In this document: one piece after another, positions 1 through 64,000 of the stretch
Position numbering within the stretch: position 1 is the first letter of the stretch
Layout: each line of letters begins with the position of its first letter
Position numbers and translations under genes: made by a program
The notes under the pieces: generated by a model
The model's input: only the letters and a program-made list of their open reading frames with translations
Databases searched by the model: none
Told to the model about the DNA's origin: nothing
From: Burkholderia sp. USMB20
GTDB lineage: Bacteria > Pseudomonadota > Gammaproteobacteria > Burkholderiales > Burkholderiaceae
DNA: 64,000 nucleotides
Direction: 5' to 3'
Assembly (NCBI RefSeq): GCF_000949135.2
Contig: NZ_JTAN02000003.1
Coordinates: 372,001-436,000 of the forward strand

Positions 1-339
1 CGTGACGTAGGCCGGCGCGCGCGCGGCGCGCAGCACGATGCGCACGTCGTCGCGCCAGTGGGGATGGGAAAAGTCGTGGATGCGGACGCCGACCCGCCCG
101 AAGCGGTTCTCGGCGCCGCCGAGGCATTCGGCGACGAGCTGCGCGTGCGCGGCTTCCTGGCCGACGGCCGCGCCGTCCTCGCAGTCGAGCGTGATGTCGA
201 ACACGGGGCCGAGTTCGGCCTGGAGCGCGAGCGACTTGCGCATCAGCTTCTCGCTGCCCGCGTAGTGATCGCAGCAGGGCAGGATCGCGGGCGGGGACGC
301 CCCGTCGTACAGCACTTGTGCAGGAGTGAGCGCGGACAT
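1..339 (-). CDS. HpcH/HpaI aldolase / citrate lyase beta-like CoA ester lyase (partial, cut by window edge)
   Basis: The minus-strand frame opening with ATG at 339 stays open to base 1, giving the first 113 residues. It begins MSALTPAQVLYDG and carries DITLDCEDGA (about residues 49-58), the acidic metal-binding signature of the HpcH/HpaI and CitE families, followed by a run resembling RVGVRIHD. Members cleave or form C-C bonds in CoA esters such as malyl-CoA or citramalyl-CoA; the substrate cannot be told from this fragment. A purine-rich GAAGAG directly precedes the ATG. The gene lies downstream of mdh on the same strand with about 180 bases between, so co-transcription is possible, and the malate/CoA-ester theme fits the TCA neighbours. 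The C-terminal half is outside the window. Confidence 0.8.
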   Translation of the reverse strand, partial: MSALTPAQVLYDGASPPAILPCCDHYAGSEKLMRKSLALQAELGPVFDITLDCEDGAAVGQEAAHAQLVAECLGGAENRFGRVGVRIHDFSHPHWRDDVRIVLRAARAPAYVT

Positions 340-443
340 CTCTTCTACGTCAAGGAAGCGGGCAACGTGGAGAAAATCGGATTCGGGCACGTTCTGGGCC
401 GCGCGCTGGGCGCCTGGGCGGCAAAACGTGCCCGGATCGGATC

Positions 444-475
444 GGGCGGCGGGGCCGGCTGCAGCCCCGCCGCCC
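444..475 (-). terminator. GC-rich hairpin after mdh
   Basis: A perfect 12-bp stem (arms 444-455 and 464-475, loop 456-463) sits between the mdh stop and the downstream aldolase gene. There is no T-tract on the minus strand, so it may stabilise the mdh 3' end or modulate read-through rather than act as a classical intrinsic terminator. Confidence 0.4.
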
Positions 476-520
476 GTGCCGTGGCCGGCCCGCCCGGAGG
501 CGCCCGGCCGTGCAGCCTGC

Positions 521-1507
521 TTAGTTCTTCAGCAGGTGGGCGACGCCGTCGCGCTCTTCGAGCAGCTCGGCCAGCGTGCCGTCCATCTTCTCGCGCGAGA
601 ACGCGTCGATTTCGAGGCCTTCGACACGCTTGTACTCGCCGTTTTCGCACGTGACGGGCACGCCGTAGATGATGTCTTCGGGGATGCCGTACGAGCCGTC
701 CGACGGGATGCCCATCGTGACCCACTTGCCGTTCGTGCCGAGGACCCAGTCACGCACGTGGTCGATCGCCGCGTTGGCTGCCGACGCCGCCGACGACAGG
801 CCGCGCGCTTCGATGATCGCCGCGCCGCGCTTGCCGACGGTCGGGATGAACGTGTCGCGGTTCCACACGTCGTCGTTGATCAGCTTCAGCAGCGACTCGC
901 CTTCGACGGTCGCGAAGCGGAAGTCGGGGTACATCGTCGGCGAGTGGTTGCCCCACACGGCGAGCTTCTCGATCGACGCGACCGGCTTGCCCGACTTGGC
1001 GGCGAGCTGCGACAGCGCGCGGTTGTGGTCGAGGCGCAGCATCGCCGTGAAGTTCTTCTTCGGCAGATCCGGTGCCGACTTCATCGCGATGTATGCGTTG
1101 GTGTTCGCCGGGTTGCCGACGACCAGCACCTTCACGTCGCGGCTCGCGACTTCGTTCAGCGCAGCGCCCTGGACCGTGAAGATCTCGGCGTTCGCCGACA
1201 GCAGGTCCTTGCGCTCCATGCCCTTCGAGCGCGGACGTGCACCGACCAGCAGCGCGACGTCTGCATCCTTGAATGCAACCTTCGGATCGTCGGTGATCAC
1301 GACGCCCGCGAGCAGCGGGAACGCGCAATCGTCGAGTTCCATCACGACGCCTTTGACGGCGGCTTGGGCTTGCGGGAGGTCGAGCAGTTGCAGGATGACC
1401 GGCTGGTCCTTGCCGAGCAGGTCGCCGTTCGCGATGCGGAACAGCAGGGAGTAAGCGATTTGACCTGCGGCGCCGGTGACGGCAACGCGCTTTGCGGGCT
1501 TAGCCAT
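521..1507 (-). CDS. mdh: malate dehydrogenase
   Basis: NAD-dependent malate dehydrogenase (328 aa), which interconverts malate and oxaloacetate in the cytosolic TCA cycle. The N-terminal Rossmann motif TGAAGQI is at residues 11-17. The mobile loop [11 protein letters not shown] (90-100) supplies substrate-binding arginines, R92 and R98. The catalytic pair is D160 in RLDHNR and H188 in [11 protein letters not shown]. The length is that of the cytosolic-MDH-like bacterial type (about 325-330 aa), common in Burkholderia. The gene is divergent from the GntR-type regulator at 1796 and the sdh-gltA genes, with a good sigma-70-like promoter at 1692-1720 and a palindrome just upstream of it. The predicted 5' leader is long, about 180 bases. 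Confidence 0.97.
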
Positions 1508-1691
1508 TGAAAATCTCCAGGACGGGTGAAGCGGTGGACGCTAGGCAAAACGCCATTCTATGCGCGTTACGCGTAGCGTTGCATTGAAGCAGGGCGGAGG
1601 ATTCGCGAAAGGCAGACGCGGTGAACCTGGAGACGGCCGTGGCACGTAGCCGGGGACGCATTTTGCACCCGCGAACCCTTGCTCGCCCCGG

Positions 1692-1720
1692 AGTGTAGGA
1701 GCCGATGGACCCAAAGTCAA
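1692..1720 (-). promoter_or_regulatory. probable sigma-70 promoter of mdh
   Basis: On the minus strand TTGACT (1720-1715) and TACACT (1697-1692) are separated by exactly 17 bases: five of six and four of six matches to the consensus -35 and -10. A start point near 1685 is inferred. The 1732-1747 palindrome lies immediately upstream of the -35. Confidence 0.55.
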
Positions 1721-1731
1721 ACGGTATCATA

Positions 1732-1747
1732 TGTCTTATATAAGACA
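1732..1747. promoter_or_regulatory. perfect 16-bp palindromic operator candidate
   Basis: TGTCTTATATAAGACA is a perfect inverted repeat in the intergenic space between mdh (left) and the GntR/HutC regulator (right). Short AT-centred palindromes beside the gene of a GntR-family regulator are typical self-recognition sites. It is 12 bases upstream of the mdh -35 and about 50 bases before the regulator's start codon. I saw no second copy before sdhC or gltA. Binding by the adjacent regulator is inference. Confidence 0.6.
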
Positions 1748-1795
1748 GATGTTTTGCGGAATTTGAGTGGACGGAAAAGCGCGGTTTGTGATGAA

Positions 1796-2626
1796 ATGCG
1801 CGCCATGACATCGAACCAGGCGAACAACGCGAATCCGACCGGCGCAGGCGGCCCAGGGCAGCCGGGCGCGGGCGATTCCGTGCCGGCGCCTGCGCCTGCC
1901 GCTTCGCCGTCGCCGACATTCAGTCCGTTATACCAGCAGATCAAGTCATTGATCACGCAAAGTCTCGAATCCGGTGAATGGAAGCCGGGCGAGATCATCC
2001 CGAGCGAAGTGGAGCTGGCTGCCCGTTACAAGGTCAGCCAGGGCACGGTTCGCAAGGCGATCGACGAGCTGGCCGCGGAAAACCTCGTGGTCCGGCGGCA
2101 AGGCAAGGGTACTTTTGTTGCGACGCACAATGAGGATCGCGCGCAGTTCCGCTTCCTGCGGCTGCTGGCCGACGACGGTGCCGAGCATCCGCACGTGAGC
2201 CGCCTGCTCGAATGCCGGCGCCTGCGCGCGCCGGCCGAGATCGCGCGGCAGCTCGACCTGAAGCCGGCCGATCCGGTCGTGCAGGTGCGTCGCCTGCTGG
2301 AATTCGAGAACGAAGTGACGGTGCTCGACGAGATCTGGCTGCCGGGCGCGATGTTCCGCGGGCTGACGTTCGAGCGGCTGAGCGAGTACAAGGGCCCGCT
2401 CTACGCGATGTTCGAGACGGAATTCGGCACGCGGATGATCCGCGCGACGGAGAAGATCCGCGCGGTGGCGGCGGAGCCGGCGGTGGCCGACCTGCTGCAC
2501 GTGCCGGCGGGTTTTCCGTTGCTGTCGGTCGAGCGCGTGTCCTATACATACGGAGACCGGCCGGTGGAAGTGCGGCGCGGCTGGTATGTCACAACCGGGT
2601 ATTACTATCAGAATGACTTGAGCTGA
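1796..2626 (+). CDS. GntR family (HutC/UTRA subfamily) transcriptional regulator
   Basis: A 276-aa regulator. After a disordered Pro/Ala/Gly-rich leader (about 1-42) comes a winged helix-turn-helix of GntR type (about 43-110) with IPSEVELAARYKVSQGTVRK and the wing RRQGKGTFV. A UTRA ligand domain of the HutC subfamily follows (about 125-270), ending near DRPVEVRRGWYVTTGYYYQ. UTRA domains bind small effectors such as organic acids or sugars. Its place between mdh and sdhCDAB-gltA suggests control of TCA-cycle genes, and the palindrome at 1732-1747 is the obvious operator. The start is uncertain: ATG 1796 and ATG 1805 are in frame and neither has a strong Shine-Dalgarno sequence. Confidence 0.9.
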   Translation: MRAMTSNQANNANPTGAGGPGQPGAGDSVPAPAPAASPSPTFSPLYQQIKSLITQSLESGEWKPGEIIPSEVELAARYKVSQGTVRKAIDELAAENLVVRRQGKGTFVATHNEDRAQFRFLRLLADDGAEHPHVSRLLECRRLRAPAEIARQLDLKPADPVVQVRRLLEFENEVTVLDEIWLPGAMFRGLTFERLSEYKGPLYAMFETEFGTRMIRATEKIRAVAAEPAVADLLHVPAGFPLLSVERVSYTYGDRPVEVRRGWYVTTGYYYQNDLS

Positions 2627-2796
2627 CGACGGATCGGCACAAGCAGCGTGCACGCGGGTTTCGCATTTTCGCGTAGCACGTTTCGGGCCGCCTTTATTCC
2701 CGTTCGCGTAATGATCCAGAGCAGACTTTCGCTGCAGCGCGATATAAAAAGGCGCTAAAATCGCGGATTAGTGTGACAACATAGTAGGGGTCTAGC

Positions 2797-3213
2797 ATGA
2801 CTGACGCAGTAAGAAAGCCGAGGCCGGAATACCGGAACATCGGAATCGGCGACATCACCTTGAAATATCGCATGCCGCTGGCGGCGATATTGTCGATTCT
2901 CCACCGAGTCAGCGGCGCGCTGCTGTTCCTGTTCCTGCCGTTCCTGCTGTTCCTCTTCGACCAGAGCCTCACCTCCGAGCTCAGCTTCGAAGTCTTCAAG
3001 GCTTTCCTCTCCAACATCGTCGTCAAGCTGATCGTCCTCGCGCTGTCCTGGGCGTTCCTCCACCATTTCTGCGCCGGCATTCGCCACCTGCTGATGGACG
3101 TCAACCACGACGCCGTCTCGAAGGAAGGCGGCAAGCGGACGGCCGTCGTCGTCTTTGTCGTCTCGATCGCGCTGACGATCGCCATGGCACTCAAACTGTT
3201 CGGAGCATTCTAA
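2797..3213 (+). CDS. sdhC: succinate dehydrogenase cytochrome b556 subunit
   Basis: Membrane anchor of complex II (138 aa). It has SILHRVSGA at residues 33-41, in which S33 and R37 correspond to the quinone-site residues of SdhC. HHFCAGIRHLLMD follows at 89-101, with H90 the expected haem b ligand. Three transmembrane helices are visible, at about 28-55, 70-95 and 115-136. First gene of sdhCDAB; sdhD follows after 4 bases. About 170 bases lie between the regulator stop and this start, enough for a promoter, and the stretch before the gene contains AT-rich hexamers around 2743-2762, but I could not fix a convincing -35/-10 pair. Confidence 0.96.
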   Translation: MTDAVRKPRPEYRNIGIGDITLKYRMPLAAILSILHRVSGALLFLFLPFLLFLFDQSLTSELSFEVFKAFLSNIVVKLIVLALSWAFLHHFCAGIRHLLMDVNHDAVSKEGGKRTAVVVFVVSIALTIAMALKLFGAF

Positions 3214-3217
3214 GAAA

Positions 3218-3586
3218 ATGGCAGCCAATAACCGAATCGGCTCGAAGCGCCTCGTCGTCGGCGCTCACTACGGCCTGCGCGACTGGCTCGCGCAGCGCGT
3301 CACCGCCACGATCATGGCGGTCTACACGGTCATTCTGCTCGTCCTGTTCTTCGGCGCGCATGACTTCTCGTACGAAGGCTGGGCATCGATCTTCTCCGCG
3401 CAATGGATGAAGCTCGCGACCTTCGTGACGCTGCTTTCCCTCTTCTACCACGCATGGGTCGGCGTGCGCGACATCTGGATGGACTACGTGAAGCCCGTCG
3501 GTGTGCGCCTGCTGCTGCAATCGCTGACCATCGTCTGGCTGCTCGCATGTGCGGGCTACGCCGCGCAGATTCTCTGGAGAGTGTAA
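3218..3586 (+). CDS. sdhD: succinate dehydrogenase hydrophobic membrane anchor subunit
   Basis: Second membrane anchor of succinate:quinone oxidoreductase (122 aa), with three predicted transmembrane helices at about 30-47, 65-85 and 96-118. The segment FYHAWVGVRDIWMDY (76-90) is the SdhD signature: H78 is the candidate haem ligand and D89-Y90 the quinone-pocket pair. It follows sdhC by 4 bases and precedes sdhA by 3 bases, so the three are clearly one transcript with tight translational coupling. Confidence 0.96.
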   Translation: MAANNRIGSKRLVVGAHYGLRDWLAQRVTATIMAVYTVILLVLFFGAHDFSYEGWASIFSAQWMKLATFVTLLSLFYHAWVGVRDIWMDYVKPVGVRLLLQSLTIVWLLACAGYAAQILWRV

Positions 3587-3589
3587 AGA

Positions 3590-5365
3590 ATGGCTGCAAT
3601 CAAAACTTCCCTGCCGCGCCGCAAGTTCGACGTGGTGATCGTCGGCGCGGGCGGCTCGGGCTTGCGCGCAGCGCTGCAACTGTCGCGCGCGGGCCTGTCG
3701 GTCGGCGTGCTGTCGAAGGTGTTCCCGACCCGTTCGCACACGGTGGCCGCACAGGGCGGCATCGGCGCGTCGCTCGGCAACATGAGCGAAGACAACTGGC
3801 ACTTCCACTTCTACGACACGATCAAGGGTTCCGACTGGCTCGGCGACCAGGACGCGATCGAGTTCATGTGCCGCGAAGCACCGAACGTCGTGTACGAACT
3901 GGAACACTTCGGCATGCCGTTCGACCGTAACGCGGACGGCACGATCTACCAGCGTCCGTTCGGCGGCCATACCGCGAACTACGGCGAGAAGCCGGTCCAG
4001 CGCGCTTGCGCGGCCGCCGACCGTACCGGTCACGCGCTGCTGCACACGCTGTACCAGCAGAACGTCGAGGCGAAGACGCAGTTCTTCGTCGAATGGATGG
4101 CGCTCGACCTGATCCGCGACGCGGACGGCGACGTGCTCGGCGTGACGGCCCTCGAGATGGAGACGGGCGACGTCTACATCATGGAAGGCAAGACGACGCT
4201 GTTCGCGACGGGCGGCGCAGGCCGGATCTTCGCGGCATCGACCAACGCGTTCATCAACACCGGCGACGGCCTCGGCATGGCTGCCCGCTCGGGCATCGCG
4301 CTGCAGGACATGGAGTTCTGGCAGTTCCACCCGACCGGCGTGGCCGGCGCGGGCGTGCTGATCACCGAAGGCGTGCGCGGCGAAGGCGGGATCCTGCGCA
4401 ACGCGAACGGCGAGCGCTTCATGGAACGCTACGCACCGACGCTGAAGGACCTGGCGCCGCGTGACTTCGTGTCGCGTTCGATGGACCAGGAAATCAAGGA
4501 AGGTCGCGGCGTCGGTCCGAACAAGGATCACGTGCTGCTCGACCTGTCGCACATCGGCGCCGAGACGATCATGAAGCGTCTGCCGTCGATCCGCGAAATC
4601 GCGCTGAAGTTCGCGAACGTCGACGCGATCAAGGAACCGATCCCGGTCGTCCCGACGATCCACTACCAGATGGGCGGCATCCCGACCAACATCCACGGTC
4701 AGGTCGTCGGCACGTCGCGCGGTCACAAGGATCCGGTCAACGGCTTCTACGCAGTGGGCGAGTGCTCGTGCGTGTCCGTGCACGGCGCGAACCGCCTCGG
4801 CACGAACTCGCTGCTGGACCTCGTGGTGTTCGGCCGTGCGGCCGGCAACCACATCGTCGAGCACGTGAAGAACCAGAAGGAACACAAGCCGCTGCCGGCC
4901 GACGCAGGCGAATTCTCGCTGGCGCGTCTGAACAAGCTCGACAAGTCGAGCTCGGGCGAGTACACGCAGGACGTCGCGAACGACATCCGCGCGACGATGC
5001 AGAAGCACGCAGGCGTGTTCCGCACGTCGGCGCTGCTGAAGGAAGGCGTCGACCAGATGGCCGGCCTGAAGGCCCGCGTGGAAAACATCCACCTGAAGGA
5101 CAAGTCGAAGGTGTTCAACACCGCGCGCGTCGAAGCGCTCGAGCTGGAGAACCTGATCGAAGTCGCCCGCGCGACGATGGTGTCGGCGGAAGCGCGCAAG
5201 GAAAGCCGCGGCGCGCACGCCCACAGCGATTACGAACACCGCGACGACGACAACTGGCTGCGCCACACGCTGTGGTACAGCGAAGGCGATCGCCTCGACT
5301 ACAAGCCGGTTCAAATGAAGCCGCTGACGGTCGACTCCGTGCCGCCGAAGCCGCGCACGTTCTAA
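3590..5365 (+). CDS. sdhA: succinate dehydrogenase flavoprotein subunit
   Basis: Catalytic subunit of complex II (591 aa), oxidising succinate to fumarate at the cytoplasmic membrane face. The FAD-binding GAGGSG is at 19-24. [10 protein letters not shown] contains H50, the histidine that carries covalent FAD. The substrate-binding and catalytic region includes [12 protein letters not shown] and [11 protein letters not shown] (about residue 400). The C-terminal part ends with the usual KPRTF-like tail. The length matches the family. The gene is flanked by sdhD and sdhB, and the SdhA flavinylation factor sdhE lies two genes downstream. Confidence 0.98.
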
Positions 5366-5386
5366 GCCGAGTCAAAGGAATCCGAA

Positions 5387-6088
5387 ATGGCAAAACGCAT
5401 TTTTGAAGTCTACCGCTACGATCCGGACAAGGACGCGGCACCGCGCATGCAGACGTACGAGCTCGAGATCCAGCATGAGCGCATGCTGCTCGACGCACTG
5501 GTCAAGCTGAAGGCCGTCGACGAGACGCTGTCGTTCCGCCGTTCGTGCCGCGAAGGCGTGTGCGGTTCGGACGCGATGAACATCAACGGCAAGAACGGTC
5601 TCGCGTGCCTGACGAACCTGAACGACCTGCCGCAGAAGATCGTGCTGCGTCCGCTGCCGGGCCTGCCCGTCGTGCGCGACCTGATCGTCGACATGACGCA
5701 CTTCTTCAACCAGTATCACTCGATCAAGCCGTACCTGATCAACGACGCGCCGCCGCCGGAGAAGGAACGTCTCCAGTCGCCGGAAGAACGCGACGAGCTC
5801 GACGGCGTGTACGAGTGCATTCTGTGCGCGAGCTGCTCGACGTCGTGCCCGAGCTTCTGGTGGAACCCGGACAAGTTCGTCGGCCCGGCCGGCCTGCTGC
5901 AGGCTTACCGCTTCATCGCGGATAGCCGCGACACCGCCACCGGCGAGCGTCTCGACAACCTGGAAGACCCGTACCGTCTGTTCCGTTGCCACACGATCAT
6001 GAACTGCGTCGACGTTTGCCCGAAGGGCCTGAACCCGACGAAGGCGATCGGCAAGATCAAGGAACTGATGGTTCGCCGCGCGGTTTAA
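5387..6088 (+). CDS. sdhB: succinate dehydrogenase iron-sulfur subunit
   Basis: Electron-transfer subunit of complex II (233 aa). The N-terminal ferredoxin domain holds a 2Fe-2S site with C54, C59, D62 and C74 ([10 protein letters not shown] then GLAC); the aspartate third ligand is also found in the E. coli protein. The C-terminal domain has [11 protein letters not shown] (C144, C147, C150, C154) and [14 protein letters not shown] (C201, C207, C211), providing the 4Fe-4S and 3Fe-4S clusters. It lies 21 bases after sdhA, and sdhE starts 8 bases after its stop. Confidence 0.98.
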
Positions 6089-6096
6089 AGTTTGTG

Positions 6097-6369
6097 ATGA
6101 GCGACGATTCGCATCAATCCGACCCGCACCGTCGCGCGCGCCTCCGCTGGCGCGCGCGGCGGGGTCTGCTGGAAAACGACATCGTATTCGAGCGTTTCTT
6201 CAGCAGATACGAGCATGACCTCACCGATGCAGACGTAGGCGCGTTGTCGCGCCTGCTCGATCTGAGCGACAACGACCTGATGGACTTGCTCCTCGCGCGC
6301 AAGGAACCAGAGGGCGACCTAGACAGCCAGGACATTCACCGGCTGTTGGAGATGCTGCGCAACGTGTAA
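6097..6369 (+). CDS. sdhE: FAD assembly factor SdhE (succinate dehydrogenase assembly factor 2 family)
   Basis: A 90-aa helical protein needed for covalent attachment of FAD to SdhA. The start is set at ATG 6097, 8 bases after sdhB, because the longer upstream frame merely shadows sdhB. It contains RARRGLLENDIVFERFF (about residues 20-36), which includes the RGxxE motif diagnostic of SdhE/YgfY/SDH5. The acidic C-terminal half (LSRLLDLSDNDLMDLLL, then EPEGDLDSQ) is also typical. Its position directly behind sdhCDAB fits the function. Confidence 0.92.
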   Translation: MSDDSHQSDPHRRARLRWRARRGLLENDIVFERFFSRYEHDLTDADVGALSRLLDLSDNDLMDLLLARKEPEGDLDSQDIHRLLEMLRNV

Positions 6370-6434
6370 CGCCAAGGTGTAACGCGCTGTGCCCGTTATC
6401 GAATCCCGTTTCTATTTTCGATTGAGGATGTGCC

Positions 6435-7736
6435 ATGACTCCGTCTGATGTTAAAGCCACGCTATCGTTCAGCGACAACTCGCCGAGCGTCGAACTGCCG
6501 ATCTACAAGGGCACGATGGGCCCGGACGTGATCGACATCCGCAAGCTGTACGGCCAGACCGGCAAGTTCACGTACGACCCGGGCTTCATGTCGACGGCAG
6601 CTTGTAATTCGGCGATCACGTACATCGACGGCGACAAGGGCGAACTGCTGTACCGCGGCTACCCGATCGACAACCTCGCGCAGAACGCCGACTTCCTCGA
6701 GTCCTGCTACCTGCTGCTGAAGGGCGAGCTGCCGAACGCGGCGCAAAAGAAGGAATTCGTCGACACCGTCACGAAGCACACGATGGTGCACGAGCAGATG
6801 CACTTCTTCTTCCGTGGCTTCCGCCGCGACGCGCACCCGATGGCGATCCTGGTCGCCGCGGTCGGCGCGCTGTCCGCGTTCTATCACGACTCGCTCGACA
6901 TCAACGACCCGCGTCACCGCGAAGTGTCGGCGATCCGCATGATCGCGAAGCTGCCGACGCTCGTCGCGATGGCGTACAAGTACAGCATCGGCCAGCCGTT
7001 CGTGTATCCGAAGAACTCGCTGTCGTACAGCGCGAACTTCATGCACATGATGTTCTCGAACCCGTGCGAAGAGTACAAGGTCAACGACGTGCTCGTCCGC
7101 GCACTCGACCGCATCCTGATCCTGCACGCCGATCACGAGCAGAACGCATCGACGTCGACGGTCCGCCTGGCCGGCTCGTCGGGCGCGAACCCGTTCGCGT
7201 GTATCGCGGCCGGTATCGCGTGTCTGTGGGGCCCGGCGCACGGTGGTGCGAACGAAGCCGCGCTGAACATGCTCGAGCAGATCGGTTCGCCGGACAACAT
7301 CCCCGAATTCATCAAGCAGGTGAAGGACAAGAATTCGGGCGTGAAGCTGATGGGCTTCGGTCACCGCGTGTACAAGAACTACGACCCGCGTGCGAAGCTG
7401 ATGCGCGAAACGTGCTACGAAGTGCTGAACGAACTCGGCCTGCACGACGACCCGCTGTTCAAGCTCGCGATGCAGCTCGAGAAGATCGCGCTGGAAGACG
7501 AATACTTCGTGTCGCGCAAGCTGTACCCGAACGTCGACTTCTACTCGGGTATCGTCCAGCGCGCGCTGGGCATCCCGACGTCGATGTTCACGTGTATCTT
7601 CGCGATGGCACGTACGGTCGGCTGGATCGCACAGTGGAACGAAATGATCGCGGATCCGGAACAGAAGATCGGCCGTCCGCGTCAGCTGTTCATCGGCGAC
7701 ACGCCGCGCGAAGCGAAGCCGCTCAACGCACGTTAA
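6435..7736 (+). CDS. gltA: citrate synthase (type II, hexameric class)
   Basis: Citrate synthase of 433 aa, condensing acetyl-CoA and oxaloacetate. The catalytic residues are visible: H269 in [12 protein letters not shown]310 in [14 protein letters not shown] and D368 in [17 protein letters not shown] (231-240) is the conserved helix before the active site. The long N-terminal domain and the length match the NADH-sensitive Gram-negative enzyme. It starts 65 bases after sdhE and is followed by a strong terminator at 7795-7827, so it is the last gene of the sdh-gltA block. Confidence 0.98.
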
Positions 7737-7794
7737 GTCGTGCGCGGCGCGAACGGCCGCAAGGCCGCTCGCGTCCGGCAACCGCAACGCCCCG

Positions 7795-7827
7795 ACACCC
7801 CGGTGGGACATCCCGCCGGGGTGTTTT
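7795..7827 (+). terminator. intrinsic terminator after gltA
   Basis: Arms 7795-7808 and 7811-7824 form a 14-bp stem with one G-U pair, running into TGTTTT. It ends exactly at the stop codon of the convergent araC-type gene. Confidence 0.85.
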
Positions 7828-8816
7828 CATTTGCGCGGCCGACGCTGGCCCGAGCCGGCGCGGCGTTCCAGCGACGGCGGGCGTGTGTCGAGCGGCGGCG
7901 AGTCGGTGCCGGTGTCGCTGTCGGGCGCGTGGCCGTGTTGCGCGAAGAACTGCCGGTATGCGCCGGGCGTCATGCCGCGCGCGGCGAGGAACTGGCGGTT
8001 GAAGTTCGCGGCGTTCGGAATGCCGCAGCGCGCGGCGACCGTCGCGATCGGCCAGTCGGTGCCGACCAGATGGCGGCACGCATGCGCGAGCCGCAGCCGC
8101 TGCACGTAGCGGCCGACGCTTTCGCCGAGGTGCCGTACGAACAACCGCTGCAGCGTGCGTTCGGACATGTGCGCGACGGCCGCGAGCGCATCGACGCGCA
8201 GCGGCTCGTGGAACTGCCGGTCGATCGCGTCGAGCACGCGATCGAGCCGCTCGGCTTCGGGCGCGGCGGCGTTCGCGGACGGCGACGCTGCAGCGGGTTG
8301 ATCGTAGGCCTGCGCGGTGGCGAGCGGTTCGCCGCCGGCGTCCGCGAGATCGGCGAGCGTGTCGAGTGCGGCCGCGAGGCGAATGCGCGGCGAAGGGTCG
8401 AGCAACTGCGGCAGCCGCGCGCGCATCGCACGGGCCGTATCGGCGTCGAATGCGAGGCCGGGCGCCGCGCGCCGCAGCAGCGAGCGCAGCGGCGCGTACT
8501 CGGGGCAGCAGTCGGCCACGCGTCGTGCCCAGTCACCGTCGAACCAGACGACGAGCGCGACTTCCGGCGCCGCGCGATCGATGCGCGCATTCGACGACCA
8601 CGTATGCGGCAGGTTGGGCGGCACGAGCACCAGATCGTCGTCCGCATAGCGCGCGACGTGATCGCCGATGAAGCGCTGGCCGCGGCTGTTCAACGTCAGC
8701 GTCAGTTCGTACTCGGGATGACGGTGCCATTCGAACGGAATGCGCGCGAGCTGGCGGTGGTACACGCGGATCGAACAGCCGGGGGCGAACGTCACGTGCT
8801 CGTACTGCGGTTTCAT
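7827..8816 (-). CDS. AraC family transcriptional regulator with N-terminal cupin domain
   Basis: A 329-aa regulator if read from ATG 8816 (MKPQYEHVTF); an upstream in-frame start at 8855 only adds a poorly conserved Arg/Pro stretch. The N-terminal cupin-like sensor includes FEWHRHPEYELTLTLNSRGQ and DLVLVPPNLPHTW. The C-terminal double helix-turn-helix (about 200-300) contains LAAVAHMSERTLQRLFVRH and VAARCGIPNAANFNRQF followed by RGMTPGAYR, the AraC signature. The tail is disordered. It is divergent from the VOC gene at 8889, which together with the DUF1479 gene is its plausible target. The effector is unknown. Confidence 0.88.
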   Translation of the reverse strand: MKPQYEHVTFAPGCSIRVYHRQLARIPFEWHRHPEYELTLTLNSRGQRFIGDHVARYADDDLVLVPPNLPHTWSSNARIDRAAPEVALVVWFDGDWARRVADCCPEYAPLRSLLRRAAPGLAFDADTARAMRARLPQLLDPSPRIRLAAALDTLADLADAGGEPLATAQAYDQPAAASPSANAAAPEAERLDRVLDAIDRQFHEPLRVDALAAVAHMSERTLQRLFVRHLGESVGRYVQRLRLAHACRHLVGTDWPIATVAARCGIPNAANFNRQFLAARGMTPGAYRQFFAQHGHAPDSDTGTDSPPLDTRPPSLERRAGSGQRRPRK

Positions 8817-8888
8817 CGCGGCCTCCGGGCGAGGGCGGGCAGCGCGCCGTGGCATGATCGTGATCGATCGTCACGACGGAGCGATGCC

Positions 8889-9278
8889 ATGTTTTCACAT
8901 GTTTGCGTGGGCGTCAGCGATACCGCGCGCGCGTACGACTTCTACGCGCCGCTGTTCGCGGAACTCGGGCTGCGGCTGAAGTTCAGCGAGCCGGACGGCT
9001 GGTCGGGCTGGATGCCGGCCGACACCGACCGGCCGCTGTTCTTCTTCGGCCGGCCGCTCGACGGCCGCGCGCCCGAACCCGGCAACGGCCATACGATCGC
9101 ATTCGACGCGCCGACGCGCGCGCAGGTCGACCGCTGCCACGCGCTCGCGCTGCAGCAGGGCGGCGCCTGCGAAGGGCCGCCGGGCCTGCGGCCGCACTAT
9201 CACCCCGACTACTACGGCGCGTATTTCCGCGACCCGGACGGCAACAAGCTGTGCGTGGTCTGCCATCGTCCGGAGTAG
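8889..9278 (+). CDS. VOC family (glyoxalase/bleomycin-resistance-like) protein
   Basis: A 129-aa single-domain vicinal-oxygen-chelate protein. It begins MFSHVCVGVSDTARAYDFYA and ends with YYGAYFRDPDGNKLCVVCH, the usual start and end of the paired beta-alpha-beta-beta-beta modules. Candidate metal ligands are H4 near the N-terminus and acidic/His positions near DPDGNK. GGAG lies 8 bases before the ATG. It is divergent from the AraC regulator with a 72-base gap. The substrate is unknown; such proteins range from lyases and dioxygenases to antibiotic-binding proteins. Confidence 0.8.
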   Translation: MFSHVCVGVSDTARAYDFYAPLFAELGLRLKFSEPDGWSGWMPADTDRPLFFFGRPLDGRAPEPGNGHTIAFDAPTRAQVDRCHALALQQGGACEGPPGLRPHYHPDYYGAYFRDPDGNKLCVVCHRPE

Positions 9279-9389
9279 CGAGCGGTTTGTCAGGATTGTA
9301 TCGATAGTTGGCCGGATAGTGTCGATGGTGGCGATGCGTCCGCCGTACGCTGAATGCTCATCACGACACGATTCAGCGAGGAGACGACG

Positions 9390-10643
9390 ATGCACCTGAC
9401 GATTGACGATCTGCCGGTTGCGATCCGCATGGCGAAAAGGGCGCTGCGCACCGATCTGCCCGGTTACGCGGCCACGTTCCGCGAACTGGAGGGCGATATC
9501 GCGCGGCAGGTCGACGCGATCCGTCGCGCGCACGCGCACGGCCGCGACGTGATCCCGGTATTGCGATTCGCGGATATCGCGAACGGCACCGTCGATCCGC
9601 AGGCGATCGCCGCGATCCGCACGCACGGCGCCGCGGTGATCCGCGGCGTGTTCGACGCGCAGCAGGCGCGCGACTGGAACGACGAGATCGGCGCCTATCT
9701 GGATGCGAACCGCTTCGCCGAGCGGCTGCATGCACGCGCCGAGGACCGCTACTTCGGCAATCTCGCATCGGGCAAGCCGCAGATCTACGGCGTCTACTGG
9801 TCGAAGCCGCAGGTGGCCGCGCGGCAGTCGCCGGCCCTCACGCAGGCGCGCGTGTTCCTGAACCGCCTGTGGCGTCATGCGGACGGCGCGCGCAGGCATT
9901 TCGACCCGGACCAGGTGCCGGCCTACGCCGACCGGATCCGCCGCCGGCCGCCGGGCTCGACGTCGCTCGGGCTGTCGCCGCATGTCGACGGCGGCTCTGT
10001 CGAACGCTGGCTCGGCGCGAATTTCCGGCAGGTCTATCGTCACGTGCTGGCCGGCCGCTGGCGCGCTTACGATCCGTTCGACGCGGCGTTCCGCCCCGAC
10101 GTCGAGGAGATCCCGTCGCCGGCCGTGTGCTCGATGTTCCGCACGTTCCAGGGCTGGACCGCGCTGACGCCGCAAGGGCCCGGCGACGGCACCCTGCAGC
10201 TGATTCCGGTCGCGAACGCGATGGCGTATGTCGTGCTGCGCGCGCTGCAGGACGACGTCGCCGACGACGACCTGTGCGGTGCGCGTCCGGGCCGCGCGCT
10301 GTCGATCCTGCCCGAATGGCACGCGCTGCTGCTCGACGCGCTGGTGCCGATCCCGCACATGGAGCCGGGCGACGCGGTGTTCTGGCACGGCGACGTCGTG
10401 CATGCGGTCGAGGATGCGCATCGCGGCAGCGGCGACAGCAACGTGATGTATATCGCGGCCGCGCCCGGGTGCGCGAAGAATGACGCGTACCTGCAGCGCC
10501 AGCGGCTCGCGTTCCTGCGCGGCGACAGCCCGCCGGATTTCCCGGCCGATCATTTCGAGGGCGACTTCGACGGACGGGGCGGCGAGGGCGATCTCACGCC
10601 GCTGGGCCGTGCGCAAATGGGGTTCGCGCCCGTCGGCGCATGA
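9390..10643 (+). CDS. DUF1479 (YbiU-like) putative Fe(II)/2-oxoglutarate-type oxygenase
   Basis: A 417-aa protein of the DUF1479/YbiU family, read from ATG 9390 because GGAG lies 10-11 bases upstream; an in-frame start at 9354 is less likely. The double-stranded beta-helix metal site is visible as LSPHVDGGSVERW (His-x-Asp) and FWHGDVVHAVEDAHRG (distal His), with an Arg further on, the pattern of non-haem iron oxygenases. Other conserved stretches are YWSKPQ and FRTFQGWTAL. The physiological substrate is not established to my knowledge. It is downstream of the VOC gene on the same strand and might share control by the AraC regulator. The 110-base gap before it leaves room for its own promoter. 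Confidence 0.8.
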   Translation: MHLTIDDLPVAIRMAKRALRTDLPGYAATFRELEGDIARQVDAIRRAHAHGRDVIPVLRFADIANGTVDPQAIAAIRTHGAAVIRGVFDAQQARDWNDEIGAYLDANRFAERLHARAEDRYFGNLASGKPQIYGVYWSKPQVAARQSPALTQARVFLNRLWRHADGARRHFDPDQVPAYADRIRRRPPGSTSLGLSPHVDGGSVERWLGANFRQVYRHVLAGRWRAYDPFDAAFRPDVEEIPSPAVCSMFRTFQGWTALTPQGPGDGTLQLIPVANAMAYVVLRALQDDVADDDLCGARPGRALSILPEWHALLLDALVPIPHMEPGDAVFWHGDVVHAVEDAHRGSGDSNVMYIAAAPGCAKNDAYLQRQRLAFLRGDSPPDFPADHFEGDFDGRGGEGDLTPLGRAQMGFAPVGA

Positions 10644-10872
10644 CGGACGCGCCGCATGCATCGGCCGCATCCGCACCGCGCGGAACGGCCGTTTGCGCCG
10701 CGCCCGTCGGCTGTCTGCCGAATCGGCTGCATCCTGCCTGCAATTCGACGCGATCGGCTGCGGGCGCGCCCGAATTCGACGCGAATTGCGCAATTTGGCT
10801 TCCGATAATGGTCCGGACACAACGCAGCTGCCCCGTGCGCCGCACGGGGGCAGCGTGACCATGGAGGAGTCG

Positions 10873-11631
10873 ATGCAATTCACGCAAGCGATCGTTCGCC
10901 GTCCCGCGCCGTCCTGCGGCGCGGGTCTCACCACCGCCGCGCTCGGCGCGCCCGACTACGACAAGACGCTCACGCAGTTCCACGCGTACTGCGACGCGCT
11001 GCGCGGGCTCGGCGTCGAGCTGACCGAGCTGCCGCCGCTGGACGCGTTTCCCGATTCGCACTTCGTCGAGGACGTCGCCGTCGTCACGCCCGAATTCGCG
11101 GTGATCACGCGTCCCGGCGCACCCGCGCGGCGCGGCGAGACGGTGCACATCGAAGCGGCGCTCGCCGCGCATCGCGACCTGCTGCCGATGCAGGAAGGCC
11201 GTCTCGACGGCGGCGACGTGATGCAGGTCGGCAAGCGCTTCTACATCGGCCTGACGGGCCGCACCGATGCCGAGGGCATCGCCGCATTCGAGTCGCTGGT
11301 GGCGCGCTACGGCTATTCGGTCGTCGCGGTGCCGGTCGGCGCGGGGCTGCATCTGAAATCGGTCGTCAACGCGCTCGGCGACGACACGCTGCTCGTGACC
11401 GAGGCGCTGGCCGCGCATCCGGCGTTCGCCGACTATCGCCGCATCGCGATCTCGGCCGCCGACGAATACGCCGGCAACACGCTGCGCGTGAACGGCACGC
11501 TGATCACGCCGGCCGGCTATCCGCGCGTGCACGACGCGATTCAGTCGCTCGGGATGCCGCTGCACGTGATCGACACGAGCGAGTTCCGCAAGATGGACGG
11601 CGGCCTGACCTGCCTGTCGCTGCGGTTCTAG
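10873..11631 (+). CDS. ddaH: dimethylarginine dimethylaminohydrolase (dimethylargininase)
   Basis: A 252-aa guanidine-modifying enzyme that hydrolyses methylated arginines to citrulline plus methylamines. ATG 10873 is chosen over the in-frame ATG 10861 because GGAGGAG at 10863-10869 is an ideal Shine-Dalgarno for the former and would be inside the gene for the latter. The active-site elements of the DDAH family are visible: SHFVEDVAVV (E65/D66), H160 in GLHLKSVVNAL and the nucleophile C247 in GGLTCLSLRF near the C-terminus. An Lrp-type regulator and an amino-acid permease follow on the same strand, suggesting use of (methyl)arginine as a nitrogen source. Confidence 0.88.
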   Translation: MQFTQAIVRRPAPSCGAGLTTAALGAPDYDKTLTQFHAYCDALRGLGVELTELPPLDAFPDSHFVEDVAVVTPEFAVITRPGAPARRGETVHIEAALAAHRDLLPMQEGRLDGGDVMQVGKRFYIGLTGRTDAEGIAAFESLVARYGYSVVAVPVGAGLHLKSVVNALGDDTLLVTEALAAHPAFADYRRIAISAADEYAGNTLRVNGTLITPAGYPRVHDAIQSLGMPLHVIDTSEFRKMDGGLTCLSLRF

Positions 11632-11732
11632 CCGATTGGCGCGCGGCCGCTTCGGCCGGATAATGTGGCCCCCGCGCGGAACCGGAGGAGACGCTCCGCG
11701 CACCAGCCACGACCCGACCGGAGCGAACGCGG

Positions 11733-12197
11733 ATGACCGACAAGAAGATGCAGCTCGACAAGATCGATCTCCGGATCCTCGACATCCTGCGTACCGACGG
11801 GCGGATTTCCTACCGGAAGCTGTCCGAGCTCGTGAACCTCACGCCGCGCCCGTGCCAGGCGCGCGTGGAGCGGCTCGAGGCGCTCGGCGTGATCGAAGGC
11901 TACCGCGCGGTGATCAAGGCGCCGCGCGCGACCAAGCCGATCGTCGTGATCGCGCAGATCGTGCTGGCCGACCACGGGCGTTCGCAGGCGCCGTTCGAGG
12001 ACGAGATGCGGGCCAATCCGGCCGTGCTCGATTGCTGGCTCGTCAGCGGCACGTTCGATTTTCTCGTGCGGCTCGCGTGCGAGGATCTCGACGAATACCG
12101 GCGGATCGCGAACGCGTGGCTGGAAAGCCCGCGGTTCCGGATCGAGAAGATCGTGACGACGGCCGAGCTGCAGGCGATCAAGCGCAGCGTCGTCTGA
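11733..12197 (+). CDS. Lrp/AsnC family transcriptional regulator
   Basis: A 154-aa feast/famine regulator. The N-terminal helix-turn-helix is at about 5-60 (LDKIDLRILDILRTDGRIS, then LSELVNLTPRPCQARVERLE), and the C-terminal RAM effector domain (about 70-145) contains the GTFDFLVRLACEDLDEYR run. Members form dimers to octamers and bind amino acids. It lies between ddaH and a LysP-like permease, all on the plus strand, so a basic amino acid is a likely effector; this is inference from context. Confidence 0.93.
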   Translation: MTDKKMQLDKIDLRILDILRTDGRISYRKLSELVNLTPRPCQARVERLEALGVIEGYRAVIKAPRATKPIVVIAQIVLADHGRSQAPFEDEMRANPAVLDCWLVSGTFDFLVRLACEDLDEYRRIANAWLESPRFRIEKIVTTAELQAIKRSVV

Positions 12198-12334
12198 CGC
12201 GGCCGTGCGCATCCGGGCCGCCGGCATCGGACGCGTGACCCGGCGGCAGGACCATTTTTTGACGCGAATAACCGGGCCGATCGATTGGTATTCCGAATCA
12301 ATTCGAGCGGCCCGAATCCAACAGGGTGAACACT

Positions 12335-13867
12335 ATGGATGCTTTGCAAGCGGCAGCGCAGACGGCCGCGCCGTCCGGAACGGCGCTCAAGCGCCGGCTG
12401 CAGAGCCGCCACATCGCGATGATCGCGATCGGCGGCTCGATCGGCACGGGGCTGTTCGTCGCGTCGGGCGCGTCGGTCGCGCAGGCGGGGCCGGGCGGGG
12501 CGATCGCCGCGTATATCGCGATCGGACTGATGGTCTACTTCGTCGTCACCGGGCTCGGCGAGATGGCCGCGCTGATGCCGGTGTCGGGCTCGTTCGCGAT
12601 CTACGGCGAGAAGTACGTCGACGAAGGCTTCGGCGTCGCGCTCGGCTGGACCTACTGGTACAGCTGGGCCGTGACGATCGCGATCGAGCTGGTCGCCGCG
12701 CAGATCGTGATGCGCTACTGGTTTCCGGCGGTGCCGGGCGTGTGGTGGGGCGCCGGGTTCCTGGTGCTGATCTTCCTGCTGAACACGCTGTCCGTGCGCG
12801 GTTTCGGCGAATCCGAATACTGGTTCTCGCTGATCAAGGTCGTCACCGTGATCGCGTTCATCGCGGCGGGCTTGCTGATCGCGGCCGGCCTGCTCGGCAA
12901 TGGGCAGCCGGTCGGCTGGCGCAACTTCAGGACCGGCGACGCGCCGTTCGTCGGCGGCGTGCACGCGATGATGAGCGTCGCGCTGATCGCCGGCTTCTCG
13001 TTTCTCGGCACCGAGCTGGTCGGGATCACGGCGGGCGAATCGGAAAACCCGCGCAAGACGATCCCGCGCGCTGTGAAGCAGATCTTCTGGCGGATCATGC
13101 TGTTCTACGTGCTCGCGATCTTCGTGATCGGCCTGCTGGTGCCGTACACCGATCCGAACCTGCTCAAGAGCGACGTGACCGATATCGGCGTGAGCCCGTT
13201 CACGCTCGTGTTCAGCCATGCGGGCTTTCCGCTCGCCGCGGGCGCGATGAACCTCGTGATCCTGACGGCCGTGCTGTCGGCCGGCAACTCGGGCACGTAT
13301 GCGGCCACGCGGATGCTGTACAACCTCGCGGCGGAAGGCCGTGCGCCCGCGATGTTCGCAACGCTGTCGCCGGGCGGCGTGCCGCGCAACGCGCTGTACG
13401 CGACGATGGCGGTGGGCGGGCTGTGCTTCCTCACGTCGCTGACCAACAACCAGAGCATCTATCTGTGGCTGCTCAATACGGTCGGCATCACCGGCTTCAT
13501 CGCGTGGCTCGGCATCGCCGTCTGCCACTACCGGTTCCGCAAGGGCTTTCTGAAACAGGGCTACCGGCTCGAGCAGCTGCCGTATCGCGCGAAGTGGTTC
13601 CCGTTCGGGCCGCTGTTCGCGATCGCGATCTGCATCGTGATCTCGCTCGGGCAGGATTACCAGGCGTTCTTCGCCGCCCGCGTCGACTGGATGGAAGTGC
13701 TGTCGATCTATGTGTGGATCCCGCTGTTCGTCGCGATCTGGTGGGCGTATCGCCGCGTGCGCAAGAGCCGGCTCGTGCGCTACGAGGAGATGGAGATCGG
13801 GCCGTGGCTCACGCGCTCGGTCGAGGCCGTCGATGCGGCGGTCGCGCGGCACGGTCAACCGCACTGA
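12335..13867 (+). CDS. amino acid permease, LysP-like (AAT/APC superfamily)
   Basis: A 510-aa inner-membrane transporter with about 12 hydrophobic helices. The N-terminal block RHIAMIAIGGSIGTGLFVAS and the following GASVAQAGPGGA closely resemble lysine-specific permease LysP, as do EMAALMPVSGSFAIYGEKYV and LSVRGFGESEYWFSLIKV. The substrate is therefore probably lysine or another basic amino acid; the nearby dimethylargininase makes arginine derivatives another candidate. ATG 12335 is preferred (AGGG 8-9 bases upstream) over GTG 12326. The gene is convergent with the GST gene, with a long hairpin between them. Confidence 0.88.
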   Translation: MDALQAAAQTAAPSGTALKRRLQSRHIAMIAIGGSIGTGLFVASGASVAQAGPGGAIAAYIAIGLMVYFVVTGLGEMAALMPVSGSFAIYGEKYVDEGFGVALGWTYWYSWAVTIAIELVAAQIVMRYWFPAVPGVWWGAGFLVLIFLLNTLSVRGFGESEYWFSLIKVVTVIAFIAAGLLIAAGLLGNGQPVGWRNFRTGDAPFVGGVHAMMSVALIAGFSFLGTELVGITAGESENPRKTIPRAVKQIFWRIMLFYVLAIFVIGLLVPYTDPNLLKSDVTDIGVSPFTLVFSHAGFPLAAGAMNLVILTAVLSAGNSGTYAATRMLYNLAAEGRAPAMFATLSPGGVPRNALYATMAVGGLCFLTSLTNNQSIYLWLLNTVGITGFIAWLGIAVCHYRFRKGFLKQGYRLEQLPYRAKWFPFGPLFAIAICIVISLGQDYQAFFAARVDWMEVLSIYVWIPLFVAIWWAYRRVRKSRLVRYEEMEIGPWLTRSVEAVDAAVARHGQPH

Positions 13868-13943
13868 GCGTGACGCGGCGCATGCGCGGCGACGGGGCCG
13901 GCTCGCGCAACGCGGCCGGCTCCGGTGAAGCAGGCGTGACGAC

Positions 13944-13986
13944 GCGCAGCGGCAGCGCGCGTTCAGCGCGCGTGCTGCCGCTGCGC
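13944..13986. terminator. strong hairpin between convergent permease and GST genes
   Basis: Arms 13944-13956 and 13974-13986 pair perfectly over 13 bp, and an inner GCGCG/CGCGC segment extends the stem. There is no T-tract in either direction. The location between two converging stop codons suggests a shared 3'-end structure. Confidence 0.5.
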
Positions 13987-14023
13987 CTTCATGAAATCCA
14001 CCCGCGCGGGAGGCGTGGCGCCA

Positions 14024-14749
14024 CTACTTGTCCAGCTCCGGGTAGTGCCGGAAGATCCCCATGTCGTTGAACGGGATGCGGCGTTCCGACTCGAGATAGC
14101 GCGCGACGGGCGGATGCGCCGCGACGCGGTCGTGCAGCCCGACGAGCCCCGCGACCTTGCGTTCCTCGCGCTTCATCGCCTTCGGGAACGCGTAGCGCAG
14201 GCCTTCGATCAGCTGGAAGATCGACAGATCCACGTAACTGAGCGCGCTGCCGGCGATGTGCCCGCCTTTGTGCGGATTCTGCGCGAGCACGCGATCGAAG
14301 TAGCCGAGGAATTTCGGCAGCCGGTGTTCGAGAAAATCGGCCGCTCGCTCGGCGGCTTCGGCCTTCTGGTCCTCGTAGTAAAGGCCGCTGCCGATCGGGT
14401 GATGCGTGTCGTGGATCTCGGTGACGAAATCGGCGACGGTCAACTGAAGCTGATGCACCCACAGCCGGCCGGCTTCGTCGTCGGGCGCGAGCCCCAGCCG
14501 CGCGCCGAGAAACAGCAGGATGTTCGCGGCCTGCCCGACGACCATGTCGCCGGCCTTCAGGAACGGCGGCGCGAGCGGCACGCATTCGGCCTTCGTGCTG
14601 TCCATCAGCCGCATCATCGCCGACACGCCCATGCCGCGCCCCGATTCGCGCGCGACATCGACGTAGTCGGCCTCGGCCGCTTCGAGCGCGAGCCGCACGT
14701 ACTCGCCGCGGCCCTGGATTTCGGGCCAGTAATAGAGTTCGTATCGCAT
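14024..14749 (-). CDS. glutathione S-transferase family protein
   Basis: A 241-aa protein with an N-terminal thioredoxin-like domain beginning MRYELYYWPEIQGRGEYVRL, the form seen in sigma-like GSTs where the Tyr near residue 6-7 activates glutathione. The all-helical C-terminal domain includes SALSYVDLSIFQLIEGLRYAFP. ATG 14749 is chosen because AGGAG precedes it by 7 bases; a longer frame from 14791 lacks support. The enzyme would conjugate or reduce electrophiles with glutathione in the cytosol; the substrate is not evident. It stands alone, convergent with the permease gene. Confidence 0.85.
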   Translation of the reverse strand: MRYELYYWPEIQGRGEYVRLALEAAEADYVDVARESGRGMGVSAMMRLMDSTKAECVPLAPPFLKAGDMVVGQAANILLFLGARLGLAPDDEAGRLWVHQLQLTVADFVTEIHDTHHPIGSGLYYEDQKAEAAERAADFLEHRLPKFLGYFDRVLAQNPHKGGHIAGSALSYVDLSIFQLIEGLRYAFPKAMKREERKVAGLVGLHDRVAAHPPVARYLESERRIPFNDMGIFRHYPELDK

Positions 14750-14878
14750 GCAGTGCTCCTGTCCGGTCGATGCGTCGGGCGATGCCAGCATCGTGATGGC
14801 GGGAAGGGCGGTCGCGCGCCGCCCGTTGCGAATAGACAGTCTAGGAGATCGTGCGGGAAGTGCGGTGCTTGCCGCGCA

Positions 14879-15211
14879 TCACGCACCGCGCTCGTCGCGC
14901 TCGCCGCCTTCCGGGCCGTAGAAGAACACCCAGGTCGAGAAGTCGTCGGAGAAGCCGACGAAGCGGTGCGACGCGAATGCGGGGACGAACAGCACGTCGC
15001 CCGTCGCGACGCCGCATTCGCGCCCGTCCACGATGAACCGCGACGTGCCGGCGGCGATCACGTAGACCTCGTCGCGCGTGTGCGGCGTCTGCAGATCCTC
15101 GCCGCGCGGCCGGTACAGCTCGATGTCGAGCGTGCCGTGTCGAAACAGCGTCGTGAACAGCGTGCCTTCATCGTCGAGGCGGGCGAGCGATTCGTTGATG
15201 CCGAGCTTCAT
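14879..15211 (-). CDS. small cupin domain protein
   Basis: A 110-aa single-domain cupin from ATG 15211, with GGAG about 10 bases upstream. It begins MKLGINESLARLDDEG. The first cupin motif region is TPHTRDEVYVIAAGTSRFIVDG, giving a His and a Glu ligand, and the second is GDVLFVPAFASHRF with a further His, so a metal-binding site is plausible. The acidic end is GPEGGERDERGA. Small cupins include dioxygenases, isomerases and sensors; no specific role can be assigned. It is divergent from the Tat lipoprotein gene across a 409-base gap. Confidence 0.75.
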   Translation of the reverse strand: MKLGINESLARLDDEGTLFTTLFRHGTLDIELYRPRGEDLQTPHTRDEVYVIAAGTSRFIVDGRECGVATGDVLFVPAFASHRFVGFSDDFSTWVFFYGPEGGERDERGA

Positions 15212-15333
15212 CGTCGTGGGCTCCGGGGTGCGGATCGTGGGAACGAGGGCATGCGGGTTGCACCATCGTAGCGCGAAATCCGCAGCTCGGCCGGCGGTGC
15301 GCGACCCTGCCTGCGAATCGTGTCGCGCGCCAT

Positions 15334-15395
15334 CGATGAAACGGCGGCACCACGATCTCACCACCGATGAAACGAATCGGTCCGCCGGTGAAACG
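15334..15395. repeat. three phased direct repeats CGRTGAAACG in the 15212-15620 intergenic region
   Basis: CGATGAAACG occurs at 15334-15343 and 15365-15374, and CGGTGAAACG at 15386-15395. The spacings of 31 and 21 bases are about three and two helical turns, so all copies face the same side of the DNA. They lie between the divergent cupin gene and the Tat lipoprotein gene and look like regulator half-sites. Nothing else was recognised in this 409-base gap. Confidence 0.45.
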
Positions 15396-15620
15396 GCGCG
15401 GCGATCGTCGGCATGTGTGCGACAGCTTCACCGCAATTTAATAAACGCGCACTACGATCGCGCATCGTCAATCGACGGAGCGTCGTGCTGCGTTTCACGC
15501 TTCGACGCTGCCGCCCGTCGCGGATCTCCGCGATTCGCCAGATTGCCATTTCCCGTGACCCCGCGAATTGCATCGCCGCGCCATGCCGCCGCATGCGATT
15601 CGCATTGTTTCGCATTTCTT

Positions 15621-16442
15621 ATGAATTCGAATGCATCGACTGCTTCACGCAGAAAATTCCTTGCCGCCGCACCCGGCATCGCGGCGGCGCCGCTGTTGAG
15701 CGCATGCGGTGGCGACGACGTCGCATCGGCGCCGCTCACCGATGCGGCGCTGGCCGCGCAGATGTCCGCGAAGCTGAACGCGCAGCTCGGCGATGCGGCG
15801 ACGGTCGACGCGATCATGCCCGCGCTGACCGATGTCGGCTTCACCTGGGACCTGCCGACGGTGCCGGCCGCGCAGATCGGCGCGATCGTCGCGTACAGCT
15901 TCGGCAATCGCCCGAACGCCGCGAGCGGCAACACGTCGAGCACGGGCGGCAACCAGTCCGCGCTGCCCGATCCGGGGCCCGTCAACGAAGCGCTCGCGGA
16001 CGCCGTGTACCGCATCCGCCAGCTGAAGCCGGTCAAGGTCTACGCGCAGTGGGAAATCGCGCGCTTTCTCGTGTCGAAATACGGGATGGGCGCCGACGTG
16101 CTGTCGTCGGTCGAACCGGTGATCGCGAGCGACGGCACGATCGTGTACCTGAGCACGGCCGGCGTCGCGGCCGAGGCGGTTACGCGCGCGGGCGGCGCGG
16201 CTGCGATGGGCACCGTCGCGGTGGTCGGCCATCGCGACCATGCGAAGCGCTGCATCCAGACCTCGCAGCAGGCCGGCATGAAGGCGGCCGCCGTCGCCGA
16301 GGTGCCGCTCCCGACCGTGTACGACCCGCAATCGGGCCAGCCGTGGACGCGCAACCGCAGCCTCTACCTCGTGCACGACATGTATGCGCAGATGCTGAGC
16401 CGCGCGATCGCCGCGACGATGCAGGCGTTTCCGAAGGGCTGA
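15621..16442 (+). CDS. Tat-exported putative lipoprotein of unknown function (paralogue 1)
   Basis: A 273-aa protein I cannot assign to a named family. The N-terminus has a twin-arginine motif (SRRKFLAAA, residues 9-17) followed by a lipobox LSAC with C29, so it is probably exported folded and lipidated; Gly at +2 predicts outer-membrane sorting. A low-complexity Asn/Ser/Gly segment lies near 115-130. Conserved with its neighbour are PVNEALADAVYRIRQ, a YAQWEIARFLVSKYG block and VGHRDHAKRC. The topology loosely recalls DUF218/YdcF proteins, but this is weak. The next gene is a clear paralogue 26 bases downstream. There is no Shine-Dalgarno sequence before ATG 15621, so the start rests on the signal peptide. 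Confidence 0.75.
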   Translation: MNSNASTASRRKFLAAAPGIAAAPLLSACGGDDVASAPLTDAALAAQMSAKLNAQLGDAATVDAIMPALTDVGFTWDLPTVPAAQIGAIVAYSFGNRPNAASGNTSSTGGNQSALPDPGPVNEALADAVYRIRQLKPVKVYAQWEIARFLVSKYGMGADVLSSVEPVIASDGTIVYLSTAGVAAEAVTRAGGAAAMGTVAVVGHRDHAKRCIQTSQQAGMKAAAVAEVPLPTVYDPQSGQPWTRNRSLYLVHDMYAQMLSRAIAATMQAFPKG

Positions 16443-16468
16443 CGCCTGCCGCTCTCCACTCGAATCTC

Positions 16469-17233
16469 ATGACCATGACGACCCGCCGCCATTTCCTCGC
16501 TTCCTCTTCGCTGCTCGCTGCATCGTGCGCCGCCGTCGCGCCCGCGCGCGCGAGCGGTGCTCCCGTGTCCGATGCGGAACTCCAGCGCCAGATGCTCGGC
16601 AAGCTGACCGACGAACTGAACGATCGCGCGACCGCGGCCGACGAGACCGGCTACCTGCTCGACACGTTGTTCTCATGGACGCCGCCGGGCGTCGATGCGG
16701 CCGCCATCAACACGATCGCCGCGTTCGGCTTCGGCAGCCGCGCGGGCGCGTCCGGTGCCGCGCCCGTCCCGGGCCCGGTGAACGAGGCGATCGCCGATGC
16801 GGTGTTCCAGCTTCGGCAAAAGGCCGCGGCGCCGATTTACGCGCAGCAGGAAGTCGCGAGCGTGCTCGCGTCGAAATACGGGCTGACGGCCGGCGTGACG
16901 TCGATCGCGACGCGGGCACCGGCCGCCGGCAGCCCGATCCCGACCCCCGACGGCGTCGTCGCCGCGATCGTCCGACAGGCCGGCTCGGCCGCGGCGCTCG
17001 GCAAGGTCGGCGTCGTCACGCATCGGGATCAGGCGTCGCTCGCCGTGCGCGTGTCGAGCGCCGCGGGGATGCAGGCCGCGGTGCCGGCCGGGCTGACGCT
17101 GCCGGTGTTCTACGACAGCGCCGCGCAATTGCCTGCATTGCGGCGTCGCGATCTCTACCTACTGAGCAGCGCGGGCGTGCAGCTCGGCATGCTGCGGCTC
17201 GCCCTGATCAACCGCGAATACCCGAACGGCTGA
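16469..17233 (+). CDS. Tat-exported protein of unknown function (paralogue 2)
   Basis: A 254-aa protein from ATG 16469. It starts MTMTTRRHFLASSSLLAASC, a Tat-type signal with R6-R7, and probable signal peptidase I cleavage after APARA (near residue 28), giving a soluble periplasmic protein rather than a lipoprotein. It is clearly related to the preceding gene: PVNEAIADAVFQLRQ, YAQQEVASVLASKYG and VTHRDQASLAV align with the corresponding blocks there, while the Asn/Ser-rich insert is absent. The second half repeats a Rossmann-like alternation of strands and small residues. The function is unknown. The gene pair probably arose by tandem duplication and is closed by a hairpin at 17242. Confidence 0.75.
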   Translation: MTMTTRRHFLASSSLLAASCAAVAPARASGAPVSDAELQRQMLGKLTDELNDRATAADETGYLLDTLFSWTPPGVDAAAINTIAAFGFGSRAGASGAAPVPGPVNEAIADAVFQLRQKAAAPIYAQQEVASVLASKYGLTAGVTSIATRAPAAGSPIPTPDGVVAAIVRQAGSAAALGKVGVVTHRDQASLAVRVSSAAGMQAAVPAGLTLPVFYDSAAQLPALRRRDLYLLSSAGVQLGMLRLALINREYPNG

Positions 17234-17241
17234 CGTTCCCC

Positions 17242-17296
17242 GTTTGGCTGGTAATGCCGATACAGGTATTGGCACTACCAGCCAAACCACTGTTTT
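17242..17296 (+). terminator. long imperfect hairpin with T-tract after the Tat pair
   Basis: Arms 17242-17263 and 17266-17287 pair over 22 positions with one A-C mismatch and one G-U pair, leaving almost no loop, followed by TGTTTTT (17291-17297) and a second T-run at 17304-17309. It probably ends the Tat gene transcript before leuC. The near-loopless symmetry is unusual for a terminator. Confidence 0.6.
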
Positions 17297-17395
17297 TAAT
17301 GGGTTTTTTCGCGCCGCGCCCGCGCCGCGGCGCGTTCTGCGTGGCATAATCGACCGCATCCGCAAGGCTTGTAGTCACAACGACCCCGCATACCC

Positions 17396-18805
17396 ATGGC
17401 ACAGACTCTCTACGACAAACTGTGGAATACCCACGTCGTCCATACCGAGGACGACGGCACGGCATTGCTCTACATCGACCGTCAGCTGCTGCACGAAGTC
17501 ACGAGCCCGCAGGCGTTCGAAGGGCTGAACGTCGCGCACCGCCCGGTGTGGCGCATCAGCGCGAACCTGGCCGTGTCGGACCACAACGTCCCGACCACGG
17601 ATCGCAGCCATGGCATCGCCGATCCGGTCTCGAAGCTGCAGGTCGACACGCTCGACGCGAACTGCGATGCGTTCGGCATCACGCAGTTCAAGATGAACGA
17701 CGTGCGTCAGGGCATCGTGCACATCATCGGGCCGGAGCAGGGCGCGACGCTGCCGGGCATGACGATCGTCTGCGGCGACTCGCACACGTCGACGCACGGC
17801 GCGTTCGGCGCGCTCGCGCACGGCATCGGCACGTCGGAAGTCGAGCACGTGCTCGCGACGCAGACCTTGCTGCAGAAAAAGAGCAAGAACATGCTCGTGA
17901 AGGTCGAGGGCACGCTGCCGCGCGGCTGTACCGCGAAGGACATCGTGCTCGCGATCATCGGCAAGATCGGCACGGCCGGCGGCACGGGCTACGCGATCGA
18001 ATTCGGCGGCTCGACGATCCGCGCGCTGACGATGGAAGGCCGGATGACCGTCTGCAACATGGCGATCGAAGCCGGCGCGCGTGCGGGCATGGTCGCGGTC
18101 GACGACACGACGATCGACTACCTGAAGGGTCGTCCGTTCGTGCCGACCGGCGCGGAATGGAACCAGGCCGTCGAGTACTGGCGCGAATTCAAGTCCGACG
18201 AAGGCGCGCAGTTCGACCGCGTCGTCGAGCTGAACGCGGCCGAGATCGTCCCGCAGGTCACGTGGGGCACGTCGCCGGAAATGGTCACGTCGATCGACGG
18301 TCGCGTGCCGGACCCCGAGCGCGAGAAGGATCCGGTCAAGCGCGACGCGATGGAGCGCGCGCTGGCCTACATGGCGCTCGAGCCGAACACGCCGATCGAG
18401 TCGATCAAGGTCGACAAGATCTTCATCGGTTCGTGCACGAACGCGCGCATCGAAGATATCCGCGCGGCCGCCTACGTCGTGAAGAAGCTGAACCGCCGCA
18501 TTGCGTCGAACGTGCGGCTCGCGATGGTCGTGCCGGGCTCGGGCCTCGTGAAGGCGCAGGCCGAGCGCGAAGGCCTCGACAAGGTGTTCACCGACGCGGG
18601 CTTCGAATGGCGCGAGCCGGGCTGCTCGATGTGCCTCGCGATGAACGCCGACCGGCTCGAGCCGGGCGAGCGCTGCGCGTCGACGTCGAACCGCAACTTC
18701 GAAGGCCGGCAGGGCGCGGGCGGCCGCACGCACCTGGTGAGCCCCGCGATGGCGGCGGCGGCGGCGATCGAAGGCCATTTCGTCGACATTCGCCAGCTGG
18801 GGTAA
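17396..18805 (+). CDS. leuC: 3-isopropylmalate dehydratase large subunit
   Basis: Large subunit (469 aa) of isopropylmalate isomerase, the second step specific to leucine synthesis. It is an aconitase-family 4Fe-4S protein: C347 in [14 protein letters not shown] and C410/C413 in [11 protein letters not shown] are the cluster ligands. [11 protein letters not shown] and [13 protein letters not shown] are substrate-site blocks. A CATAAT hexamer at 17345-17350 could be part of the promoter, though no good -35 is seen. A tiny lipoprotein gene and leuD follow. Confidence 0.98.
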
Positions 18806-18808
18806 CGC

Positions 18809-18955
18809 GTGACGGCATCGAAGCTCATCGCGCGGCTGGTGGCCGCGCTGGCGCTCGCGGGGCTGGGCTTCGGCCTCGCGGGCTGCAATACCGTCCGAGG
18901 CTTCGGCCAGGACGTCAACGCCGCCGGCAATGCGCTGCAGCGCGCCGCGGACTGA
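18809..18955 (+). CDS. entericidin A/B-like small lipoprotein inside the leu operon
   Basis: A 48-aa frame read from GTG 18809, 3 bases after the leuC stop. It begins MTASKLIARLVAALALAG and has a lipoprotein signal ending LAGC (C26), then NTVRGFGQDVNAAGNALQ. This C-terminal pattern (CNTVxGxGxDVxxAGxAL) is the entericidin/EcnA-EcnB signature. Entericidins are tiny cell-envelope lipoproteins linked in enterics to programmed lysis. Its place between leuC and leuD is probably transcriptional hitch-hiking. It could be missed by automated gene calling because of its length and GTG start. Confidence 0.82.
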   Translation: MTASKLIARLVAALALAGLGFGLAGCNTVRGFGQDVNAAGNALQRAAD

Positions 18956-19020
18956 CGCCCACCGAGAATTTGTCGATGTGCGCCGGCTGACTGCCGGCCC
19001 TCCAACCGGATAGACGGATC

Positions 19021-19671
19021 ATGGAAAAATTCACTGTACATACCGGCGTCGTGGCGCCGCTCGATCGCGAGAACGTCGACACCGACGCGATCATCCCGAA
19101 GCAGTTCCTGAAGTCGATCAAGCGCACGGGCTTCGGTCCGAACGCGTTCGACGAATGGCGTTACCTCGACCACGGCGAGCCGGGCCAGGACAACTCGAAG
19201 CGCCCGCTGAACCCGGACTTCGTGCTGAACCAGCCGCGCTACCAGGGCGCATCGGTGCTGCTGGCACGCAAGAACTTCGGCTGCGGCAGCTCGCGCGAGC
19301 ACGCGCCGTGGGCGCTGCAGCAGTACGGCTTCCGCGCGATCATCGCGCCGAGCTTCGCCGACATCTTCTTCAACAACTGCTACAAGAACGGGCTGCTGCC
19401 GATCGTGCTGACCGAGCAGCAGGTCGATCACCTGTTCAACGACACGTATGCGTTCAACGGCTATCAGCTGACGATCGACCTCGATGCGCAGGTCGTGCGC
19501 ACGGGCGACGGCCGCGAGTATGCGTTCGACATCACCGCGTTCCGCAAGTATTGCCTGCTGAACGGTTTCGACGACATCGGCCTGACGCTGCGCCACGCGG
19601 ACAAGATCCGCCAGTTCGAAGCCGAGCGGCTCGCGAAGCAGCCGTGGCTCAACAACAAGCTGGTCGGCTGA
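19021..19671 (+). CDS. leuD: 3-isopropylmalate dehydratase small subunit
   Basis: Small swivelling subunit (216 aa) of isopropylmalate isomerase, partner of LeuC. It shows the signature [16 protein letters not shown] near the N-terminus and [20 protein letters not shown] in the middle, the loop that contacts the substrate's gamma-carboxyl group. [20 protein letters not shown] is also typical. The length is as expected. It is separated from leuC by the entericidin-like gene and 65 bases, and precedes leuB by 75 bases. Confidence 0.98.
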
Positions 19672-19746
19672 GATTGCCTCCGGGCGGGCGCGCGTGACGT
19701 GCGCCCGCCGACCTGCCACCCATACCTATCCAGTCAGGAATAACGC

Positions 19747-20814
19747 ATGAAGATTGCAGTGCTGCCCGGCGACGGCATCGGTCCGGAAATCGTCAACGAA
19801 GCGGTCAAGGTGCTGAACGCCCTCGACGAGAAGTTCGAGCTCGAGCAGGCGCCGGTCGGCGGCGCGGGCTACGAGGCGAGCGGTCATCCGTTGCCGGACG
19901 CGACGCTGAAACTCGCGAAGGAAGCCGACGCGATCCTGTTCGGCTCGGTCGGCGACTGGAAGTACGACTCGCTCGAGCGCGCGCTGCGCCCAGAGCAGGC
20001 GATCCTCGGGCTGCGCAAGCATCTCGAGCTGTTCGCGAACTTCCGTCCGGCGATCTGCTATCCGCAGCTCGTCGATGCGTCGCCGCTGAAGCCGGAACTG
20101 GTCGCGGGCCTCGACATCCTGATCGTGCGCGAACTGAACGGCGACATCTACTTCGGCCAGCCGCGCGGCGTGCGCGCGGCACCGGACGGCCCGTTCGCCG
20201 GCGCGCGCGAAGGCTTCGACACGATGCGCTACTCGGAACCGGAAGTGCGCCGCATCGCGCACGTCGCGTTCCAGGCCGCGCAAAAGCGCGCGAAGAAGCT
20301 GCTGTCGGTCGACAAGTCGAACGTGCTGGAGACGTCGCAGTTCTGGCGCGACATCATGATCGACGTGTCGAAGGAATACGCGGACGTCGAGCTGGCGCAC
20401 ATGTACGTCGACAACGCGGCGATGCAGCTCGCGAAGGCGCCGAAGCAGTTCGACGTGATCGTGACCGGCAACATGTTCGGCGACATCCTGTCGGATGAAG
20501 CGTCGATGCTGACGGGCTCGATCGGCATGCTGCCGTCGGCGTCGCTCGACAAGAACAACAAGGGTCTGTACGAGCCGTCGCACGGTTCGGCGCCGGACAT
20601 CGCGGGCAAGGGCATCGCGAATCCGCTGGCGACGATCCTGTCGGCCGCGATGCTGCTGCGCTATTCGCTGAATCGCGCGGAGCAGGCCGATCGCATCGAG
20701 CGCGCCGTGAAAACGGTGCTCGAACAAGGCTACCGCACCGGCGACATCGCGACGCCGGGCTGCCAGCAGGTCGGCACGGCGGCGATGGGCGACGCGGTGG
20801 TCGCCGCGCTGTAA
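19747..20814 (+). CDS. leuB: 3-isopropylmalate dehydrogenase
   Basis: NAD-dependent beta-decarboxylating dehydrogenase (355 aa) converting 3-isopropylmalate to the precursor of 2-ketoisocaproate. [16 protein letters not shown] opens the protein. The substrate-binding loop is [17 protein letters not shown]. The metal-binding [20 protein letters not shown] and the nucleotide-binding [18 protein letters not shown] follow. It is the last leu gene here; leuA is not in the window. A strong hairpin without a T-run lies 40 bases after the stop. Confidence 0.98.
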
Positions 20815-20852
20815 GCGCGCAGCAAGGCAACAGGCAGTCAAGATGGAAAAGG

Positions 20853-20886
20853 GCGCGAACCGGCCGCGAAATCGGCCGGTTCGCGC
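20853..20886. terminator. perfect hairpin downstream of leuB
   Basis: Arms 20853-20866 and 20873-20886 pair perfectly over 14 bp around a six-base loop. No T-tract follows, so it may protect the leu mRNA 3' end rather than terminate by itself. It sits just before the promoter candidate for the asd leader. Confidence 0.5.
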
Positions 20887-20897
20887 GCGGTTGGCCG

Positions 20898-20926
20898 TTG
20901 TGCGGGCAACCGGCTTTGTGTAGACT
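20898..20926 (+). promoter_or_regulatory. candidate promoter of the asd leader
   Basis: TTGTGC (20898-20903) and TAGACT (20921-20926) are spaced by 17 bases. A start seven bases after the -10 would fall at 20933, the A of the ATG of the leader peptide, which would make that transcript leaderless. The match to consensus is moderate. Confidence 0.4.
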
Positions 20927-20932
20927 CGAACG

Positions 20933-21052
20933 ATGGCGCTGATTTCCCTGATCTCCCCGGTCCTGAAACTCCACGGCAACACTGCCCGTGCGGGTGCGCG
21001 CGCCATCGTCATCACGAAAACCATTACCACGAAAACGATCATTAAACGCTGA
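20933..21052 (+). CDS. candidate 39-aa leader peptide upstream of asd (Thr/Ile/Lys-rich)
   Basis: A short frame from ATG 20933 to TGA 21052. It begins MALISLISPVLKLHG and ends AIVITKTITTKTIIKR. In these last 16 residues five are Thr, five Ile and three Lys, exactly end products of the aspartate family made through aspartate-semialdehyde dehydrogenase, whose gene starts 84 bases later. This is the composition expected of an attenuation leader (compare ThrL). No Shine-Dalgarno sequence is present, but the predicted promoter would start the RNA at the ATG. Hairpins follow at 21075-21094. I know of no described leader of this type, so the call is inference. Confidence 0.55.
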   Translation: MALISLISPVLKLHGNTARAGARAIVITKTITTKTIIKR

Positions 21053-21074
21053 TCGCCGTCGTGCCCGCCTGTTT

Positions 21075-21094
21075 CCCCGCGCGGTCACGCGGGG
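21075..21094 (+). promoter_or_regulatory. hairpin between the leader peptide and asd
   Basis: CCCCGCG (21075-21081) pairs with CGCGGGG (21088-21094), and flanking CCCGCC (21064-21069) can pair with GGCGGG further out (around 21103-21108). It lies where an attenuator would be expected, but lacks a U-run, so any effect would be through Rho or on asd translation. Confidence 0.4.
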
Positions 21095-21136
21095 ACGGAA
21101 ATGGCGGGGAAGCTCCATTCAAGCAAAGGGTTAGTC

Positions 21137-22258
21137 ATGAACGTAGGTCTCGTAGGTTGGCGCGGCATGGTCGGCAGCGTGCTGATGCAGCGCATGCAGG
21201 AAGAAGGTGATTTCGACCTGATCGAACCGGTGTTTTTCAGCACCAGCAACACGGGCGGCAAGGCGCCGTCGTTCGCGAAAAACGAGACTACGCTCAAGGA
21301 CGCGACCAACGTCGACGAGCTGAAGAAGTGCGACGTGATCATCACGTGCCAGGGCGGCGACTACACGAACGACGTGTTCCCGAAGCTGCGCGCGGCCGGC
21401 TGGAACGGCTACTGGATCGATGCGGCCTCGTCGCTGCGGATGAACGACGACGCGGTCATCATCCTCGATCCGGTCAACCTCGACGTGATCAAGGACGCGC
21501 TCGTCAAGGGCACGAAGAACTTCGTCGGCGGCAACTGCACGGTCAGCCTGATGCTGATGGCGCTCGGCGGCCTGTTCCGCGAGAACCTCGTCGACTGGAT
21601 GACGGCGATGACCTACCAGGCCGCATCGGGCGCGGGCGCGCAGAACATGCGTGAACTGCTGTCGCAGATGGGCACGCTGCACGGTTCGGTGCAGGAACAA
21701 CTCGCCGATCCGGCTTCCGCGATTCTCGACATCGACCGCCGCGTGCTCGCGACGATGAACAGCGACGCGATGCCGACGAGCCACTTCGGCGTGCCGCTCG
21801 CCGGCTCGCTGATCCCGTGGATCGACAAGGATTTCGGCAACGGGATGTCGAAGGAAGAGTGGAAGGGCGGCGCGGAAACCAACAAGATCCTCGGCAAGCC
21901 GGCCATGGGCGAGCCGGGCTCGATCCCGGTCGACGGCCTGTGCGTGCGGATCGGCGCGATGCGCTGCCACTCGCAGGCGCTGACGATCAAGCTGAAGAAG
22001 GACGTCCCGCTCGACGAAATCAACGGCATCCTCGCGTCGGCGAACGACTGGGTGAAGGTCGTGCCGAACGAGCGCGAAGCGTCGATGCGCGACCTGTCGC
22101 CGGCGAAGATCACCGGCACGCTGACGGTGCCGGTCGGTCGCCTGCGCAAGCTCGCGATGGGTGGCGAATACCTGTCGGCGTTCACGGTCGGCGACCAGCT
22201 GCTGTGGGGCGCGGCCGAGCCGCTGCGCCGCATGCTGCGCATCCTGCTCGACAAGTAA
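21137..22258 (+). CDS. asd: aspartate-semialdehyde dehydrogenase
   Basis: NADPH-dependent enzyme (373 aa) making aspartate-4-semialdehyde, the branch point to lysine/diaminopimelate, threonine, isoleucine and methionine. [20 protein letters not shown] holds the nucleotide-binding motif. C134 in [11 protein letters not shown] is the catalytic cysteine and H278 in [10 protein letters not shown] the partner histidine. The length and motifs are those of the Gram-negative type. ATG 21137 is preceded by AAAGGG; an in-frame start at 21101 would include the upstream leader region. A textbook terminator follows at 22295. Confidence 0.97.
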
Positions 22259-22294
22259 GTCGGGCCGCGCCGCGCGCGGTGCGCGCGTGACGCG

Positions 22295-22336
22295 AAACGC
22301 CTGCCAGCCCTTCGCGGGGCGGCAGGCGTTTTTTTT
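22295..22336 (+). terminator. intrinsic terminator after asd
   Basis: AAACGCCTGCC (22295-22305) pairs with GGCAGGCGTTT (22321-22331), with further inner pairing, and runs into eight consecutive T residues (22329-22336). Confidence 0.92.
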
Positions 22337-22821
22337 GTCCGGCGTCAGGTCTTGTGCGGACCGCCCATTGCGCGAAAGTCCCGAACCGCTCGCGCGGCCG
22401 GGGCTTTTCCTGCATCGCCATCCTTTGGCACGAGGAATCGATGCGACGCGAAGTACAAGGAGGAGCCGAATTCGTTCCGGAACCCGATGCCGTCGTCCGG
22501 TTTTTCATCGATTGATGATCCTCTTTTGACAAAACCGGCGCGTGCGATTCAGTGCCCGGATCGGCGATGCCTTCGCGCGATTCGCGCACCGACGGCCCGA
22601 CGCGGTCGGCCGTAAGGTCGCGGCGCAGGCGCGGACGGCCGCATCCGCAGGCGACGAATTCGGCCGGAACGCGATCGTGTGAAGTAAACTATGCGGTTAC
22701 GACGCGCAGAGCCGCCCAAAGCGTCGCGTTCTGCGCGACGCTTTTGCATTTCTGCGGCGACTTTATTGACGCTTCCCTACGCGAATCCGAGCCGCGCCCG
22801 CGCGCGGCGATAGAGCCTACG
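22337..22821. other. 485-base gap before fimV with one perfect hairpin
   Basis: No credible gene was seen. A perfect 11-bp hairpin with a TTCTG loop occupies 22718-22744 and ends in TTTT (22742-22745), like a small intrinsic terminator. It lies about 75 bases before the fimV start, so it could end an unseen small RNA or act as an attenuator. A GTAAAC at 22684-22689 fits the pattern GTWWAC. Confidence 0.5.
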
Positions 22822-24957
22822 ATGTCCCGAATTTCCTTGTTTCCGCGTCAGTCCCGTCTGGCGCGCGCCGTGCGTGGCGCGCTGGCGATCCTGGCGCTCG
22901 GCGCGGCCGCTTCGGCCTGGGCGGCCGGTTCCGGCGAGCTGCCGGCGTCCGCCGCCGGCGGTGCCGCGCCGCTCAACGTGACGGTCCAGCCGGGCCAATC
23001 GTTGAACGACCTCGCGAAAGCCGCGACGCAATCGCACGATCCGGGCGTGCTCGCGCGCGCCGGCCGCGCGCTGTTCGACGCCAATCCGCAGGCGTTCATG
23101 AAGCACGACCCGAGCCGCCTGAAAGTCGGCGCGACGCTGACGGTGCCGGCGCTCGATGCGACCGGCGCGGCGCTCGTGCCGGCTGCTGCGTCGGGGGCAT
23201 CGGCTGCGTCCGCGCCGGTTGCCGTGTCGAGCACGGCGGCGGTCACGCAGCATGGCGCGTCGGCGCCGCATCCTGGGTCGGCCGTGCAAACCGCGCCGGC
23301 CGTATCGGCCGCGCATACGGCGCCGGTCAGCGGGGCGAGCGTCACGGTCGCAGCCGGGGCAGCGGCAGGCGCGTCGGCTTCGAGCGGCGCGTCCGCCGCG
23401 CACGGCGCGTCGACGGTCGAATCCGTCCAGTCGCCAGCGGCTGCGGCCGGCGCAAGCGGGCCGCACGTGTGGAACGGCGCGATCCAGTCCGCACCGTCGT
23501 CCGCCAGCGAGGCCGTGACGCAGTCCGGACCGGGCGGTGCGGCTCAAGGGATGCACGAACCGTCTGCGGCAGCGCCCGTCGCGGGTGCGTCGCAGCCGCG
23601 GCCGTCGAGCCTGCAGCAATTGCTCGCGCTGAAGAACCGCGTGCTGATGGAACTGCAGAAGCACGGGATCGGGAAGCCGGCCGCCACGAACAACGTTGCA
23701 CCGGCGCCGGCGCCCGCTGCGCCGCGTCCCGCTGCGAACGGCGCGAACGGCACGAACGGCACGAACGGCACGAACGGCACGAACGGCACGAACGGCACGA
23801 ACGGCACGAATGATGCGGCGGCGTCAGCTGCCGCGTCGTCGTCGGCTGCGAGCGAAGCGGCGTCCGGCGTGGCCGCGAGTGCGGTGCAGCCGGCATCGGC
23901 GCCCGTGCAGCCGGCCGTGCCGGCGGCGACCGCTGTGCCTGCACGCGGTTCGGAACAGATCGACTGGCGTCCGGCCGCAGCGGCCGGCGCCGCCGTGGTC
24001 GTGCTGGCGGCCGGTTTTGCGTGGCGCAAGCGCCGGAAAGCGCGGCCGACCGACGAAACCGCACCGGCATCCGGCGGGACGGCTGTTGCCGACGACGATG
24101 CATCTTCGTCGCCGGTCGCATTCACCGAGCCAGTGCCGCCGATTCTCCCCGAGACGCCGTTGGCCCGCGACGCGGCCGCCGATCTGAGTCTGGTCACGGC
24201 CGCCGCCGCAGCGGCGGAGACGTTCGAGACGCACGAACCCGAAATCCCGTCGCCGTCGGAAACGGCGAAGCCGCACGACGTTCAGGCGGAAGCATCGTCC
24301 GCGCACGTCGCACCCGACAGCGACGCAACTCCGGCCGCGCACGACGAGAAGCCTGTCGCGGAACCGGCCGCGGACGAGCCGCTCGTCACGCCCGCCGCAC
24401 CTGCGACGAACGACGCCCAGCACGCAGCGCTGATGCAGAACGCGATCAGCGCGCTCAACAGCCTCGACATGCCGCTGCCGCCGCGTACGGCCGATGAGCC
24501 GCCCGCACGCGAAGGGCAAGCCGAAGGTGCGCAAACCGCAACTAACGGTCAATCCGCCACACACCCGCCAGTCGGCGCGACCGATCCGTCCCCGGCACAT
24601 CCGGCCGACCACGACGACGAGTTCGACTGGGATCCAGACGCGGCAACGCCTGCCTCTCACGCGGGCGGTGCCGCCGCGCCGTCGTCGCTGCCGCCGCTCG
24701 GCGTCGCGCAGTTCGGCGCGCTGAAGCTGGATTTCGATCTCGACCTGCCGTCCGCGCCGGGTGCCGTGCTGCCCGCGCTGACGCCGGAGGAACTCGCCCG
24801 CATCGCCCGCAACAAGCTGGATCTCGCGTCGGAGTACGTGCAACTGGGCGATCTGTCCGGCGCGCGCACGCTGCTGCAGGAAGTGGTCGACGCGAACGAC
24901 GCCGCCACGCGCGACGATGCGCGTGCGCTGCTCGCGAAACTCGCGGAAGAGGCGTGA
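22822..24957 (+). CDS. fimV: FimV-like pilus/polar hub protein
   Basis: A 711-aa inner-membrane peptidoglycan-binding protein. ATG 22822 gives a clear signal peptide ([18 protein letters not shown] style). A LysM-like domain follows at about 50-115 ([14 protein letters not shown] to [11 protein letters not shown]). A long Ala/Ser/Pro-rich periplasmic region contains a seven-fold NGT repeat (about 309-329). A single transmembrane helix lies near 395-410, followed by basic RKRRKARP. The cytoplasmic part is acidic and ends in the FimV C-terminal TPR-like domain [20 protein letters not shown]. FimV proteins organise polar type IV pili and c-di-GMP signalling. The stop overlaps the truA start. Confidence 0.88.
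23746..23808 (+). repeat. seven 9-bp tandem repeats (AACGGCACG) within fimV
   Basis: Seven perfect copies of AACGGCACG encode (Asn-Gly-Thr)7, preceded by a degenerate Asn-Gly-Ala copy at 23737-23745. The 9-base unit keeps the frame, so copy number can change without breaking the gene. Confidence 0.95.
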
Positions 24958-25769
24958 TGCGGATCGCGCTCGGGATTCAGTACGACGGCGCCGCGTTTTG
25001 CGGCTGGCAGGCGCAGCCGCACGGCAAGACCGTGCAGGATGCGCTCGAGCGCGCACTCGGCGCGTTCGCATGCGTGCCGCTGCACACGACGGTCGCGGGG
25101 CGGACCGACACGGGCGTGCACGGGCTCGGACAGGTCGTGCATTTCGATACGGAGCTCGATCGCGCGGATTTCTCGTGGGTGCGCGGCACCAACGCATTTC
25201 TGCCGCCGACCGTGTCCGTGCAGTGGGCGAAGCCGATGCCGGACGCGTTCCACGCGCGTTTCTCGGCGTTCGAACGCACGTACTACTATGCGCTGTACGT
25301 GCATCCCGTGCGCTCGCCGATGCTGGCCGGCCGCGCGGGCTGGATCCACACGCCGCTCGACGACGACGCGATGCGCGCGGCCGCCGCGCATCTGATCGGC
25401 GAGCACGACTTCTCGTCGTTCCGGTCGTCGGAATGCCAGTCGAAGACGCCGGTCAAACACCTGTACCAGATCGACGTGCGGCGCGCGGGCCACTTCATTC
25501 ATTTCCGCTTCCGCGCGAACGCGTTCCTGCACCACATGGTGCGCAACCTGATGGGCTGCCTCGTCGCGGTGGGGCGCGGCCGCTATCCGGCCGACTGGCT
25601 CGCCGACGTGCTGGCCGGGCGCGATCGCAATCTCGCGGCGCCCACGTTCATGGCCGACGGGCTGTACCTTGCCCATGTCGGCTACCCGGCGGAATTCGCC
25701 GTCCCGCCCGCGCAGCTCGGCACCGTGCCGTGGAGCAGCGTCTGGGCCGATCTGGATCCACAACCATGA
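24957..25769 (+). CDS. truA: tRNA pseudouridine(38-40) synthase
   Basis: A 270-aa pseudouridine synthase acting on the anticodon stem-loop of many tRNAs. [10 protein letters not shown] (48-57) contains the catalytic D51. [18 protein letters not shown] opens the protein, and [17 protein letters not shown] is the typical C-terminal-domain block. ATG 24957 overlaps the fimV stop; GTG 24954 is a possible alternative start. Its own stop overlaps the trpF start by four bases, so translation is coupled along fimV-truA-trpF. Confidence 0.96.
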
Positions 25770-26467
25770 CGGATCACGCCGTGTCTTCCTCGACCTCCGC
25801 CGCGGCCGGCCTCGCGCCGCGCACGCGCATCAAGCTGTGCGGCCTGTCGCGCCCCGAGGACGTGCTGCATGCCGCCGCGCTCGGCGCCGATGCGATCGGC
25901 CTCGTGTTCTATCCGAAGAGCCCGCGCGCGGTGTCGATCGCGCAGGCGGCCGAACTCGCGAGCCTCGCGCCGCCGTTCGTGTCGGTGGTCGGGCTGTTCG
26001 TGAATGCGACCGAAGCGGAGATCGAGGCGGTCGTGCGCGACGTGCCGCTCACGATGCTGCAACTCCACGGCGACGAGACGCCCGAGCAGTGCGACGCCCT
26101 CGGCCGCGCGGCGCGCCTGCCGTGGTTGCGCGCGGTGCGCGTCGGCCCCTCGACGCAGCCGGCCGATTTGGTAGAATCGGCTCTTCATTATTCGAAAGCG
26201 CGCGGCCTCCTGTTCGACACCCTGGTGCCGGACTACGGTGGTAGCGGCAAGGTCTTCGATTGGTCTCTTATTCCCGCAGAGCTCGCGCATCGGGCCGTTT
26301 TGAGTGGTGGCTTGAACGCGCAAAACGTCGGTGATGCGATCCGCCAGTTGCGTCCGTTTGCTGTCGATGTCTCGAGTGGCATCGAAGTGGAGGGCGCGAA
26401 GGGCGTGAAGGATCACGCCCGGATGGCGGCGTTCGTACGCGCGGTGCGCGAAGCGGACGCCGGGTGA
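25766..26467 (+). CDS. trpF: phosphoribosylanthranilate isomerase
   Basis: Third enzyme of the tryptophan branch (233 aa), a TIM barrel carrying out the Amadori rearrangement of phosphoribosylanthranilate. After a short disordered extension, [12 protein letters not shown] contains the catalytic Cys (C25), and AVDVSSGIE near the C-terminus the catalytic Asp. LQLHGDE and [10 protein letters not shown] are further barrel motifs. The start ATG overlaps the truA stop (ATGA). trpB follows after 54 bases. trpE, trpG, trpD and trpC are not in the window. Confidence 0.96.
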
Positions 26468-26521
26468 TGCAAGAAGGTGCGGCCCCGACAGCGGGCGCAC
26501 CGACCGATCGAGAGTGACACC

Positions 26522-27715
26522 ATGTACAACCTTCCTGATGATCGCGGCCACTTCGGCCCGTATGGCGGCGTGTTCGTCGCCGAAACGCTGATTCACGCGC
26601 TGGACGAACTGCGCACGGCGTATGAAAAATTCCGGAACGACCCCGATTTCGTCGCCGAGTACGAGCGCGAACTGAAGTACTTCGTCGGCCGTCCGTCGCC
26701 GATCTATCACGCGCAGCGCTGGAGCGAGACGCTCGGCGGCGCGCAGATCTACCTGAAGCGCGAGGACCTGAACCACACCGGCGCGCACAAGATCAACAAC
26801 GTGATCGGCCAGGCGCTGCTCGCGAAGCGGATGGGCAAGAAGCGCGTGATCGCCGAGACGGGCGCCGGCCAGCACGGCGTCGCGACGGCGACGATCTGCG
26901 CGCGCTTCGGCATGGAGTGCATCGTCTACATGGGCGCCGAGGACGTGCGCCGCCAGGCCGCGAACGTCTACCGGATGAAGCTGCTCGGCGCGACGGTCGT
27001 GCCGGTCGAATCGGGTTCGCGCACGCTGAAGGATGCGCTGAACGAAGCGATGCGCGACTGGGTCACGAACATCGAAAGCACGTTCTACATCATCGGCACG
27101 GTCGCGGGCCCGCACCCGTATCCGGCGATGGTGCGCGACTTCCAGCGCGTGATCGGCGACGAGTGCAAGGTGCAGATGCCGGAACTCGCCGGCCGGCAGC
27201 CGGACGCGGTGATTGCGTGCGTCGGCGGCGGCTCGAACGCGATGGGCATCTTCTATCCGTACATCGACGATGCGTCCGTGCAGCTGATCGGCGTCGAAGC
27301 GGCCGGCGACGGCCTCGACACCGGCCGTCACGCGGCGTCGCTGATCGCCGGCAGCCCCGGCGTGCTGCACGGCAACCGCACGTACCTGCTGCAGGACGAC
27401 AACGGCCAGATCATCGAGACGCATTCGGTGTCGGCCGGCCTCGACTATCCGGGCGTCGGCCCCGAGCACGCATGGCTGAAGGACAGCGGCCGCGCGCAGT
27501 ACGTGCCGATCACCGACGACGAGGCGCTGAAGGCGTTCCACGACTGCTGCCGGATCGAGGGGATCATCCCCGCGCTCGAGTCGAGCCACGCGATCGCGTA
27601 CGGCGTGAAGCTCGCGCCGACGTTGCCGAAGGACAAGATCCTGCTCGTCAACCTGTCTGGCCGCGGCGACAAGGACATGCACACGGTCGCCGAGCGATCG
27701 GGCATCGCGCTCTGA
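26522..27715 (+). CDS. trpB: tryptophan synthase beta chain
   Basis: PLP enzyme (397 aa) joining indole and serine to tryptophan. K90 in [14 protein letters not shown] is the PLP lysine; [10 protein letters not shown], the glycine-rich phosphate loop [10 protein letters not shown] and SGRGDKDMH near the C-terminus complete the fold. ATG 26522 is preferred; an in-frame start at 26477 adds an unconserved Arg-rich stretch. Unusually, the trpA partner does not follow directly: a DNA methyltransferase gene starts 9 bases after this stop. Confidence 0.97.
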
Positions 27716-27724
27716 CCCCGACCG

Positions 27725-28576
27725 ATGCGTGACCTGATCGAACAACCGGGCGGCGGCGCCGCGAGCGAAGCGGAGGCGGTGCAGCCTGCCGTCGCCGTGC
27801 CGCGCGCACGGCCGTCCGGGATCGAGCTGCACAACCGCGATTTCATGACCGAAGCCGCGCGTCTGCCGGATGCGTCGATCGACCTGATCGTCGCCGATCC
27901 GCCGTACGGGCTCGGCAAGGACTACGGCAACGACTCGGACAAGCGTTCGGGCGACGATTTCCTCGCGTGGACGCGCGAGTGGCTCGAGCTCGCGATTCCG
28001 AAGCTCAAGCCGAGCGGGTCGATGTACATCTTCTGCACGTGGCAGTACGCGCCGGAAATCTTCAGCTTCCTGAAGACGAGGCTCACGATGGTCAACGAGA
28101 TCATCTGGGACCGGCGCGTGCCGAGCATGGGCGGCACGACGCGCCGTTTCACGTCGGTGCACGACAACATCGGCTTTTTCGCGGTTTCCAAAGCGTATTA
28201 CTTCGATCTCGATCCGGTCCGCATCCCGTACGACGCCGACACGAAGAAGGCCCGCTCGCGCAAGCTGTTCGAAGGCAGCAAGTGGCTGGAGATGGGCTAC
28301 AACCCGAAGGACGTCTGGTCGGTCTCGCGCCTGCATCGGCAGCACGCGGAGCGCGTCGATCATCCGACCCAGAAGCCGCTGGAAATCATCGAGCGGATGG
28401 TGCTCGCAAGCTGCCCGCCGGGCGGCCGCGTGCTCGATCCGTTCATGGGCAGCGGCACGACCGCGGTGGCCTGCGCACGGCAGGGGCGCGACTTCGTCGG
28501 CTACGAGATCAACGAAAGTTATTGCGCGATCGCGCACGAGCGCGTGAGCGCGCTCGTCGCGCCGGCGTGCGCGTGA
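27725..28576 (+). CDS. solitary DNA adenine/N4-cytosine methyltransferase (beta-class)
   Basis: A 283-aa site-specific DNA methyltransferase. DPPYGL (58-63) is the catalytic motif IV and DPFMGSGTT (238-246) the AdoMet-binding motif I. The order IV before I, with HPTQKP at 213-218 between, defines the beta class of N6-adenine/N4-cytosine enzymes. No restriction endonuclease gene is adjacent, so it is an orphan. It lies between trpB (9-base gap) and trpA (41-base gap), all on the plus strand. From memory, B. cenocepacia has an orphan methyltransferase, BCAM0992, in this setting, reported to modify GTWWAC and influence biofilm and motility genes; orthology is inferred. Confidence 0.9.
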
Positions 28577-28617
28577 GTCGCGCCGCCGAGTCGCCGATCG
28601 CATCAAGGAAAATTGCC

Positions 28618-29436
28618 ATGTCCTCCCGTATCCAGCAGACCTTCGCCGCACTCGCCGAACAAGGCCGCAAGGGCCTGATCCCGTTCATCACGGCCGGCGA
28701 CCCCGATCCCGCGAAGACCGTCGAATTCATGCACGCGCTCGCCGAAGGCGGCGCCGACGTGATCGAGCTCGGCGTGCCGTTCTCGGACCCGATGGCCGAC
28801 GGCCCCGTGATCCAGCGCTCGTCGGAACGCGCGCTCGCGCGCGGCGTCACGCTGAAGAGCGTGCTCGCCGACGTGAAGCGCTTCCGCGAGACCGACCAGA
28901 AAACCCCCGTCGTGCTGATGGGCTATGCGAACCCGATCGAGCGGATGGGCGTCGACGCGTTCGCGGCCGAAGCGCAGGCGGCCGGCGTCGACGGCGTGCT
29001 CGTCGTCGACTATCCGCCCGAGGAAGCGGGCGTGTTCGCCGAGAAAATGCGTGCCGCGCAGATCGATCCGATCTTCCTGCTCGCGCCGACGTCGACCGAC
29101 GAACGCATCGCCGACGTGGGCAAGATCGCGAGCGGCTACGTGTACTACGTGTCGCTCAAGGGCGTGACCGGCGCCGGAAATCTGGATGTTTCGAGCATTG
29201 CGGGTAAAATCCCGGCCATCAAGTCGCGCGTGCCGGTTCCGGTGGGCGTCGGCTTCGGCATCCGCGACGCCGAAACGGCGCGCGCGGTGGCCGAAGTGTC
29301 GGACGCCGTCGTGATCGGCAGCCGCCTGGTGCAGCTGCTCGAGAGCGCCGCGCCGGAGGGCGCCGCCGCCGCGCTGAAGACTTTCATCGCCGAGCTGCGC
29401 GCCGCCCTGGACGGCGCCGGCAACACGGCGCGATAA
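28618..29436 (+). CDS. trpA: tryptophan synthase alpha chain
   Basis: A 272-aa TIM-barrel subunit cleaving indole-3-glycerol phosphate to indole, which is channelled to Trp[17 protein letters not shown] carries the catalytic pair E50 and D61. [14 protein letters not shown] is the mobile loop-6 region and [11 protein letters not shown] the phosphate-binding segment. AAGGAAA precedes the ATG. It is separated from trpB by the methyltransferase gene and followed by accD, an arrangement (trpA-accD-folC) common in beta- and gammaproteobacteria. Confidence 0.97.
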
Positions 29437-29500
29437 ACACAACACAGGAAGCGGGAACGGGCCGGTCGGCCCGCCCCGCCACGGAACAGGAAACCATACG

Positions 29501-30373
29501 ATGAGCTGGCTCGACAAACTGTTGCCGCCGAAGATCAAGCAGACCGACCCGAAAAGCCGCAAGGGCATTCCGGAAGGCCTGTGGGTCAAGTGCCCGTCCT
29601 GCGAGGCCGTGCTGTACCGCAACGACGTGGACGCGAACCTGCACGTGTGCCCGAAGTGCGATCACCACATGCGCATCGGCGCGCGCGAGCGCCTCGACGG
29701 GCTGCTGGATCCGGAAGGCCGCTATGAAATCGGCCAGGAAATCGTGCCGGTCGACTCGCTGAAGTTCAAGGACAGCCGCAAGTACCCCGATCGTCTGAAG
29801 GAAGCGATGGACGAGACGGGCGAGACCGACGCGATGGTCGTGATGGGCGGCGCGATCCACACGCTGCCCGTCGTCGCGGCCTGCTTCGAGTTCTCGTTCA
29901 TGGGCGGCTCGATGGGCTCGGTCGTCGGCGAGCGCTTCGCGCGCGGCGCGCAGAACGCGCTGGAGCAGCAGGTGCCGTTCATCTGCTTTACCGCTTCGGG
30001 CGGCGCCCGGATGCAGGAAAGCCTGCTGTCGCTGATGCAGATGGCGAAGACCACCGCGATGCTGACCAAGCTGGCCGAAGCCAAGCTGCCGTTCATTTCG
30101 GTGCTGACCGACCCGACGATGGGCGGCGTGTCGGCGAGCTTCGCGTTCCTCGGCGACGTCGTGATCGCCGAGCCGAAGGCGCTGATCGGCTTCGCCGGCC
30201 CGCGCGTGATCGAGCAGACGGTTCGCGAAAAGCTGCCGGAAGGCTTCCAGCGCGCGGAATTCCTGCTGAAGACGGGCGCGATCGACATGATCGTCGATCG
30301 CCGCAAGATGCGCGACGAGATCGCGCAACTGCTCGCGCTGCTGCAGCGACAGCCGGCCGACGCGCTGGCCTGA
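29501..30373 (+). CDS. accD: acetyl-CoA carboxylase carboxyltransferase beta subunit
   Basis: A 290-aa subunit of the carboxyltransferase that forms malonyl-CoA for fatty acid synthesis. The N-terminal zinc ribbon uses C31, C34, C50 and C53 ([10 protein letters not shown] to HVCPKC). The crotonase-like core includes [20 protein letters not shown] and the oxyanion-hole region [16 protein letters not shown]. It follows trpA by 64 bases and is followed by an intrinsic terminator. Confidence 0.98.
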
Positions 30374-30396
30374 TTGGCGCGGCGTTGTGAACTGCG

Positions 30397-30439
30397 CGCG
30401 TCGCCCGGCTGAACCGCCGGGCGGCGCGTTTCGTTTTTT
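30397..30439 (+). terminator. intrinsic terminator between accD and folC
   Basis: CGCGTCGCCCGGC (30397-30409) pairs with 30416-30428 over 13 bp with one G-U pair, followed by TTTCGTTTTTT. It probably attenuates transcription rather than isolating folC, which starts only 35 bases later. Confidence 0.8.
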
Positions 30440-30473
30440 GGCGTAGTGGCGGTACCGATTCAGATTTGATCCG

Positions 30474-31784
30474 ATGAGCACTTTTCCCACTCTCGACGCG
30501 TGGCTTTCGCATCTCGAACGCGCGCACCCGGTCGGCATCGACATGGGCCTCACCCGCATCGGGCAGGTCAAGGCGGCGTTGCAGCTCGAATTCGCGTGCC
30601 CCGTGATCACGGTCGGCGGCACGAACGGCAAGGGTTCGACCTGCGCGTTCCTCGAGGCGATCCTCGTTCACGCGGGCTACAAGGTCGGCTGCCACACGTC
30701 GCCGCACCTGCTCGAATTCGGCGAGCGTGCGCGCGTGAACGGCCAGCAGGTCAGCGACGCCGAGCTGCTGCCGCACTTCGAAGCCGTCGAAGCGGCGCGC
30801 ACGTCGCTGCCGGAGCCGGTGTCGCTCACGTACTTCGAATTCACGACGCTCGCGATCCTGCACCTGTTCGCGTCGCGCGGGCTCGATGCGGTGATCCTCG
30901 AGGTCGGCCTCGGCGGCCGGCTCGATGCGGTCAACATCATCGATGCCGATTGCGCGATCGTCACGAGCATCGACATCGACCATACCGAATACCTCGGCGA
31001 CACGCGCGAGAAGATCGCGTTCGAGAAGGCGGGGATCTTCCGCGCGGGCAAGCCGGCGATCTGCGGCGATCCCGCGGTGCCGAACACGCTGGTCGAGCAT
31101 GCCGAAGCGATCGGCGCCGACCTGTGGCTGGTCGGCCGCGATTTTCGCTACGAAGCGCAGCCGGGCGCGGAGCGCCAGCAATGGAGCTACCTCGGCCGCG
31201 AGAAGCGCTATCCGGCGCTCGCTTACCCGGCGCTGCGCGGTGCGAACCAGCTGATCAATGCATCGGCCGCGCTGGCCGCGCTCGAGGCGCTGCGCCCGGT
31301 GCTGCCGGTGTCCGCGCAGGACATCCGGCTCGGGCTCGCGAACGTCGAGCTGCCGGGGCGCTTCCAGGTGCTCCCGGGCAAGCCGGCGATCGTGCTGGAC
31401 GTCGCGCACAACCCGCATGCGGCGGCCGTGCTCGAGCAAAACCTCGGCAACATGGGCTTCTTCCCGTACACGTACGCGGTGTTCGGTGCGATGCACGACA
31501 AGGACATCGACGGCGTGCTGCGGCACCTGAAGGGCGAGATCGACCACTGGTGCGTGACCGACCTGCCGCTGCCGCGCGCGGCGAGCGCGGAGCAGCTCGA
31601 AGCCGCGCTGCGCAAGGCCGGCGTGGAAGATGGCGCCGATTCGAGCGTGACGCGCTTCGCGTCGCCCGCCGAAGCGTTTCGCGATGCACTAAAAAGAGCA
31701 TCCGAGAATGATAGAATCGTGGTTTTCGGCAGTTTCCATACGGTGGCGGGTGTGATGGCCTACCGGAAATCGCAGCAACACTGA
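30474..31784 (+). CDS. folC: bifunctional tetrahydrofolate synthase / dihydrofolate synthase (folylpolyglutamate synthase)
   Basis: A 436-aa ATP-dependent Mur-ligase-like enzyme that adds glutamate to dihydropteroate and to folates. The P-loop VGGTNGKGSTCAFLEA is at about 47-62. SPHLLEFGERARVNG is the folate-binding omega-loop region. LEVGLGGRLDAVN and the C-terminal LDVAHNPHAAAVLEQNL are also diagnostic. It lies between accD and the SPOR-domain gene, the usual order in this lineage. Confidence 0.96.
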   Translation: MSTFPTLDAWLSHLERAHPVGIDMGLTRIGQVKAALQLEFACPVITVGGTNGKGSTCAFLEAILVHAGYKVGCHTSPHLLEFGERARVNGQQVSDAELLPHFEAVEAARTSLPEPVSLTYFEFTTLAILHLFASRGLDAVILEVGLGGRLDAVNIIDADCAIVTSIDIDHTEYLGDTREKIAFEKAGIFRAGKPAICGDPAVPNTLVEHAEAIGADLWLVGRDFRYEAQPGAERQQWSYLGREKRYPALAYPALRGANQLINASAALAALEALRPVLPVSAQDIRLGLANVELPGRFQVLPGKPAIVLDVAHNPHAAAVLEQNLGNMGFFPYTYAVFGAMHDKDIDGVLRHLKGEIDHWCVTDLPLPRAASAEQLEAALRKAGVEDGADSSVTRFASPAEAFRDALKRASENDRIVVFGSFHTVAGVMAYRKSQQH

Positions 31785-31813
31785 CTGAAGGGCAGTTTCG
31801 GACTCAGCCATTC

Positions 31814-32656
31814 ATGGGAATTTTCTCGTTCGGCAAGAAAGACGACGACGCGCCCCCGCGGCGCGGCGGTCGTACCGGGGCCTCCCGGAACGTGCGCACG
31901 GAGCGCACTGAACGCGTCGAGCGGCGCACGCGCCGCACCGAGCGTCCGGAATCGGACGCGCTGCTCCTCGATCCGACCCTTCCTGAAAAGCAACGCGCCC
32001 GCCGGCGCCTCGTCGGCGCGATCGCGCTCGTCGTCGCCGCGGTGATCGTGCTGCCGATGGTGCTCGATTCGCACCCGAAGCCGGTGACGGACGACATCGC
32101 GATCGACATTCCGAACCGGCCCGCGCATCAGGCGATCGCGCCGCGTGACGACGACGCGTCCGACGTGCAGGCGGGCGTCGCGCACGACGAGCCGCCGGCC
32201 TCCGACGCCGCGGTGGCGGCCGTTCCGGCCCCCGCGGAGAAGGACACGGCCAAGCCGGCCGCGAAGCCCGAACCCTCGACGACCACGGCGAGCGTGACGC
32301 CGCCGAAGCCCGCTGCGAAGCCGGCCGCGGCCGCACCCGCGCCGAAGCCGGCCGCGCCGAAGCCGGCGCCTGCGGCGGTCGCGAACGCCGACGCCGCGGC
32401 CGACAGCGGCGACGCATCGTCGCCGGCGTCGCCGGCCGGTGCGCGCTTCGCGGTGCAGCTCGGCTCGTTCAAGGACGACGCAACGGCCCGTTCGTGGGCC
32501 ACCAAGTTGAAATCGGCGGGCGTGCCCGCATATGTCGAGCATCGCAAGCAGGCGGACGGCAGCACGGCTAGCCAACTGCGTGCCGGCCCGTTTGCGGATC
32601 GCGCGGCGGCGTCCGCCGCGATCGCGAAGGTGCGCGAAGCCGGACTCACGCAGTAA
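31814..32656 (+). CDS. SPOR domain protein (DedD-like)
   Basis: A 280-aa cell-division-associated protein. A charged cytoplasmic segment rich in Arg, Thr and Glu (about 1-65) precedes one transmembrane helix (LVGAIALVVAAVIVLPMVL, about 66-84). A Pro/Ala/Lys-rich periplasmic linker follows (about 100-205), then a C-terminal SPOR domain (RFAVQLGSFKDDATARSWAT to the end). SPOR domains bind denuded glycan strands at the septum. The folC-dedD-cvpA-purF order matches that of E. coli, supporting the DedD assignment. Confidence 0.88.
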   Translation: MGIFSFGKKDDDAPPRRGGRTGASRNVRTERTERVERRTRRTERPESDALLLDPTLPEKQRARRRLVGAIALVVAAVIVLPMVLDSHPKPVTDDIAIDIPNRPAHQAIAPRDDDASDVQAGVAHDEPPASDAAVAAVPAPAEKDTAKPAAKPEPSTTTASVTPPKPAAKPAAAAPAPKPAAPKPAPAAVANADAAADSGDASSPASPAGARFAVQLGSFKDDATARSWATKLKSAGVPAYVEHRKQADGSTASQLRAGPFADRAAASAAIAKVREAGLTQ

Positions 32657-32662
32657 CGTGCG

Positions 32663-33157
32663 ATGCTGACGGCTTTCGACTACGCTGTATTGGCGGTGAT
32701 CGCGTTGTCTGCGCTGCGTGGCGCGTGGCGCGGTTTCGTCTCCGAGATTTTCGGGCTGATCGGCTGGATCGCGGCGATCGCGATCGCCGCCCGCTATGTC
32801 GGACTGGTCGTGCCGTATATCCCGGCGAACTGGCCGGGCGGCGCGCTGACGCAGTGGGTGATCGCGTTCGCGCTGATCGTGATCGGCGTCGTGTTCGTCG
32901 CGGGTGTCGCGAACGCGCTGTTGTCGCGGATCGCGCAGGCGACGGGCCTCGGCGGGGTCGATCGCTCGCTGGGCATGATGTTCGGGCTCGTCCGCGGCTG
33001 CGTGCTGGTGGTGCTGCTGGTCGCGGCGGCCGGGCTGACCGAATTGCCCAAACAGGATTTCTGGCGCAATGCGCTATTGCGTCCTTTCGCCGAACAGGGC
33101 GTGCACGAGCTGAAGCAGCTCCTGCCCGACGGCATGGCCCAGTATGTACGCGTGTGA
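32663..33157 (+). CDS. cvpA: CvpA family membrane protein
   Basis: A 164-aa inner-membrane protein with four hydrophobic helices, beginning MLTAFDYAVLAVIALSALRG and containing GFVSEIFGLIGWIAAI and GGVDRSLGMMFGLVRG, the CvpA family signatures. In enterics CvpA is linked to colicin V production and envelope homeostasis; the molecular role is not settled. It starts 6 bases after the SPOR gene and precedes purF by 51 bases, as in many proteobacteria. Confidence 0.93.
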   Translation: MLTAFDYAVLAVIALSALRGAWRGFVSEIFGLIGWIAAIAIAARYVGLVVPYIPANWPGGALTQWVIAFALIVIGVVFVAGVANALLSRIAQATGLGGVDRSLGMMFGLVRGCVLVVLLVAAAGLTELPKQDFWRNALLRPFAEQGVHELKQLLPDGMAQYVRV

Positions 33158-33208
33158 CGACGCGGCCGGGCAGGACGGAACCGATTTTGTCATCTTGAAG
33201 GACATGCC

Positions 33209-34741
33209 ATGTGCGGCATCGTAGGTGTTATCTCCCAAGCCCCCGTCAATCAGCTGATCTATGACAGCCTGCTGCTGCTGCAGCATCGCGGTCAGGACGC
33301 AGCGGGCATCGCGACGGCGGACGGCAGCAATTTCCACATGTACAAGGCGAACGGCATGGTGCGCGACGTGTTCCGCACGCGCAACATGCGCAGCCTGCCC
33401 GGCACCTTCGGCATCGGCCAGGTCCGCTATCCGACGGCCGGCTCGGCGTCGAGCGAAGCCGAGGCGCAGCCGTTCTACGTGAACGCGCCGTTCGGGATCA
33501 TCCTCGCGCACAACGGCAACCTGACGAACTGGGAACAGCTCAAGGACGAGATGTTCCGGATCGACCGCCGGCACATCAACACCAATTCCGACAGCGAAGT
33601 GCTGCTCAACGTGTTCGCGCACGAGCTGCAGCTGTCGACGACGGGCCTCGAGCTCGATCCGGCCGCGCTGTTCAAGGCTGTCGAGGGCGTGCATCGCCGC
33701 CTGCAGGGCTCGTACGCGATCGTGTCGCTGATCGCCGGCTACGGCCTGGTCGCGTTCCGCGATCCGTTCGGCATCCGCCCGCTCTGCATCGGCAAGCTCG
33801 AGACCGAACACGGCACCGAATGGATGGTCGCGTCGGAGTCGGTGGCGGTCGAAGGCATCGGCTTCGAATTCGTGCGCGACGTGCAGCCGGGCGAAGCGAT
33901 CTTCATCGACAAGGCCGGCAACTTCCACAGCCAGCAGTGCGCGGAGAACCCGACGCTGAATCCGTGCATGTTCGAATACGTGTATCTCGCGCGTCCGGAT
34001 TCGTGCCTCGACGGCGTGCCCGTCTACAACGTGCGCCTGCGCATGGGCGACTACCTCGCCGAGAAGATCAAGCGCGAGCTGCCGAACGTGCCGATCGACG
34101 TCGTGATGCCGATTCCCGATTCGTCGCGTCCGGCTGCGATGCAGGTCGCCGCGAAGCTCGGCGTCGAGTATCGCGAAGGCTTCTTCAAGAACCGCTACGT
34201 CGGCCGTACCTTCATCATGCCGGGCCAGGCCGTGCGCAAGAAGTCGGTGCGCCAGAAGCTCAATGCGATGAGCATCGAGTTCAAGGACAAGCACGTGCTG
34301 ATCGTCGACGATTCGATCGTGCGCGGCACGACCTCGCACGAGATCGTGCAGATGGCGCGCGATGCGGGCGCGAAGTCGGTGATCTTCGCGTCGGCGGCGC
34401 CGCCCGTGAAGTTCCCGAACGTGTACGGCATCGACATGCCGACGCGCGGCGAGCTGGTTGCACACGGCCGCACCGACGAGGAAGTCGCGAAGATCATCGG
34501 TGCCGACCACCTGATCTATCAGGACGTCGACGACCTGCGCCGCGCGGTGCGCGACATCAACCCGAAGCTCGAGGGCTTCGAGGCGTCGTGCTTCGACGGC
34601 AACTACATCACCGGCGCCGTGACGCCCGAGTACCTCGATGCGATCGAGCGCGCCCGTCTCGCACCGGCGTCGCAGGCCGATCGCGACACGGCAGGCGACA
34701 CCGCGCGTTCGCAGATGAACCTGCAGTTGTCGGTCGAGTGA
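33209..34741 (+). CDS. purF: amidophosphoribosyltransferase
   Basis: A 510-aa enzyme starting de novo purine synthesis by making phosphoribosylamine from PRPP and glutamine. MCGIVGVI exposes the N-terminal nucleophile Cys after Met removal (class II glutamine amidotransferase). GQVRYPTAGSAS and LAHNGNLTN are in the glutaminase domain. HVLIVDDSIVRGTTSHEI (about 365-382) is the PRPP-binding loop of the C-terminal phosphoribosyltransferase. No propeptide and no Cys-rich iron-sulfur pattern, so it is the E. coli-like type. It is the end of the fimV-to-purF block. Confidence 0.98.
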   Translation: MCGIVGVISQAPVNQLIYDSLLLLQHRGQDAAGIATADGSNFHMYKANGMVRDVFRTRNMRSLPGTFGIGQVRYPTAGSASSEAEAQPFYVNAPFGIILAHNGNLTNWEQLKDEMFRIDRRHINTNSDSEVLLNVFAHELQLSTTGLELDPAALFKAVEGVHRRLQGSYAIVSLIAGYGLVAFRDPFGIRPLCIGKLETEHGTEWMVASESVAVEGIGFEFVRDVQPGEAIFIDKAGNFHSQQCAENPTLNPCMFEYVYLARPDSCLDGVPVYNVRLRMGDYLAEKIKRELPNVPIDVVMPIPDSSRPAAMQVAAKLGVEYREGFFKNRYVGRTFIMPGQAVRKKSVRQKLNAMSIEFKDKHVLIVDDSIVRGTTSHEIVQMARDAGAKSVIFASAAPPVKFPNVYGIDMPTRGELVAHGRTDEEVAKIIGADHLIYQDVDDLRRAVRDINPKLEGFEASCFDGNYITGAVTPEYLDAIERARLAPASQADRDTAGDTARSQMNLQLSVE

Positions 34742-34779
34742 TGCCGGCGCACGCTTCGGATGAAGCGTGATAGGATGTG

Positions 34780-34845
34780 GCCTTGCGTCGATTTGATTCA
34801 GCTTGCGGACGCGGGGCGACTTCCCAAAACAGCTAAAGCGAAGGC
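34780..34845 (+). ncRNA. probable SAM-II riboswitch upstream of metZ
   Basis: GCGTC (34785-34789) pairs with GACGC (34808-34812) as P1. The loop begins GATTTGATTCAGCTTGC, close to the conserved GAUUU segment of SAM-II. Downstream AAAACAGCTAAAGCG (34826-34840) matches the conserved GCUAAA tail; GCTT at 34801-34804 can pair with AAGC at 34836-34839 as the pseudoknot. A small GGG/CCC hairpin is inserted after P1. The gene controlled makes homocysteine, fitting SAM sensing. The assignment is from recalled consensus; a covariance-model search would settle it. Confidence 0.72.
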
Positions 34846-34887
34846 CGGCGGCAGCCGGCCCGAGTCGATCGCTGTCGTACCGCACCG

Positions 34888-34925
34888 AAGCCCGCTGATG
34901 CCGACGCATAGCGGGCTTTTTGTTT
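34888..34925 (+). terminator. terminator between the SAM-II element and metZ (expression platform)
   Basis: AAGCCCGCT (34888-34896) pairs with AGCGGGCTT (34910-34918), followed by TTTTTGTTTT. It lies 43 bases after the aptamer and 77 bases before metZ, so SAM-dependent premature termination is the simplest reading. It could also simply terminate purF transcription. Confidence 0.8.
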
Positions 34926-35001
34926 TGGCCTGATTTTTGTGGCTGGGCGCGCGCCCGATGCACGACCCTCGGCGCGACCCCTCGAATACGGATAACGGAA
35001 C

Positions 35002-36195
35002 ATGGACGACTCCCTCAACTTCGACACGCTCGCCGTGCGCGCGGGCACGCTGCGCAGCAGCGACTTCAACGAGCACTCGGAAGCGCTGTTCCTCACGTCG
35101 AGCTTTTGCTTCACGAGCGCGGCCGAGGCAGCCGAGCGCTTCGCGAATTCGGAAGACTACTTCACCTATTCGCGCTTCACGAACCCGACCGTCACCATGT
35201 TCCAGGATCGTCTCGCCGCGCTCGAAGGCGGCGAGGCCTGCATCGCGACGGCGTCGGGCATGGCCGCGATCATGTCGGTCGTGATGTCCGCGCTGCAGGC
35301 GGGCGATCACCTCGTCAGCTCGCGCAGCCTGTTCGGCTCGACGCTCGGGATGTTCTCGCAGATCTTCAGCAAGTTCGGCATCACGACGACCTTCGTCGAT
35401 CCGACCGACCTGAACGCATGGCAGGAAGCGGTGCGGCCCGAGACGAAGATGTTCTTCCTCGAAACGCCGTCGAACCCGCTGACCGAACTCGCCGACATCG
35501 AGGCGATCGGCAAGATCGCGAAGGCCGCGAACGCGCTGTTCGTCGTCGACAACTGTTTCTGCAGCCCGGTGCTGCAGCAGCCGCTGAAGCTCGGCGCGGA
35601 CGTCGTGATGCACTCGGCGACGAAGTTCCTCGACGGCCAGGGCCGCGTGCTCGGCGGCGCGCTGGTCGGCTCGAAGGAATTCATCATGGGCAAGGTGTTC
35701 CCGTTCGTGCGCAGCGCGGGCCCGACGCTGTCGGCGTTCAACGCGTGGGTGCTGCTGAAGGGGATGGAGACGCTGTCGCTGCGCGTCGAGAAGCAGTCGG
35801 CGAACGCGCTGGAAATCGCGCGCTGGCTCGATTCGCATCCTGCGGTCAAGCGCGTGTTCTATCCGGGGCTCGAATCGCATCCGCAGCATGAGCTGGCGAA
35901 GCGCCAGCAGAAGGCGGGCGGCGCGATCGTATCGTTCGAGCTGAAGGGCGACACGCCGGAGCAGCAGCGCGCGAACGCGTGGCGCGTGATCGACAGCACG
36001 AAGCTGGTCTCGATCACCGGCAACCTCGGCGACACGCGCACGACGATCACGCATCCGGCGACGACGACGCACGCGCGCATCACGCCGGAAGCGCGTGCGG
36101 CCGCGGGGATCACCGAAGGGCTGATCCGCCTCGCGGTCGGCCTGGAAAACGCGGGCGACCTGCGCAACGATCTCGCGCGCGGCCTCGAGGGCTGA
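35002..36195 (+). CDS. metZ: O-succinylhomoserine sulfhydrylase
   Basis: A 397-aa PLP enzyme of the Cys/Met metabolism family, making homocysteine directly from O-succinylhomoserine and sulfide. K208 in HSATKFLDGQGR is the PLP lysine. The region YSRFTNPTVTMFQDRLAALEG and ETPSNPLTELADI are family blocks, and LVSITGNLGDTRTTITHPAT near the C-terminus is typical of MetZ. It is preceded by the probable SAM-II riboswitch, and the purF-metZ order is common in betaproteobacteria. The 3' end abuts an IS3-type remnant whose hairpin may serve as terminator. Confidence 0.95.
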   Translation: MDDSLNFDTLAVRAGTLRSSDFNEHSEALFLTSSFCFTSAAEAAERFANSEDYFTYSRFTNPTVTMFQDRLAALEGGEACIATASGMAAIMSVVMSALQAGDHLVSSRSLFGSTLGMFSQIFSKFGITTTFVDPTDLNAWQEAVRPETKMFFLETPSNPLTELADIEAIGKIAKAANALFVVDNCFCSPVLQQPLKLGADVVMHSATKFLDGQGRVLGGALVGSKEFIMGKVFPFVRSAGPTLSAFNAWVLLKGMETLSLRVEKQSANALEIARWLDSHPAVKRVFYPGLESHPQHELAKRQQKAGGAIVSFELKGDTPEQQRANAWRVIDSTKLVSITGNLGDTRTTITHPATTTHARITPEARAAAGITEGLIRLAVGLENAGDLRNDLARGLEG

Positions 36196-36244
36196 GCGCG
36201 GCGGCACTGATTTCAGGGCCGGCGTGACGACGGGCCGCTCGACA

Positions 36245-36314
36245 TGAACTGCACCCCAAAAGTTGGACTAGATCCAATCTTTGGGGTGTTTTTCATGACG
36301 AAGTACGACGAACG
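36245..36314 (+). mobile_element. remnant of an IS3-family insertion sequence (left end and first codons of orfA)
   Basis: TGAACTGCACCCCAAAAGTT starting at 36245 has the form of an IS3/IS150-group terminal repeat (TG...CCC...GTTGGAC). ATG 36295 begins MTKYDER, the usual start of the small transposase frame of such elements, and homology is lost after about 36314, ten bases before the stop of rmd. The element is therefore a fossil of about 70 bp. No other IS parts were seen nearby. The identification is from memory of typical IS3 ends. Confidence 0.65.
36252..36293 (+). terminator. hairpin plus T-tract within the IS end, likely metZ terminator
   Basis: CACCCCAAA (36252-36260) pairs with TTTGGGGTG (36280-36288), and inner TTGGA/TCCAA extends the stem; TTTTT follows (36289-36293). 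It is 57 bases after the metZ stop and may have been co-opted. Confidence 0.7.
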
Positions 36315-36323
36315 TTGCCGGAA

Positions 36324-39878
<3,555 letters not shown>

Positions 39879-42095
39879 TTGCGACGTCTGATTCTGGTTG
39901 GCATGACGGTATGCGCGGCGTTGTCCGCGAGCGCCGCACCGGCTGAAACCGTGTTGCCCGCGACCACGTCGTGGATCGGCAACACGTTCGGCTATGGCGA
40001 CGGCAGCTGGACGCAGATCGACATTCGCGCGATCGCGGTGACGCCCGACGGCAAGGTGTATACGAACGCGCCGTGGGACGAGAGCGGCGCCGAGGCGAGC
40101 GTCTACCAGGACGGGAAGATGCTCGGCTTCGCCGGCGGCACGCATGGCTGGGGCAATCTCGGCGGCAACGCGGTCGCGGTGAACGGCAAGTATGCGTACG
40201 TCGCGATCGGCGTCGGCAACGAGCGCGGCCATCTGCAGTCGCCCGGCATCTGGCCGGACAAGGGCAAGCAGTGGTACGGCATTTCGCGGCGCACGATCGG
40301 CGACATGAAGCAGCCCGCGCCGTTCCGCGCGGCGCCGCAGGTCGCGCCCGGCGGGCGCGCCGATGCCGGCCGTGCGCGGATGGCCGCGAGCTTCATGGTG
40401 ATGAACGAGGTGGCGGCACCCGCGCGGTCGGAGGTCGGTGAGCTGAAGGCGGAAGTGGGCGGCCTCGCGGCCGACGACAAGACGTTGTTCGCGACGAATC
40501 CTTCGCATGACGAAGTCGACGTGTACGACGCCGAAACGATGCAGAAGAAGGGCACGTGGAGTGCGCATGAGCCGGGCCGCATCGCGCTCGCCGGCGACGG
40601 CACGCTGTGGCTGCTCACCGATACGCTCGGCGGGCCCGCGCACCTCGTGCACGTGCGCGCGGACGGCCGCAAGCTCGACGACGCGCCCGCGCTGCCCGAG
40701 GGGACCGACGCGGTGGACGTGGCGGTCGACGCGAAAGGGCGCGTGCTGGTCGCGGACAACGGCCCGCGCCAGCAGGTGCTGATTTTCTCGAAAGGCGGCA
40801 ACGGCTATGCGCCGTCCGGCACGCTCGGCGAGCGCGGCGGGATCTTCGCGGGCCCGGTGCCGGGCCGCCCCGGGCCGCAACGTTTCAACGGGCTGACGGG
40901 CGTGGGCGTCGATCGCGCGGGCAACGTGTACGTGTCGATGAACGGCATCGGGCCGCGCCACGACACGATCGGCGCGGGGCTCGGCGCGGTGCTCGAGAGC
41001 TACACGCCGGACGGCAAGCTGCGCTGGCAGGTGCAGGGGCTGCTGTTCGTCGATGGCGCGTGGCTCGATCCCGCACGGCCGAACAGCGTGTACACGGGCA
41101 ACAAGCGCTTCGAGCTCGACCTGTCGAAGCCGCCCGGCCAGGACTGGAAATACGCCGGCTTCCTGTCGAACCGCTTCAAGTATCCGGACGATCCCGTGTT
41201 CCACACGGACCAGTACCCCGGCATGCCGTTCGCGCGGCGCGTCGACGGCCGCACGTTCCTGTACCTGACCGACATGTACGCCGATCACCTGAAGATCTAC
41301 CGCTTCGACGCGAAGCGCGACGGCGAGGTCGCGATTCCGTCGGGCCTGATCGCCGGCCGTGCGCGGCCGGTCGACAAGGTGCCGAACAAGCCGCCGGGCG
41401 GCGACTGGATCTGGCGCGACGCGAACGGCAACGGCCGGCTCGACGAGGACGAGTTCACGACCAACACGACCGGCAAGGCGAAGGCGGGCGGCTGGGGCTG
41501 GTGGGTCGACACGAAGGGCGACATCTGGCGCACGAGCGACGTGCGCGGCATTCACCGCTTCGGCTACGGCGGCGTCGACAAGGCCGGCAACCCGATCTAT
41601 TCGTACGACAAGGTCACGACCTATCCGATGCCGCAGCCGTTCACGCAGCTGCGCCGCGCGATCTACGAGCCGCAGACGGACACGCTGTACGTGACGGGCT
41701 ACACGGCCGACGCGCCGCCGCAGCCCGGCATCAACAAGGAAGTCGGCCGCGTGCTGGTGCGCTTCGACAAGTGGTCGAGCGGCTCGCCGGTGGTGCGCTA
41801 TACGGTCGCGCTGCCGTGGCAGCTCGACGCGAAGCCGATCCTCGATCTGATCGGCATCACGGTCGAGGGCCGCTACATCTTCACGGTGGAACCGGTCGGG
41901 AAGATCCACGTGTACGACAAGGAAACCGGCAAGGAGGTCGGCGTGATGAGCCCGGGCGCCGAGGTCGGCAAGGCGTCGGGCTGGGTCGACGTGCCGTTCG
42001 GCATCAGCGCGTTCCGGCGCGATAACGGCGAATACCTGGTGTTCGTCGAGGAAGACGCGCGCGGCAAGGTGCTGATGTATCGCTGGAAACCGTGA
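39879..42095 (+). CDS. bceP: large secreted beta-propeller-like protein of the cepacian locus (BceP position)
   Basis: A 738-aa exported protein. The chosen start is TTG 39879, because GGAG lies 6 bases upstream and it restores a basic signal peptide (MRRLILVGMTVCAALSASAA, cleavage near SASAA/PA); ATG 39903 would lack the Arg residues. The mature part contains NHL/beta-propeller-like strands such as VDVAVDAKGRVLVADNG and TGVGVDRAGNVYVSMNG, and an Asp/Asn-rich DANGNGRLDEDEF (about residue 520) that resembles an EF-hand/dockerin calcium loop. No glycosidase signature was recognised. The place in the bce-II cluster suggests polysaccharide export, modification or degradation; the function is uncertain. 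Confidence 0.72.
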   Translation: MRRLILVGMTVCAALSASAAPAETVLPATTSWIGNTFGYGDGSWTQIDIRAIAVTPDGKVYTNAPWDESGAEASVYQDGKMLGFAGGTHGWGNLGGNAVAVNGKYAYVAIGVGNERGHLQSPGIWPDKGKQWYGISRRTIGDMKQPAPFRAAPQVAPGGRADAGRARMAASFMVMNEVAAPARSEVGELKAEVGGLAADDKTLFATNPSHDEVDVYDAETMQKKGTWSAHEPGRIALAGDGTLWLLTDTLGGPAHLVHVRADGRKLDDAPALPEGTDAVDVAVDAKGRVLVADNGPRQQVLIFSKGGNGYAPSGTLGERGGIFAGPVPGRPGPQRFNGLTGVGVDRAGNVYVSMNGIGPRHDTIGAGLGAVLESYTPDGKLRWQVQGLLFVDGAWLDPARPNSVYTGNKRFELDLSKPPGQDWKYAGFLSNRFKYPDDPVFHTDQYPGMPFARRVDGRTFLYLTDMYADHLKIYRFDAKRDGEVAIPSGLIAGRARPVDKVPNKPPGGDWIWRDANGNGRLDEDEFTTNTTGKAKAGGWGWWVDTKGDIWRTSDVRGIHRFGYGGVDKAGNPIYSYDKVTTYPMPQPFTQLRRAIYEPQTDTLYVTGYTADAPPQPGINKEVGRVLVRFDKWSSGSPVVRYTVALPWQLDAKPILDLIGITVEGRYIFTVEPVGKIHVYDKETGKEVGVMSPGAEVGKASGWVDVPFGISAFRRDNGEYLVFVEEDARGKVLMYRWKP

Positions 42096-42141
42096 CGGGC
42101 GGCGCACCGTCGTTGCAGTCGCCGTCACACAAGGCAGAAGC

Positions 42142-43608
42142 ATGGACAAAGGCATACTCAAGAACGTTTCGATCAACTTCATCGGGCTGATCCTGCCGAC
42201 CTTCGTGTCGCTGGTGACGGTGCCCGCCTATATCCACACGCTGGGCGTCGAGCGCTACGGCGTCGTCAGCCTCGTGTGGACGCTGATCGGTTATTTCGGG
42301 ATCCTCGATCTCGGGATGAGCATGGCCGCGCAGAACCACATCTCCAAGGCGCTCGCGAGCGGCGACGCCGACGAAAGCGCGCGCGTGTTCTGGAGCGCGT
42401 TCTGGCTGAATCTCGGCACCGGCATCGTCGGCGGGCTGCTGATCTATTTCGGTGCGTTCATCTACACCGAGTACTTCACGAAGGTGTCGGCGGCGATGCA
42501 GCACGAGGTGTATCTCGCGCTGCCGTGGCTCGCGCTCGCGATTCCGCTCGCGAACGTGTCGTGGGTGTTCGCCGGCGCGATCAACGGCGCCGAACGGTTC
42601 GGCGTGTTCAACACGAACCAGACGATCGGCACGTTCCTGTTCCAGCTGCTGCCGCTCGGCGCCGCGTGGTGGATCGCGCCGAACCTGCAGACGGTGCTGG
42701 CCGCCGCGGTCGTCGCGCGGCTGATCGCGGCGGTGATGCTCGGTCACGCGAGCATCAAGGTGCTCGGGATCCGGCGCATCGACCCGCCGCAGTGGGGCAC
42801 CGCGAAAGGGCTGTTCAACTTCGGCGGCTGGATGCTGATCGCGAGCATGGCGAGCATGGTCGCCGATACGCTCGATCGCGTGATGCTCGGCGCCGGCATG
42901 GGCGCGAAGTTCGTCACCTACTACACGGTTCCGCAGAACCTCGTCACGCGGCTGAACATGCTGCCGAACGCGCTGGTGCGCACGCTGTTCCCGCGCCTGT
43001 CGGCGGTCGGCCGCGATCACGCGGACACGCTCGCGCGCCAGTCGCTCGAATTCCTGAACGGCGTGTTCACGCCGGTCGGCATCGTCGCGATCTTCGCGCT
43101 CGCGCCGTTCCTCACGCTGTGGGTCGGCGCCGATCTCGCCGCGCATTCCGCGCCGGTCGGGCGCGTGCTGGTGATCAGCGTGTGGCTCGTCGGACAGGCG
43201 AGCGTCACGCGGATCCTGATCCAGTCGCAGGTCAACCCGGCGCGCGCCGCGTTCGCCGGGCTCATCGAGATGCCGTTCTTCGTCTGCGGCCTGTGGTTCG
43301 GCATTCATCACTTCGGGCTGATCGGCGCGGCGGTGGTCGTCGCGACCCGCGCGCTGGTCGACTACGGCGTGCTGCTTTATCTGTCGGCGATCCGGATGCG
43401 CGCGATCGTGCTCGACATGCTCGCGCATCTCGCCTTCCTGCTCGCGAGCCTGTTTCTCGCGCAAGCGTGGTCGGGGCTCGGCGAGTCGATCGGCCTCTGC
43501 GCGGTCGTGCTGGTGCTGAACCTGGCGTGGTCGTTCACGATGACGCCGGCCTTGCGCGCGCTGGTGCGTGACCTGTTCGTCCGTCTCAATGCGAGGAAAA
43601 CCGTATGA
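42142..43608 (+). CDS. bceQ: polysaccharide repeat-unit flippase, Wzx/MOP family (BceQ-like)
   Basis: A 488-aa inner-membrane protein with about 12-14 helices. It opens MDKGILKNVSINFIGLILP and contains YGVVSLVWTLIGYFGILDLG and WVFAGAINGAERFG, blocks typical of the RfbX/Wzx oligosaccharide transporters. It would translocate lipid-linked cepacian repeat units to the periplasm for Wzy-type polymerisation. It follows the bceP-like gene by 46 bases and its stop overlaps the next gene's start (ATGA), so it is co-translated with the glycosyltransferase. Confidence 0.88.
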   Translation: MDKGILKNVSINFIGLILPTFVSLVTVPAYIHTLGVERYGVVSLVWTLIGYFGILDLGMSMAAQNHISKALASGDADESARVFWSAFWLNLGTGIVGGLLIYFGAFIYTEYFTKVSAAMQHEVYLALPWLALAIPLANVSWVFAGAINGAERFGVFNTNQTIGTFLFQLLPLGAAWWIAPNLQTVLAAAVVARLIAAVMLGHASIKVLGIRRIDPPQWGTAKGLFNFGGWMLIASMASMVADTLDRVMLGAGMGAKFVTYYTVPQNLVTRLNMLPNALVRTLFPRLSAVGRDHADTLARQSLEFLNGVFTPVGIVAIFALAPFLTLWVGADLAAHSAPVGRVLVISVWLVGQASVTRILIQSQVNPARAAFAGLIEMPFFVCGLWFGIHHFGLIGAAVVVATRALVDYGVLLYLSAIRMRAIVLDMLAHLAFLLASLFLAQAWSGLGESIGLCAVVLVLNLAWSFTMTPALRALVRDLFVRLNARKTV

Positions 43609-46070
43609 ATCGCGATCTGGCGGAACACGCCATCCTGAACCTCGCCACGGCCGATGCCGCCGCGGCCGAAGCCGGCGACGCCGCCACGCTGCGCCGGGCC
43701 AAACCGGCCGGGCAGGCGAGCGCACGCGATGCGTCGCGCCCGCTGCGCGTGGCGATCGTCCACGACTGGCTCGTCACGTACGCCGGCGCCGAGCGCGTGC
43801 TCGAACAGATCGTCGCGTGCTTTCCCGACGCGGACCTGTTCAGCCTCGTCGATTTTCTCGACGACCGCGCGTTCGTGCGCGGCAAGCCGGTGACGACCTC
43901 GTTCATCCAGAAGCTGCCGTTCGCACGCACCAAGTACCGCAGCTACCTGCCGCTGATGCCGCTCGCGATCGAGCAGCTCGACGTGTCGGACTACGACCTG
44001 GTGATCTCCAGCAGCCACGCGGTCGCGAAGGGCGTGCTGACCGGGCCGGACCAGATGCACATCAGCTACGTGCATTCGCCGATTCGCTACGCGTGGGACC
44101 TGCAGCACCAGTATCTGGAACAGTCGAACCTGACGCACGGGCCGAAGTCGCTGCTCGCGCGGATGATCCTGCATTACATCCGCAACTGGGACACGCGCAC
44201 CGCGAACGCGGTGGACGGCTTCGTCGCGAATTCCGCGTTCATCGCGCGCCGCATCCGCAAGGTGTATCACCGCGACGCGGCGGTGATCTTCCCGCCGGTC
44301 GACGTGGACGGCTTCTCGCTGAACGAGGTGAAGGACGATTTCTACCTGACCGCGTCGCGGATGGTGCCGTACAAGAAGATCGACCTGATCGTCGAAGCGT
44401 TCTCGCGCACGCCGGAGCGCAAGCTCGTCGTGATCGGCGACGGCCCGGAGATGCAGAAGATCCGCGCGAAGGCCGGCCCGAACGTCGAGATCATGGGCTA
44501 CCAGCCGTTCGCAGTGCTGCACGACCGGATGCGCCGCGCGAAGGCGTTCGTGTTCGCGGCCGAGGAGGATTTCGGGATTTCGGTGGTCGAGGCGCAGGCG
44601 TGCGGCACGCCCGTGATCGCGTACGGCAAGGGCGGCGCGCTCGAGACCGTGCTCGAGCCGCGCTCGCACGCGCAGCCGACCGGGCTGTTCTTCGACGAAC
44701 AGACGCCGCATGCGATCGTCGCGGCGGTCGACGATTTCGAGCGCGCGCCGCAGCGCTTCACGGCGCACGCGTGCCGCGCGAATGCGGAGCGCTTTTCCGC
44801 CGACACGTTCCGGCGGCGCTTTCTCGATTACGTGGAGACGGCGCTGCCCGGCTCGACCGCGCAGCGCGGCACGGCCGTCGCGCCGATGCCGGCCGCGCGC
44901 GGCCCGGCGACGCTCGTGCTGGACCAGAGCGGCGTGCTCGGCGGTGCGGAGCTGTCGCTGCTGGAGATCATGAAGCACATGCGCGCGAACGCCGATGTGC
45001 TGCTGTTCGACGACGGCCCGTTCCGCGCGGCGCTCGACGAGATCGGCGCGCGCGTCGACGTGCTCGACCAGGGCGCGCTCGCCGGGGTGCGCAAGCAGGG
45101 CGGCGTATCGGCCGGCGCGTTGAAGCAGCTGTTCGCGCTCGTGCGCGACGTCGCGCGGCGCGCTCGCCGCGCCGAGGTGATCTATGCGAACACGCAGCGC
45201 GCGATGGTAGTCGCCGCGCTGGCCGGGCGGCTCGCGCGCAAGCCGGTGGTCTGGCACCTGCGCGACATCGTCAGCGGCGACCATTTCGGCAGCAAGCAGC
45301 TGATGGCGATCAAGTACTGCGCGCGGCTCGGCGTCACGCGCGTGATCGCGAACTCCGACGCGTCCGCGCAGGCATTTCGTGCGCTGACGGGCTTCACGCC
45401 GCAGCACGTCGACGTCGTGTTCAACGGCATTTCGGCCGACCCGTTCGACGCGCTGGACGATGCGAGCCAGGCCGCGCTGCGCGCGCGCTTCGGGCTGCCC
45501 GAGCACGCATGGCTGGTCGGCTCGTTCAGCCGTCTCGCGCACTGGAAGGGGCAGCACCTGCTGCTGGAGGCCGCGGCTCGCCATCCCGGCATGCACGTGG
45601 TGCTGGTCGGTGCGCCGCTGTTCGGCGAGGACGAATACGCGGCGCAGCTGCACGAGATCGTCGCGCGTCACGGGATGGACGACCGTGTCCATTTCCTCGG
45701 CTTCCAGCGCGACGTGGCCGCGTGCATGAAGGCGGTCGACGTGGTCGCGCATACGTCGATCACGCCGGAGCCGTTCGGACGCGTGATCGTCGAGGGCATG
45801 CTTGCGCGGCGGCCGGTGGTCGCGGCCCGCGCGGGCGGGGTCGTCGAGATCATCGAGGACGGCGAAAACGGGCTGCTCTGCGAGCCGGGCAACGCGGCCG
45901 CGCTGGCCGACGCGCTGGGCAGGCTGCAGCGCGACGCCGCGCTGCGCGAGCGGCTCGTCGTGAGCGGGCGGGCGACCGCGGTGCGCCGGTTCGGCACCGA
46001 AACCTATGTGGCGCGGGTCGAGAAGATCCTCGCGGATACGGCGAAGGCCGCGAAGGCGAAGAAGCGGTAG
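43605..46070 (+). CDS. bceR: fused two-domain glycosyltransferase (BceR-like)
   Basis: An 821-aa cytosolic protein made of two GT-B (GT4-like) glycosyltransferases in tandem. The first spans about residues 47-410: VAIVHDWLVTYAGAERVLEQ, and late in the domain EEDFGISVVEAQACGTPVIA. The second spans about 430-815: LVLDQSGVLGGAELSLLEIM and the acceptor/donor block ITPEPFGRVIVEGMLARRPV. Each has its own nucleotide-sugar EX7E region. It is expected to add two successive sugars during cepacian repeat assembly. The start overlaps the bceQ stop by four bases; a hairpin terminator follows. Confidence 0.88.
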   Translation: MNRDLAEHAILNLATADAAAAEAGDAATLRRAKPAGQASARDASRPLRVAIVHDWLVTYAGAERVLEQIVACFPDADLFSLVDFLDDRAFVRGKPVTTSFIQKLPFARTKYRSYLPLMPLAIEQLDVSDYDLVISSSHAVAKGVLTGPDQMHISYVHSPIRYAWDLQHQYLEQSNLTHGPKSLLARMILHYIRNWDTRTANAVDGFVANSAFIARRIRKVYHRDAAVIFPPVDVDGFSLNEVKDDFYLTASRMVPYKKIDLIVEAFSRTPERKLVVIGDGPEMQKIRAKAGPNVEIMGYQPFAVLHDRMRRAKAFVFAAEEDFGISVVEAQACGTPVIAYGKGGALETVLEPRSHAQPTGLFFDEQTPHAIVAAVDDFERAPQRFTAHACRANAERFSADTFRRRFLDYVETALPGSTAQRGTAVAPMPAARGPATLVLDQSGVLGGAELSLLEIMKHMRANADVLLFDDGPFRAALDEIGARVDVLDQGALAGVRKQGGVSAGALKQLFALVRDVARRARRAEVIYANTQRAMVVAALAGRLARKPVVWHLRDIVSGDHFGSKQLMAIKYCARLGVTRVIANSDASAQAFRALTGFTPQHVDVVFNGISADPFDALDDASQAALRARFGLPEHAWLVGSFSRLAHWKGQHLLLEAAARHPGMHVVLVGAPLFGEDEYAAQLHEIVARHGMDDRVHFLGFQRDVAACMKAVDVVAHTSITPEPFGRVIVEGMLARRPVVAARAGGVVEIIEDGENGLLCEPGNAAALADALGRLQRDAALRERLVVSGRATAVRRFGTETYVARVEKILADTAKAAKAKKR

Positions 46071-46120
46071 GTGATTGGCGGCGGCATGTGAAGCGTGTCG
46101 TCGTGAACCGGCAGAACCCG

Positions 46121-46151
46121 GCCCCCATGCGGCGTTGCGCTGCATGGGGGC
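46121..46151 (+). terminator. hairpin terminator after bceR
   Basis: GCCCCCATGC (46121-46130) and GCATGGGGGC (46142-46151) pair perfectly; only short T-runs follow, so termination may be partial. Confidence 0.65.
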
Positions 46152-46545
46152 TTTGCGCTTTGGGCGCGGCCGAGCGCTGTCGCGCACCGGGCACGCCGCA
46201 CGTGACGAATCCGTAATCTGCGCAAAGCCGAGCGATTGCGTGAGCGTGAGCGGCGGAATCCGGGCGGGTCCGGGTCACAGGATGGGGTTTGCAACGACGA
46301 TGCGCTCGGGCGGCGGAGCGATGCGTCGCAGCGGGCGTGAATCCGGCCGCCGCCCGGTTCGTAATCGCTTCGCGGGACGCCAGGAGCGGCGCCGTGTGGT
46401 CCTGCCGCGGATCGCGTGAGGGGTCGGGCGACGCGACCGCCGTGCGGCCGCCCAGGCGGCGCATGACGCCGCGGCTTGCGTACTTCGGTACGTCGTGGCC
46501 GCCGCGCCCCGACGCGCAAATGCATCCTCGCGCCGTCCTGCCCGT
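46152..46545. other. 394-base non-coding gap between bceR and bceS 3' ends
   Basis: GC-rich sequence between two converging genes. Open frames here lack recognisable content and overlap one another, so no gene or RNA is called. Confidence 0.5.
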
Positions 46546-46583
46546 AAAAAGGCCCCCGCGCAGCCTGACGCCGGGCGGGGGCC
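46546..46583 (-). terminator. intrinsic terminator of bceS
   Basis: On the minus strand GGCCCCCGC (46583-46575) pairs with GCGGGGGCC (46559-46551) and is followed by TTTTT (46550-46546). It lies 23 bases after the bceS stop. Confidence 0.88.
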
Positions 46584-46605
46584 GCGAGCGCGCCAACGGC
46601 GCCGT

Positions 46606-47781
46606 TCAGGCGGCCCGTTCGGGGGCCGGTGCGACGACGCGGGCGGTGCGGGTCGGCTTCAGGCTGGCCGCCCACATCATCGCCGGGCGTTCGAACAGCC
46701 GGTAGAACACGTAGGCGACCGGAATCGCGGCAGCCATGAACGCGATCGACGGCCAGATCGACAGTTGCAGTTCGGAGTGGAACAGCACCGAGCCGAGGCA
46801 GACGAACAGCGGCAGATGGATCAGGTACAGCGAGTAGCTGAAGTCGCCGAACCAGCCGAGCACGCGCAGCAGCGGCGTCGGGCGCGGCGGGCAGGCGAGC
46901 GCGCGGTACAGGAAGCACGCGAAGCCGGCCGCCCACAGCTGGAACGCGCCGTACTGGCCGAAACGGAACGCGCCGCAGCCCGCGGCCAGCAGCACGGCCG
47001 CCGCGAGGTACCACGCGCGCGACGGCACGGCGGCCGTGCCGCGCACCGGCTGCGCGCGCACGTCGGCGATCCACGCGCCGACGGTCCAGGACAGCCAGTA
47101 CGACGTGAAGAACTGCAGGTCGTGCCGTTCGAGCAGCCACGCCGACGCGACGTTGACGAGCGCGACGGCCGCCACGATCGCCGGCATGCCGATGCGCCGG
47201 CGCAGCGCGAACAGCAGCGGGTAGATCGCGTAGAACTGCACTTCGAGCGATAGCGTCCACAGCGCGCCGTTCGACCCGTACGTGTAGCCGGCGACGCCTT
47301 GCAGCGAGAACAGGTTCACGAGGAACGCGGTGATGCCGACGTCGCGGATCTTGTGGCTGACCGGCGCGATCTGCAGGCTGACCGCGTCCATCGCGAGCGT
47401 GAACAGCAGCGCGGCGAGCAGCACCGGGTAGATGCGCGCGAAGCGGCGCGCCCAGAAGTTCGGCGCGTCGAGCCGGTACGCGGGGTTGGCCGCGAGCTTG
47501 AGCGCTGCATTGCGGTGGATGCAGTAGCCGCTGATCACGAAGAAGATCGGCACGCCGGCGGAGCCCCATGCGAACGGGAAGGTCAGGTAGCCGGCGATCG
47601 CGCTCGGGTTCAGCGCATGACCGTAAGCGTGATGGAAGCTCTGCATGCCGACCCAGACGACCTGGCGACAGTGGAAATAGGCGACGAGCAGCGCCGCGAA
47701 CCCGCGCATCGCGTCGATCACGTGTTCCTTGTGGTCGGCGACGGGCGGCGCAGCCAAAGACGATCCGCTGAAAGCTTGCAT
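46606..47781 (-). CDS. bceS: acyltransferase 3 family membrane protein (BceS-like)
   Basis: A 391-aa polytopic acyltransferase-3 protein. The catalytic His region is IDAMRGFAALLVAYFHCRQV; VPIFFVISGYCIHRN, FWARRFARIYPVLLAALLFT and LWTLSLEVQFYAIYPLLFAL are family blocks, with about ten membrane segments. It is one of three acyltransferases in this locus, consistent with an exopolysaccharide acetylated at several positions. It is transcribed alone, towards bceR, with its own terminator. The symbol rests on gene order in the bce-II cluster. Confidence 0.82.
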   Translation of the reverse strand: MQAFSGSSLAAPPVADHKEHVIDAMRGFAALLVAYFHCRQVVWVGMQSFHHAYGHALNPSAIAGYLTFPFAWGSAGVPIFFVISGYCIHRNAALKLAANPAYRLDAPNFWARRFARIYPVLLAALLFTLAMDAVSLQIAPVSHKIRDVGITAFLVNLFSLQGVAGYTYGSNGALWTLSLEVQFYAIYPLLFALRRRIGMPAIVAAVALVNVASAWLLERHDLQFFTSYWLSWTVGAWIADVRAQPVRGTAAVPSRAWYLAAAVLLAAGCGAFRFGQYGAFQLWAAGFACFLYRALACPPRPTPLLRVLGWFGDFSYSLYLIHLPLFVCLGSVLFHSELQLSIWPSIAFMAAAIPVAYVFYRLFERPAMMWAASLKPTRTARVVAPAPERAA

Positions 47782-47994
47782 GCGATTCGATTCCTTGCGA
47801 CGGATGAAGGGGATGGTCCAATCGTAATGCGCAAGAATTCGCTCGAATGAATAAAAAAATCGCGCCGGGAAATAGTGGTATTTCAGATGGTGGTGTTATT
47901 CCGGTCTGAAAGCGGTTTCGCCGCCGCCACAATTATTTGCCGATTTTTTTCTGATAGTTTGAAGCTCCAGTTGATTGATGCAAGGAGCGGCAAG

Positions 47995-48138
47995 ATGGAC
48001 ATGCATTGGATCGCGAGCGCGGCAGTACTGCTGGTCATGGCCGTGCTGTCGGCGTACCGCGAGGCGCTGAAGAACGAGCCGATTCGCCCGGGGCTCGAGC
48101 GGGGCGGCGTCCCGTATATCGAGGAATTCGAATCGTAA
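47995..48138 (+). CDS. 47-aa single-pass membrane microprotein
   Basis: A short frame from ATG 47995 with an excellent Shine-Dalgarno (AAGGAG at 47982-47987, 7 bases before the ATG). It encodes MDMHWIASAAVLLVMAVLSA as one membrane helix followed by a charged tail YREALKNEPIRPGLERGG ending EEFES. No family is recognised. It lies in the AT-richer gap between the divergent bceS and galU genes, just ahead of galU, so it may be a small accessory or regulator of exopolysaccharide assembly. Codon use in the frame is GC-rich at third positions, unlike the flanking spacer, which supports it being real. Confidence 0.6.
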   Translation: MDMHWIASAAVLLVMAVLSAYREALKNEPIRPGLERGGVPYIEEFES

Positions 48139-48366
48139 GAATTTGTATCCGGAAAATCGGTAATTTGTTTCTGTATCGGCGCCGGGTTCGGCAATATCGA
48201 CCGGATTTGCAGATTATCTCTTTTCCGGAAACATGGGCAATCGGTTCATATCGAAAATGAGCGGAGTGGAATTGGCCGTGCCGCCGGTTCTCGATATGCC
48301 GTTCGGAAAACAATCGCGCCACGTCGTCCAGCGACGCGGCGCAGTCAACGCAATCAGGATGCGAAC
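48139..48366. other. AT-richer leader before galU
   Basis: This 228-base spacer drops in GC content between about 48139 and 48260 and contains no recognisable gene. It probably carries the galU promoter, though no convincing hexamer pair was found. Confidence 0.45.
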
Positions 48367-49254
48367 ATGTTGAAAGTCACCAAGGCCGTGTTCCCCGTCG
48401 CCGGTCTCGGCACGCGGTTCCTCCCGGCAACGAAGGCGAGCCCGAAGGAAATGCTGCCCGTCGTCGACAAGCCGCTGATCCAGTACGCGGTCGAGGAAGC
48501 GATCAACGCCGGTATCACCGAGATGATCTTCGTGACCGGGCGCAGCAAGCGCGCGATCGAGGATCACTTCGACAAGTCGTACGAGATCGAGGCCGAGCTC
48601 GAGGCGCGCGGCAAGGAAAAGCTGCTCGAACTCGTGCGCGGCATCAAGCCGAGCCACGTGAACTGCTTCTACGTGCGCCAGCCGGAAGCGCTCGGCCTCG
48701 GCCATGCGGTGCAGTGCGCGGAGAAGCTCGTGCACGGCGAGCCGTTCGCGGTGATTCTCGCCGACGACCTGCTGCATGGCGAACAGCCGGTGCTCAAGCA
48801 GCTCGTCGACGTGTTCGACCACTATCACAGCTCGGTGATCGGGGTCGAGACGATCCCGCGCGAGGACAGCCGCTCGTACGGCGTCATCGAAGGCCGCGAG
48901 TGGGAAGAGGACATCATCAAGCTGTCGGGCATCATCGAGAAGCCGGCGCCGGAAGACGCGCCGTCGAATCTCGGCGTGGTCGGCCGCTACGTGTTCATGC
49001 CGACGATCTTCGATCACCTGCGCAAGCTCAAGCCGGGCGCGGGCGGCGAACTGCAGCTCACCGACGCCGTCCAGTCGCTGCTCGCGCACGAACAGGTCCT
49101 CGCGTATCGCTACTACGGCACGCGTTTCGATTGCGGCAGCAAGATCGGGTACCTCAAGGCGACCGTCGAACTCGCGCTCCAGCATCCGGAAGTGAGCCGC
49201 GAATTCGAGGCGTACCTGCGTACCTGCCTGCCCGCGCTGGCTGCTGTCGCATAA
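48367..49254 (+). CDS. galU: UTP-glucose-1-phosphate uridylyltransferase (BceT-like)
   Basis: A 295-aa nucleotidyltransferase making UDP-glucose, the precursor of the glucose, galactose and glucuronate residues of cepacian. [20 protein letters not shown] and [20 protein letters not shown] are the nucleotide-binding blocks of Gal[21 protein letters not shown] and [20 protein letters not shown] are further signatures. Position and content match bceT. It is closed by a strong terminator at 49299. Confidence 0.97.
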
Positions 49255-49298
49255 GCAGCCGCGCTGCTCCGCTGTTTCAGGTGGTGGTTGTTCCGTTG

Positions 49299-49330
49299 GC
49301 CCCGGCTGCCTTGTGCGCCGGGGCTTTTTT
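49299..49330 (+). terminator. intrinsic terminator after galU
   Basis: GCCCCGGC (49299-49306) pairs with GCCGGGGC (49317-49324), followed by six T residues. Confidence 0.88.
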
Positions 49331-49757
49331 GCGTGCATTCGCCGCGCAGGCGTGGGCCGGCGGGTGATCCGCGGTGCTGAATCCGGGCGGCGTCGAACGG
49401 GTGCGTGCGCGACGATTCACGTGTGCCGCCGGACGGCGATGCCGGTTCGCGTACACGTTGCGCGGTGTTGCGCGGTGCGTCGGATCCCGGACACCGTGGC
49501 GATGAAACCGGTGCCGACGCGCTGGTTGCGTGCGGCCTGACGAGCGGTGGTCGGGCGGTGCGATAGCCGTCGGCGTGCCGGGTGAGCGAGTCGATTTGCA
49601 ATGGCGTTCGATCGCGCATCCCCATGCCGCGGGGAATCGTCGGTCGGCCGATGTCACGCGCGTCTCGAACCAATGGGCGAACCGGGCCGATGGCCGCACC
49701 GTTTCGGCGCGCGGCATCGCCGGCCCCGACGCACATGTTCCAGTTGCGGTGCTCCGC
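49331..49757. other. 427-base non-coding gap between galU and bceU 3' ends
   Basis: Nothing recognisable was found in this GC-rich stretch between two convergent genes; the open frames in it look like chance frames. Confidence 0.5.
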
Positions 49758-50876
49758 TCAGCGCGGCGACGTGCCCGGCCGTGCGACGAAGTACCGGGCC
49801 AGCATCGCGGCGATCGGCTTCTTGAAGTCGAGCAGGCGTTTTTCCAGATAGCGCCACGACAGATGTGCGAGCAGCACGGCGAGCGCGAACTGCAGCAGTT
49901 CCGGCAGCACGTCCCGGGCGATTGCGGGCATCGGCACGCGCGCGAACAGCGTGGGCATCTCGCCGAGACGTGCCGGAATCAGGTTGTGGAACAGGTAGAA
50001 GCCGTAGCTGATCGTGCCGAGATAGACGAGCGGCGCCCAGTCGAGCAGTGCCACGGCCGGGTGGTCGGGTTCGGTGACGATCCACAGCATCAGTGCGCCG
50101 AGCGACGCGGACAGGCCGAGATCCGTGAGCCCCGTGACGACGTCCGGCAGCGTCGTGAGCGCGGGCAGCGCGAGGAAGAACGCGACGCCGGCGGCGCCGA
50201 GCCAGCCGGGCGGAATGCGGCGGACGACGTCCTGGCCGCGATCGGCGAGCGCCATTGCGCCGACGCCGCCCAGCGCGATCAGCGCGAAATTCCACGGGGA
50301 AAACGCGTAGATCAGCACCGGCGATGCGTCGAGCGCGTAGAGCGCGAGATGCGCGAGCGCGCACAGCGCGACGGCCGCGACGCCGAGCGCGACGTGGCGC
50401 GCGGCCGGCACTGCGAGCAGCGTGAGCGGCGCGATCAGATAGAACTGCTGCTCGACCGCGAGGCTCCAGAAGTGCGACGTGGAGCCTGGCCAGCCGTCCT
50501 TGACGACGCCGATCCAGTAGTTCGACAGGAACGTGGCGTGCCACGCGAGCCCGAGATTGACGCCGCGCTGGTAGAACAGCGCGTGCGCGATCGCGAGCGC
50601 GGCGAGCAGCAGGTAGTAGACGGGAAAGATCCGCAGCGCGCGCTTCGCGAGGAACAGCGCCAGCGCATGGCGGCGCGTCATCGTGCCGCTCTCGATTGCC
50701 TGACGGTTGCGATGCAGTTCGCCGACGATCAGGAATCCGCTGATGAAGAAGAACGTCCACACACCGAGCTTGCCCACGTCGACAGCGAGGACGTGGCCCT
50801 TGTGGGACAGGAAAACGAGGATGACGGCGAGGGCTCGCAGGCCGTCGAGTCCTTTGACGTATCTGACTTCGCGCAT
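49758..50876 (-). CDS. bceU: acyltransferase 3 family membrane protein (BceU-like)
   Basis: A 372-aa membrane acyltransferase read from ATG 50876 (MREVRYVKGLDGLRALAVIL); the longer frame upstream runs into the AT-richer promoter region. FLSHKGHVLAVDVGKLGVWTFFFISG holds the likely catalytic His, and SLAVEQQFYLIAPLTLLAVP is the conserved second block. About ten hydrophobic helices are present. It is the last gene of the bce-II-like locus, transcribed towards galU. Acetyl transfer to the exopolysaccharide is the likely role. Confidence 0.82.
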   Translation of the reverse strand: MREVRYVKGLDGLRALAVILVFLSHKGHVLAVDVGKLGVWTFFFISGFLIVGELHRNRQAIESGTMTRRHALALFLAKRALRIFPVYYLLLAALAIAHALFYQRGVNLGLAWHATFLSNYWIGVVKDGWPGSTSHFWSLAVEQQFYLIAPLTLLAVPAARHVALGVAAVALCALAHLALYALDASPVLIYAFSPWNFALIALGGVGAMALADRGQDVVRRIPPGWLGAAGVAFFLALPALTTLPDVVTGLTDLGLSASLGALMLWIVTEPDHPAVALLDWAPLVYLGTISYGFYLFHNLIPARLGEMPTLFARVPMPAIARDVLPELLQFALAVLLAHLSWRYLEKRLLDFKKPIAAMLARYFVARPGTSPR

Positions 50877-51144
50877 GAAGGCATCCGGGGCACTGAGCGA
50901 GGTCAGTATAGGCGCGCAAATATCGAACGTAATTCGCGTTCGGACGCGTGTCGACGTATACGTGAAGGCGTTTTTCGTTGCTCGAGCGTCGGCGAAGTCG
51001 GTCGCGCGCAACAAAACCTGCGGGAAACCCCGCGAAAACGCATAAAAGTACTGCACGAAGCGTCACGGCGCTTGTAGAATCCGGCGTTGAAGCGCGCGCG
51101 TTGCACGCTTCGTGTATCCAACGACCACACCTGGTAGGAGAAAC

Positions 51145-51594
51145 ATGGCGACTTCCGCAAAAAAGGTGGCCAAGAAGGCTGCCGCACCGGCCACCAAGAA
51201 AGTGGCTGCCAAAAAGGCTGCGCCCGCGAAGAAAGTAGTGGCCAAGAAGGCTGTCGCGAAGGCAGCACCGGCCGCTCCGACGCCGCTGAAGGACAAGTTC
51301 ACGAAGGCATCGCTCGCAACGCACATCGCTGAGCGTGCAGCTGTCGAAGTGAAGGCGGTCAAGGCAGTGCTCGTCGCGCTCGAGAACGTCGTGCTGGGCT
51401 CGGTCCACAAGAAGGGCGCAGGCGAGTTCACGCTGCCGGGTCTGCTGAAGATCACGGCGCAAGTCGTGCCGGCGAAGAAGAAGCGCTTCGGCAAGGATCC
51501 GTTCACGGGCGAAGAGCGCTGGTTCCCGGCAAAGCCGGCCAGCGTGCGCGTGAAGGCACGTGCGCTGAAGAAGCTGAAGGACGCGGCTGCGTAA
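51145..51594 (+). CDS. HU family DNA-binding protein with histone H1-like N-terminal tail
   Basis: A 149-aa nucleoid protein. Residues 1-50 are a Lys/Ala/Pro tail of KKAAPAKK-type repeats like the C-terminal domain of histone H1. Residues about 55-149 form an HU/IHF-like domain: FTKASLATHIAERAAVEVKA, then VHKKGAGEFTLPGLLKI and KRFGKDPFTGEERWFPAKPA for the beta arms. Such tailed HU proteins are common in Burkholderia and related bacteria and compact DNA in addition to bending it. ATG 51145 has GGAG 6-7 bases upstream. It is a single-gene unit with a strong terminator. Confidence 0.92.
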   Translation: MATSAKKVAKKAAAPATKKVAAKKAAPAKKVVAKKAVAKAAPAAPTPLKDKFTKASLATHIAERAAVEVKAVKAVLVALENVVLGSVHKKGAGEFTLPGLLKITAQVVPAKKKRFGKDPFTGEERWFPAKPASVRVKARALKKLKDAAA

Positions 51595-51646
51595 TGCCGC
51601 GTAACGGTCGCCGATTGCAGGTCGGCGGCCGTTGCGATGTCCGACG

Positions 51647-51680
51647 ATCCCCGTACGCGAAAGCGTACGGGGATTTTTAT
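51647..51680 (+). terminator. intrinsic terminator of the HU-like gene
   Basis: ATCCCCGTACGC (51647-51658) and GCGTACGGGGAT (51663-51674) pair perfectly around a GAAA tetraloop, followed by TTTTTAT. Confidence 0.95.
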
Positions 51681-52218
51681 TGCGCCGCGCAAATCGAGCA
51701 GCCGCGTCGGCATCGCACTGCGCGGATACGGCATGACGTGACGCGCATCCTGTGTCGCGGGCCGCTTGCGCGGATGGCCGGATCGTCGTGTTCGTGCCGG
51801 CGCGCGGTCTTGCATCGCTGCGCATTGCGCGTGTGTCGCGCGAGTCTCGCGCGAGTCTCGCGTGATGAACGCAGCGATCGTTCCCGTCGGGATCGCCGAC
51901 CAGGCGACTGCCGCGTGTGCGTCGATCGAGCGGCATCCCGGCGCGATGCCGCAGGCGATGCATCCGTTCGGGTTCGGCTCGGCACGCGACGGCGCGCAGC
52001 GACATCGACCTGCGGGTGACGGTCGCCGCGTTCGTGCGCTACGCGCGACGGATTGTCGAAGCGATGCTGTCGAAGTAGCGTCGCACGAGCGCCCGCTGCC
52101 CGCGATTGCGTCGCGGCGCGATGCAATCCGGTGGGCGCACGCGGTCGTGCGCGAACCGCACGCGCTGCACGTGCGTGCCGCATGTCCGCGCAAAGGGCGC
52201 GCAGCGTCCGTGACTTCG
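51681..52218. other. 538-base gap without a supported gene
   Basis: Only chance frames were seen. A short tandem duplication of GCGCGAGTCTC lies near 51838-51860. The stretch is convergent space between the HU-like gene and the PhnB-type gene. Confidence 0.5.
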
Positions 52219-52692
52219 TCAGCCCGCCGTGCCGGCGTATGCGGCCTTCAGCGCGGCGACGTCGAACTTCGTCATCTGCATCATGGCAGCGGCCACGCGC
52301 GCCGCCTTGACCTCGTCGCGGTCGGCCATCATCGGAATCAATGCGTCGGGCACGATCTGCCACGAGACGCCGAAGCGGTCACGCAGCCAGCCGCAGCCGT
52401 CGGCCGTGCCGCCGTTGTCGAGCAGCGCGCTCCAGTAGCGGTCGAGCTCCGCCTGGTCGGCGCAACTGATCATCAGCGAGATCGCATGGTTGAACGTCTC
52501 GGTGCGCGGGTGGCTCATCGCGATGAACGGCTGCCCGAACAGCTCGAACTCGACCATCCGGGTGCCGCTGGTGCCGGCGACCGCCGTGACGCGCACGACG
52601 CGCGAGTCCGGGAAAATGCCCGCATAGAAGGCCGCGGCTTCTTCGGCTTCCGTCGAGTACCAGAGGAACGGCGTGATCTTCTGAATCGTCAT
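52219..52692 (-). CDS. PhnB-type VOC family protein
   Basis: A 157-aa protein of the PhnB/3-demethylubiquinone-methyltransferase-like VOC group (the latter name is historical). MTIQKITPFLWYSTEAEEAA and FYAGIFPDSRVVRVTAVAGT open it; FELFGQPFIAMSHPRTETFN, then CGWLRDRFGVSWQIVPDALI, are the characteristic blocks, the second including the DRFGVSWQ signature. The end MMQMTKFDVAALKAAYAG is also typical. ATG 52692 is preceded by GGAGACG; an earlier in-frame start at 52833 adds no conserved sequence. The substrate is unknown. Confidence 0.88.
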   Translation of the reverse strand: MTIQKITPFLWYSTEAEEAAAFYAGIFPDSRVVRVTAVAGTSGTRMVEFELFGQPFIAMSHPRTETFNHAISLMISCADQAELDRYWSALLDNGGTADGCGWLRDRFGVSWQIVPDALIPMMADRDEVKAARVAAAMMQMTKFDVAALKAAYAGTAG

Positions 52693-53078
52693 GGAGCGTC
52701 TCCTGTCGGGTGTGTCGGTGAGGAACGGGGCAATCTGCGTGCCGCCATCGATACGACGGACGAAGGCCGTCGAAATCGACACGTCGAAGCATAGTGCTTC
52801 GCGTCGCGGTATCGAAATCGGCAGGGTGGACACACATGCGTCCGTTGCGGCGCCGGATCCTCCAGGCGCGCGTCAGCAGGAATATGGGAGCGCGGTGGTA
52901 GCCAGTGCGGCATGCGCCTGACCGGCCGTATGCCGCGGTCTGACAATGCAGGGTATCCGCATGCCTTCGGACACGCTTCCGGCGCGCGACAGGCGGCCCA
53001 GGCGCCGCTCCCGGCCGGTCGCCGTACCCACGGTGCCGGCCACGGTCGCCGCTCGCCACGGCGCCGCCGGCAACGGAC
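52693..53078. other. 386-base gap upstream of the PhnB-type gene
   Basis: No gene was recognised. It must contain the promoter of the leftward PhnB-type gene; no clear hexamers were identified. Confidence 0.45.
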
Positions 53079-53116
53079 GAAAAAAAACCAGCCACGGCCG
53101 AAACCGGTGACTGGTT
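53079..53116 (-). terminator. intrinsic terminator of the porin gene
   Basis: On the minus strand AACCAGTCAC pairs with GTGGCTGGTT (one G-U pair), followed by a run of T residues (the A-run 53081-53087 on the plus strand). It lies about 55 bases after the porin stop. Confidence 0.88.
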
Positions 53117-53170
53117 TTGCAGTTCGGCGGCACGGCGTCGGAGACGCCATGCACACCGGAAACGTACTTC

Positions 53171-54328
53171 TTAGAACTTGTGGCGAATGCCGAGTGCGAC
53201 CAGTTCGGCCGAGCTCTTGCCGGCGAAGCCGTACGAAGCGATCGACGCTTGCGCGCTTTGCTGCACGCCGTCGACGAGCTGCGTGCCGCTCGCGTGCTGG
53301 TATGCGCCAACCAGGTAGATGTCCGTGCGCTTCGACAGCGAATAGTCCGCGCCGATGCCGACCTGGTGGTACTTCGCGCTCGTGTCGCCGGTTGCCTTCG
53401 TGTACGAGTAGCCGAGGCCCAGCAGCAGCGGCGGCGTGACCTGGTACGTCACGAACGCGCGGCCCGTGTTGTACTTTTCGGTCGAACCGAAGCCCGAGAA
53501 TGCGTCCGGCTTGTACTGTGCGTTGCTGTAGCCGAGGCCGAACGTCACCGGGCCGAGTGCGTACTGGCCTGCGACTTGCGCGATCGCGATCGACTTCGCC
53601 GTTGCGTAACCCGAGTTGATCGGGCCGTCGAAGATCGCGTCGGACGTCGTCGAACCCCAGCCTGCGCGGCCGACAGCCGTCGTCGGCGACGGGTTGGCTG
53701 CGTAGAAGTAGCCTGCTGCAACGCCGACCGGGCCGTTGTTGTAGGCAGCTGCGACCGACCACGTCTGGCCCGAGCCCGTCTTGCCTGCGACGCCGCCGAG
53801 GGCGTACATGCCTTCGACCTGGAAGCCTGCCCAGACCGGCGACGTGTACTTGATTGCGTTGCTGACGCGCAGCGAGTTGTCGTTGTTGTCGACGTCGCCC
53901 GGCGTTGCCATCACGCTGCCGAAGTAGTTGTCAGCCGTGACTGCCTGGACCAGGTCGACCAGCGGGTCGTACTGGCGGCCGAGCGTCAGCGTACCGTACT
54001 GGGCGCTCTCGAGGCCGACGTATGCCTGACGACCGAACATGCGACCGCCCTGGTTCAGGTGGCCCGTGCCCGGATCAAAACCGTTTTCCAACTGGAAGAT
54101 CGCCTTCAGGCCACCGCCGAGGTCTTCAGCACCTTTCAGGCCCCAACGGCTGCCTTGCAGGTTGCCCGACAGCATTTGCCACGAGTTGTTGGCTTGGCCG
54201 TCGTTGCCGTGGACCCATGCGATCGACGTATCGATCACGCCGTACAGCGTCACGCTCGACTGAGCGTGAGCAGCGCCAGCGGCGCCCAGCAGGGCGAGCG
54301 AGAGGGTCGAGAGTGCGAGTTTCTTCAT
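53171..54328 (-). CDS. Gram-negative trimeric porin (OmpC/Omp32-like)
   Basis: A 385-aa outer-membrane porin of the betaproteobacterial type. MKKLALSTLSLALLGAAGAA is the signal peptide, cleaved near AHA/QSS, and QSSVTLYGVIDTSIAW is the usual mature start. GSRWGLKGAEDLGGGLKAIF and the loop-3 region GSVMATPGDVDNNDN follow; the protein ends in the C-terminal Phe (LVALGIRHKF) needed for BAM recognition. Sixteen strands are expected. ATG 54328 is set by the signal peptide; the open frame further upstream is non-coding. It is transcribed alone with a strong terminator; the upstream 420 bases are AT-rich in part. Confidence 0.95.
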   Translation of the reverse strand: MKKLALSTLSLALLGAAGAAHAQSSVTLYGVIDTSIAWVHGNDGQANNSWQMLSGNLQGSRWGLKGAEDLGGGLKAIFQLENGFDPGTGHLNQGGRMFGRQAYVGLESAQYGTLTLGRQYDPLVDLVQAVTADNYFGSVMATPGDVDNNDNSLRVSNAIKYTSPVWAGFQVEGMYALGGVAGKTGSGQTWSVAAAYNNGPVGVAAGYFYAANPSPTTAVGRAGWGSTTSDAIFDGPINSGYATAKSIAIAQVAGQYALGPVTFGLGYSNAQYKPDAFSGFGSTEKYNTGRAFVTYQVTPPLLLGLGYSYTKATGDTSAKYHQVGIGADYSLSKRTDIYLVGAYQHASGTQLVDGVQQSAQASIASYGFAGKSSAELVALGIRHKF

Positions 54329-54750
54329 CGTTGAGTATCTCCACGCAAATGATTCGTCATTCATTATTTGTTGCGGATTGGAGAATAGCTCAGTGCCATA
54401 CCTGCAAGAAAGCTTAAAAAATAAAGTGTCTCGAAAAGGTAACAGCGAGAAAAAGTCTATATATATCAAGCACATCAAGGACTGTTCCTCTTTTTGAAAT
54501 AGTTGACAATTGCTGCGCCGCGATTGTTGCAGCGGTTGGTGCGTTCGGCAGCGGAGGGGCGGGTTTGGCCGGTTGACGCACGGAAATCGAGGTGTGCAAA
54601 CGTTTGCCGTTGCAGCATGCGTCGCGCGCTGATGCAAAGAACGCATCAACGCGCGGCGGCCGGGGTGGGTTGCGGAAACGAAGGCAGTCGCGTAGGGCGA
54701 CGATGAGGCGCGCGCGACGCGCGGCCGCGCGGGAAAAAATACGTGGGGAT
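54329..54750. other. 422-base porin upstream region
   Basis: The half next to the porin (54329-54520) is AT-rich, with a TATATATA run near 54457-54466, and presumably holds the porin promoter. The other half is GC-rich and lies behind the YihY-type gene stop. No gene was found. Confidence 0.55.
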
Positions 54751-55683
54751 TCAGTTGCCGCCTGAGCGATCGGCGGCGCGATCCGTCGGCGCGGACGCAG
54801 CCGGGACGTTGCCGTTGCGGCGATGCGCATCGCCGCGCGCGGCCGCGAATTCCGCGCCGAGCAGCAGCACGGCCGCCGAGAAGTACAGCCACATCAGCAG
54901 GACCGCGAACGATCCGGCCGCGCCGAACGCACTGGCCGTGCCCGCGCGCGCGAGATACAGCGCGAACAGCTTCTTGCCGCCGGAGAACAGGATCGCGGAC
55001 ACGATCCCGCCGATCGTCGCGTCGTGCCATGCGACGCGCGCATCGGGCAGGAACTTCATCAGCGCGGCGAACGCGCCCGCGAGCACCGCGATGCCGACGA
55101 AGAACTGCAACAGGTTGGTGATCGCGACATACGGTGAATCGCCGAGCAGCCAGGTGCCGATGAACGTGATCGCGGTATCGAGCACGAGCGACACGATCAG
55201 CAGGAACGCGACGCCGAGCACGAGCCCGAACGAAATGAGCCGCACGCGCACGAGCCCGAGCATGCTCGACCAGCGGCTTTCCGTACTCGGCCAGATCACG
55301 GAGAGCGCGGTGTTCAGCGACGCGAACGTCGCCGACGCGCCGATCGCGAGCGCGGCGAACGAGATCAGCGTCGCGATGCCGCCGCGCTGGCCCGCGCGAT
55401 GCGCGTTCTGCACGATCGTCTGGATGCTGGCCGCCGCATCGTCGCCGATCAACTGGTGGGCCTGCTCGAACACCTGGCCGCGCGCGGCGTCGTCGCCGTA
55501 GAACCAGCCGGCCACGGCGATCACCATCACGAGCGTCGGCGCGAGCGAGAACGCCGAGAAGAACGCGATGCTCGCGGCCATCGCCGAGCAGCGGTCGGAG
55601 GAGAAGCGCCTGAACGCGTTGAGCGCCCAGTTGGCCTGTTGTTGCGCGAGGCGGGTCGCCTCGGACGTGATCTGTCGTTTCAT
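54751..55683 (-). CDS. YihY/UPF0761 family inner-membrane protein
   Basis: A 310-aa membrane protein read from ATG 55683 (MKRQITSEATRLAQQQANWA). It has about six helices. Family blocks include CSAMAASIAFFSAFSLAPTL, SFAALAIGASATFASLNTAL and VGIVSAILF-like segments, and LLMWLYFSAAVLLLGAEFAA near the C-terminus. The family was once mislabelled ribonuclease BN; its function is unclear, with transport or envelope roles proposed. The C-terminal tail is hydrophilic. It is divergent from fdnG, with about 140 bases between the start codons. Confidence 0.88.
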   Translation of the reverse strand: MKRQITSEATRLAQQQANWALNAFRRFSSDRCSAMAASIAFFSAFSLAPTLVMVIAVAGWFYGDDAARGQVFEQAHQLIGDDAAASIQTIVQNAHRAGQRGGIATLISFAALAIGASATFASLNTALSVIWPSTESRWSSMLGLVRVRLISFGLVLGVAFLLIVSLVLDTAITFIGTWLLGDSPYVAITNLLQFFVGIAVLAGAFAALMKFLPDARVAWHDATIGGIVSAILFSGGKKLFALYLARAGTASAFGAAGSFAVLLMWLYFSAAVLLLGAEFAAARGDAHRRNGNVPAASAPTDRAADRSGGN

Positions 55684-55773
55684 GACGGTTCGGTTGTGCG
55701 TTGAACGCAGGACATCGGTGGATCGGCAAATCGGTATTGATCCGACGAATCGATCATAGTTGCCTGAACTGTC

Positions 55774-55779
55774 TATAAT
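55774..55779 (+). promoter_or_regulatory. consensus -10 hexamer upstream of fdnG
   Basis: TATAAT is a perfect -10; a start near 55786 would give a leader of about 37 bases. No good -35 is found at 16-18 bases, so an activator may be needed. Confidence 0.45.
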
Positions 55780-55822
55780 TCCTTTCAGTTTCACCCCACC
55801 CCACAAAAACGCCGAGACCATC

Positions 55823-58800
55823 ATGCTACAAATGTCCCGGCGCCAGTTCCTGAAGGTGACGGCCACGTCGCTTGCCGGATCGAGTCTTGCCCTGCTGGGC
55901 TTTTCTCCAACGGAAGCGCTCGCCGAGGTCCGACAGTACAAGCTGGCGCGCACAGTCGAAACGCGCAACACCTGTCCTTATTGTTCAGTGGGTTGCGGCA
56001 TCCTGATGTACAGCCTCGGTGACGGCGCGAAGAATGCGCAGCCGAGCATCATCCATATCGAAGGCGATCCCGACCATCCCGTCAATCGCGGCACGCTGTG
56101 CCCGAAGGGTGCGAGCCTGATCGATTTCATCCACAGCCCGAACCGCCTGACGCACCCCGAGTATCGTGCGCCCGGCTCGGACAAGTGGGAACCCATCTCT
56201 TGGAACGACGCGCTCGACCGGATCGCGAAGCTGATGAAGGCCGACCGCGACGCGAACTTCGTCGAGACGGCGGAAGACGGCGCGAAGGTCAACCGCTGGC
56301 TGACCACCGGCATGCTGGCTGCGTCGGCGGGCAGCAACGAAGTCGGTTACCTCACGCACAAGACTGTCCGCAGTCTGGGGATGCTCGCATTCGACAATCA
56401 GGCGCGTGTCTGACATGGCCCGACGGTGGCAGGTCTTGCCCCGACGTTTGGCCGTGGAGCGATGACGAACCATTGGGTCGACATCAAGAACGCGGACGTG
56501 ATTCTCGTGATGGGCGGCAATGCAGCCGAGGCCCATCCGTGCGGTTTCAAGTGGGTGACGGAGGCGAAGGCGCACCGCAAGGCGCGGCTGATCGTCGTCG
56601 ACCCGCGCTTCACGCGTACGGCCTCGGTGGCCGACTACTACGCGCCGATCCGCACCGGCACCGACATCGTCTTCCTGGGCGGTGTGATCAACTATCTGCT
56701 GACGAACGACAAGATCCAGCATGAGTACGTGAAGAACTACACGGACTTCTCGTTCATCGTGCGCGAGGATTTCGCGTTCAACGACGGCATCTATTCCGGC
56801 TACGACGCCGAGAAGCACGCGTATCCGGACAAATCGAGCTGGGACTACGAGCAGGGCGACGACGGCTTCGCGAAGGTCGACCCGACGCTGCAGCATCCGC
56901 GCTGCGTGTACAACCTGCTGAAGCAGCACTACGCGCGCTATACGCCGGACATGGTCCAGCAGACCTGCGGCACGCCGAAGGAGAAATTCCTGAAGGTGTG
57001 CGAGATGCTCGCGACGACGGCCGTGCCAGGCCGCGCCGGCACGATCCTGTACGCGCTCGGCTGGACCCACCATTCGGTCGGCGCGCAGATGATCCGCACC
57101 GGCGCGATGGTGCAGCTGCTGCTCGGCAACATCGGCATCGCCGGCGGCGGGATGAACGCGCTGCGCGGCCACTCGAACATCCAGGGCTTGACCGACCTCG
57201 GGCTGATGTCGAACCTGCTGCCGGGCTACATGACGCTGCCGATGCAGGCCGAGCAGGATTTCGACGCCTACATCAAGAAGCGCGTGCAGCTGCCGCTGCG
57301 GCCGAACCAGCTGAGCTACTGGAAGAACTACAAGGCGTTCCACGTCAGCTTCATGAAGTCGTGGTGGGGCGACGCCGCGACCGCCGAGAACAACTGGGCC
57401 TACGACTACCTGCCGAAGCTCGACAAGCAGTACGACCTGCTGCAGGCGATCGAACTGATGAATGCCGGCAAGATGAACGGCTACATCTGCCAGGGCTTCA
57501 ACCCGCTCGCGGCGGCGCCGTCGAAGGTGAAGACGGCGGCCGGCCTCGCGAAGCTGAAGTGGCTCGTGATCATGGATCCGCTCGCGACCGAGACGTCCGA
57601 GTTCTGGAAGCATCACGGCGACTACAACGACGTCGATGCGTCGAAGATCCAGACCGAGGTGTTCCGGCTGCCGACCACGTGCTTCGCGGAGGAAAACGGC
57701 TCGCTCGTCAGTTCGAGCCGCGTGCTGCAATGGCACTGGAAGGGCGCGGAGCCGCCGGGCGACGCGAAGAGCGACCTCGAGATCATGTCGGGGCTGTTCC
57801 TGCGCATGCGCAAGATGTACCAGGCGGACGGCGGCAAGTATCCGGACCCGATCGTGAACCTGACCTGGCCGTACGCGAACCCGGAAAGCCCGACGCCCGA
57901 AGAGCTCGCGATGGAGTTCAACGGCCGTGCGCTCGCCGACCTGCCCGACCCGAAGGATCCGGCCAAGACGCTCGTGAAGAAGGGCGAGCAGCTCGCCGCG
58001 TTCGCGCAGCTGAAGGACGACGGCACGACCGCGAGCGGCTGCTGGATCTTCTGCGGCGCCTGGACGCAGGCCGGCAACCAGATGGGGCGGCGCGACAACT
58101 CGGACCCGACCGGCATCGGCCAGACGCTGAACTGGGCGTGGGCCTGGCCGGCCAACCGGCGGATCCTGTACAACCGCGCATCGTGCGACGTCGCCGGCAA
58201 GCCGTTCGACCCGACCCGCAAGCTGATCGGCTGGAACGGCAGCGCGTGGAAGGGCCCCGACATTCCGGACTTCAAGGCGGACGAACCGCCCGAGAACGGG
58301 ATGGGGCCGTTCATCATGAACCCGGAAGGCGTCGCGCGCTTCTTCGCCCGCGCGGGGATGAACGAAGGTCCGTTCCCCGAGCACTACGAGCCGTTCGAGA
58401 CGCCGCTCGCGGCGAACCCGCTGCACCCTGACAACCCGCAGGCGCTGAACAACCCGGCTGCCCGCGTGTTCCCGGACGACCGGGCGTCGTTCGGCAAGGC
58501 ATCGGAGTTCCCGCACGTCGCGACGACGTACCGGCTGACCGAGCATTTCCACTACTGGACCAAGCATGCGCGGCTGAACTCGATCATCCAGCCCGAGCAA
58601 TTCGTCGAGATCGGCGAAGACCTCGCGAAGGAAGTCGGCGTCGCGCACGGCGATCGCGTGAAGGTGTCGTCCAAGCGCGGCTACATCGTCGCGGTCGCGC
58701 TCGTCACGAAGCGGATCAAGCCGCTGACGATCGAGGGCAAGAAGGTCCAGACGGTCGGCGTCCCGTTGCACTGGGGCTTCAAGGGTCTGACGAAGCCCGG

Positions 58801-58894
58801 CTATCTCGCCAATACCCTGACTCCGTCCGTAGGCGACGGCAACTCGTACACACCGGAATTCAAGTCGTTCCTGGTGAAGGTCGAAAAGGCGTAA
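55823..58894 (+). CDS. fdnG: formate dehydrogenase-N alpha subunit, selenocysteine-containing
   Basis: A 1023-aa molybdenum or tungsten bis-MGD formate dehydrogenase, exported folded by Tat (SRRQFLKV at residues 5-12). The N-terminal 4Fe-4S ligands are CPYCSVGC plus GTLCPKG. The in-frame TGA at 56411-56413 is read as selenocysteine (Sec197), within the context [18 protein letters not shown], which aligns with Sec196 of E. coli FdnG; a SECIS hairpin follows directly. The frame continues without shift to 58894. The enzyme oxidises periplasmic formate and passes electrons to FdnH and FdnI. Automated calling may split this gene at the TGA. The start could also be ATG 55832. Confidence 0.96.
56411..56450 (+). 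promoter_or_regulatory. bacterial SECIS element in fdnG
   Basis: Immediately after the UGA, CGACGG (56421-56426) and GGC (56428-56430) pair with GCC (56438-56440) and CCGACG (56441-56446), with one A-A mismatch. U56427 is bulged on the 5' side and the apical loop contains AGGUCU (56431-56436). The bulged U and GGU loop are the SelB recognition features known from E. coli fdhF and fdnG. Confidence 0.9.
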
Positions 58895-58904
58895 GGGGGA
58901 AGAG

Positions 58905-59819
58905 ATGGCATTGCAATCGCTGGATATCAAGCGCGTCTCGGCCACCACGACGCCGCCGCCCACGGCGCGCGAACCGGTGACCGGGAGCGTCGCGAAGCTG
59001 ATCGACGTATCGAAGTGCATCGGCTGCAAGGCATGCCAGACGGCATGCATGGAGTGGAACGACCTGCGCGACGAGGTCGGCACCAACGTCGGCGTGTACG
59101 ACAACCCGGCCGACCTGTCGGAGCACTCGTGGACGGTGATGCGCTTCGCCGAATACGAGAACCCGGCGGGCGACCTCGAGTGGCTGATCCGCAAGGACGG
59201 CTGCATGCACTGCGAGGATCCGGGCTGCCTGAAGGCGTGTCCGTCGCCGGGCGCGATCGTGCAGTACAACAACGGGATCGTCGATTTCCACGAGGAGAAC
59301 TGCATCGGGTGCGGCTATTGCGTGACCGGCTGCCCGTTCAACGTGCCGCGGATCTCGAAGAAGGATCATCGCGCGTACAAGTGCACGCTCTGTTCCGATC
59401 GCGTCGCGGTCGGCCAGGAGCCGGCCTGCGTGAAGACCTGCCCGACCGGCGCGATCGTGTTCGGCACCAAGGAGGACATGAAGCAGCACGCGGCCGAGCG
59501 GATCGAGGACCTGAAGGAGCGCGGCTTCGAGCATGCGGGGCTGTACGACCCGCAGGGCGTCGGCGGTACGCACGTGATGTACGTGCTGCACCACGCCGAC
59601 AAACCGTCGCTGTACCACGGGCTGCCCGACAATCCGTCGATCAGCCCGATGGTGAAGCTGTGGAAGGGCATCGCGAAGCCGCTCGCGGTCGCCGGCCTCG
59701 CGCTGACCGCGCTGGCCGGGTTCTTCCACTACACGCGGATCGGTCCGAACGAGGTCAGCGACGAGGAAGAAGCCGCCGCCCGCGACGAGGCGCGACGCAT
59801 CAAGGAGGACGCAAAATGA
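58905..59819 (+). CDS. fdnH: formate dehydrogenase-N beta subunit (iron-sulfur)
   Basis: A 304-aa electron-transfer subunit with four 4Fe-4S clusters: [49 protein letters not shown] and [21 protein letters not shown] single C-terminal transmembrane helix (about 258-276, [18 protein letters not shown]) anchors it to the membrane. It starts 10 bases after fdnG and its stop overlaps the fdnI start (ATGA), so the three subunits are co-translated. Confidence 0.97.
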
Positions 59820-60442
59820 AGCACGACGACCCCAACCTGATCGTCCGCTACACGCCGAACGAGCGCACGAACCACTGGATCACCGCGATCACGTTCGTGC
59901 TGCTCGCGCTGTCCGGGCTCGCGCTGTTCCATCCGTCGATGTTCTGGCTCACCGCGCTGTTCGGCGGCGGCCAGTGGACGCGGATCCTGCATCCGTTCGT
60001 CGGTCTCGTGATGTTCGTGTCGTTCGCGATTCTCGTGGTGCGCTTCTGGCATCACAACACGCTCGACGCGGACGACCGCCAATGGCTGAAGCAGATCGGC
60101 GACGTGCTGACCAACCAGGAAGACAAGCTGCCGCCCGTCGGGCGCTATAACGCCGGACAGAAGCTGCTATTCTTCACGTTGGTGGCGTGCCTGCTACTGC
60201 TCCTGCTGTCGGGGATCGTGATCTGGCGGCGCTACTTCTCGTTCTACTTCCCGATCGGGGTGATCCGCGCGGCCGCTGTCGTGCATGCCGTGGCGGCCTT
60301 CGTGCTGATCGCGAGCATCATCGTGCACATTTACGCGGCGTTGTGGGTGAAGGGCTCGATCGGGGCGATGGTGCGCGGCACCGTCACGCTGGGCTGGGCC
60401 CGCAAGCATCACCCGAAGTGGTTCCGTGAAAGCGTGAAATAA
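59816..60442 (+). CDS. fdnI: formate dehydrogenase-N gamma subunit, cytochrome b556
   Basis: A 208-aa membrane cytochrome that passes formate electrons to quinone. The N-terminus has [20 protein letters not shown], where the helix-1 His is a haem ligand. [20 protein letters not shown] and [20 protein letters not shown] supply the other His ligands. Four helices are predicted. It overlaps fdnH by four bases and is followed by a small hairpin before fdhE. Confidence 0.95.
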
Positions 60443-60508
60443 CGCAGTGGAGCGGGGCGGCTCGCCGATCGCGGCGGGCCGTTCCGTCAGCCGTCGGAAT
60501 CGCCTGAA

Positions 60509-60536
60509 GCGCCGACCTGTCGGCGCTTGTTTATTT
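60509..60536 (+). terminator. short hairpin with T-rich tail between fdnI and fdhE
   Basis: GCGCCGA (60509-60515) pairs with TCGGCGC (60520-60526), followed by TTGTTTATTT. It probably reduces read-through from the structural genes into fdhE; the tail overlaps the fdhE ribosome-binding region. Confidence 0.6.
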
Positions 60537-60549
60537 GGAAGACATTTTC

Positions 60550-61485
60550 GTGACACAACGCATTCTCGAACCGACCGAGATTTCGGCGCTCGATCATTCG
60601 GCCATTCCGCGCTTTCGCCTGCCGGAGCGCGGCACCGCGTTCGCCGCGCGTGCCGCCCGGCTGCGCAAGCTTGCCGACCTGAACCCGATCAGCGGCTACC
60701 TGCGGCTGATGGCGACCGTTGCCGACGCGCAGCACGCGACGCTGCAGGCGCTGGAACTGCCGCTGCCGTCGCCCGAAGCGATCGCACGCGCGCAACAGCA
60801 TTCGATGCCCCTCGTGCCGGCGCTCGACGGCGAGCGCAACCCGCAGTGGCGGGCCGTGCTGTACGAACTGCTCGATCGCGTCGAAAGCGCCGGGCTCGTC
60901 AATCCGTCGCTCGCGAAGCTGCTCGACCGGCTGCGCCTGATGGCGCCCGCCGAACTCGACGCGCAGGCCGACGCGATCCTCGCGTTGCGCTTCGCCGAAG
61001 TCGACCCGGCCACCGCGCCGTTCCTGATGGCCGCGCTGCAGGTCGTCTGGACCGATCTCGCGAGCCGCGTGGCACCGGCCGACGTCCCGTATCTCGACCA
61101 GCCGGGGCTGTGCCCCGTGTGCGGCACGCATCCGGTCGCGAGCGTCGTGCGCGTCGGCGGCCAGTACCAGGGCTACCGTTTCCTGCAGTGCGGGCTGTGC
61201 ACGACCGAGTGGCACATGGTGCGCACGAAATGTTCGCACTGCGATTCGACCAAGGGCATCGCCTATCACGGGATCGAAGGCGGCAGCGAAGCCGTCAAGG
61301 CCGAGTCGTGTGACGAATGCAAGACCTATCGCAAGATCGGCTACCAGGAGAAGGACTACGAGTTCGAGCCGCTGGCGGACGATCTCGCGAGCCTCACGCT
61401 CGACCTGCTGATGAACGAAGCCGGCTACCAGCGCAGTTCGCCGAACCCGCTGCTGTGGCCGGACATGTCGCGCGAAGCGGAATGA
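60550..61485 (+). CDS. fdhE: formate dehydrogenase accessory protein FdhE
   Basis: A 311-aa cytosolic maturation factor for respiratory formate dehydrogenases. The C-terminal half is a rubredoxin-like double zinc ribbon: [29 protein letters not shown] and [20 protein letters not shown] is the usual entry to it. GTG 60550 is preferred (GGAAGA about 8 bases upstream); TTG 60535 is an alternative. It follows the fdnGHI genes and precedes selA, grouping assembly and selenium functions with the enzyme. Confidence 0.93.
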
Positions 61486-61558
61486 CGGTACGGAGCCGGG
61501 GCGCGCGCGAGCGCCGGCGCCGGCTGCCTGCCGCGCATGGAATTGGAGCCACCATTAC

Positions 61559-62998
61559 GTGACCGAACCGGGTTTGAATGAACTGAATGCCGTCCTCGCA
61601 CGCGTGCCGTCGGTGGAGCGCGTGCTGACGTCGGCGCCGCTGCAGCCGCTGCTCGCCGACTATGGACGTACGCGCGTGCTGAACGCGGTGCGCGCCGAAC
61701 TCGAACGCTGGCGCACCGCCGCGCAGCAGGATCCGCCGGCGGCCGGGCCGCTCGACGAGCCGCGCATCGCGGCGGCCGTCGCCCGCACGCTGGCCGCGCA
61801 GAGCGCGGGCGCCGTGCGCGCGGTGTTCAACCTGACCGGCACCGTGCTGCACACGAATCTCGGGCGCGCGCTGTTGCCCGACGACGCGGTGCGCGCGGTG
61901 GTCGACGCGCTCACGCAACCCGTCAACCTCGAATTCGACCTCGCCACCGGCCGCCGCGGCGACCGCGACGACCTGATCGACGATCTGCTGTGCGAACTGA
62001 CCGGCGCGGAAGCCGCGACCGTCGTCAACAACAATGCCGCGGCCGTGTTGCTCGTGTTGTCGGCGCTTGCGCCGAAACGCGAAGTGATCGTGTCGCGCGG
62101 CGAACTCGTCGAGATCGGCGGCGCGTTCCGCATTCCCGACATCATGAGCCGTGCGGGTGCGAAACTGCGCGAGGTCGGCACCACCAACCGCACCCATCTG
62201 CGCGACTACGCGGACGCGATCGGTCCGCGCACGGCGATCCTGATGAAGGTGCACTGCAGCAACTACGCGATCAGCGGCTTCACCAAGGAAGTGACGCTGG
62301 CCGAACTCGCGCCGCTCGCGCGCGAGCACGGCCTGCCGGTGGCGGTCGACCTCGGCAGCGGCACGCTCGCCGATCTGTCGCAATGGGGCCTGCCGCACGA
62401 GACGACCGTGCAGGAAACCGTCGCGGCCGGCGCGAACCTCGTCACGTTCAGCGGCGACAAGCTGCTCGGCGGGCCGCAGGCCGGGCTGATCGTCGGCGAT
62501 CGCGCGCTCGTCGCGAAGATCAAGAAACATCCGCTCAAGCGCGCGCTGCGCGTCGGCAAGCTGACGCTCGCCGCGCTCGAACCCGTGCTGAGGCTGTACC
62601 AGGCGCCGGAATTCCTGCGCGAGCGGCTCACCACGCTGCGTCTGCTGACGCGGCCGCAGCGTGACATCGCCGAGGCCGCCGAGCGCGTGCGTCCGGCGTT
62701 GCAGGCCGCGCTCGGCGGCGGCTTCGACGTGCAGGTCGAGCCGATGTTCAGCCAGATCGGCAGCGGTGCGCTGCCGGTCGACCAGTTGCCGAGCGCCGGG
62801 CTCGTCGTGCGCACGCCGGATGGCAAGCGCGGCGGCCGTGCGCTCGCGCAGCTCGAGAAGCGGTTGCGCGAATGGCCGCGCCCGGTGATCGGCCGCATCG
62901 CCGACAATGCGCTGCGGCTCGACCTGCGCTGCCTCGAAGCGGCGGACGAAGCGGCATTCGTCGCGCAATGCGTGCAGGCCGCGGGGCCGGCTGCATGA
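61559..62998 (+). CDS. selA: L-seryl-tRNA(Sec) selenium transferase
   Basis: A 479-aa PLP enzyme converting Ser-tRNA(Sec) to Sec-tRNA(Sec). [17 protein letters not shown] and [12 protein letters not shown] are conserved; the PLP lysine is in [18 protein letters not shown]. The N-terminal domain (about 1-80) binds tRNA(Sec). It uses a GTG start with GGAG 11-12 bases upstream. The stop overlaps the selB start by four bases. Its presence beside fdnG supports the selenocysteine reading of the fdnG TGA. Confidence 0.96.
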
Positions 62999-64000
62999 TC
63001 GTCGGTACCGCGGGACACATCGATCACGGCAAGACGACGCTCGTGCGCGCGCTGACCGGCGTCGACACCGACCGCTTGAAGGAAGAGAAGGCGCGCGGCA
63101 TCTCGATCGAGCTCGGCTATGCGTATACGCCGCTCGAGAACGGCGACGTGCTCGGCCTGATCGACGTGCCGGGCCACGAGAAGCTGATTCATACGATGGC
63201 GGCCGGTGCGAGCGGGATCGACTTCGCGCTGCTCGTGATCGCCGCCGACGACGGCGTGATGCCGCAGACCCGCGAGCACCTCGCGATCCTGCAACTGCTC
63301 GGCGTCGCGCATGGCGTGGTTGCGCTGACGAAGTGCGATCGGGTCGACGCCGCGCGCCTGTCGGCGGTGCGCGACGAGATCGCCGCGTGGCTGCACGGCT
63401 CGACGCTCGATGGCGCGCCGATCTTCGAGACCTGCGCGACGCGCGAGGACGATCCGGGCGTCGCTGCACTGAAGCGTCATCTCGCCGATGCGGCACTCGC
63501 GTGGCGTGCGCGCCGCGACGACGGCCTGTTCCGGCTCGCGGTCGATCGCGTGTTCACGCTCGCCGGGCAGGGGACCATCGTGACCGGCACCGCGTTCGCG
63601 GGCCGCGTGGCGACCGGCGACACGCTCGCGGTCGTGCGCACCGGCGGCGCGGCGCGCGTGCGCAGCATCCATGCGCAGAACCGGCCGGTCGACGCGGGCC
63701 GCGCGGGCGAGCGCTGCGCGCTGAACCTGGCCGGCGTCGACCGTGCGGACGTCGAGCGTGGCGACACCGTCGCGGATGCGCGGCTCGTCGCGACGTCGCC
63801 GCGTCTCGACGTCGAACTGACGCTCCTGGCCGATGCGGGGCTCACGCTGACGCACTGGGCGCCGCTACACGTGCATCTCGGCACGCTGCATCGCGTCGCG
63901 CACGTCGCGCTGCTCGACGGCGATACGCTCGCGGCGGGCCACACGATGCGCGTGCAACTGGTGTTCGACGAACCGGTGTTCGCGCTGCCGGGCGATCGCT
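62995..64000 (+). CDS. selB: selenocysteine-specific elongation factor SelB (partial, runs off window)
   Basis: The first 335 codons of the translation factor that carries Sec-tRNA to the ribosome at UGA/SECIS sites. The GTPase domain shows G1 [20 protein letters not shown]3 [13 protein letters not shown] and G4 [10 protein letters not shown]-Tu-like domains 2 and 3 follow ([20 protein letters not shown]). The C-terminal winged helices that bind SECIS RNA lie beyond the window. ATG 62995 overlaps the selA stop. selC (tRNA-Sec) was not seen in the window. Confidence 0.96.

Follow-up and report, generated by a model that had tools for sequence, protein, structure and literature searches.

A conserved, probably leaderless Thr/Ile/Lys-rich leader frame upstream of asd in Burkholderia and its relatives: a candidate attenuator that lacks a U-tract

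A short open reading frame ending in a dense run of threonine, isoleucine and lysine codons directly precedes asd in a 64,000-nucleotide stretch of Burkholderia sp. USMB20 DNA (the window), and frames of the same kind recur at this place in related genera. Asd is the branch enzyme towards lysine, methionine, threonine, isoleucine and the cell-wall precursor diaminopimelate. Judged on the sequence features described below, ribosome-mediated attenuation of asd that would sense charged Thr, Ile and Lys tRNAs is the best explanation overall and, we consider, a probable one; that the leader senses these three amino acids and acts in cis is very likely. An earlier note on this DNA had proposed that ribosomes stalling on these codons tune asd through a structure lacking a U-tract. 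That reading is supported in part, as the leader family is conserved, apparently leaderless and free of a U-tract, but predicted folding does not display the expected switch. If the reading is true, a large part of a bacterial family with soil, plant and clinical members would control the Asd step by stalling on a leaderless message, which would offer a natural system for the joint study of leaderless initiation and non-intrinsic attenuation.

The leader frame (positions 20933-21052, + strand) comprises 39 codons followed by TGA, translates to MALISLISPVLKLHGNTARAGARAIVITKTITTKTIIKR and has a start codon that coincides with the predicted +1 of its transcript. The frame, its coordinates and the gap of 84 nt to the asd ATG (21137), as given in the earlier note, were all reproduced from the sequence. 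The gene on its 3' side, presumed to be the regulated one, was likewise confirmed as asd, encoding aspartate-semialdehyde dehydrogenase (21137-22258, + strand), from its open reading frame and the Pfam domains Semialdhyde_dh and Semialdhyde_dhC. Genes on the 5' side resemble leuC-leuD-leuB in the ORF list, and a Pfam scan bore out LeuC-type, LeuB-type and Asd-type proteins. A 14-bp inverted repeat in the gap between leuB and the leader (20853-20886, assigned to neither strand) has no T-run on the + strand and a T-rich tail on the - strand, and may mark where the leuB transcript ends. A Shine-Dalgarno-like AAAGGG, identified by sequence and by a scan for SD cores, precedes asd at 21125-21130 (+ strand). 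An in-frame upstream ATG (within 21101-21136) may lead a gene caller to begin asd 12 codons early, giving a 385-aa ORF from 21101; the conserved spacer and SD favour 21137 as the actual start. At the DNA level the window lies close to species of the Burkholderia cepacia complex: its asd shares 97-98% identity with that of L001 (B. latens), L005 and similar loci, and 90% of a 501-nt query was matched at 97.8% by a record of B. arboris. The leuB-asd region also occurs in a Burkholderia ambifaria record of 24.6 kb that is filed among plasmids (NZ_CP066766.1, hit H2).

The control-codon tail AIVITKTITTKTIIKR (21002-21049, + strand) contains Thr, Ile or Lys at 13 of its 16 residues, as had been counted before, and every Lys codon in it is AAA. 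With a combined Thr, Ile and Lys frequency of 0.146 in six neighbouring genes, the chance of at least 13 of 16 such residues at one given place is about 5e-9, a value that refers to a single position and is uncorrected for the number of places searched. Across 92 distinct tails the composition is 35% Thr, 26% Ile and 18% Lys, and codon choice is skewed: Lys is encoded by AAA in 214 of 229 cases (8 of 90 in the six neighbouring genes) and Ile by ATT in 188 of 329 (8 of 110). The AAA codons may partly act as an unstructured spacer. Met control codons are absent from the tail, although methionine is a pathway product too. In all 143 leaders at least 8 of the last 14 residues are Thr, Ile or Lys, where the rule for calling a leader was at least 7 of 14, and the stop codon is TGA in 100, TAG in 40 and TAA in 3.

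The earlier note had staked its proposal on conservation of the frame in related species, and this held. A search by Asd similarity, with no selection on the leader, gave 593 loci, of which the best 80 were kept; 52 of the 79 with upstream DNA have a frame with a Thr/Ile/Lys-rich tail at the same place. The leader was present in 48 of the first 49 loci, which belong to Burkholderia, Paraburkholderia, Caballeronia and Trinickia (L048 being the exception), in L055, L056 and the Cupriavidus locus L075, and more weakly in metagenome bin L068. The 27 loci without it are L048 and members of Limnobacter, Massilia, Pseudoduganella, Duganella, Noviherbaspirillum, Pandoraea, Zoogloea and unplaced bins. 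Here the picked frame resembles the end of leuB and lies 32-109 nt before asd (175 nt in L069), so there is little space for a leader. A covariance model of the leader-asd spacer (R1), which counts solely relatives of the present element because it was built from leader-bearing spacers, matched 269 of 398 family genomes and 9 of 25 genera, with one match per listed genome except for two in G159. At 93 of 94 R1-fetched loci asd was present; L140 stops at a contig end with its leader visible. R1 was also run on a sample of the order under stricter filters, which could miss weak relatives; it matched 6 of 399 genomes, and all of these belong to the nearest genome's family. Fifteen family genomes without an R1 match, chosen among those listed, all have asd, and no Thr/Ile/Lys tail was found upstream of it in the 11 R1-negative genomes with a located start (L141-L144, L146-L152). 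Taken together, 144 of 182 placed upstream regions carry the leader, in a set that is enriched as many loci were R1-fetched and some genomes are counted twice. In this analysis the leader was confined to one betaproteobacterial family and one unplaced Burkholderiales bin (L068).

Synonymous-biased substitution, also anticipated by the earlier note, proved weak. The dN/dS of the tail was 0.65 in the true frame and 1.39 and 0.61 in the shifted frames, and over whole leaders it was 0.68 compared to 0.86 and 0.82; as the true frame of the tail was not singled out, dN/dS was dropped as a proof of coding. Among 53 nonsynonymous changes in 64 neighbour pairs, 18 stayed within Thr, Ile and Lys (expected fraction 0.166), and these were set aside as proof because all 18 are Thr-Ile swaps, which transitions favour. 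Indecisive dN/dS values and the abundance of short open frames in the local GC-rich DNA are what could be said for an ordinary 5' untranslated region with a chance Thr/Ile/Lys-rich frame. Conservation contradicts such an origin, which we regard as extremely improbable: the same tail, box spacing and frame recur across genera, and this recurrence puts the frame beyond chance.

The earlier note had also described a promoter-like pair that would start the RNA at the ATG itself. Its elements are present, namely TTGTGC (20898-20903, + strand), a 17-bp spacer, the hexamer TAGACT (20921-20926) and an ATG 6 nt after the -10, but the -35-like element is weak and no -35-like block was found conserved among the leaders of relatives; a strict promoter scan of the window returned 0 sites. 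The -10 element fared better in a box scan of relatives. It lies in a block, TTGTGTAGACT (20916-20926, + strand; family TYGTGTANAYT), and 141 of 143 leaders have a TGTANANT-type box 80-230 nt 5' of their stop codon, where invariance of the box positions is mostly imposed by the search pattern and that of the T and G directly before the box is not. As a control, 484063 flanking bases contained 2 such boxes, and a box followed by an ATG 6-9 nt on occurred once. An in-frame ATG was located 6-9 nt past the -10 box in 139 of 143 leaders (at exactly 6 nt in 93); it is the first ATG after the box in 136 leaders and a later one in the remaining 3. An SD-like core, from a list picked after inspection of asd starts, preceded the leader ATG in 0 of 139 cases and the asd start in 139 of 139. 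Two exceptions (L121 and L125) have a variant box, TGTACACT, with the ATG 7 nt on. In two others (L123 and L138), both from genomes smaller than 4 Mb, an out-of-frame ATG comes first, which resembles decay, and the spacer RNA is still recognised. Because the ATG follows the -10 box by 6-9 nt and an SD is absent in 139 of 143, the leader peptide is probably leaderless across genera, in line with the earlier note. Leaderless messages are documented in the Burkholderia/Cupriavidus family, and a C. metallidurans study gives 4.67% of primary starts as leaderless (PMC7563307). The terms 'asd' and 'leader peptide' are absent from the main texts of that paper and of the Burkholderia study of leaderless messages.

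The N-terminal half of the peptide varies between distant genera, and the tail, the -10 box and the post-stop RNA are kept. This pattern bears on whether the peptide could instead be a small protein acting in trans, like peTrpL of Sinorhizobium meliloti, whose trpL is likewise reported to start at the 5' end of its transcript (PMC7298713). An N-terminal motif near ISxISSISxxHGKTAR, common to many Paraburkholderia loci, would suit such a role, but the N-terminus is unrelated in genera taken to be Cupriavidus-like (g3, which holds the L075 contig) and Ralstonia-like (g24), where the tail and RNA persist, and the leader peptide has no Pfam match. We therefore consider a trans-acting peptide very unlikely.

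Pairing potential in the RNA begins within the tail and continues towards asd, and the GC-rich pairing reported between the two in the earlier note is indeed present. Helix P1, from helix analysis, pairs the last control codons (5' arm CGATCA, 21036-21041, + strand) with the stop region (3' arm TGATCG, 21050-21055, + strand, which holds the stop codon). It scored better than when the 10 bases past the stop were shuffled in the same RNA (mean z -2.38; z < -1 in 90% of 61) and, to a modest degree, better than in synonymous recodings (mean z -1.05). On the alignment, where some rows are misaligned, P1 pairing showed no excess over shuffles. Both arms were changed together in L134, the stem was lengthened to 12 pairs in L125, and the Cupriavidus-like P1 is shifted yet kept. 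A DNA operator is an unlikely explanation of P1, since the distance between its arms ranges from about 3 to 8 nt and L134 changed both arms together. A classic 1:2 stem, pairing control codons further upstream with the linker past the stop, was ruled out, as no enrichment over synonymous shuffles was found for it (mean z 0.21).

Two further helices, located by alignment, follow the stop codon. P2' (GUGYCYGN with GCRGYCAC) is formed by GTGCCCGC (21061-21068, + strand) and GCGGTCAC (21081-21088, + strand), which have one conserved mismatch, and can pair in 99.2% of alignment cells, a value that 0 of 500 shuffles reached. One pair of P2' shows a compensatory change, C-G in 72 of 95 rows and U-A in 23 of 95, and all U-A rows are L075 or its genus g3; a count of one pair with a double change was reached by 500 of 500 shuffles, and the change, confined to the Cupriavidus-like genus, is probably one event. 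The 1x1 mismatch within P2' (columns 66/89 of alignment A2) is pyrimidine-pyrimidine in 106 of 108 and C-A in 2, and never a standard pair. P2' begins 8-12 nt past the leader stop (108 spacers), approximately the reach of a ribosome footprint with the stop codon in the A site. P3 (UUCCCCGC with GCGGGGAA) has its 5' arm TTCCCCGC (21073-21080, + strand) in the P2' loop and its 3' arm GCGGGGAA at 21104-21111 (+ strand; also recovered by folding). P3 is nearly invariant, with counted breaks that are mostly alignment shifts, and is beyond the reach of a covariation test because it hardly varies.

P2' and P3 cross, and their geometry would suit a pseudoknot: loop 1 measures 5 nt in 93 of the 108 spacers, loop 3 is 12-25 nt, and 0 nt separate the P3 5' arm from the P2' 3' arm. 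A crude pseudoknot energy beat the nested fold in 1 of 95 and came within 3 kcal/mol or better in 12 of 95; by this crude measure the nested fold is favoured in 94 of 95 and a pseudoknot ground state is doubtful, and the term crossing helices is used here for either arrangement. This geometry, together with post-stop RNA that is kept between genera with differing leader N-termini, raises the question of whether the structured spacer is itself the true element, i.e., a protein-binding RNA or an H-type pseudoknot aptamer, with the ORF secondary or mere ribosome traffic. Against this stand the tails, which in all 143 leaders match the products of the asd pathway, the unfavourable crude energy, and the Rfam results: no family matched in the leader at gathering score in a search of the whole window, and the best hit for 20830-21200, searched with E up to 5, had an E of 0.97. 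We consider this account improbable.

Folding with a simulated ribosome was used to probe how its position might affect the nested structures. The predicted probability of P3 was 0.43 without a ribosome, 0.69 with an upstream stall and 0.45 with the ribosome at the stop, and P2' averaged at most 0.06. P3 is thus predicted to be commoner when the ribosome stalls upstream than when it sits at the stop. The simple expectation was the opposite, and for this reason P3 cannot simply be called an OFF hairpin. The mutually exclusive stems sought by the earlier note find partial backing: P2' and P3 do cross, but they could co-form as a pseudoknot and P3 is predicted to respond in the opposite direction. 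The asd SD was predicted unpaired at a fraction of 0.42, 0.49 and 0.52 (no ribosome, upstream stall and at stop, respectively). This is no clear change, so simple translational occlusion of the SD appears disfavoured, and the translational version of the earlier proposal draws no support from folding. These values bear on translational attenuation, in which a stalled ribosome would refold the post-stop RNA and free the asd ribosome-binding site or standby region without premature termination. Crossing helices, a missing U-tract and a P3 that ends 20-28 nt 5' of the asd ATG (108 spacers), adjoining the 30S site, are all compatible with such control, but SD accessibility barely shifts and no conserved stem containing the asd SD was found; we hold it to be a possible but rather doubtful account of the whole.

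Readouts at the level of transcription were considered in the same manner. No terminator-like site with a T-run was found on the + strand of the window, and no U-run after P3 in the spacers of relatives. Because no U-run follows P3, an intrinsic terminator (GC stem plus U-run) was ruled out. The absence of a U-tract was claimed by the earlier note, and the sequence is compatible with attenuation that uses no intrinsic terminator. Frameshifting or read-through from the leader into asd was also ruled out, because the spacer between leader stop and asd (81-93 nt in 143 leaders) spans all three frames (79, 47 and 17 leaders).

C-rich, G-poor RNA is the typical loading region for Rho, and the leader and post-stop RNA have this composition. 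Mean C minus G over 118 leaders was 0.143 in the first 50 nt, 0.151 in the last 50 nt and 0.199 in the 40 nt past the stop, at the 98th, 98th and 99.7th percentile, respectively, of 9801 flanking 50-nt windows (mean -0.022, sd 0.079). Mean YC density was 0.212, 0.143 and 0.318 in the same segments (control 0.124), i.e., at the 97th, 74th and 100th percentile, so that the last 50 nt of the ORF are ordinary in this measure; control windows were 50 nt throughout, also for the 40-nt post-stop segment. In the first 50 nt, 78% of leaders exceeded the control 90th percentile for C minus G and 57% for YC. The C>G bias is compositional only. A C-rich, G-poor and YC-rich region, as found in Rho-dependent leader switches, is accordingly present, and because the leader and post-stop RNA looks like a Rho loading region, a Rho readout is our first choice. 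Given a cis-acting Thr/Ile/Lys-sensing leader, we put the prospects of Rho as roughly even, see a translational readout as one lesser possibility, and think some other readout rather unlikely.

We infer the following sequence of events for the favoured, Rho-coupled attenuation. Transcription would begin at the first base of the leader's ATG or no more than about 3 nt away, and ribosomes would initiate on the leaderless message. The leader they translate would have about 37-56 codons, with ~78% Thr/Ile/Lys among the last 14. When charged tRNA is plentiful, the ribosome would reach the stop codon and depart, and the vacated C-rich, G-poor leader and post-stop RNA would be open to Rho, with termination before or early in asd. 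When Thr, Ile or Lys is scarce, the ribosome would pause on the control codons and sit between Rho and RNA polymerase, holding P1 open, and asd would be transcribed. The crossing helices P2' and P3 would tune the switch, and either of them may belong to the ON state. Tentatively, the element may represent a leaderless Rho-coupled attenuator found across a bacterial family, in which one peptide senses Thr, Ile and Lys and a crossing-helix, pseudoknot-capable RNA positioned one ribosome edge past the stop serves as the switch in place of an intrinsic terminator.

To our knowledge, no asd attenuator and no attenuator built on Lys codons has been described. The E. coli thrABC leader (Rfam Thr_leader, RF00506) and ilv leaders are short ORFs with repeated codons for pathway products, placed before a biosynthetic gene and with the stop codon near alternative RNA stems, all of which the asd leader resembles. 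It differs in its lack of a U-tract terminator, its putative leaderless start, its presumed control of asd and its use of Lys besides Thr and Ile, and RF00506 gave no match in the whole window at gathering score or in 20830-21200 at E up to 5. Of the general hallmarks of amino acid attenuators, the sequence has a leader ORF with clustered pathway-product codons and has no intrinsic terminator before the first gene. Closer in the proposed readout are tnaC of E. coli and mgtL of Salmonella, Rho-dependent leader-peptide switches whose RNA is C-rich at the leader stop or beyond it, and in which ribosome position decides the outcome. The asd leader shares the C-rich RNA, and the signals differ, being free Trp or proline/magnesium in those systems and, as proposed, charged Thr/Ile/Lys tRNAs here. 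In repZ of IncI-type plasmids, a leader ORF ends just 5' of pseudoknot-forming RNA ahead of the controlled gene. The asd leader ORF likewise ends just 5' of pseudoknot-capable RNA, but here both the pseudoknot and any activation of translation by it would be hypothetical.

Precedents also exist for the start of the message. The trpL transcript of Sinorhizobium meliloti is reported to begin at the ATG (PMC7298713) and that of ilvBNC in Corynebacterium glutamicum one nucleotide from it (PMC11857589), and terminator hairpins are described for both. The asd leader is comparable to these in its predicted start at or near the ATG and its richness in pathway amino acids; it differs from them in having no recognisable U-run terminator hairpin and in belonging to another class or phylum, gene and set of codons. 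Among the matches listed in the open-access literature, no asd leader peptide or attenuator and no Lys-codon attenuator was found, and a term search of the main text of three surveys (PMC2965389, PMC11109978 and PMC3766115) returned no 'asd'.

Several other features were observed in the window. An 801-aa Ala-rich ORF (22552-24957) lies 3' of asd and contains a run of Asn-Gly-Thr repeats (NGTNGTNGT...). A strong Rfam match to the Burkholderia sRNA Bp2_287 (203.9 bits) was located at 34749-34921 on the - strand. At 56408-56466 (+ strand), an Rfam match to SECIS_3 (81.6 bits) marks a selenocysteine insertion element, and a selenoprotein gene may be present in this region.
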